Part shown: one piece after another, positions 1 to 31,446 of the stretch
Layout of the letters: the number at the start of each line of letters is the position of its first letter
Numbering within the stretch: the first letter of the stretch is position 1
From: a virus
Direction: 5' to 3' (one strand)
DNA length: 31,446 nucleotides
Virus record (IMG/VR): IMGVR_UViG_3300025099_000086
Span: 1 to 31,446 of that record
Notes under the pieces: model-generated
Database searches by the model: none
What the model saw: only the letters and a program-made list of their open reading frames with translations
What the model was told of the DNA's origin: nothing
Translations under genes and position numbers: made by a program

Positions 1-2084
1 CAATGGGCACAACCACAACCGCACTGTATCATAATTCAAGCGGAAGAAATTTATCTTTAGGCACTAATGAAACAGAGAGATTAACAATTACAGGTGGCGG
101 CAATGTTGGAATTGGTGATCCATCAGCACCTAATAAATTAAGTGTAAAAGATACTGGGGATTTATATTGCAGATTCACTGGAGGTTCTACTTTTTCTTTA
201 TATCAAAACAACACTGATGGTAGTGTTATATTTTCACAAGATCACGGTGATACTGCTTCAGAGAATAGATTTATATGGCAAACTGGCGGTGGTGTTGAAC
301 GAATGCGTATAGATACATCTAATGCGTCATTGTTAACAGTGGCTGGTGGTGCTTCTTTTGCAGATGCTGTTACGGTTAACGGACAGGTAACAATAAACCC
401 AGATGCGGATAGTCAAGTAATAATAGGTAATGGTGGTACTAATGCAAGTACGGTTTTTGCTGGCGCGGGAGATGATTTATATATTGGTGGTGGTGCTAGT
501 TCTAATATGCGAATATTTAATGGTACTGCTGTACAATTTTACGGTACAGTTGACATAGATCTCACACTTAATGTGGACGGTAATGCAGCTTTTGGAGGGG
601 ATGTTACAATAGCAAAGTCTACACCAACATTAACATTTAACAATTTAGCTGGTGGTGGTTTAGACCCTATACTAGAGGCCTCTGGTACTAATTTTAATAT
701 AAAAACTTCAAGTGTAACGCCATTGTCAATAAACTTGTCCACTCAAGCCGCAACTTTTGCAGGGGATATCACAACGACACAAGGAACTTCAGCTGTTAGA
801 TTAGGTGAATATAGTAATGGGGCTGTAATATGGATGGATGGTTCTAATGGAGATTTTACGGGCGGTGATTATTTTGGTATACATGCTTATGGTACTACTG
901 ATCTAGCTTTTAGTTATGCTGGTTCAACTAAAATGACTTTAAAAAATGACGGTAAAGTTGGAATTGGAAATGCAAGCCCCTGGACTAACCTAGTAGTTTC
1001 AGGTTCTGGTTCTAGTACAACTGTTGGTAATGACGCTTCATATAGAATGTGCTTAACTAATACTGACCAAACTAACAATAACCACTCTTTGATTTCATTT
1101 AACGATGGTGCTGATCAAGGAGGAAGTGCGAGCATGGGATGTCGATACACTGACCATACTAACAATTATGGTCTTTTAATGTTTGCTACTAGAGACTCTG
1201 ATGGTTTTTTAGAGCGAGTTACAATAAACTCATCTGGATCTGTATCGTTTACGCAGCCTTTATACATACCTGATTCTAAAAAAATAAATTTAGGTTCAAG
1301 TCAAGATCTTCAATTATATCACGATGGTAGTAATAGTTATATAAGTGATTCAAATGTTAGTTCAGATTTAATAATACGGTCAAATCACATTTTATTACAA
1401 GCACCAAGTGGTGAAAACATGATATTCTGCAATGAAGACGCGGAGGTAAAATTATACTACAATAATAGCGCAAAACTACAAACGTTAGATACAGGTGTTA
1501 ATGTTATTGGTGGTATTTCAGCTTCAGGTACTTCAGCGGTAACTTGTGACGGAGCAACTAAAGCATTAGCTATTAGTAATGTTGGTAGTACGAGCGCAAC
1601 TACAATGTCTATTAAAACATCAGGCACAGCTTCTGGCGCATCATCTTTAGATATACATCAAGTTAATACTATATATGGTCCTTCTGCAATACAGTTCTTT
1701 TATGGATCAACATCAACTACCGCGGTTGGTTATATTAGAGCAGCATCTAGCAGCACAACTTATAGTACATCTTCTGATTACAGGTTAAAAGAAAACGTAG
1801 TAGAATTAACAGGTGCATTAGATAGAATAGGTGATTTAAAACCTAAAAGATTCAATTTTATAAATAATCCTGATGTTACTGTAGATGGTTTCTTAGCCCA
1901 TGAAGCTCAAGAGGTAGTGCCACAAGCCATAACTGGTGAGAAGGACGAAGAGATTAACGGCAAACCTAGTTATCAAGGTATTGACCACGGCTTTATAGTC
2001 CCACTACTAACAGCTGCTATAAAAGAACTTAAAGCTCAAAACGAAGATTTACTCGCTAGAGTAAAAGCGTTAGAAAGCAAGTAA
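1..2084 (+). CDS. Tail fibre, C-terminal part, with S74 intramolecular chaperone
   Basis: This is the receptor-binding or side fibre of the virion. The reading frame is open to the left edge, and its first ATG (base 3) lies in fibre-type repeat sequence, so the gene very probably starts upstream. Residues are counted from that ATG. The shaft has Gly/Ser/Thr-rich beta repeats, including two copies of a VGIG repeat (about residues 29-50 and 313-334) and a stretch QLYHDGSNSYISDS. The end, from about residue 590, is a peptidase S74 chaperone: the family motif SDYRLKENV begins at Ser591, followed by HEAQEVVPQA near 633 and a terminal helix after VPLLTAAIKEL. In this family the chaperone trimerises the fibre and then cuts itself off just before the motif serine; I infer the same here. 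A GNRA-loop hairpin follows the stop. Confidence 0.85.
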   Translation, partial: MGTTTTALYHNSSGRNLSLGTNETERLTITGGGNVGIGDPSAPNKLSVKDTGDLYCRFTGGSTFSLYQNNTDGSVIFSQDHGDTASENRFIWQTGGGVERMRIDTSNASLLTVAGGASFADAVTVNGQVTINPDADSQVIIGNGGTNASTVFAGAGDDLYIGGGASSNMRIFNGTAVQFYGTVDIDLTLNVDGNAAFGGDVTIAKSTPTLTFNNLAGGGLDPILEASGTNFNIKTSSVTPLSINLSTQAATFAGDITTTQGTSAVRLGEYSNGAVIWMDGSNGDFTGGDYFGIHAYGTTDLAFSYAGSTKMTLKNDGKVGIGNASPWTNLVVSGSGSSTTVGNDASYRMCLTNTDQTNNNHSLISFNDGADQGGSASMGCRYTDHTNNYGLLMFATRDSDGFLERVTINSSGSVSFTQPLYIPDSKKINLGSSQDLQLYHDGSNSYISDSNVSSDLIIRSNHILLQAPSGENMIFCNEDAEVKLYYNNSAKLQTLDTGVNVIGGISASGTSAVTCDGATKALAISNVGSTSATTMSIKTSGTASGASSLDIHQVNTIYGPSAIQFFYGSTSTTAVGYIRAASSSTTYSTSSDYRLKENVVELTGALDRIGDLKPKRFNFINNPDVTVDGFLAHEAQEVVPQAITGEKDEEINGKPSYQGIDHGFIVPLLTAAIKELKAQNEDLLARVKALESK

Positions 2085-2090
2085 TAAGAT

Positions 2091-2118
2091 ATTTAGCTGG
2101 CAACAGCTAATTTGTTTA
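2091..2118 (+). terminator. Probable intrinsic terminator after the fibre gene
   Basis: TTAGCTG (2093-2099) pairs perfectly with CAGCTAA (2104-2110) around a GCAA loop of the GNRA class, followed by TTTGTTT. It begins nine bases after the fibre stop codon. The stem is short (7 bp) and the T-tract is interrupted, so termination may be partial. Confidence 0.55.
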
Positions 2119-2136
2119 ACCTTTAAATTTAAAAAC
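2114..2136 (+). promoter_or_regulatory. AT-rich start leader, GTTTAAC-N3-TAAATTTAA type
   Basis: GTTTAAC, three bases, TAAATTTAA, then AAAC and the ATG at 2137. The same two blocks with the same three-base spacer occur before the major capsid gene (9777-9801). There is no Shine-Dalgarno sequence. I infer a translation-initiation leader of the Bacteroidetes type, possibly overlapping a promoter. Confidence 0.4.
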
Positions 2137-2508
2137 ATGGCATTAAAAGGATCATATGATTACAAAGGCATCGCAGTAGCAGATGCGTATGTAAAAATAT
2201 CAAGCGTAAATTGGAGTTGCAATAGTAATTCTGAGAATTACGTAAAGACTGCAGCTGTGTACAATTCTGATGGTACAATTAAAACCCCTGAAGTGAAAGC
2301 TGATAGGTGGACACAAACTACAATTGGAAATTGGCACGCAAATGTTTATAAAGATAAAGCTGCTAGAGATGCAAATCCTAACAATCATATCTGCTCAATA
2401 AGTGGATCATTTGATATGGACTTGAAAGATAGCGCTAAAAACCCTGTAAAACAGGCTTACGTTGCTGCAAAAGCAATGGATCTTTATAAAGGTATGGCAG
2501 ACGCTTAA
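2137..2508 (+). CDS. Small virion-associated protein, function unknown
   Basis: A 123-residue soluble protein with no signal peptide or membrane segment. It is predicted by eye to be mostly beta strand (residues 1-100) with a short helical end (KQAYVAAKAMDLYKG). A feature seen in small phage structural proteins is the central segment NWHANVYKDKAARDANPNN, where a strand is followed by a modifier-style loop. It lies between the tail fibre and a row of small genes leading to the terminase, so a structural or fibre-accessory role is a guess from position. It is probably well expressed, since it has the same leader type as the capsid gene. I do not recognise a family with a defined function. Confidence 0.75.
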   Translation: MALKGSYDYKGIAVADAYVKISSVNWSCNSNSENYVKTAAVYNSDGTIKTPEVKADRWTQTTIGNWHANVYKDKAARDANPNNHICSISGSFDMDLKDSAKNPVKQAYVAAKAMDLYKGMADA

Positions 2509-2535
2509 TACACTATGACAATAGGTTATTAAGAA

Positions 2536-2557
2536 TACTATTATTTGTGTAATAGTA
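2536..2557 (+). other. AT-rich stem-loop in an 83-base gap
   Basis: TACTATTA (2536-2543) pairs perfectly with TAATAGTA (2550-2557) around TTTGTG. No clean T-tract follows directly, though ATTTTAAC lies about ten bases on. It could be a weak terminator or an mRNA end-protecting structure after the 2137-2508 gene. The stem contains only two G-C pairs, so it may be chance in AT-rich DNA. Confidence 0.3.
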
Positions 2558-2591
2558 ATAAAGTACAATTTTAACTAAAATTTAATTAATT

Positions 2592-2849
2592 ATGAATAAA
2601 AAAGTAGAAAAAATCACTGACGAGCAATTAGAAGAATTGCAAAGGCATGTAAATACAATTAACAACGCACAGTTGCAATTGGGTCAATTAGAATCTCAAA
2701 AGCACACGCTTGTTAATGCAATACCACAACTTCAAAAAGGACTCAAAGAGTTCCAAGATAAAATGGAAGAAGAATATGGTAAGGTAAGTATTAACATTCA
2801 AGACGGTACAGTACAAGAAATACCTGAAGATGAGCAAGCTAATACGTAA
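2592..2849 (+). CDS. Small coiled-coil protein, function unknown
   Basis: An 85-residue acidic protein. Residues 8-62 form a long heptad-patterned helix (EQLEELQRHVNTINNAQLQL onward, Leu/Ile/Val spaced 3-4) suited to an oligomeric coiled coil. A short beta stretch YGKVSINIQDG and an acidic tail end it. The start at 2592 has a typical leader (TTTAAC...AATTTAATTAATT). Its last 20 bases overlap the next gene in another frame, so the two are translationally linked. It may be a virion or assembly cofactor, but nothing in the sequence fixes a function. Confidence 0.75.
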   Translation: MNKKVEKITDEQLEELQRHVNTINNAQLQLGQLESQKHTLVNAIPQLQKGLKEFQDKMEEEYGKVSINIQDGTVQEIPEDEQANT

Positions 2850-3051
2850 GATAAGTATTGGTAAAGATTATAAAAATGAAGCTATGCATTACGCCGTTGG
2901 CCAAGAGGTTTACGGCGGGCATACAATTTGTGATATAATAGAAGAGGATACGAAGTACAGTATTTATATTAAAAAGAATAAAGAGGTTTTACCTTGGAAG
3001 GATTTTAATAAAAACATGGCTGTATCTGTAGAGTATAATCTAGAGTATTAA
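2830..3051 (+). CDS. Conserved-looking 73-residue protein, function unknown
   Basis: A small protein with alternating strands (LIRKISIGKDY, HTICDIIEED, YSIYIKKNKE) and a C-terminal block PWKDFNKNMAVSVEYNLEY. It has no membrane segment or catalytic motif. It starts inside the end of the previous gene (20-base overlap), and its stop shares a base with the next ATG (TAATG at 3049-3053). Both arrangements indicate translational coupling in one messenger with the GroES-like and terminase genes. I know of no functional assignment. Confidence 0.7.
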   Translation: MSKLIRKISIGKDYKNEAMHYAVGQEVYGGHTICDIIEEDTKYSIYIKKNKEVLPWKDFNKNMAVSVEYNLEY

Positions 3052-3650
3052 TGCGTAGTCTTTATGATTTTATTATTGAGCCAATAGGTGAAAGATATAA
3101 TAATACAAAACAAATTGGTGATAAAGAATTAATAGTTAACACTGAAATTTTTAATCACCAGTATGTTAATAGGGAAGCTAAAGTTTTGGCATTACCTATA
3201 CTTATAAAAACTAACATACAAGTTGGTGATACTATAATAGTTCACCATAATGTTTTTAGAAGATGGCATAATATAAGAGGTGAGGAAAAAAATAGCACAA
3301 GCTTTGTAAAAGAAAACGTGTATGCTATAAGTTTAGATCAAATATACTTGTACAAACGTGATGTGACTTGGATAACACCTCCTAAGTATTGTTTTGTTAA
3401 ACCAATTAAATCAATTGATAAATTTAGTTCAGAAAATGAACAGCCGTTAATGGGTATTATGAAATATAACGATAACGACATACAAGGTGTTAATATCGGC
3501 GATTTAGTAGGTTTTACACCCGATAATGAATATGAATTTATTATAGATGGTGAAAGATTATATAGAGTTTTAATAAACGACATTTCAATTAAATATGAAT
3601 ATCAAGGACAAGAAGAAGAATATAATCCAAGCTGGTTACAAAGCAGTTGA
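3051..3650 (+). CDS. Candidate tandem GroES-like co-chaperonin
   Basis: A 199-residue protein that reads as two copies of the GroES (cpn10) beta-barrel pattern. Copy A: YDFIIEPI (5-12), a mobile-loop-like stretch with LIVN (27-30), EAKVLALP (42-49), VGDTIIVHHN (58-67), YAISLDQIYLYK (91-102). Copy B: YCFVKPI (113-119), LMGIMKY (133-139), then IGDLVGF, EFIIDGERLYRVL and NDISIKYE (149-183). Copy B matches the GroES ending VGDxVLF...IDGEEYLIL...DILAVI closely. Only copy A has a long loop with an I-V-L-like tripeptide that could bind GroEL. Phage co-chaperonins (T4 gp31, RB49 CocO) work with host GroEL to fold the capsid protein, and the position just before the packaging and head genes fits that role. 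It overlaps the next gene by 56 bases. Function is inferred from pattern only. Confidence 0.55.
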   Translation: MRSLYDFIIEPIGERYNNTKQIGDKELIVNTEIFNHQYVNREAKVLALPILIKTNIQVGDTIIVHHNVFRRWHNIRGEEKNSTSFVKENVYAISLDQIYLYKRDVTWITPPKYCFVKPIKSIDKFSSENEQPLMGIMKYNDNDIQGVNIGDLVGFTPDNEYEFIIDGERLYRVLINDISIKYEYQGQEEEYNPSWLQSS

Positions 3651-3867
3651 TGAATTAATAAAAGTAGCTAAAGAAGAGATCGTTGATAGTGATGAGGATA
3701 TTTCTGCGGATAGATTAAAAAACGCAGCCGCTACAAAGAAATTAGCTATATTTGATGCTTTTGAAATATTAAATCGTATAGAAGAAGAAAAAAATATATT
3801 AGAAGATAAACCAACAACGCAAAAAGAAAACACTTTTCAAGGTTTTGCTGAACGTAGATCAAAATAA
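3595..3867 (+). CDS. Small terminase subunit candidate
   Basis: A 90-residue charged, all-helical protein. It has a basic start (KDKKK) and then helices through ELIKVAKEEI, ISADRLKNAAATKKLAIFDA and FEILNRIEEEKNIL. It begins 56 bases inside the previous gene in a different frame. There is no other in-frame ATG before the helical core, so this start is preferred. Its TAA overlaps the ATG of the large terminase gene (TAATG at 3865-3869). Small terminase subunits recognise DNA and load the large subunit; small size, helical make-up and direct coupling to terL suggest that job. No helix-turn-helix is evident, so the assignment rests on position. Confidence 0.5.
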   Translation: MNIKDKKKNIIQAGYKAVDELIKVAKEEIVDSDEDISADRLKNAAATKKLAIFDAFEILNRIEEEKNILEDKPTTQKENTFQGFAERRSK

Positions 3868-6089
3868 TGTATAAACAAACTTTATATAAAATTATTGAGC
3901 CTATAAGAATTAATACACTTAAAAGACTTAATAAAAGTAAAAAATGGAAGTACGGTTATAATAAAGAGCATGATATTATAGTCATAAGTAAAACAGGGCA
4001 AATAGGTGAAGTATATCAAATACAAAACCTTAAAATAGCATTGCCTTTATCTACTAAAGTTTATAGTAGGTCGCAAAAGAAACAAGAACAACATTGGGAG
4101 CAGTTTGAATATCCTAAAGCATTAAAAAACGTAAAAACCATTTTTGACTGGAGAGATTATCCTAATGAACATAAAGATAAATGGTTTAATTATATCAATG
4201 AAGAATTTAACCGTAGAGAGAGTGGTTTTTGGTTTAATAATAATGGTAAGCCTACTTACATTACCGGTACTCACTATATGTATCTTCAGTGGTCAAAAAT
4301 TGATGTGGGTGCTCCTGAATTTAGAGAATCAAATAGATTATTCTTTTTATTTTGGGAAGCTTGCAAAGCAGATAAACGTGCTTATGGAATATGTTACCTT
4401 AAAAATAGAAGATCTGGCTTCTCGTTTATGGCAAGCGCGGAGACAGTTAACGCTGCTACTATCTCGAGTGATGCAAGATATGGTATTTTATCAAAATCTG
4501 GTTGGGATGCTAAGAAGATGTTTACAGATAAAGTTGTACCAATATCTGTTAATTACCCGTTTTTCTTTAAACCGATTCAGGATGGTATGGATCGACCAAA
4601 AAGCGAACTTGCATATAGGGTTCCGGCTCAAAAGTTTACTCGTAAAAAAATTCAAACGAACGAGCAAATTGAAGAGATTGTAGGTTTAGATACAACAATT
4701 GATTGGAAAAATACTGGAGATAACAGTTATGATGGAGAAAAATTAAACTTACTAGTACACGATGAGAGTGGTAAGTGGGAAAGACCTGATAATATATTAA
4801 ACAACTGGAGGGTTACAAAAACATGTTTACGTTTAGGTAGTAGAGTTATTGGTAAATGTATGATGGGAAGTACATCAAACGCATTAGATAAAGGTGGCGA
4901 TAATTTTAAAAGATTATTTAGAGATTCTAATGTGACAAAAAGAAATAAAAATGGACAAACTAAATCTGGTTTATATAGTTTGTTTATACCAATGGAGTGG
5001 AATTATGAAGGGTTTATGGACAAATATGGTATGCCAGTTTTTGATACACCAGATAATGAGGTTATTGATAATAATGGTGATTTAATAGATGTTGGTGTTG
5101 TAGATCACTGGGAAAATGAAGTTGAAGGATTAAAAAATGACCCAGATGCTTTAAATGAGTTTTACAGGCAGTTTCCAAGAACAGAAGAACACGCATTTAG
5201 AGATGAAACTAAAAATAGTATATTTAATCTTGCTAAAATATATGAGCAAATAGATTTTAACGAAGAAACAAATAGTCAAGCACAATCAACAGTTGGTAAT
5301 TTTGGTTGGGTTAATGGAGTTAAAGATACAAGCGTTATATTTTATCCAGATCCAAAAGGAAGATTTAATGTTAGTTGGGTACCTAAAACAAACATACAAA
5401 ATAATGTAGTTATTAAAAATGGTATTAAATACCCTGGCAATGAACATATGGGTGCTTTTGGTTGTGATAGTTATGATATATCAGGAACAGTAGATGGACA
5501 AGGATCAAAAGGAGCGTTACATGGATTAACCAAATTTAGCATGGAAGATGCGCCTACTAATATGTTTTTCTTAGAATATTTAGCTAGACCACAAACAGCT
5601 GAAATATTTTTTGAAGATGTTTTAATGGCATTACATTTTTATGGTATGCCGTTATTAGCAGAAAATAATAAACCTCGATTATTATATTATCTTAGAAGAA
5701 GAGGTTATAGAGGGTTTAGTATGAATAGACCTGATAAAGTTTGGAATAAATTATCTGTAGCTGAAAAGGAAGTGGGTGGTATACCAAACTCAAGTGAAGA
5801 TATTAAACAAGCTCACGCAGCTGCAATTGAAATGTATATTCAAGATCACGTTGGAATAAAACAAGATGGATCACATGGTAATATATATTTTAATAAAACA
5901 CTTAATGATTGGTCAAAGTTTGATATAAATAAAAGAACAAAGTTTGATGCAACAATAAGTTCAGGATTAGCAATAATGGCATGTAATAGACATTTATATA
6001 GGCCAAACGCTAAGATAGAAAAAGATAAAGTAAATATTAATTTTACGAAATATAAAAATACTGGTACAAGATCACAAATAATAAAATAA
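3867..6089 (+). CDS. terL: Terminase large subunit (packaging ATPase-nuclease)
   Basis: This is the motor that pumps phage DNA into the prohead and cuts it. The 740 residues hold an N-terminal ATPase and a C-terminal RNase H-like nuclease. Visible motifs: an atypical Walker A, KNRRSGFS (179-186); Walker B LNLLVHDES (293-301) with Asp299-Glu300; coupling motif GSTSN (334-338); a conserved block NGQTKSGLYSLFIPMEWN (362-379). The nuclease has FGCDSYD (531-537), a likely second acidic residue Glu599 and KFDATISSG (692-700). The Walker A deviates from GxxxxGK(T/S), as is common in terminases with an Arg/Ser-rich loop. Wording and spacing of the motifs recall Crassvirales-type terminases. It is coupled to the preceding gene by TAATG and to the portal gene by a one-base gap. 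Confidence 0.95.
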   Translation: MYKQTLYKIIEPIRINTLKRLNKSKKWKYGYNKEHDIIVISKTGQIGEVYQIQNLKIALPLSTKVYSRSQKKQEQHWEQFEYPKALKNVKTIFDWRDYPNEHKDKWFNYINEEFNRRESGFWFNNNGKPTYITGTHYMYLQWSKIDVGAPEFRESNRLFFLFWEACKADKRAYGICYLKNRRSGFSFMASAETVNAATISSDARYGILSKSGWDAKKMFTDKVVPISVNYPFFFKPIQDGMDRPKSELAYRVPAQKFTRKKIQTNEQIEEIVGLDTTIDWKNTGDNSYDGEKLNLLVHDESGKWERPDNILNNWRVTKTCLRLGSRVIGKCMMGSTSNALDKGGDNFKRLFRDSNVTKRNKNGQTKSGLYSLFIPMEWNYEGFMDKYGMPVFDTPDNEVIDNNGDLIDVGVVDHWENEVEGLKNDPDALNEFYRQFPRTEEHAFRDETKNSIFNLAKIYEQIDFNEETNSQAQSTVGNFGWVNGVKDTSVIFYPDPKGRFNVSWVPKTNIQNNVVIKNGIKYPGNEHMGAFGCDSYDISGTVDGQGSKGALHGLTKFSMEDAPTNMFFLEYLARPQTAEIFFEDVLMALHFYGMPLLAENNKPRLLYYLRRRGYRGFSMNRPDKVWNKLSVAEKEVGGIPNSSEDIKQAHAAAIEMYIQDHVGIKQDGSHGNIYFNKTLNDWSKFDINKRTKFDATISSGLAIMACNRHLYRPNAKIEKDKVNINFTKYKNTGTRSQIIK

Positions 6090-6090
6090 T

Positions 6091-8514
6091 ATGGCCGAAA
6101 CAGTTCAAAAAGCTAATTTTCCTAGTCAAGTAGTTAGCGACTTAGAAAAAATAAGTCCAGAGTATGGGTTAAAAGTCGCGCAAGCTATTGAAAACGAATG
6201 GTTTGGTAGAGACACAGGTATGAATAGGTTTAATACTAATCAAACTGAGTTTCACAAGCTGCGTTTATATGCAAGAGGAGAACAATCAATACAAAAATAT
6301 AAAGATGAGTTATCTATTAATGGTGATTTATCATACCTTAATTTAGACTGGAAACCAGTGCCTATTATACCTAAGTTTGTTGATATAGTAGTTAATGGTA
6401 TATCTGAAAGAACATTTGATGTAAAAGCTTTTTCAACTGACACGTATGGCGTTAGTAAAAGAACAGAATACATGCAAAGAATTCTTAGAGATATGAGAGC
6501 TAAAGAATTAAATGCTTTTGCTGAAGAGGCTTTTAACATGCAGTTAGCAGAAACTCCAGCTGAAGAATTACCTGACACAAAAGAAGAACTTGAACTACAC
6601 ATGCAGCTTAATTACAAACAAGCCGTTGAGTTAGCTGAAGAACAAGCTATTAATGTTTTATTAGAAGGTAATAAATACGAGTTAACAAGAAAAAGAATTA
6701 ATTATGACTTAACTGTTTTGGGTTTAGGTTGCGTTAAAAGTGAGTATAATAAATCAAAAGGTGTTACTATAGATTACGTTGATCCAGCTAATATAGTTTA
6801 TTCACACACTGAATCACCTTATTTTGATGACGTGTATTATGTTGGTGAGGTAAAAACAATACCTATAAATGAACTCAAAAAACAGTTTCCTAACTTAACA
6901 AACGAGGATTTAAATGAAATAACAAACCAAGCAATACATAGAACTCATGTCGCTAACCGTAGTATATATGAGGGTAATGATGTTGATAATAATGTTATTC
7001 AAGTTTTGTATTTTAATTACAAAACATACATGAATGAAGTTTACAAAGTTAAATCAACAGCTACTGGAGGTTCTAAAATATTAATAAAAGATGATAGTTT
7101 TAATCCACCTTCAGAAGTTTATGATGCTAATTTTGAAAAAGTAAATAGGTCTTTAGAAGTTTTATATGAAGGTGTTTTAGTAATTGGTACTAAAAAATTA
7201 CTTAAATGGGAATTAGCTAAAAATATGATGAGACCTAAAAGTGATTACACAAAGGTTAAATTAAATTATCACATCGTTGCACCTAGAATGTACAAGGGTA
7301 GAATTGAATCTTTAGTTAGCAGAATAACTGGTTTTGCTGATATGATTCAATTAACACACTTAAAGCTACAACAAGTAATGAGTAGAATGGTTCCTGATGG
7401 TGTTTATTTAGACGCTGATGGTTTAGCAGAAGTTGACTTAGGTAACGGTACTAACTATAATCCACAAGAAGCATTAAATATGTTTTTCCAAACTGGTAGT
7501 ATTATAGGTAGATCACTAACATCTGATGGTGATGGTAATCCTGGTAAAGTACCTATTCAAGAAATAGCAAGTGGTAATGGTGGCGCAAAAATGCAAAGCT
7601 TAATTCAAACATATAATTATTATTTACAAATGATAAGAGATGTGACTGGATTAAATGAAGCTAGAGATGCTAGTACGCCTGATAAAAACGCTTTAGTTGG
7701 TATACAAAAGATAGCTGCAGCAAACTCAAACGTAGCAACAAGACATATATTGCAAGGTGGTTTGTATTTAACGTCTGAGTTAGCAGAAAACTTATCACTT
7801 AGAATATCTGACATACTAGAATATTCAGAAACTAAAGATGCTTTTATACAGCAAATTGGCGCTCATAACGTAGGTACATTACAAGAAATGGTTGACTTAC
7901 ACATGTGTGACTTTGGTATATTTATTGAATTAACACCTGATGAAGAAGAAAAGCAATTGCTGGAAAACAATATACAAGTTGCTTTGTCAAAAGAAAATAT
8001 AGAACTAGAGGATGCTATTGATTTAAGAAAAATAAAAAATATAAAATTAGCTAACGAGCTTTTAAAAGTAAGAAGAAAACAAAAGTTAGAAAGAGATCAA
8101 GCTATGCAACAGCAAAACATACAAGCTCAAGCACAAGCAAACGCTCAAGCACAACAAGTTGCGGCTCAAGCAGAGATACAAAAGCAACAAGCTATAACAC
8201 AAAGTAAAGCACAGCTTGAACAAGTTGAAGCTCAATTAGAATTACAAAAACTTCAACAAGAAGCAATGTATAAAAAAGAATTAATGAATCATGAGTTTAT
8301 GATTAACATGCGATTAAAGCAATTGGAAGTAGATGCTTTAAAGCAAAAAGAAACTAATAAGGAAGATCGCAAAGACGAGCGTACTAGAATACAAGCTAGT
8401 CAACAATCTGAATTAATAGATCAAAGAAAAAAAGATTCACCACCTAAAAACTTTGAATCAAGTAATGATACAATGGGAGGTGGATTTGATCTAGGTGCTT
8501 TTGACCCTAGATAA
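6091..8514 (+). CDS. Portal protein
   Basis: The dodecameric ring at one vertex through which DNA enters and leaves. Its 807 residues follow the large terminase directly, the usual order. The N-terminal part (about 1-110) has FHKLRLYARGEQSIQKYKDE and a strand-rich wing. The core shows the portal-like segment TGLNEARDASTPDKNALVGI (519-538) and long helices (400-430, 500-580). From about 648 to 770 the protein is a Gln/Ala-rich coiled coil, fitting the long barrel helix of P22-like portals that reaches into the head. The end is a flexible Gly/Asp tail (MGGGFDLGAFDPR). Length is close to the roughly 800 residues of Crassvirales portals. A hairpin lies over the final codons. Confidence 0.88.
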   Translation: MAETVQKANFPSQVVSDLEKISPEYGLKVAQAIENEWFGRDTGMNRFNTNQTEFHKLRLYARGEQSIQKYKDELSINGDLSYLNLDWKPVPIIPKFVDIVVNGISERTFDVKAFSTDTYGVSKRTEYMQRILRDMRAKELNAFAEEAFNMQLAETPAEELPDTKEELELHMQLNYKQAVELAEEQAINVLLEGNKYELTRKRINYDLTVLGLGCVKSEYNKSKGVTIDYVDPANIVYSHTESPYFDDVYYVGEVKTIPINELKKQFPNLTNEDLNEITNQAIHRTHVANRSIYEGNDVDNNVIQVLYFNYKTYMNEVYKVKSTATGGSKILIKDDSFNPPSEVYDANFEKVNRSLEVLYEGVLVIGTKKLLKWELAKNMMRPKSDYTKVKLNYHIVAPRMYKGRIESLVSRITGFADMIQLTHLKLQQVMSRMVPDGVYLDADGLAEVDLGNGTNYNPQEALNMFFQTGSIIGRSLTSDGDGNPGKVPIQEIASGNGGAKMQSLIQTYNYYLQMIRDVTGLNEARDASTPDKNALVGIQKIAAANSNVATRHILQGGLYLTSELAENLSLRISDILEYSETKDAFIQQIGAHNVGTLQEMVDLHMCDFGIFIELTPDEEEKQLLENNIQVALSKENIELEDAIDLRKIKNIKLANELLKVRRKQKLERDQAMQQQNIQAQAQANAQAQQVAAQAEIQKQQAITQSKAQLEQVEAQLELQKLQQEAMYKKELMNHEFMINMRLKQLEVDALKQKETNKEDRKDERTRIQASQQSELIDQRKKDSPPKNFESSNDTMGGGFDLGAFDPR

Positions 8515-8528
8515 TTTGTTTAATTTTA
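8489..8528 (+). terminator. Possible weak terminator overlapping the portal stop
   Basis: ATCTAGG (8489-8495) pairs with CCTAGAT (8506-8512) around a ten-base loop, followed by AATTTGTTTAATTTT. The left arm and loop encode the last portal residues, and the right arm ends in the stop codon. The tract is T-rich but interrupted, so this would give at most partial attenuation before the scaffold and capsid genes. Confidence 0.35.
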
Positions 8529-8540
8529 TAATATTATATT

Positions 8541-9782
8541 ATGGCTAAAAATGAAAAGGTAGTTAAAGAAACTACTAACGAAAAACAAGAAGCCGTTGAA
8601 ACGAAAATGGCTAATGAAGATGGTAAATTAAAAGTTAAAAACAAACCATCTATGAAAAGAGTGGATTATACAAGTGAACCTGTTAAGGTTGATATGTCTA
8701 ACCCACCTGTTGATGAAACGCAACCTAAAGAAAAAGAGGAAGAAGTAAAAGAGAAAGAAGTAAAAGAGGAACAAGCAACTCCAGTAGTCGAAGAAGTTGT
8801 TGAAGAAGTTAAGGAAGAGGTTGAAAACAAAGAAGAAGAAACTGAAAAACCAGTTATAGAGGAAGTTACAGAACAAGAGGTTGAAGAAAAAGTAGAGAAA
8901 GTTGAAGAGGCTGTAGAAGAAGCTGTAGAAGCGGCAGAAAAAACTGGCGAACAATTACCAGAGGATATTCAAAAAGTTGTAGACTTTATGAACGAGACTG
9001 GTGGTGATCTTGAGGATTACGTAAAGTTAAATCAAGATTATAGCAAATATGACGACATGTCTATGCTTCGTGAATACTATAGGCAAACTAAATCACATTT
9101 AACAGATGATGAAATTAGTTTTTTAATAGAAGATTCATTTAAATATGATGAAGATGTTGATGAAGAAAGAGATGTTAAGAGAAAGAAATTAGCATTTAAA
9201 GAGCAAGTTGCTAATGCTAAAAACCACATGGACGGGTTAAAGTCTAAATACTATGCGGAAATTAAGAGTGGTGCTAAGTTAGCGCCTGAACAACAAAAAG
9301 CTGTTGATTTCTTTAATAGATATAATAAGGAAAGTAAAGAGTCCGAAAAAATAGCAGAAGAACAAAGATCTGTTTTTGATAAACAAACTAATACGTTATT
9401 TAATAAAACCTTCAAAGGTTTTGAATATAACGTTGGTGATAAAAAATATAGATTTAACGTTAAAGATGCAAATAAAGTAAAAGAAACACAAAGCGATATT
9501 AATAATTTCGTTGGTACATTTCTTGATAAGAAAAATCAAATGAAAGACGCTGTTGGTTATCATAAATCTTTATTTACAGCTATGAACGCTGATGCTGTTG
9601 CTAATCATTTTTATGAGCAAGGAAAGGCAGATGGTATTAAAGAAAGTGTTGCACGATCTAAAAATATCGACATGACACCTAGACAAAATTTAGGTGAAAT
9701 AGAAACTGGAGGTGTTAAATATAAAGTGGTTAGCGGACAAGATTCTAATAAATTCCGTTTTAAAAGTAAAAATAAAGTTTAA
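8541..9782 (+). CDS. Scaffold-like protein
   Basis: Scaffolding proteins guide capsid assembly and then leave the prohead. This 413-residue protein sits between portal and capsid genes, the classic scaffold position. Residues 60-135 are an extreme Glu/Lys/Val stretch (for example VEEVVEEVKEEVENKEEE), disordered or coiled-coil. Residues 137-260 are helical and charged, and the C-terminus is basic (NKFRFKSKNKV), like the capsid-binding ends of P22-type scaffolds. The middle contains GDLEDYVKLNQDYSKYDD and DEISFLIEDSF. No protease triad is seen, and no separate prohead protease occurs in the window. Assignment rests on composition and position. Confidence 0.65.
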   Translation: MAKNEKVVKETTNEKQEAVETKMANEDGKLKVKNKPSMKRVDYTSEPVKVDMSNPPVDETQPKEKEEEVKEKEVKEEQATPVVEEVVEEVKEEVENKEEETEKPVIEEVTEQEVEEKVEKVEEAVEEAVEAAEKTGEQLPEDIQKVVDFMNETGGDLEDYVKLNQDYSKYDDMSMLREYYRQTKSHLTDDEISFLIEDSFKYDEDVDEERDVKRKKLAFKEQVANAKNHMDGLKSKYYAEIKSGAKLAPEQQKAVDFFNRYNKESKESEKIAEEQRSVFDKQTNTLFNKTFKGFEYNVGDKKYRFNVKDANKVKETQSDINNFVGTFLDKKNQMKDAVGYHKSLFTAMNADAVANHFYEQGKADGIKESVARSKNIDMTPRQNLGEIETGGVKYKVVSGQDSNKFRFKSKNKV

Positions 9783-9801
9783 CATATAAATTTAACAAAT
9801 T
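9777..9801 (+). promoter_or_regulatory. AT-rich leader of the capsid gene
   Basis: GTTTAAC, three bases, TAAATTTAA, then CAAATT and the ATG at 9802. It matches the 2114-2136 leader in both blocks and spacer. The first bases overlap the scaffold stop. No Shine-Dalgarno sequence is present. Related but looser versions precede the genes at 2592, 8541 and 11282. Confidence 0.4.
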
Positions 9802-11208
9802 ATGGCAGCAGTAAATCCAACGGCTGGCGCAGGATTAAATTCCGTACCAGCTCCGAATAAACAAACGCTATCCACTAACTATATTGATTTTACAACTAGT
9901 GGAACAGCAGGTTGGGCACAGCAGTATTTACCAGATTTATATGATCAAGAAGCAGAAGTATTTGGAAAAAGAACTATTTCTGGTTTTCTTGCTCAGGTAG
10001 GTGCTGAAGAAGCAATGACATCTGATCAGGTTATCTGGTCGGAACAAGGTAGGCTACACCTTAAATTAACAGGAACAGTAGCACAAGCGGCTAGTAATAA
10101 TCTTACTATTACTGGTCATGATACTTTAAGAGTAGGTGATACTATCGTTATTCACAACGACAGTTCAGCTGGTAAAGTATTAAAATGTAGAGTAAACTCA
10201 GTTGATGCAAATGGAAATACAATTAATGTACATCCTTACACTGCACCAACTTTAGCAAGTGACAGTATGTTCGCTAACGGAAACAATATTACTGTATTCG
10301 TTTACGGATCTGAATTTGCTAAGGGAACGAGTGGTAGAAGCGAAGTTATCGCTCCAGAATTCAAATCATTCACTAACAAACCAGTTATCATAAAAGAAAA
10401 ATATGAAATTTCTGGTTCTGATGCATCTCAATTAGGATGGGTCGAAGTTACTGGTGAAGCAGGTCAGACTGGATACTTATGGTATCTAAAAGCTGAAGGT
10501 GACACTAGAGCTAGATTCACTGATTATCTTGAGATGATGTGTGTTGAAGGTGAAAAAAGAGCATCTAACTCAAATATCGCAGCTACAATGGGTGGTACTG
10601 AAGGTTTATTTGCCGCTATCAAAGATAGAGGTCATTTTTCTGGTGGTATCGTAGGTACATCATCTTCTGAGGATTTAGGTTCATTTGACAATATACTTAA
10701 AAAATTCGATGCTCAAGGAGCAATTGAAGAAAACATGGTATATGTAAATAGAACTGCTTCATTAGCTATTGATGATATGCTTGCAGGTTTAAACTCAGCG
10801 TATTCTGGCGGTACTTCTTATGGTATTTTCAACAACGATGAGGATATGGCATTAAATTTAGGTTTTGCTGGATTCAGAAGAGGTGGATATGATTTCTACA
10901 AATCTGACTGGAAATACTTAAACGATGCAGTTACTAGAGGTTCAATCGGAGACAATGACATTAGAGGGGTTGTTATCCCAGCTGGTGTTTCTTCTGTTTA
11001 CGATGAAGGTTTAGGTAAAAATTTAAAGAGACCTTTCTTACACGTAAGATACAGAGCGTCTCAAACTGATGATAGAAAAATGAAAACTTGGATCACTGGT
11101 TCAGTTGGTGGAAACATCACTTCTGATCTTGATGCAATGGAGGTCCATTACCTATCAGAAAGATGTTTAGTTGTTCAAGGAGCTAATAACTTCATGTTAC
11201 TTAACTAA
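9802..11208 (+). CDS. Major capsid protein
   Basis: The shell subunit, 468 residues, presumably of the HK97 fold. After a flexible N-terminus, WAQQYLPDLYDQEAEVFGKR (38-57) and AEEAMTSDQVIWSEQGRLHL (68-87) form the N-arm and start of the E-loop region, a wording I associate with capsids of this phage group. A beta insertion follows at 88-165, then P-domain-like helices (YLEMMCVEGEKR) and the A-domain (VIPAGVSSVYDEGLGKNLKR). Position after portal and scaffold and before a strong terminator supports the call. Codon use differs from the neighbours: ATC, TTC and AAC are clearly more frequent than in the portal or terminase genes, as expected for the most abundant virion protein. Confidence 0.88.
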   Translation: MAAVNPTAGAGLNSVPAPNKQTLSTNYIDFTTSGTAGWAQQYLPDLYDQEAEVFGKRTISGFLAQVGAEEAMTSDQVIWSEQGRLHLKLTGTVAQAASNNLTITGHDTLRVGDTIVIHNDSSAGKVLKCRVNSVDANGNTINVHPYTAPTLASDSMFANGNNITVFVYGSEFAKGTSGRSEVIAPEFKSFTNKPVIIKEKYEISGSDASQLGWVEVTGEAGQTGYLWYLKAEGDTRARFTDYLEMMCVEGEKRASNSNIAATMGGTEGLFAAIKDRGHFSGGIVGTSSSEDLGSFDNILKKFDAQGAIEENMVYVNRTASLAIDDMLAGLNSAYSGGTSYGIFNNDEDMALNLGFAGFRRGGYDFYKSDWKYLNDAVTRGSIGDNDIRGVVIPAGVSSVYDEGLGKNLKRPFLHVRYRASQTDDRKMKTWITGSVGGNITSDLDAMEVHYLSERCLVVQGANNFMLLN

Positions 11209-11218
11209 TACATTATTT

Positions 11219-11258
11219 TAAAGAGTTAGGTGCTTCGGCACCTAGCCCTTTATTTTTT
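11219..11258 (+). terminator. Strong intrinsic terminator after the capsid gene
   Basis: GTTAGGTGC (11225-11233), loop TTCG, GCACCTAGC (11238-11246); the stem can be extended past an A-C mismatch by AAAG/CTTT. TATTTTTT follows at 11251-11258. The UUCG tetraloop closed by C-G is an exceptionally stable RNA loop. It separates the head genes from the 11282 gene. Confidence 0.9.
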
Positions 11259-11281
11259 AACTTATTTAATTATATTATATT

Positions 11282-12040
11282 ATGAAAAAAGAAAAAACAA
11301 AACAAGCTACAGCTGTAAAACCAGAGTGGCAAATAAAAGATAGAACCTACGTGTTAAAATATGGTTTATCACCATTAACATATACAATAAGAAGTAGGGG
11401 AGTATTTTACTGGGATGAGGAGAAAGGCTATGAGAGAGAATTAAAATATACACAAAACCAAAAAACACCCTTTGTTGATGAATTTAAAGGTGATGCTAGA
11501 TTAGCACATATTACCTTTGAGGACGGTGTTTTAAATATTTCAAAAAATCAACAAACATTACAAAAGTTTCTTCATTATTCTCCAGATAATGGTAAAGTAT
11601 ATCAAGAGTTTGATCCAGTACAAGTAGCAACTGACGACTTAGTTGATATTGAGCTGGAAATAAAAGCTCTTAACATAGCTAGAGAACTAGATATAGAACA
11701 CGCTGAAGCTGTTCTTAGAGTAGAAGAGGGTAGTAAAGTTAGTGATATGACATCAAAAGAAATAAAAAGAGATCTTATGGTGTTTGCTAAGAAAAACCCT
11801 AGTTTATTTATAGATTTAGTTCAAGATGAAAATGTTGAATTAAGAAACTTTGGTATAAAAGCTGTTGAAGCTAGAATATTAACATTATCTCCAGATAATA
11901 GAACTTTTAACTGGGCGAGTAATAATAGAAAAGTTATGACCGTTCCATTTGAAGAACATCCATATTCTGCACTTGCAGCATTTTTCAAAACCGATGAAGG
12001 TTTAGAAGTATACAAAAGTATAGAAAAAAGATTAAAATAA
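11282..12040 (+). CDS. Head-associated protein of unknown function
   Basis: A 252-residue mixed protein. The N-terminal half (about 14-120) is strand-rich (DRTYVLKYGLSPLTYTIRSR, GVLNISKNQQTL). The C-terminal half is helical (LVDIELEIKALNIARELDIE; LMVFAKKNPSLFIDLVQDEN) and ends with TVPFEEHPYSALAAFFKTDE and a terminal helix. No catalytic motif, signal or membrane segment is seen. It lies directly after the capsid terminator and before the connector genes, a place where such phages keep capsid-auxiliary or vertex proteins. The Lys-rich start may be unstructured. I do not know a defined family for it. Confidence 0.75.
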   Translation: MKKEKTKQATAVKPEWQIKDRTYVLKYGLSPLTYTIRSRGVFYWDEEKGYERELKYTQNQKTPFVDEFKGDARLAHITFEDGVLNISKNQQTLQKFLHYSPDNGKVYQEFDPVQVATDDLVDIELEIKALNIARELDIEHAEAVLRVEEGSKVSDMTSKEIKRDLMVFAKKNPSLFIDLVQDENVELRNFGIKAVEARILTLSPDNRTFNWASNNRKVMTVPFEEHPYSALAAFFKTDEGLEVYKSIEKRLK

Positions 12041-12050
12041 TTAATCACTT

Positions 12051-12087
12051 TATAGAGTAGTCATCTCTATGGGGTGACTACACTATA
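12051..12087 (+). other. Long stem-loop just upstream of a start codon
   Basis: Fifteen bases (12051-12065) pair with 12073-12087 at 14 of 15 positions (one A-A mismatch, one T-G wobble) around a seven-base loop TCTATGG. It is followed by TAAAAAAAG and not by a T-tract, and the ATG at 12101 is 13 bases downstream. It lacks terminator features on either strand. An RNA-processing site or translation-control element is more likely. Confidence 0.6.
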
Positions 12088-12100
12088 TAAAAAAGAAATT

Positions 12101-12805
12101 ATGGCAGTAAATATAGATACAGTTTATCAAAGAGTATTAGCAATAGCTAACAAAGAACAAAGAGGTTATATAACACCTCAAGAGTTTAATCTACTAGCTA
12201 ACCAAGCTCAATTGGATATATTTGAGCAATATTTTTATGATTTAAATCAGTTTAGTAGGTTACCAGGTAATGAAACAAAGTATTCTGATATTGTAGATAT
12301 GTTAGAAGAAAAAATATCTATATTTGAAAAATTTAGACAAGATGTCAGTATGTCAGCTGGCGGTGTTGGCGCTTTGCCCGCAGCTACACATAAGTTAGGT
12401 GTTGTAAGTTACAATACAGGTTCCGGTTATACTGAAGTTGAACACCTTAACCAAAATGAGTTAAATAAATATATAAACTCACCATTAACCAAGCCAGTCA
12501 CTAGCAGGCCGGTGTATATAAAAACATCTAAAACAGCAATACAAGTATATCCAACAACTATTACATCAGCTGTAACTTGTAATTATATAGCAAAACCTGC
12601 AAAAGTAAAATGGGATTATGTTATTATAAATGATCAAGCTTTATACAATTCAACAAACAGTACTAATTTTGAATTACACGAATCTGAAGAAACAGATTTG
12701 GTTATTAAAATATTAGAATTATCTGGGTTAGTAATTAAAGACCCTAGCTTGTATCAAATAGCATCACAAGAAGAAACACAAAAAGTACAACAAGAAAAAT
12801 TATAA
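12101..12805 (+). CDS. Neck/head-tail connector candidate
   Basis: 234 residues from the ATG at 12101. An in-frame GTG at 12074 is possible but lies inside the hairpin stem, and MAVNIDTVYQRVLAIANKEQ reads as a natural start after an A-rich leader. The N-terminal third is helical (GYITPQEFNLLANQAQLDIF, then EQYFYDLNQFSR) and the middle is beta-rich (TSRPVYIKTSKTAIQVYPTT; TCNYIAKPAKVKW). The last third returns to helix (ETDLVIKILELSGLVIKDPS). This helix-beta-helix plan and the position after the head genes fit an adaptor or ring protein that docks under the portal. The start recalls a conserved neck protein of Bacteroidetes podoviruses. It ends three bases before the next ATG. Confidence 0.6.
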   Translation: MAVNIDTVYQRVLAIANKEQRGYITPQEFNLLANQAQLDIFEQYFYDLNQFSRLPGNETKYSDIVDMLEEKISIFEKFRQDVSMSAGGVGALPAATHKLGVVSYNTGSGYTEVEHLNQNELNKYINSPLTKPVTSRPVYIKTSKTAIQVYPTTITSAVTCNYIAKPAKVKWDYVIINDQALYNSTNSTNFELHESEETDLVIKILELSGLVIKDPSLYQIASQEETQKVQQEKL

Positions 12806-12808
12806 TAA

Positions 12809-13732
12809 ATGGCTTTACTAGGAACAACAAACGAAACGTATTATGAGGGTAGTGATGGAGTTTTTAACACATCAGACGACTTAGGTGTCTATGGTAATTA
12901 TCAATATGTAAGTTTTAAAGATCTTGTAAATAACTTTATGGTTGCGTATGTTGGTGAAGGTAAAATTATTACAAAAATAAAAAGACCAGATATTAATTTT
13001 CACGCGCAAAGAGCACTACAAGAATTAAGTTACGATACATTAAGATCTACAAAATCTCAAGAGGTTGATGTTGGTTCTAGTTTAACAATACCATTACCAC
13101 AAGATTATGTTAATTATGTTAAAATGTCTTGGGTTGATAGAAATGGTTTAGAAAATTTAATACACCCAAGTAGAGTAACAAGTAATCCATTATCTATAAT
13201 ACAATCTGAAACAGAAGATGCTAATAATAATTATCCATATACTTTTGATAGTGATGGTAATTTACAAACATCTGAAAACTCATCCACATGGACGAAATAT
13301 AAAGCTAATGTTAGCGAAGATTCTGATGATGATAATGATACAGAACCAGATACCTCTTTAAATGAAGGTAGAAGATATGGTTTAGACCCTGAGTTTTCTC
13401 AGTCAAAAGGTGTATTTTTTATAGATCCGTTAAAAGGTAGAATACACTTTAGTTCAAATATAAGTGGTAAGACAATAACAATAAAATATATAAGTGATGC
13501 TTTAGCTACAGAAGGTGAAATGAAAGTCCATAAGTTTGCTGAAGAAGCTGTGTACAAATACATAGCACATGCTGTTTTAGCTACAAAGGCAAATACACCA
13601 GAGTATTTAGTTGCAAGATTTAAAAAAGAAAGATTTGCTGAAATTAGAAAAGCTAAATTAAGATTAAGTAATTTAAAATCAGAAGAGTTGGCTCAAATAA
13701 TGAGAGGTAAATCTAAACAGATTAAACATTAA
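12809..13732 (+). CDS. Second neck/tail-tube adaptor candidate
   Basis: A 307-residue protein. A helical N-terminal part (SFKDLVNNFMVAYVGEGKII, then FHAQRALQELSYDTL) leads into IPLPQDYVNYVKMSW (94-108) and a beta strand pair, GRIHFSSNISGKTITIKYIS (210-229). Between them lies an acidic linker, SEDSDDDNDTEPD (169-181). A long C-terminal helix is rich in Lys/Arg. The pairing of a LPxDY strand with a late I-K-Y-x-S-D strand is the pattern I associate with T7 gp11-like tail tube A or gatekeeper proteins of short-tailed phages. It precedes the nozzle gene by six bases, matching the T7 gp11-gp12 order. Function is inferred. Confidence 0.6.
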   Translation: MALLGTTNETYYEGSDGVFNTSDDLGVYGNYQYVSFKDLVNNFMVAYVGEGKIITKIKRPDINFHAQRALQELSYDTLRSTKSQEVDVGSSLTIPLPQDYVNYVKMSWVDRNGLENLIHPSRVTSNPLSIIQSETEDANNNYPYTFDSDGNLQTSENSSTWTKYKANVSEDSDDDNDTEPDTSLNEGRRYGLDPEFSQSKGVFFIDPLKGRIHFSSNISGKTITIKYISDALATEGEMKVHKFAEEAVYKYIAHAVLATKANTPEYLVARFKKERFAEIRKAKLRLSNLKSEELAQIMRGKSKQIKH

Positions 13733-13738
13733 TAAGAT

Positions 13739-16700
13739 ATGCCAGAATTAAAACATCATTTTCGTGCAGGTCGAATGAATAAAGACTTGGACGAAAGGCT
13801 AGTTCCTAACGGTGAGTATAGAGATGCTCAAAATGTCGAGATTATAACATCAGAAGGCTCTGACGTTGGGTCTGTACAAAATGTCGTGGGTAATCAAAGA
13901 AAAGATGGTAAGTCATATGATGCTAATACAAAAATATTAACGCTATGGGGTAATTCTTCAAACTCTATAAAAGACCTAACAAATGCCCGATGTATTGGAC
14001 ATGTTACAGATACTCAAAATGATAAATTATATTGGTTTATAGCAGCTACAGGCGTTAGTGCTATTGCTGAATATAATTTCGAAACAAGTGAAATAAAACC
14101 TGTATTAGTAGACAAAAACAACATACTAAAATATAGTTCAGATTATTTAATAACTGGCGCTAATGTTGTTGAAGGTTTATTATTATGGACAGATAATCAG
14201 ACAGAGCCTAAAAAAATAAAAATCTCATCATTTAAATCTGGCTCAACAAACTTTAACACTCATACAACTTTTAATGGCGTTGCTTTTACGGAAGATGATA
14301 TTACCACAGCTAAGTTATCACCTTTAAAAGCTCCAACATTAACTATGTCAGCGTCAAAGAGAACTGGAGCTGGTATAGGTTTAGGTACAAAAGTATATAC
14401 TAACTTTGACTTCACTGAAGATGCAGATGGTCAAGCAGGCACACCTAATACAGTTAGACCATCAGGTCAGGAGATAACATTGAATTTTACACCAACACCT
14501 AGTTTTATTGTTGGTGATATTGTAACGCTAAGACTTGAGCATACAGATACTGATAATATAGAAAAAGAATATATAATAAAGGTTTTAGTTAAAACTTTAG
14601 TTAACAGTGGACAACAAATAAAAGCTGTAATACAGAGTATACCTACAGACACGCCTATTGGTAACTTTACGTATGAAGCATCTTTGGACGGTGAAGATCC
14701 TTTATTTGAAAATAAATTTGTAAGGTTTGCTTATAGATGGAAATATAAAGACGGTGAATACTCAACGTACTCTCCATTTTCAAAGGTAGCGTTTTTACCT
14801 GGACCATTTGAGTATAAATCAACTGATGGTAGAAACACTGGTATGTCAAATAATTTAAGACAACTAACTGTTAATGTAACTGAAACAAAACCAGCTGATG
14901 TAGATGAGATAGATATATTATACAAAGAATCTACAAACAACTTAGTTTATGTAGCTGATACACTTAAACAAAAAGGCGATGGTACATTTCCGTCATTGTC
15001 ATATGAGGTAACATCTGAAATCATAGGTAGTGTTGTTGAATCTAATCAAATATTAAGACCGTGGGATAATGTACCTAGATTAGCAAAAGCTCAAGAAGTT
15101 ACAGCTAATAGATTAATATACGCTAATTATCTCCAAAATTACAACATAATACAACAAAACTTACCTGATATACAAACAACAGTAGAGCAGACCGCAATAA
15201 CAACAGTGGGATCTCCAGAAGCTTCGCTAAAGTCAATGAGAACATATCAAGTGGGTGGGGTTTACATAGATAAATATGGTAGAGAAACACCTGTATTTTC
15301 AAATAAAAAAGCAGCTAAAAATATAAACAAATCATACGCTGATACAGTTAATAAGTTATCGTGTAAAATGTTAAATGATGCTCCAGAGTGGGCAACTCAT
15401 TTTAAGTATTTTGTAAAAGAAACATCTAACGAATACTATAATGTATCATTAGATAGATTTTATATGGCTGAAGATGGTAACATATGGTTAAGTTTTCCAT
15501 CATCAGAGAGAAATAAAGTATCTGAAGATAGTTATTTAATACTTAAGAAGCAACATGATAAAAACACATTTGTTGCGGCTGAAGCTAAATATAAAGTATT
15601 AGATATATCAAATGAAGCTCCAGAGTATATTAAAAAAGAAATTAAAACGATAGGCTCGGCTACATGTCAAGTGTTAAGTCAAAGTCCACTTAATCCACCA
15701 GAAGTTGGAAGAGTTACTTTTCAGTTTAGAGGACCAAAGGATGTAGATAACCCAGTGTTTGCAAGGGGCTTTACGTCAGATGGTATGCTAACAATAACAA
15801 CAACCGGTGGTACGACAGAAAGATACGAAATAGCTAGCGGTGGTATAACGGGAAAACAAGACGCTGGTAGTGATCCAAAGACAATATACGAAGTTACACT
15901 TAAAAAACCATTAAAAGATACTGAAGCTAATGTTCTAGTAGCTGATTTAATAGCGGCTAACGATGAAATAACAATAACGTTATATGAAGAACAAAGCACG
16001 GAAAAGCCTGAGTTTTTTGGTAGATTTTTTGTTAAGATAAATAGAGACACAATATTTGATTCAAATATTATAGATTCTTTTCCTGCAGCTGAAGCTGAGT
16101 ACGGTATTATAAGAGATAGAATTGTAGATCTTGATTCCAGTAATGATTTTGGTACTAATGGAGTGTTTATTAGTATTGTTATATTTACAGTTACAGGTAT
16201 ACCAGTGTCGCCAACTTGGTTTGAAAAAAGTGAAGATGTCGAAACTCTATCGTGGAAAGATACTAAAGCAAAAAATAATAATAGAGATCATGAGACTGGC
16301 GTAAGACAAGACTGGAGGCAATTAACATCTGGACATCCTGTACTTGGAGATAAGAAAATGAAATTATATTTTACAGGTGTTAAAACATCATTTGATAAAT
16401 CCGATGCTCACGATGCTAGTAACGTATTAAATCCATTTTTAGAAGCAATATCTAGCGCTGGTACGTACTTTCAGTTTGAAAATGAAAATGGCTTTGAGGG
16501 ATCTATATATGAGATAGAATATACTGATGTAGATTATCAATACAGAAGTGGTAGAAAGAGACATAGAAAGAAAATAGGTGGTAAACGTAGAGAATATACA
16601 GTTAATTTTAAAAACGTAAAAACAGGTGAAGGTTATGATGATTCATTTAATTTAGCTGGAACTGGCTCATCGGCTAGAATCAAAGCCATACGTATAATGA

Positions 16701-19700
16701 AGAAAATTGTTAATATAAACAATGAAACATTATCATCTGAAAATCCAGCTATATTTGAAACAGAACCTAAAGAAGCTGTTGATTTAGAATTATTCTACGA
16801 GGCAAGTAATTCAATACCTATATTAAAACAAGGTATGAAAGTTACTGGAACACATATACCAGCAAGCACAACGATAAGTAGTATAACAGACGCAAACACG
16901 TTTACATTGTCACAAGCAACAAGTGGCGGTACAATAGCCGATGGATCAACGTTAACTATTTCATCAAATGACGATGTGTATTCATTTACAGTAACAGTAA
17001 ACGGAGCATTAACAAGCGGTAGTACATCAGTTGTTATAACAGATGGTCAAGTTCACGGCCAATCACAAACATTAGACTGGTTTAATTGTTACTCGTTTGG
17101 TAACGGTGTAGAATCAAATAGAATTAACGATGATTTTAATGCGCCTTTAATAGATAAAGGCCCTAAAGTTTCTTCTGTATTAGCAGAACAATACAAAGAA
17201 GATCAAAAACAAAATGGTTTAATATTCTCTGGTATATTTAATTCAACATCAGGTATAAACAGATTAAATCAATTTATACAAGCAGAGCCAATAACAAAAG
17301 ATATTAACCCACATTATGGTAGTATACAAAAATTAAAAGCAAGAGATACTGATCTTATTACATTTTGTGAAGATAAAATTATTAGAATATTAGCTAATAA
17401 AGATGCTTTATTTAATGCTGATGGTAATCCTCAATTAACAGCTACAAATAGAGTGTTAGGACAGGCGGTACCATACGTTGGTGACTATGGTATAAGTAAA
17501 AATCCAGAGTCATTTAGTTCTCACGCATATAGGATATATTTTACAGACAAAGCGCGAGGAGCTGTTTTAAGGTTATCTAGAGACGGTTTAACTAATATAG
17601 CGCAAAAGGGCATGACAGATTGGTTTAAGGACAATCTAGCAGCGTCTACGTCATTACTAGGTAGTTATGACCAATATAAGGGTGGTTATAATCTAACTTT
17701 AAAAGGTACTGATAACTATACAGTTTGTTTTGATGAAAGAGTTGATGGTTGGACAAGTTTTAAGTCATTTATACCAGAAGATGCTTGTTCTTTAAACAAT
17801 ACGTATTATTCATTTAAAAATGGTGAGCTGTTTTCACATGACAACCCCGTAAGAAATAAATTCTATGATGTGTCAGCCAACCAAAATGATACAACAAAAG
17901 ACTATGCAACAACAGTTACAGTATTAATTAATGATTCGCCTTCATCAATGAAGTCGTTTAAAACGTTAAACTACGAAGGAACAAAATCAAGAAAATATAC
18001 GTATACTGGTACTATAAATAGTAAGAGTTATTCTAATTTAACTTGGGACCAAATAAATCCATTAACACCTACACAAGCAGAGTGGACAGCGTTGTCAGAA
18101 ACAGTGGGTAAAGGTTGGTACGCAGAGTCTATTGAAACTGATAAGCAATCTGGTATTATTAAAGAATTTAAAAGTAAAGAAGGTAAGTGGTTTAATTATA
18201 TAAAAGGTGAAGAAACAAGCTTAGGTAACTTAGATTCAAAAGAGTTTTCAGTGCAAGGTTTAGGTACGTTTGCTGAGTTAAGTGGTGATGTAACACCTAC
18301 AAATAAAAATGTTACAGTTAGTATAAACAATACTACAAGTGGACATAATACTGATGTATCTGCTACTGTTGTATTATCTAAAGCTCCTGGAGCTAGTATA
18401 TCTGAAAGTGTTACACTAACAATAAAGCCAAATACAGGTTTTACAATAGATGCCACGTCATTTGCGTTTGCGAGTGAAACAAGTTCAACAGTTACTGACG
18501 CTATGGGTAATGCTACATTTGCTCAGTCTGGGAATAATATTGTGATGACTGTACCATTAAGCTTTACAATGCCTAGTAATGATCAAACTGTACAAGTTAA
18601 TATAACAGGTGCTGCAACAGCAAATAATTACTCTGTTGCTGGAACTTTTGATGTTGTAGAAAGTAATACTACATCTAGCCCAGCTAACATAAAAGACGTT
18701 GCTTATAGTGGAACTGGTACTTATAATACCACGGCAGCTACAGTATTCACAAAAACATTTACAGCTAAAGAAGATAAAGCGGCTGCATACCAAAATATGA
18801 ACGCGGTTGATTATACTTTTGATACCAATACATCTGATAGTGATCCTGGTGCTGGTAAAATTAAGTTTAATAATAGTAACGCTGCTAGTGTAACGGAAAT
18901 ATATATTGACGATACAGCTGGAGGTGTTGATAAGCAATCACAATATGCTTTATTGCAAAATCAAAATACGATAACAAAAGGTTTTGTAAGGGTTGCTGAG
19001 AATGGTAGTACAACAAACTTTACTGAATTTAAAGTGTCAGCCGTAACTCATAATTCAGGATATTGGAAATTAACAGTAAATACACCAACAGCTGGATCAG
19101 GTGGTCATTTTGATTATGCAACTGCTGACACTAAAGATGTTACATTTTTTGAAGTAGATGGCTTTAAGTTTAACGTCAAGCCAACGGCTGAGATAATTAA
19201 ACAAGATGAAGATGATATTAGTAGTTATACTATAGCTGAATCAAATTGGGATGGTGATCAAAATCAAATTACATTTACTGTAAAATATGTGTATAGCACA
19301 AATAATCCTACAACGGATAAAATATTATTTACAGCACACGCAGAAAAAATATTTGTAGATCCAGATACTCAAGTTACAGCATTTTTTGCATCAACTAAAC
19401 CTATTAGTAGACGAGGCGAAACTAGAACAATGACTGTAGCTGGTATGCCAGGTGCTACGTTTAAGTTTACTAGACAGATAACGGTTGGTAGTGGTAGCGC
19501 TGGTACTTTGCACTATTGGAACGGTACTACATTTGTAACATCAGACACAACATTAACAATAGGTAATACAGGTGTGGTTGATATAACAGAGGTTTACGCA
19601 GCATCATCTGCAACTAAAACGTTTGCATATAAAATTAACGCAACAACAGCACACCCTGTTTTAGGTGGTAATTTAGACGCTGATAACGATGGTGATCACG

Positions 19701-20764
19701 ATTTTAGTATTGGTCAAAATGCAGATGTTTCATTTACATTAAAAGCAACTGAAACAGCAGCTAACATTGAAAATGGACCAGATCATGGTAGTGTAACAAA
19801 AAATTACTACGCTTTTGGTGAGCCTTCAAGTGATGCAGATGCTGGTTCGTTTAAGTTTGAAACAACTGTTCAAGCTAACGGAAACACAGAGTCATTTACC
19901 GTAACACTACCACAAGATGAAAAATTATTTACACAAGCAGAAACAATTAATACAGTAGACGGAGCGGTTAGTGGTAACAACGTTACTGTAAACTTTGATG
20001 ACGACAACCGTAGTTTTGTTGTAGGTATGCTTGTTGAGGGAACTGGTGTTCCAGCTGGTGCTACAATTGGTAGCGTAACAGATGCTAACACTATTGTTCT
20101 TGCTAATGCTTCAGGTTGTAATATAGCTGATGGAGCTGAGTTAACAGTAAAGCCAGCGAATGATTGGGAGTGGGATTTAAATAATATAGCAATTACACCA
20201 ACAGCTAACGTTGGAGCGAAAGACACTTGTAAAATAGAAGCTGATGTACAAATATTAAAATATGGATCTACAGATTTAGCATGTGAAATTAATCTAGATC
20301 ACTGTTTACAACTTGGTAGTACAGGTGGTGGTGGTTCTGGAGGAACTACATTATTAACAATAGATAGCGCTGGTAGTGTAACAGATGATAGTAAAGAGTA
20401 TGGTGGTGGAAGTCCTAACGTGACATCCACAGCAGCAACGCCTAAGGTTATATCAGGTGGATCAACAAGTCATACTATAAACACGATGACAATACAAGGT
20501 AACTGGGATGGTAATAACTTTGCTAACGGTGAGATAAAAGCGTATTTATATATACCATCTGGTTCTGCGGTAACAACAATAACAGGTGTTGGAGATGCCG
20601 CATCAACTAGCGGCGAAAGGCGTAACATAACAGTTTCTGGAACAGGTACGGTTAGTGGCACTGGTACAGGTACTATATCTAATATTGGTTTAACATACCT
20701 ATCTTCTAGCTCTTCATCTAATATAAAAATTGGAGTAAGAATATGGTTAGAAGCAACACCTTAA
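13739..20764 (+). CDS. Giant tail nozzle-like protein fused to fibre-like domains
   Basis: 2341 residues. The start GRMNKDLDERLVPNGEYRDA (11-30), then a SEGSDVGSVQN segment, is the signature I associate with T7 gp12/P22 gp10-type nozzle proteins. Residues 1-1390 continue this plan with propeller-like strands, including YGSIQKLKARDTDLITFCED (1193-1212), AYRIYFTDKARGAVLRLSRD (1263-1282) and FDERVDGWTSFKSF (1331-1344). From about 1500 the sequence changes to Thr/Ser/Asn-rich Ig-like repeats. A Gly linker (STGGGGSGG, 2194-2202) leads to a C-terminal beta domain. T7 gp12 is about 800 residues, so this is about three times longer. A roughly 48-residue module occurs twice, at 1032-1079 and 2095-2142. 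I infer a nozzle that also carries host-contact domains. It has no membrane segment and no enzyme motif. Confidence 0.7.
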   Translation: MPELKHHFRAGRMNKDLDERLVPNGEYRDAQNVEIITSEGSDVGSVQNVVGNQRKDGKSYDANTKILTLWGNSSNSIKDLTNARCIGHVTDTQNDKLYWFIAATGVSAIAEYNFETSEIKPVLVDKNNILKYSSDYLITGANVVEGLLLWTDNQTEPKKIKISSFKSGSTNFNTHTTFNGVAFTEDDITTAKLSPLKAPTLTMSASKRTGAGIGLGTKVYTNFDFTEDADGQAGTPNTVRPSGQEITLNFTPTPSFIVGDIVTLRLEHTDTDNIEKEYIIKVLVKTLVNSGQQIKAVIQSIPTDTPIGNFTYEASLDGEDPLFENKFVRFAYRWKYKDGEYSTYSPFSKVAFLPGPFEYKSTDGRNTGMSNNLRQLTVNVTETKPADVDEIDILYKESTNNLVYVADTLKQKGDGTFPSLSYEVTSEIIGSVVESNQILRPWDNVPRLAKAQEVTANRLIYANYLQNYNIIQQNLPDIQTTVEQTAITTVGSPEASLKSMRTYQVGGVYIDKYGRETPVFSNKKAAKNINKSYADTVNKLSCKMLNDAPEWATHFKYFVKETSNEYYNVSLDRFYMAEDGNIWLSFPSSERNKVSEDSYLILKKQHDKNTFVAAEAKYKVLDISNEAPEYIKKEIKTIGSATCQVLSQSPLNPPEVGRVTFQFRGPKDVDNPVFARGFTSDGMLTITTTGGTTERYEIASGGITGKQDAGSDPKTIYEVTLKKPLKDTEANVLVADLIAANDEITITLYEEQSTEKPEFFGRFFVKINRDTIFDSNIIDSFPAAEAEYGIIRDRIVDLDSSNDFGTNGVFISIVIFTVTGIPVSPTWFEKSEDVETLSWKDTKAKNNNRDHETGVRQDWRQLTSGHPVLGDKKMKLYFTGVKTSFDKSDAHDASNVLNPFLEAISSAGTYFQFENENGFEGSIYEIEYTDVDYQYRSGRKRHRKKIGGKRREYTVNFKNVKTGEGYDDSFNLAGTGSSARIKAIRIMKKIVNINNETLSSENPAIFETEPKEAVDLELFYEASNSIPILKQGMKVTGTHIPASTTISSITDANTFTLSQATSGGTIADGSTLTISSNDDVYSFTVTVNGALTSGSTSVVITDGQVHGQSQTLDWFNCYSFGNGVESNRINDDFNAPLIDKGPKVSSVLAEQYKEDQKQNGLIFSGIFNSTSGINRLNQFIQAEPITKDINPHYGSIQKLKARDTDLITFCEDKIIRILANKDALFNADGNPQLTATNRVLGQAVPYVGDYGISKNPESFSSHAYRIYFTDKARGAVLRLSRDGLTNIAQKGMTDWFKDNLAASTSLLGSYDQYKGGYNLTLKGTDNYTVCFDERVDGWTSFKSFIPEDACSLNNTYYSFKNGELFSHDNPVRNKFYDVSANQNDTTKDYATTVTVLINDSPSSMKSFKTLNYEGTKSRKYTYTGTINSKSYSNLTWDQINPLTPTQAEWTALSETVGKGWYAESIETDKQSGIIKEFKSKEGKWFNYIKGEETSLGNLDSKEFSVQGLGTFAELSGDVTPTNKNVTVSINNTTSGHNTDVSATVVLSKAPGASISESVTLTIKPNTGFTIDATSFAFASETSSTVTDAMGNATFAQSGNNIVMTVPLSFTMPSNDQTVQVNITGAATANNYSVAGTFDVVESNTTSSPANIKDVAYSGTGTYNTTAATVFTKTFTAKEDKAAAYQNMNAVDYTFDTNTSDSDPGAGKIKFNNSNAASVTEIYIDDTAGGVDKQSQYALLQNQNTITKGFVRVAENGSTTNFTEFKVSAVTHNSGYWKLTVNTPTAGSGGHFDYATADTKDVTFFEVDGFKFNVKPTAEIIKQDEDDISSYTIAESNWDGDQNQITFTVKYVYSTNNPTTDKILFTAHAEKIFVDPDTQVTAFFASTKPISRRGETRTMTVAGMPGATFKFTRQITVGSGSAGTLHYWNGTTFVTSDTTLTIGNTGVVDITEVYAASSATKTFAYKINATTAHPVLGGNLDADNDGDHDFSIGQNADVSFTLKATETAANIENGPDHGSVTKNYYAFGEPSSDADAGSFKFETTVQANGNTESFTVTLPQDEKLFTQAETINTVDGAVSGNNVTVNFDDDNRSFVVGMLVEGTGVPAGATIGSVTDANTIVLANASGCNIADGAELTVKPANDWEWDLNNIAITPTANVGAKDTCKIEADVQILKYGSTDLACEINLDHCLQLGSTGGGGSGGTTLLTIDSAGSVTDDSKEYGGGSPNVTSTAATPKVISGGSTSHTINTMTIQGNWDGNNFANGEIKAYLYIPSGSAVTTITGVGDAASTSGERRNITVSGTGTVSGTGTGTISNIGLTYLSSSSSSNIKIGVRIWLEATP
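16832..16975 (+). repeat. Copy 1 of an IPAxxTIxSxTDAN module
   Basis: Encodes residues 1032-1079 of the nozzle-like protein, containing GTHIPASTTISSITDANTFT and IADGSTLTISSNDD. It sits between two nozzle-type blocks, so it appears inserted into the conserved half. This module type is common in phage tail proteins and adhesins. Confidence 0.65.
20021..20164 (+). repeat. Copy 2 of an IPAxxTIxSxTDAN module
   Basis: Encodes residues 2095-2142 of the nozzle-like protein, containing GTGVPAGATIGSVTDANTIV and IADGAELTVKPAND. It aligns with copy 1 over its full length without a gap by eye, although the DNA has diverged. It lies in the fibre-like C-terminal part. Confidence 0.65.
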
Positions 20765-20774
20765 AATTAAGATT

Positions 20775-21098
20775 ATGGCAGATACAATAACAATGACATT
20801 TACAAACGATATTAACACATCATTACAAATAAACGATATTATATATCATCAAAAAAATGATGGTACATTACAGGGTATTGGTAAATGTACAGCTACTACA
20901 GCAAAAACATTAACATGTGAAATACCAGAGGCACAAATACGGCCAACAAGTAGTCAAATGATATTATTTAGCAAGAATAATAGAGCTAATTTATCATCAG
21001 TTAATGGTTATTATGCTGAGGTTAAAATGAGAAATGACGACTCTGATGCAGTTGAGTTATACGCTGTTGGATCAGAGATATTTGAAAGTAGTAAATAA
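20775..21098 (+). CDS. Small beta-rich structural protein candidate
   Basis: A 107-residue protein of alternating strands: TITMTFTNDINTSLQINDII, then a turn, KTLTCEIPEA, MILFSKNNRANLSS and GYYAEVKMRNDDSDAVELYA. No signal peptide or membrane segment is seen. Its position between the nozzle-like gene and the ejection proteins suggests a small tail-tip or nozzle accessory. It starts ten bases after the nozzle stop with TTAAAATTAAGATT in front. The function is not recognised. Confidence 0.7.
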   Translation: MADTITMTFTNDINTSLQINDIIYHQKNDGTLQGIGKCTATTAKTLTCEIPEAQIRPTSSQMILFSKNNRANLSSVNGYYAEVKMRNDDSDAVELYAVGSEIFESSK

Positions 21099-21138
21099 TG
21101 TGTAATAATAATATGTATAAAACTAAAATTAAAAAATT

Positions 21139-21738
21139 ATGGTACCACAGGCAATAGGAGCAGGCGTAGCAGCATTATCAGGAGTAGTAGGCGGTATAGT
21201 AGGTAGCGGTAAAAGAAGAAGAGAGCAAGCAGCAGCTAAAGAAGAGCTAGCTATGAATAAAGCAGCTTATACTAATTTAGATACCTCTAACCCATACGCG
21301 GGTATGCAAAACACCTTTGAAGATCTTACGGTAAATACACAAGCAGCAGATTTTGCAGCACAACAGCAGCAACAAGGTTTAGCTAACACAATGGGTGCTA
21401 TGAGTGGCGCAGCTGGTGGTAGTGGTATTGCAGCTTTAGCTCAAGCTATGGCAAATCAACAATCACAAAACATGCAACAAGCTTCTGCTTCAATAGCACA
21501 GCAAGAACAACAAAATCAAATGGCAGCAGCACAAGGTGCGGCTAACGTACAAAATATGCAAATGCAAGGTGAAGCAATGTCAAGACAAATGGAAGCAGAT
21601 AAAATAGGAACATTAACACAGATGTCTATGTCTAGAGTACAAGATGCAAACGCAGCTAGACAAGCAGCTAAAGATTCAATAGTTGGTGGAATAGCACAAG
21701 CTGGAGCATCACTCGCTGCAATGGCACCAACAAAATAA
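21139..21738 (+). CDS. Internal virion (ejection) protein, T7 gp14-like
   Basis: A 199-residue protein, close to T7 gp14 (196). The N-terminus is a Gly/Ala/Val hydrophobic helix (AIGAGVAALSGVVGGIVGSG, 5-24) followed by a basic cluster KRRREQ. The middle is Gln/Ala-rich helix (AAQQQQQGLANTMGAMSGAA; QQSQNMQQASASIAQQEQQ), and a second Ala/Gly segment ends it (SIVGGIAQAGASLAAMA). Such proteins are packed inside the head and ejected to form a channel across the host envelope. The match is in size, composition and gene order, not in a diagnostic motif. A 40-base AT-rich leader precedes it. Confidence 0.65.
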   Translation: MVPQAIGAGVAALSGVVGGIVGSGKRRREQAAAKEELAMNKAAYTNLDTSNPYAGMQNTFEDLTVNTQAADFAAQQQQQGLANTMGAMSGAAGGSGIAALAQAMANQQSQNMQQASASIAQQEQQNQMAAAQGAANVQNMQMQGEAMSRQMEADKIGTLTQMSMSRVQDANAARQAAKDSIVGGIAQAGASLAAMAPTK

Positions 21739-21748
21739 ATTAAAAACT

Positions 21749-22207
21749 ATGAGTGCAGAAAACGAACAACAAAAATTAATAAATGCTCAAGATGATTTTT
21801 TTAAAAATTACGACGCGCAAAATACCTCGGTAAACAATATGTTGCAATCAAACATATCTACAATGCCGTCTTTGACTGGTATAAATATGCCACAATTAGG
21901 TTTTAAGCTTAATATAAGCGGAGGAACTCTTCCTAGTGGAAGAAGCATGGGTGGTTTATATTCTACATTTAATCCAGTTGTCAAAATGAATAAGCCAAAT
22001 GAAGCAGGTTCAGCGGATGAATCATCTGGAACTGCAGCTGCAACAGTAAAAGCTAAGAAAAAATTTACTGAAACAAAATTTGGGTCAGGGTTAAAAGCAG
22101 CAGCTTTATCAACACCTCTAGGTCAAGGTATAAAAGGTATAAGCGGTTTAGTTAAAAGAATAAAAGCTAAAAAAGCATCAAAACAAACAGAGAATAAAGA
22201 AGAATAA
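21749..22207 (+). CDS. Small protein of the ejection cluster
   Basis: A 152-residue, low-complexity protein with no recognised domain. It has a polar N-terminus (ENEQQKLINAQDDFFKNYDA), a Met/Gly/Ser-rich middle (LNISGGTLPSGRSMGGLYST) and a basic end (KSGLVKRIKAKKASK-like, residues 130-146, with LKAAALSTPLGQGIKGISGL before it). The amphipathic basic end could contact membrane or DNA. It lies between the gp14-like and gp15-like genes, ten bases after one and one base before the other, so it is probably a co-packaged internal protein. Confidence 0.65.
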   Translation: MSAENEQQKLINAQDDFFKNYDAQNTSVNNMLQSNISTMPSLTGINMPQLGFKLNISGGTLPSGRSMGGLYSTFNPVVKMNKPNEAGSADESSGTAAATVKAKKKFTETKFGSGLKAAALSTPLGQGIKGISGLVKRIKAKKASKQTENKEE

Positions 22208-22208
22208 A

Positions 22209-23759
22209 ATGGCAATTAATTATAGAACAATAACACCACAACGTATGGCTGCACCAGATACTTCTGGAGCCGCAGCACAAAGAGGAGCACAGACTGGCTT
22301 TGCTATAGGTGCTCAAATAAGAGCTAGAATAGACGCAGCTAGAGCTATAGAAAAAGCAAATCAAGCTGCTAAGGACAAGTGGAGAGACAGCCAAATGGCT
22401 ACAATAACAGATACTAGCTTTGTTGACAAGGTGGATCCATCTATACATGAAGGCGCTTTTTCGTGGTTAAAAGGTAAACAGCAAGAATATGGTGACGTTC
22501 TAGATGCTTTAAGTGCCGAAGGCATGAACTCTAAAAATCCAGCTTGGGCTGAATTAAATAATCAAAAGATAAGAATAGAAGCTTCATTTAATAATTTTAG
22601 TACAAACTTAGATAACTTTAAAAAATCAAGGCAAACAGCTATAGACATGAGATCACCTAATGGTGGTGAGGGTTATAATGAAGTTGCTAAAACATTTAAT
22701 AGTGAAAATGCTTTAGGTTTTTTAGTTGATAGACAGTTTGGTGCGGGTTATGGTGATATGGAAATAAATGATGATGGAAGTTTTAATTTTCCAGAAACTA
22801 ATTATGATGGTAAACCTATAGGTAGTGATAATTTACCTACATTAACTGCTATGCCATATGACCAACAAAATAATTTAATAAAAAATGAATTAGCATATGG
22901 TGCTGAAATTAAAAATGGTACATACGACATTAAAAACGAAGCTAACAATAATAGAATAAGAAATGAAATATTAACACAGTTTAGAGGTATGAAAACAGAT
23001 CAACTACAAGCATACCTACTAAATGACATGGACGGTGAAGGTGGTACACCTGCTTTTATTAGTGATTTAGCGCCAGGAGAAAATCCTACATTTACGTGGA
23101 ATGATGTTTATGGTAAAGAACAGTCTATGGATTACCAAAATTTAATGACAAACAAAGACGCTATGATTTCTTTTGCTACATCAAAAGAATACGAAGGTAC
23201 AATAGATTACATGAAAACAATGGTACCTGACACTGGAAAAGAGGATAATGAATATTTAAATAGAATAGCTACAGCTAGAGAAGAGACTCATGTTAGGGAA
23301 ACTGATCCAGATGCGTTTTTTGAAAAACGTGATATTTTTGGTAGAAAACTTAATGATGAAGAAGCAAAAGATTACCCTCTTCCAATTGGTGAAGAATACC
23401 CACACATAAAAAGAGAGGAGCAATCTAACATGCAGCTTGTAGAGAGACTTATGGATGATTACAATAAGTCTATTAGTGTTTATCCTTACACTAACATTAT
23501 CAAGAGTGATGATGCGTTTCAGATTTATTCACAAAATCAAGTTTTGGCTGGAATCACAGGTGCTGACGGCAAACCAATTACAGCGGGAGAAGCTAGAGAG
23601 AAGTTTGATAAACGATACGGTGGATCTATGATGTTTACTGTAGATAACCGTAATGGTTTAACTTCGTTTAGGGGTGATATTAGTGATGATCAAGCTATAT
23701 ATAATTTTTTAAAAGACAAAGAATTAATATCTCCAGCAGATAGATATGGAGTAAAATAA
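22209..23759 (+). CDS. Internal virion protein, T7 gp15 position
   Basis: A 516-residue soluble, mostly helical protein. It starts with a Gly/Ala-rich segment (PDTSGAAAQRGAQTGFAIGA) and a strongly helical region (RIDAARAIEKANQAAKDKWR), then charged mixed sequence with no catalytic motif. The region KIRIEASFNNFSTNLDNFKK may be coiled coil. It lies between a gp14-like gene and a giant gp16-position gene, which matches the T7 order 14-15-16. T7 gp15 is longer (747) and forms the periplasmic tube. Shared function is inferred from gene order and the helical make-up alone. It starts one base after the previous stop and ends eight bases before the next start. Confidence 0.6.
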   Translation: MAINYRTITPQRMAAPDTSGAAAQRGAQTGFAIGAQIRARIDAARAIEKANQAAKDKWRDSQMATITDTSFVDKVDPSIHEGAFSWLKGKQQEYGDVLDALSAEGMNSKNPAWAELNNQKIRIEASFNNFSTNLDNFKKSRQTAIDMRSPNGGEGYNEVAKTFNSENALGFLVDRQFGAGYGDMEINDDGSFNFPETNYDGKPIGSDNLPTLTAMPYDQQNNLIKNELAYGAEIKNGTYDIKNEANNNRIRNEILTQFRGMKTDQLQAYLLNDMDGEGGTPAFISDLAPGENPTFTWNDVYGKEQSMDYQNLMTNKDAMISFATSKEYEGTIDYMKTMVPDTGKEDNEYLNRIATAREETHVRETDPDAFFEKRDIFGRKLNDEEAKDYPLPIGEEYPHIKREEQSNMQLVERLMDDYNKSISVYPYTNIIKSDDAFQIYSQNQVLAGITGADGKPITAGEAREKFDKRYGGSMMFTVDNRNGLTSFRGDISDDQAIYNFLKDKELISPADRYGVK

Positions 23760-23767
23760 CAATAACA

Positions 23768-26700
23768 ATGGAGGAATTAAATATTTTAATTAGACGTATG
23801 GAAAGAGCTGGTATGTCTCCAGCGGCTATTCGCCTTAGAATAGATCAATTAAAAATCACTAACCCTGAGTTATTTGGTAAACCTCCTCAACCTCAATCTA
23901 AATCTCAACCTTTTTTTAATGTAGCATCTCAACCAGACATACAAGATAACATTAAGAAAAGTTTAGCTAAATTAAAGGACATGCCTTCATCTGAGTCTGC
24001 ATTCTCTAATTACACTCGAGATGAAAAACAAAAACAAATTGATTTACAGCGCTTTGAAACACCAGAGCAACTAATAGAATATTATGATAAAAAAATAGAA
24101 TCAAATCCGATACATAGACTTGTGGGTGGGCTTGCTGGTTTTTTAGGTTATGATAGTTATTTAGATGATATAAAATCAGGTTATGGTATAAGAGGTGATG
24201 TACAAAATACTATGTATGATGCTTTTGGAGGTGAGAATCTAGAATCAATGTTAGGTGAAATGGGATTAGGCAATGGTTTTGACGCGGAAGATGTTGACCC
24301 AGAAAAATTAAGGCAATTTGTGGTAGCAGCGCAAGCAATGGAAATGACGCCAGAGTCTCAAGATTATTTAGATTGGGAAAACGCGTATCAAGAAAATTAT
24401 TTAGAAAATTTAAAAAAAGGACACGGTTCACTTAAAGCAAACACATTAGCTTTAATGACAGCGACAGGTAGTAATTTTGCTGGTATGACATCAGCTGCTG
24501 TAAAATCCATGGCACAGATGTTTAACTCATCGTCATTTAAAGCAGGTGTAGGAGCTGTTGGTACTGTTGCAGCGGGTACAGCGGCTGCTACAGGTGGTAC
24601 TGGTTTACCTAGTCTTTTACTTACTGGTCCAGCTGCGTATTTTGGCGCATCAGGTGTAGCAATGGAAAACGCTATGACTTTTACTAATTTAATAAGTGAG
24701 CAGCTACAAGAAAAAGGTTTAGAAATGACCTCTGAAAACATAATTGATCTATTAAATAACGAGGAAGATCAGCGTAGAATAACAAATATATCATTAGGTA
24801 GAGGTATGACGATAGGAGCTGTTGAAGGTATGTTCTCACTCGTTGGAGCTAAAGGTGCTGGTAATGTATTTTCAAGAGTGTCATCAAAGGTAGGAACAAG
24901 TTTGACTGGTAGGTTAGCAGCTGGTACAGCCGCTAGTACTGTAGGTGGTGCAGCTGAAATTTTAGGTGGTGGTATTGGAGAAGCTGCGGGTATGACAATT
25001 GAAGGTAAAGCATTAGATGCTAAAGAAATATGGCTTGAAAGTTTTGCGGGACTTGGTACAGCGCCAGTTACCACAACAGCCGGTGTAATTGACACAATGC
25101 TTAAACCACCGAAGTACACTATTGGAAAGCAAGAATATAGCAGAGAGCGTATAAAGGAAATGCTTAGTGACATGACCGATGCAGACATATATCGGTCAAA
25201 AATTAAAGTTACTAACGATCCAACGTTAGAAAGAGAAATAAACGACAGAAAAAATAAATTTATAATTGACAATCAATTAGACAAGGATATTACTGATAAA
25301 GCTGATAGAGCTAGAATAGTTGATTTAGAAATGCAAATAAATAAAATAAAAGGTAGTGATACTAATTTTAACAAACAAAAGCTATCTGAATTAAAAGCAG
25401 AACAAAAAGAAATTATAGATAAATATATTAAAGCAGATATAACAAGAACAGAAGCATTTGCTGATAAGTTAGGTGCTGATGTATTTTCTGGCTCTCAAAC
25501 AGAGGTTGACGCTTTTGTTGAAAAGTTTAATAAAGATAATAATCTAACAGATAAACAAAAATACTCATCAGATGGGCTTGGTAGTATAATTACAGATAAA
25601 AACGGTAAAGATACAATAATTATAAATAAAGATGCGGCTAGAAAAACACAAAGGTTTACAACGGGTCAACATGAAATTTTACACGCTATATTAAAAAAGT
25701 CTTTAAAAAACAATGATGCTATTACTATTAAATTAGGTCAAGAATTAAAAAATTATTTAGATAAAATATCAACAAAAGACCTATATCTTAAAGATGGGAA
25801 AGGAAATTTTGTACGTGATAAAAACGGTCAGAAAATAGCTAACAGTGATTTTATAAAAAGATTTGAAGCATATGGAAAATTAGTAAAAGATGGTAATTAC
25901 AGTCAAGCTGATTTATTTGAGGAGGTTTTTACATTAGCGTCTGAAGCAATGGCAAATGGTGATTTAACATTTGAACAAAACACGTTTGATAAAATAATTG
26001 ATTTATTTAAACAGTTTTACAAACAAATATTTGGCGGAGAGTTAGTAATTGATAACGCTAAAGATATGTTTAATTTTATTAAGGAGTATAATAAAGATTT
26101 TAAAGCAGGTAGAGTTAAGGATAAATATAAAGGAAAACTAACGTTTGGTGAAAATCTAAAGGAACGCGCTAAAAGCATTGTTATAAAAGAGCAAGAATCA
26201 GCACGACAAAAAAAATCGCTTTTTGACGTAGATCCATTTGAGCAATATAGATTAGATCCAGCGGAAAGAAAAGAAAAGGTTAATAGATTATATCAAGAGG
26301 GAGGTTTAGGTAATTTAGAGCAAATTATAAAACCATTTTTACCTATAGCAAGAGACCTTGTAAAATCAAGACAAAGAATTGATAATGTTAGTAGACAAGA
26401 GAGACAAGATTTAATTAACGATTATACAGCGGCTACAATAGAAAAGCTAATGCAGCACATACAAGCTTTTGATCCTAGTAAAAATAAAGATTTTGATGCT
26501 TATGTAAATTCATACGTTGATTTTAAGAGAGGTTCAGCGGCTAAACAAATGCAAACAAAAGAAACTAAATTAACAGAATCACAAGAAAGAAAAGCTAAGA
26601 AAAAAGTAGATGACACGGTTGAAGAAGTAGATACGCCACCTATAAGTAGTAAAATTACATTAGAACCAGAAATTCAAGAGAAATTTAAAACTAATGTTGA

Positions 26701-29700
26701 AAATCTTGTAGTACAAGCTACTAAGCTAATATCATTAGGTAAATCACCAAAACAAATCCAAAAATTTTTACAAGGTAAATTTAGAAACCAAAATATAGCT
26801 AAAGATATTAAGAACACTATTAAAGATAAAAAAGTATATAAGAAGTTTTTAGAAGATAATTTTGAAACATTTTTTAATGATGTTAACGTAGAAACTTTAA
26901 ATAAAAGATTTAGAGGTGATAAAAATAATCCAGATTTATTTTCTAAATCTACTGGTAAGAGATACCAAAGAAGTGATACATCAGAGCCTTATAAGTTTAT
27001 GAAACAACCTTGGTCACGAGTTGAAGATCAATACTTAGCTTATTTCCTTGATGATACAGCGCAAAATGTAAACAACAGAAAAGATAAGATAGTAGAAGAA
27101 ATATCAAACTACATGTCATTTGAAGCTGCGCAAGAAATAACACAATCTTTGAACTTTACTGTTGATAAAGATATTGTTGAATTGTCTGAATTAAAAGTAG
27201 ACGAGATTATTGATAAAACTAAAGCGGCTACAAACGTGCGACAAAGATTTAGTTTAACACCAGACGAATTAACCATCCTTGATAAAAACAGAAAACCAGT
27301 AAAGGAGATTTTAGGTCAATACTCTGTTGGTAAAAATGGTATTTCCACACGTAGGTGGTATGAGAACAATAAATCAAATGTACTAGAAAAGATAAAAAAT
27401 AAAAAAATAAGAGATATAATAGAAAAGTTTGTTAATAGCGCGGAGTATATTTTAGAAAAATCTAAATTTAGCAGGTTTACAATTTACATGAAAACAAAAT
27501 TTATCGGTGAAAACGAGGGTGTTATGGATGTAATTGGTAAGTCATTTGCTGCTAAAAATGAAACAGATCAAAAACAAATAGCCCGTAAGACACTTGAGTT
27601 ATTTAAAACATTTTCACCTGAACTTTTGAAAAAATTTGGTTTTGGTGCTCAAGGTGGAAAGGTTAGCATTAGCTCTTTTATAAGGTTTGGATTAACCACA
27701 CGTGGAATGAATGTTGAAGGATCACCATGGGTAAAGGATAATAAATATGCTAAAGAGTTAGTGGAGGGAGCTCAAAAACATTTAAACAAAGAGAATGTAA
27801 AATTAGATAACATTGAATCACATAAGAAACTACAGACAGACGCTGACTGGAAGTTTTTAGAACACGCTATATATAAAGGTTCTAAATTAGAAAAAGAAAT
27901 ACGAGGTGTACTAGAAAGTAATTCAAAAAATAAAATAAACGAAATACCTTGGGATGCTATAAAAAAACACAATAAAAATGCGTATAAAGCAATAGTTATT
28001 TATAATTTAAAACTTGCCGAACTGTTAAAAAATGCACACAATATTAAAAACAAAGAAGATAAAGCACAGGCAAAAGCTGATATAACTAGAATGCAACAAG
28101 CAACAACAAGTGCAATAGATTCTATATTTAAAGGTTCTGTTATAGTAGATTTTATAGAAATTATTGAGGGTAAAAAACAATTTACAGGTAAAGAATCAAG
28201 GTTGTATATAGAACATCTTCAAGAAAACGCTAAAAGTTTAGTTGAATTTGATAAAATTAATGATCAATATATGCGTGGTAAAATAAACCAAAACACATAT
28301 ATCACTAAAGCTTTAAAAATAGCTAAACAAATGACAATTAGTATTAATGATAGTAAGAACACGGTTTATATGGACAATATAAGTAAGGTTTTAGATACTA
28401 AAATGAAAAATGGTCAGGATGTTAAAAACGCTGGTATGATGAAGCTAGGCGCTATCCCACCTAATAAAAGGAAAAATTTTATAAATGTCACAACAAGAAA
28501 AAACCTCAACGATACCCTAGCGGAAACAATGGAAATTAACGCTCTCGCTATCAATAAACAATCATTTTCTTTAGATATAGAAAAGTTTAAAAATTACGAT
28601 AAAGCTTTAGAAATGGCTAGAAGAAAAAACCCACCTAAAAAAGGTGCTAGCTTTATAGATTTTGATGATACATTAGCTACAAGTGATAGTAAGGTTATAG
28701 TTAATATGCCTGATGGATCAACCAATGAAATAACACCAGCAGAATTCGCACAACAACATGACAATCTTGTAAATGAAGGCGCTAGCTTTGATTTTCAACA
28801 ATTTAATAAAGTTATAAAAGGTAAAAAAGGACCATTTTTTAATAAAGCAAAAGCATTAAAAGACAAATTTGGTAACAGTGATATTTATATAATTACAGCT
28901 AGACCGGCTGAGTCTGCTTTACCAATAAGGAAATTTTTAAAAGGTGTTGGGCTAGATATTAAATTAGAAAATATAGTGGGATTAGAAGATGGTAGACCAG
29001 AAGCAAAAGCTGAAGTAATAGTTGAAATGGCAGCTTTAGGTTATAATGATTTCTTATTTGCTGATGACGCTATTCAAAATGTTAAAGCAGTACAAAAAGT
29101 TTTAGATGTATTAGATATTAAAGGTAAAACATATCAAGTTGAGCAAAAGTTTTCTTTAGATTTAGACAAAGAGTTTAATCAAATAATAGCAGATAACAAG
29201 GGTTTAGATCCTAATGCTAAATTTTCAGAAGCAGCAGCGAGGGTTAGAGGCGCTAAATCAGATAGTTTTTGGAAAAGATTATTTGTACCACCATCAGCAG
29301 AGGACTTTTTAGGATTAATGTATCACTTTGTTGGTAAAGGTAAAAAAGGAGAAAAGCAATTAGCATTTTTAAAGAAAGCTTTAATTGACCCGTTTAGTAG
29401 AGCGTTCAACAACATGAACACAGCTAAGCAAAGATTAAGTAACGAGTTTGATGCGTTAAATAAAGAATATAAAGCTGTTAAGAAAAAATTAACTAAAGCA
29501 ACTGATTATAATAACTTTACATTTGGAGCTGCTATAAGAGTATATCTTTGGGATAAAAATGGTATTGACATACCTGGTATATCTAAAAGAGATTTAAGCA
29601 CTTTAGTTAGTATCGTAAAAAATGACCCTGAAATGATGGCTTATGCTGACAAATTAGGTAAGGTAAGTAATCAACCAGATGGTTATGTTTTACCAGATGA

Positions 29701-31171
29701 AAACTGGGTTGCTGGTAGTGTGCTAGGTGATATAAATGACATTAACACAAAAGTTAATAGAAAAGAATTTTTAAAAGAGTGGATAGAAAATAAAAATATT
29801 ATATTCTCTAAAGATAATTTAAATAAAATAGAAGCTCTATATGGAACTAGTTTTAGAGAAGCTTTAGAAGATATATTATACCGTATGGAAAACGGTAGTA
29901 ATAGACAAAAGGGTAATAATAAATTAGTTAATAGATTTACAGACTGGGTAAATAATTCTGTAGGTACAATAATGTTTTTTAACAGAAGATCTGCCGTTTT
30001 ACAGTTAATATCTAGTATAAACTTTATAAACTGGTCTGATAACAACCCTATTAAATTTGCAGCCGCTATAGCTAACTTCCCACAATTTGCTAAAGATTTC
30101 GCTAGAATATTTAACTCGGACATGTTAAAGCAAAGAAGAGCAGGTCTACAAACTGATGTTAGCGCATCTGAAATAGTAAATCAAGCTGCTAATTCAAAAG
30201 ATAAGTTTACAGCTATTGTATCACATCTTCTTAAAAAAGGTTTTATATTTACACAGATAGCAGATAGTTTTGCTATTGCTACGGGTGGTGCTACATTATT
30301 TAGAAACAGAGCAAACACATATGTAAAGCAAGGTATGTCTTTGAAAGATGCTGAAGCAAAAGCATTTTTAGATTTTCAAGAAATATCTGAGGTATCGCAG
30401 CAATCAGCGAGACCGGATCTTATATCTGAACAGCAAGCTGGTCCATTAGGTAGAATAATACTAGCGTTTCAAAATACACCTATGCAGTATACTAGGTTGA
30501 TTAAGAAAGCCGCGTTAGATTTAGCTAATGGTAGAGGTGATACAAAAACTAATATATCAAAGATATTATATTACGGTGCTATGCAAAACCTTATATTTAA
30601 CGCAATGCAACAAGCATTATTTGCCATAGCGTTTGATGATGAGGAAGATGAAAAAACTAAGAAAAGATATGATCGTATAGCTAATAGTATGGCAGATACT
30701 ATACTAAGAGGTACTGGTGTTTACGGTGCGGCTATATCTACAATAAAAAACGTGGCGTTAAAGTTTATTGAGCAAGACGCTAAAGGTTTTAGAGCTGATC
30801 ATACGTATACATTAATTGAAGCACTTAACTTGTCACCGCCAATAGGTAGTAAAGCAAGAAAAGTATATGGAGCAACACAAACTATTAAGTTTAATAGAAA
30901 AGAAATATCAGAGAAAGGTTTTGCTTTAGACAATCCAGCGTACGAAGCTTTAGCTAATGTTCTTTCAGCGGGTGCAAACATACCAGCTGATCAGGTTGTT
31001 AAAATAATAAAAAATACATCTGAAGCCTTAAACAATCAAAACCAAGCATGGCAAAGAATAGCATTAGCCTTAGGTTGGAACACTTGGGACCTTGGTATAG
31101 AGCAGCAAAGAAAAGAAGACGAAAAATTAAAAAAGAAAAAGAAGAAGCAAAAACAAGTAATTTTTTGGTAA
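23768..31171 (+). CDS. Giant polyvalent ejection protein: zinc protease, sigma-like, HAD
   Basis: 2467 residues in the T7 gp16 position (gp16 is 1318). In order: helical start; Gly/Ala-rich, possibly membrane-inserting stretches (about 225-300 and 343-442); a zincin motif HEILH (635-639) with acidic LFEEVFTLASEAMA (716-729) behind it; a sigma-70 region-2-like stretch (about 846-928) with DLINDYTAATIEKLMQ and AFDPSKNKDFDAYV; an unassigned helical region (940-1595); a HAD phosphatase domain (about 1604-1792) with DFDDT (1631-1635), IITAR (1708-1712), Lys1747 and DDAIQN (1766-1771). A conserved-looking C-terminal region (1830-2440) follows, then a Lys-rich tail. RQRFSL, KQSFSL and EQKFSL lie at 1158, 1597 and 1792. 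No lysozyme or transglycosylase motif is seen. I infer a head-packaged protein delivered into the host that carries several activities. Position supports this but does not prove it. Confidence 0.75.
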   Translation: MEELNILIRRMERAGMSPAAIRLRIDQLKITNPELFGKPPQPQSKSQPFFNVASQPDIQDNIKKSLAKLKDMPSSESAFSNYTRDEKQKQIDLQRFETPEQLIEYYDKKIESNPIHRLVGGLAGFLGYDSYLDDIKSGYGIRGDVQNTMYDAFGGENLESMLGEMGLGNGFDAEDVDPEKLRQFVVAAQAMEMTPESQDYLDWENAYQENYLENLKKGHGSLKANTLALMTATGSNFAGMTSAAVKSMAQMFNSSSFKAGVGAVGTVAAGTAAATGGTGLPSLLLTGPAAYFGASGVAMENAMTFTNLISEQLQEKGLEMTSENIIDLLNNEEDQRRITNISLGRGMTIGAVEGMFSLVGAKGAGNVFSRVSSKVGTSLTGRLAAGTAASTVGGAAEILGGGIGEAAGMTIEGKALDAKEIWLESFAGLGTAPVTTTAGVIDTMLKPPKYTIGKQEYSRERIKEMLSDMTDADIYRSKIKVTNDPTLEREINDRKNKFIIDNQLDKDITDKADRARIVDLEMQINKIKGSDTNFNKQKLSELKAEQKEIIDKYIKADITRTEAFADKLGADVFSGSQTEVDAFVEKFNKDNNLTDKQKYSSDGLGSIITDKNGKDTIIINKDAARKTQRFTTGQHEILHAILKKSLKNNDAITIKLGQELKNYLDKISTKDLYLKDGKGNFVRDKNGQKIANSDFIKRFEAYGKLVKDGNYSQADLFEEVFTLASEAMANGDLTFEQNTFDKIIDLFKQFYKQIFGGELVIDNAKDMFNFIKEYNKDFKAGRVKDKYKGKLTFGENLKERAKSIVIKEQESARQKKSLFDVDPFEQYRLDPAERKEKVNRLYQEGGLGNLEQIIKPFLPIARDLVKSRQRIDNVSRQERQDLINDYTAATIEKLMQHIQAFDPSKNKDFDAYVNSYVDFKRGSAAKQMQTKETKLTESQERKAKKKVDDTVEEVDTPPISSKITLEPEIQEKFKTNVENLVVQATKLISLGKSPKQIQKFLQGKFRNQNIAKDIKNTIKDKKVYKKFLEDNFETFFNDVNVETLNKRFRGDKNNPDLFSKSTGKRYQRSDTSEPYKFMKQPWSRVEDQYLAYFLDDTAQNVNNRKDKIVEEISNYMSFEAAQEITQSLNFTVDKDIVELSELKVDEIIDKTKAATNVRQRFSLTPDELTILDKNRKPVKEILGQYSVGKNGISTRRWYENNKSNVLEKIKNKKIRDIIEKFVNSAEYILEKSKFSRFTIYMKTKFIGENEGVMDVIGKSFAAKNETDQKQIARKTLELFKTFSPELLKKFGFGAQGGKVSISSFIRFGLTTRGMNVEGSPWVKDNKYAKELVEGAQKHLNKENVKLDNIESHKKLQTDADWKFLEHAIYKGSKLEKEIRGVLESNSKNKINEIPWDAIKKHNKNAYKAIVIYNLKLAELLKNAHNIKNKEDKAQAKADITRMQQATTSAIDSIFKGSVIVDFIEIIEGKKQFTGKESRLYIEHLQENAKSLVEFDKINDQYMRGKINQNTYITKALKIAKQMTISINDSKNTVYMDNISKVLDTKMKNGQDVKNAGMMKLGAIPPNKRKNFINVTTRKNLNDTLAETMEINALAINKQSFSLDIEKFKNYDKALEMARRKNPPKKGASFIDFDDTLATSDSKVIVNMPDGSTNEITPAEFAQQHDNLVNEGASFDFQQFNKVIKGKKGPFFNKAKALKDKFGNSDIYIITARPAESALPIRKFLKGVGLDIKLENIVGLEDGRPEAKAEVIVEMAALGYNDFLFADDAIQNVKAVQKVLDVLDIKGKTYQVEQKFSLDLDKEFNQIIADNKGLDPNAKFSEAAARVRGAKSDSFWKRLFVPPSAEDFLGLMYHFVGKGKKGEKQLAFLKKALIDPFSRAFNNMNTAKQRLSNEFDALNKEYKAVKKKLTKATDYNNFTFGAAIRVYLWDKNGIDIPGISKRDLSTLVSIVKNDPEMMAYADKLGKVSNQPDGYVLPDENWVAGSVLGDINDINTKVNRKEFLKEWIENKNIIFSKDNLNKIEALYGTSFREALEDILYRMENGSNRQKGNNKLVNRFTDWVNNSVGTIMFFNRRSAVLQLISSINFINWSDNNPIKFAAAIANFPQFAKDFARIFNSDMLKQRRAGLQTDVSASEIVNQAANSKDKFTAIVSHLLKKGFIFTQIADSFAIATGGATLFRNRANTYVKQGMSLKDAEAKAFLDFQEISEVSQQSARPDLISEQQAGPLGRIILAFQNTPMQYTRLIKKAALDLANGRGDTKTNISKILYYGAMQNLIFNAMQQALFAIAFDDEEDEKTKKRYDRIANSMADTILRGTGVYGAAISTIKNVALKFIEQDAKGFRADHTYTLIEALNLSPPIGSKARKVYGATQTIKFNRKEISEKGFALDNPAYEALANVLSAGANIPADQVVKIIKNTSEALNNQNQAWQRIALALGWNTWDLGIEQQRKEDEKLKKKKKKQKQVIFW

Positions 31172-31190
31172 AAACACGTAATAATAAAGT

Positions 31191-31446
31191 ATGGCAGCAA
31201 TGAACAAAAATCAAACTACAAAGGAAATATTAAGGATAGTAGAATATCAGATAGAACAAATATTTACCGAAGTAGAAAAAATCAAACAAGATAACAGGTC
31301 TGCCCACGACGAAGTGAAAGATGATCTTCGTTTTATCAAAAATAACCTCTTTGATCCAAAAGAAGGAATATGGACAGAGGTAAAAGACAATTCAAATTTT
31401 AGAAAGGACACTACCAAATGGAGAAACGCGTTTGGATTAGGTTTTT
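31191..31446 (+). CDS. Start of a small membrane-associated or holin-like protein
   Basis: The frame is open from ATG 31191 to the window end (85 codons). A second ATG at 31200 (MNKNQTTKEI) is an alternative start. The first 50 residues are a charged helix (EILRIVEYQIEQIFTEVEKI), followed by LFDPKEGIWTEVKDNSNFRK and TKWRNAFGLGF, where a hydrophobic segment appears to begin. This plan, a coiled coil then a Trp-Arg junction and a membrane helix, resembles XhlA-type and other small phage membrane proteins. In T7 a holin gene lies downstream of the internal proteins. The membrane part is outside the window, so the call is tentative. Confidence 0.5.
   Translation, partial: MAAMNKNQTTKEILRIVEYQIEQIFTEVEKIKQDNRSAHDEVKDDLRFIKNNLFDPKEGIWTEVKDNSNFRKDTTKWRNAFGLGF

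Follow-up and report, generated by a model that had tools for sequence, protein, structure and literature searches.

A putative split of the crAss-like muzzle gene by a fibre cassette in a marine phage, and a beta-module family in its loops

CrAss-like phages are an abundant group, and the muzzle is one of their conserved parts. According to its published description (PMC10172136, Nature 2023), the muzzle of crAss001 is a hexamer, crAss-like muzzles are thought to gate the ejection of DNA and protein, and insertions into the crass and IG2 domains make their length vary. Both the muzzle and this kind of length variation are already known; the split muzzle gene with an inserted fibre that we propose here is a new variation. 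In the open-access literature searched, which included PMC10172136 and PMC10136315, we found neither a split muzzle gene, nor a fibre inserted into one, nor the module described below.

The muzzle and its fibre extension

We analysed a 31,446-base stretch of phage DNA, hereafter called the window, that holds a podophage structural block: terminase, portal and structural proteins, followed by the ORF at 13739-20764. The features that we refer to are listed here.

12074-12805, + strand: virion structural protein (phrog_14543), by gene order probably another ring protein
12809-13732, + strand: virion structural protein B (phrog_13977), a ring protein by gene order
13739-20764, + strand: muzzle body plus fibre extension, one ORF of 2341 aa with an ATG start
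13739-18331, + strand: muzzle (nozzle) part, residues 1-1531, with HMM segments N (1-791), M (1112-1322) and C (1328-1513)
16823-17050, + strand: module 1 insert, residues ~1029-1104, from loop length comparison and AlphaFold2 pLDDT
17702-17722, + strand: M/C junction, residues ~1322-1328, unbroken in the window; the gene is broken here in some relatives
18332-20761, + strand: fibre extension, residues 1532-2341, from blastp to stand-alone fibre genes of relatives
19946-20152, + strand: module 2 insert, residues ~2070-2138, missing at this site in locus L016 and found in L015 and L045
20775-21098, + strand: T, a 107-aa ORF, putatively the muzzle C-terminal domain encoded apart (T HMM, phrog_18548)
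21139-21738, + strand: landmark X, the gene after T, recognised by gene order, which is the same in relatives

We found that residues 1-1531 of the ORF at 13739-20764 are a crAss-like muzzle of the gp44 family. A profile search matched this part to phrog_14478 at E 9.1e-128, and hhalign placed window residues 1183-1454 on residues 1052-1311 of crAss001 gp44 (gut crAss muzzles) at E 1.4e-14. The AlphaFold2 model of residues 1000-2165 (1166 aa) was poor overall, with a mean pLDDT of 61.5 and a pTM of 0.31. Its best PDB match was the crAss001 muzzle 7qol_P (Z 14.0 over 177 residues), which places window residues 1182-1379 onto gp44 1026-1253 and shows that the propeller fold of the nozzle is present in the window muzzle; other phage nozzles ranked next. 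Outside the propeller the fold matches of this model were weak, and a single-sequence search of solved structures returned nothing significant for the whole ORF or for the module. The Pfam model crAss_MUZ_C scored 23.7 bits (E 6.6e-5), below its curated cut-off of 27, which is an annotation threshold and not a biological feature.

The window phage is marine and related to the crAss phages of the gut. Its muzzle resembles crAss001 gp44 (7qol, 7qok) in the propeller fold, the order of the segments, the place after the ring-protein genes and the profile matches, whereas gp44 is a single 1371-aa chain without a fibre and without an obvious T barrel. The window muzzle is not contained in one chain: its final domain appears to be the separate ORF at 20775-21098, and we therefore term it a split variant. 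The nearest named relatives are Pervagoviridae, Pachyviridae and Elemovirus, whose records carry no Crassvirales label, and the named relatives at about 30-34% identity are Cellulophaga, Flavobacterium, Maribacter and Tenacibaculum phages. In Cellulophaga phages phi40:1 and phi13:2, the Flavobacterium elemo phages and Tenacibaculum phage Gundel, the muzzle segments are ~26-39% identical to those of the window and the gene order is similar. However, phi40:1, elemoF and Gundel carry T fused within the muzzle ORF, and in phi13:2 and its kin the gene is broken at M/C, with an Ig/cadherin-like extension at that point.

Behind the muzzle the chain continues as a fibre of ~810 aa with Ig-like domains, the N-terminal part of which is homologous by blastp to the stand-alone fibre genes of L016, L027-L033 and others. 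One predicted Ig-like domain covers residues 1876-1999 (model residues 877-1000), with a VIA Z near 8 against complement C3, and a Gly-rich linker lies near residue 2200. This fused-fibre form is known from uncultured contigs only. A nozzle-fibre fusion had been proposed for this ORF in an earlier, sequence-only reading, and the fused layout was borne out, with the nozzle ending near residue 1531 rather than ~1400 and a fibre of ~810 rather than 900 aa. The same reading missed that the final ~107 aa of the muzzle lie outside this ORF, being assigned to 20775-21098. Upstream of the terminase, at 3-2084, the window also contains an ORF of 693 aa that resembles a tail fibre and ends in a Peptidase_S74 domain (endosialidase chaperone, PF13884, E 3e-9), so the phage has at least one further fibre gene.

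The T domain and the break points of muzzle genes

T and the copy-1 loop were surveyed across the 88 loci that hold an M segment. T was scorable in 72 of them; the remaining 16 all break off at the locus end while still in the muzzle ORF or extend no more than about 1.4 kb past that ORF. We observed T fused to the muzzle in 7 of the 72 scorable loci and as a separate gene in 65, a count that still enters L011 under T-fused, and likewise under M/C split, despite the exclusion of Maribacter phage Panino explained below. The T HMM matched behind C in the same chain in L002, L006, L010, L011, L012, L013 and L094, and also in L181, and the alignment of six natural C+T fusions was colinear. In the window, phrog_18548 covers both ORFs, with muzzle residues 1328-1420 at profile positions 4-90 and the T ORF at positions 143-239. 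Since T stands in one chain with C elsewhere and a single profile runs across both window ORFs, these data suggest that the muzzle gene is interrupted by the fibre. With the nozzle's end encoded by the following gene, the nozzle-fibre fusion amounts to an interruption: the window ORF appears to join a neighbouring muzzle and fibre and to leave the end of the muzzle as a gene of its own.

The separate-T loci took two forms. In 34 of the 65 the muzzle ORF carries an extension of at least 200 aa, as in the window, and T lies within 50 bases in 23 of these 34. In the other 31 the muzzle ORF ends soon after C, and T follows only after 1.2-3.3 kb of other sequence in separate ORFs, in most cases a fibre gene; the muzzle ORF of 15 of these loci ends exactly 18 aa past the C segment, which is the start point of the fibre in the window. 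It is to stand-alone fibre genes of such loci that the N-terminal part of the window fibre is homologous. Fused versus separate T needed 2 changes on the careful tree of 70 rows. On the strength of these sequence comparisons we consider it probable that the locus holds a split muzzle, with a fibre cassette before the last domain, T supplied by a separate gene, and a module family in the loops.

Alternatively, T might be an independent adaptor that joins the fibre to the muzzle and became part of the muzzle chain only in certain lineages. The gut crAss muzzles stop shortly after the C segment, without an obvious T barrel, and in the split loci T adjoins the fibre cassette or the fibre extension, both of which are consistent with an adaptor. 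However, T is fused in all five cultured phages of the set (L002 and L010-L013) and in L181, a branch at 99 in a quick tree separates those five, used as the outgroup, from the marine rows, and the C+T fusions are colinear; we therefore regard an adaptor as unlikely. Assembly or frameshift errors offer another account of split and fusion, and Maribacter phage Panino seems to be an instance: the break in its muzzle falls inside a segment and comes with a frame change, and we did not use this probable frameshift as a natural split site. As a general account, error is very improbable, given that T is a separate ORF in 65 loci and that in 31 of them kilobases of other sequence lie between muzzle and T. 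Under the split-muzzle reading, T may have been added in the branch of the window, since crAss001 and other gut muzzles show no obvious T barrel. Placing T on crAss001 gave a divided result, in that local profile alignment sets the last T strands on the gp44 C-terminus whereas global alignment does not.

Muzzle genes are broken at further points. A break at M/C was observed in phi13:2 and its kin, L006, L072 and ctfjg026 (L181), and in L092 and L094 the gene breaks within the loop-1 insert, where 10-22 bases separate the ORFs. An N/M break in L091 looks like overlapping frames and was set aside. In L092 (3285-12390) and L094 (3837-10491) the split falls within a small barrel at the module-1 site, so that each ORF encodes half of the barrel. 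In two of the loci broken at M/C an ORF lies between the muzzle pieces. That of L181 is small and is named 'putative glycosidase', a name for which we found no supporting family in Pfam or PHROG; that of L006 (12475-13380, 301 aa) belongs to phrog_4417, of unknown function, and is glycosyltransferase-like by eye only.

A beta-module family in loops and fibres

The earlier reading had also seen one module in both halves of the ORF. Smith-Waterman comparison of residues 1-1530 with residues 1531-2341 gave a top score of 124, on 1032-1105 against 2096-2172, while 200 shuffles of the same comparison reached at best 87 (mean 62). Within the set of loci searched, tblastn recovered the pair at E 2e-7, with 48 aa aligned at 54% identity, and phmmer gave E 1.5e-8. 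In the module core 81 of 135 aligned DNA bases are identical, so the pair does not stem from a recent copying event. The two copies are each other's best match in the set (score 114); other genomes come near for copy 1 (112 and 111), and since these scores are so close we make no claim that copy 2 derives from copy 1.

An AlphaFold2 model of copy 2, built with 62 family members, showed five strands at a pLDDT of 88.8. In the model of residues 1000-2165, copy 1 reached a pLDDT of about 86-94 (window residues ~1030-1109) and copy 2 was less well predicted. Rather than different folds, we found the core strands in the same order in both copies (one AlphaFold2 model), copy 1 being without the leading strand of copy 2 and having two extra strands behind. 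Homologous beta-modules at residues ~1029-1104 and ~2070-2138 thus confirm the shared module.

Copy 1 sits in a loop between the conserved anchors FETEP..YYEAS and LDWFNCYSFGNGV. Of the 88 loci, 43 have only a short loop here, 34 carry another insert in it and 11 carry the module, with L010 and L013 assigned by hand and L051 on a doubtful anchor. Module versus no module needed 2 changes on the careful tree (70 rows), for example one gain and a loss in L018, and none of 500 label shuffles was as low. The clade of the window comprises eight module rows and the module-less L018, with support 98/95. Copy 2 is cleanly absent from L016, whose fibre is 78% identical to that of the window over the first ~145 residues, and L015 and L045 carry the module at the same place. 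Copy 1 is therefore a trait of the window's clade and copy 2 is less stable, and both are optional among relatives. Comparison of the module with the other loop-1 inserts by hhalign (prob 71, E 3.6e-5) was suggestive only; on this signal, an insert at the site may predate what the module label suggests. Kinship of the module with the T barrel or the major capsid protein was also considered, and hhalign gave it no support.

To follow the family more widely, we grew a profile from the two copies and found 92 module copies in 42 of 94 sources, these being the window and 93 loci, with L001 (a piece of the window) left out and near-identical contigs included. The muzzle accounts for 26 of these copies, with 9 at the loop-1 site, 10 at other places on the N side and 7 within M-C; a further 13 belong to fibre extensions, 3 to ring protein B and 50 to other ORFs. 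When a single L070 copy served as the query, 80 loci were returned, 77 of them without any crAss-like family profile. Judged by these matches, related modules occur in muzzle loops, fibres, ring proteins and many unrelated phage structural proteins; together with a loop-1 module in 11 of 88 loci and the loss of copy 2 in L016, this supports the module traffic that the earlier reading had suspected. In named phages, tblastn of copy 1 gave no match at E 0.01, that of copy 2 two weak matches (E up to 10) and that of the L070 copy one match, in Roseobacter phage CRP-345 (E 0.03). Two muzzle ORFs, L040:4840-13311 (2823 aa) and L025:5080-13716 (2878 aa), carry eight module copies each at E <1e-4. 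Modules of the same family were also seen in structural proteins of phages without crAss-like profiles (L105:2990-5269 and L120:1060-3405); one of the two proteins weakly resembles a tail tube (PF18906, E 3.4e-4), and one belongs to phrog_3287.

No named model in the family libraries searched covers the module. Pfam, NCBIfam and PHROGs gave no good family, the best being End_beta_barrel (3 of 62 copies) and phrog_5838 (4 of 62), and neither window copy matched End_beta_barrel (PF12195) or any other Pfam family. The top fold match was the decoration protein of Arthrobacter phage Bridgette (8eci chain 1; Foldseek prob 0.97, VIA Z 6.3, rmsd 2.7 over 62), which was also the third-ranked profile match of the module. 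At E 0.067 for the fold and 0.14 for the profile these matches are not significant, and a capsid protein differs from a tail insert.

The phage endosialidase beta barrel binds sialic acid, and the module could be a carbohydrate-binding unit that is swapped among tail proteins and alters receptor specificity. The endosialidase barrel is likewise a phage tail protein domain, the three copies that match it do so weakly (best E 4.3e-4), and endosialidases are among the weak profile and fold matches. That barrel belongs to an enzyme, however, and the window copies are without a match to it; the top fold match is a capsid decoration protein, and copies are also found in ring-protein inserts, where reaching host sugars is less likely. 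Sugar binding, which the sequence-only reading had raised as a possibility, was thus not supported, and a swapped sugar-binding unit seems to us improbable. The chance that the module merely lengthens or stiffens loops and fibres, without a ligand, falls just short of even: the small and apparently stable barrel, its many positions and its conserved columns, mostly Gly and hydrophobic, would all suit a spacer, but the module is retained at site 1 in most of the window's clade. We consider the module at least as likely to be a spacer or an adhesive decoration as to bind sugars.

Proposed assembly of the split muzzle

We propose that the ORF at 13739-20764 encodes a subunit of the crAss-like muzzle, the hexameric channel of the tail tip, with the fibre cassette placed right before the last muzzle domain. 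In the lineage of the window the fibre would continue the muzzle body as a single chain, so that each muzzle subunit should bear an arm of ~810 aa made of Ig-like domains. T, the displaced last domain, would be produced as a separate protein and would most likely re-dock next to where the muzzle body ends. If the hexamer holds here, six such arms would hang from the muzzle close to where it meets the tail barrel, probably contacting the host surface early, and may thus serve as muzzle-borne receptor arms. The repeated module is predicted to be a small beta-domain with five strands, and its family inserts into the loops of structural proteins in phages.

A broader proposal is more tentative, and we hold it at somewhat less than even confidence. 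Most of the marine crAss-like phages in this branch might build their muzzle as an obligate multi-chain assembly, its gene broken at up to three beta-strand junctions (loop 1, M/C and C/T) and the pieces re-associating in the virion. The breaks would act as docking points for exchangeable fibres, the channel itself rather than a separate hub would bear the six receptor arms, and the loop barrels of one mobile module family would sit on the same machine. A muzzle gene interrupted repeatedly, with a fibre in the gap and the final domain encoded elsewhere, would suggest a way to mount receptor-binding arms directly on the channel. The split muzzle would also provide a natural split-protein system for studies of muzzle assembly and gating, and the module family illustrates surface-domain exchange among marine phage structural proteins.

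The window also contains, at 23768-31171, a 2467-aa ORF in the position of the crAss cargo proteins. It matched no Pfam family at the cut-off; by eye, it carries a zinc-protease-like HEILH motif and a HAD-like DDTLATSD stretch.
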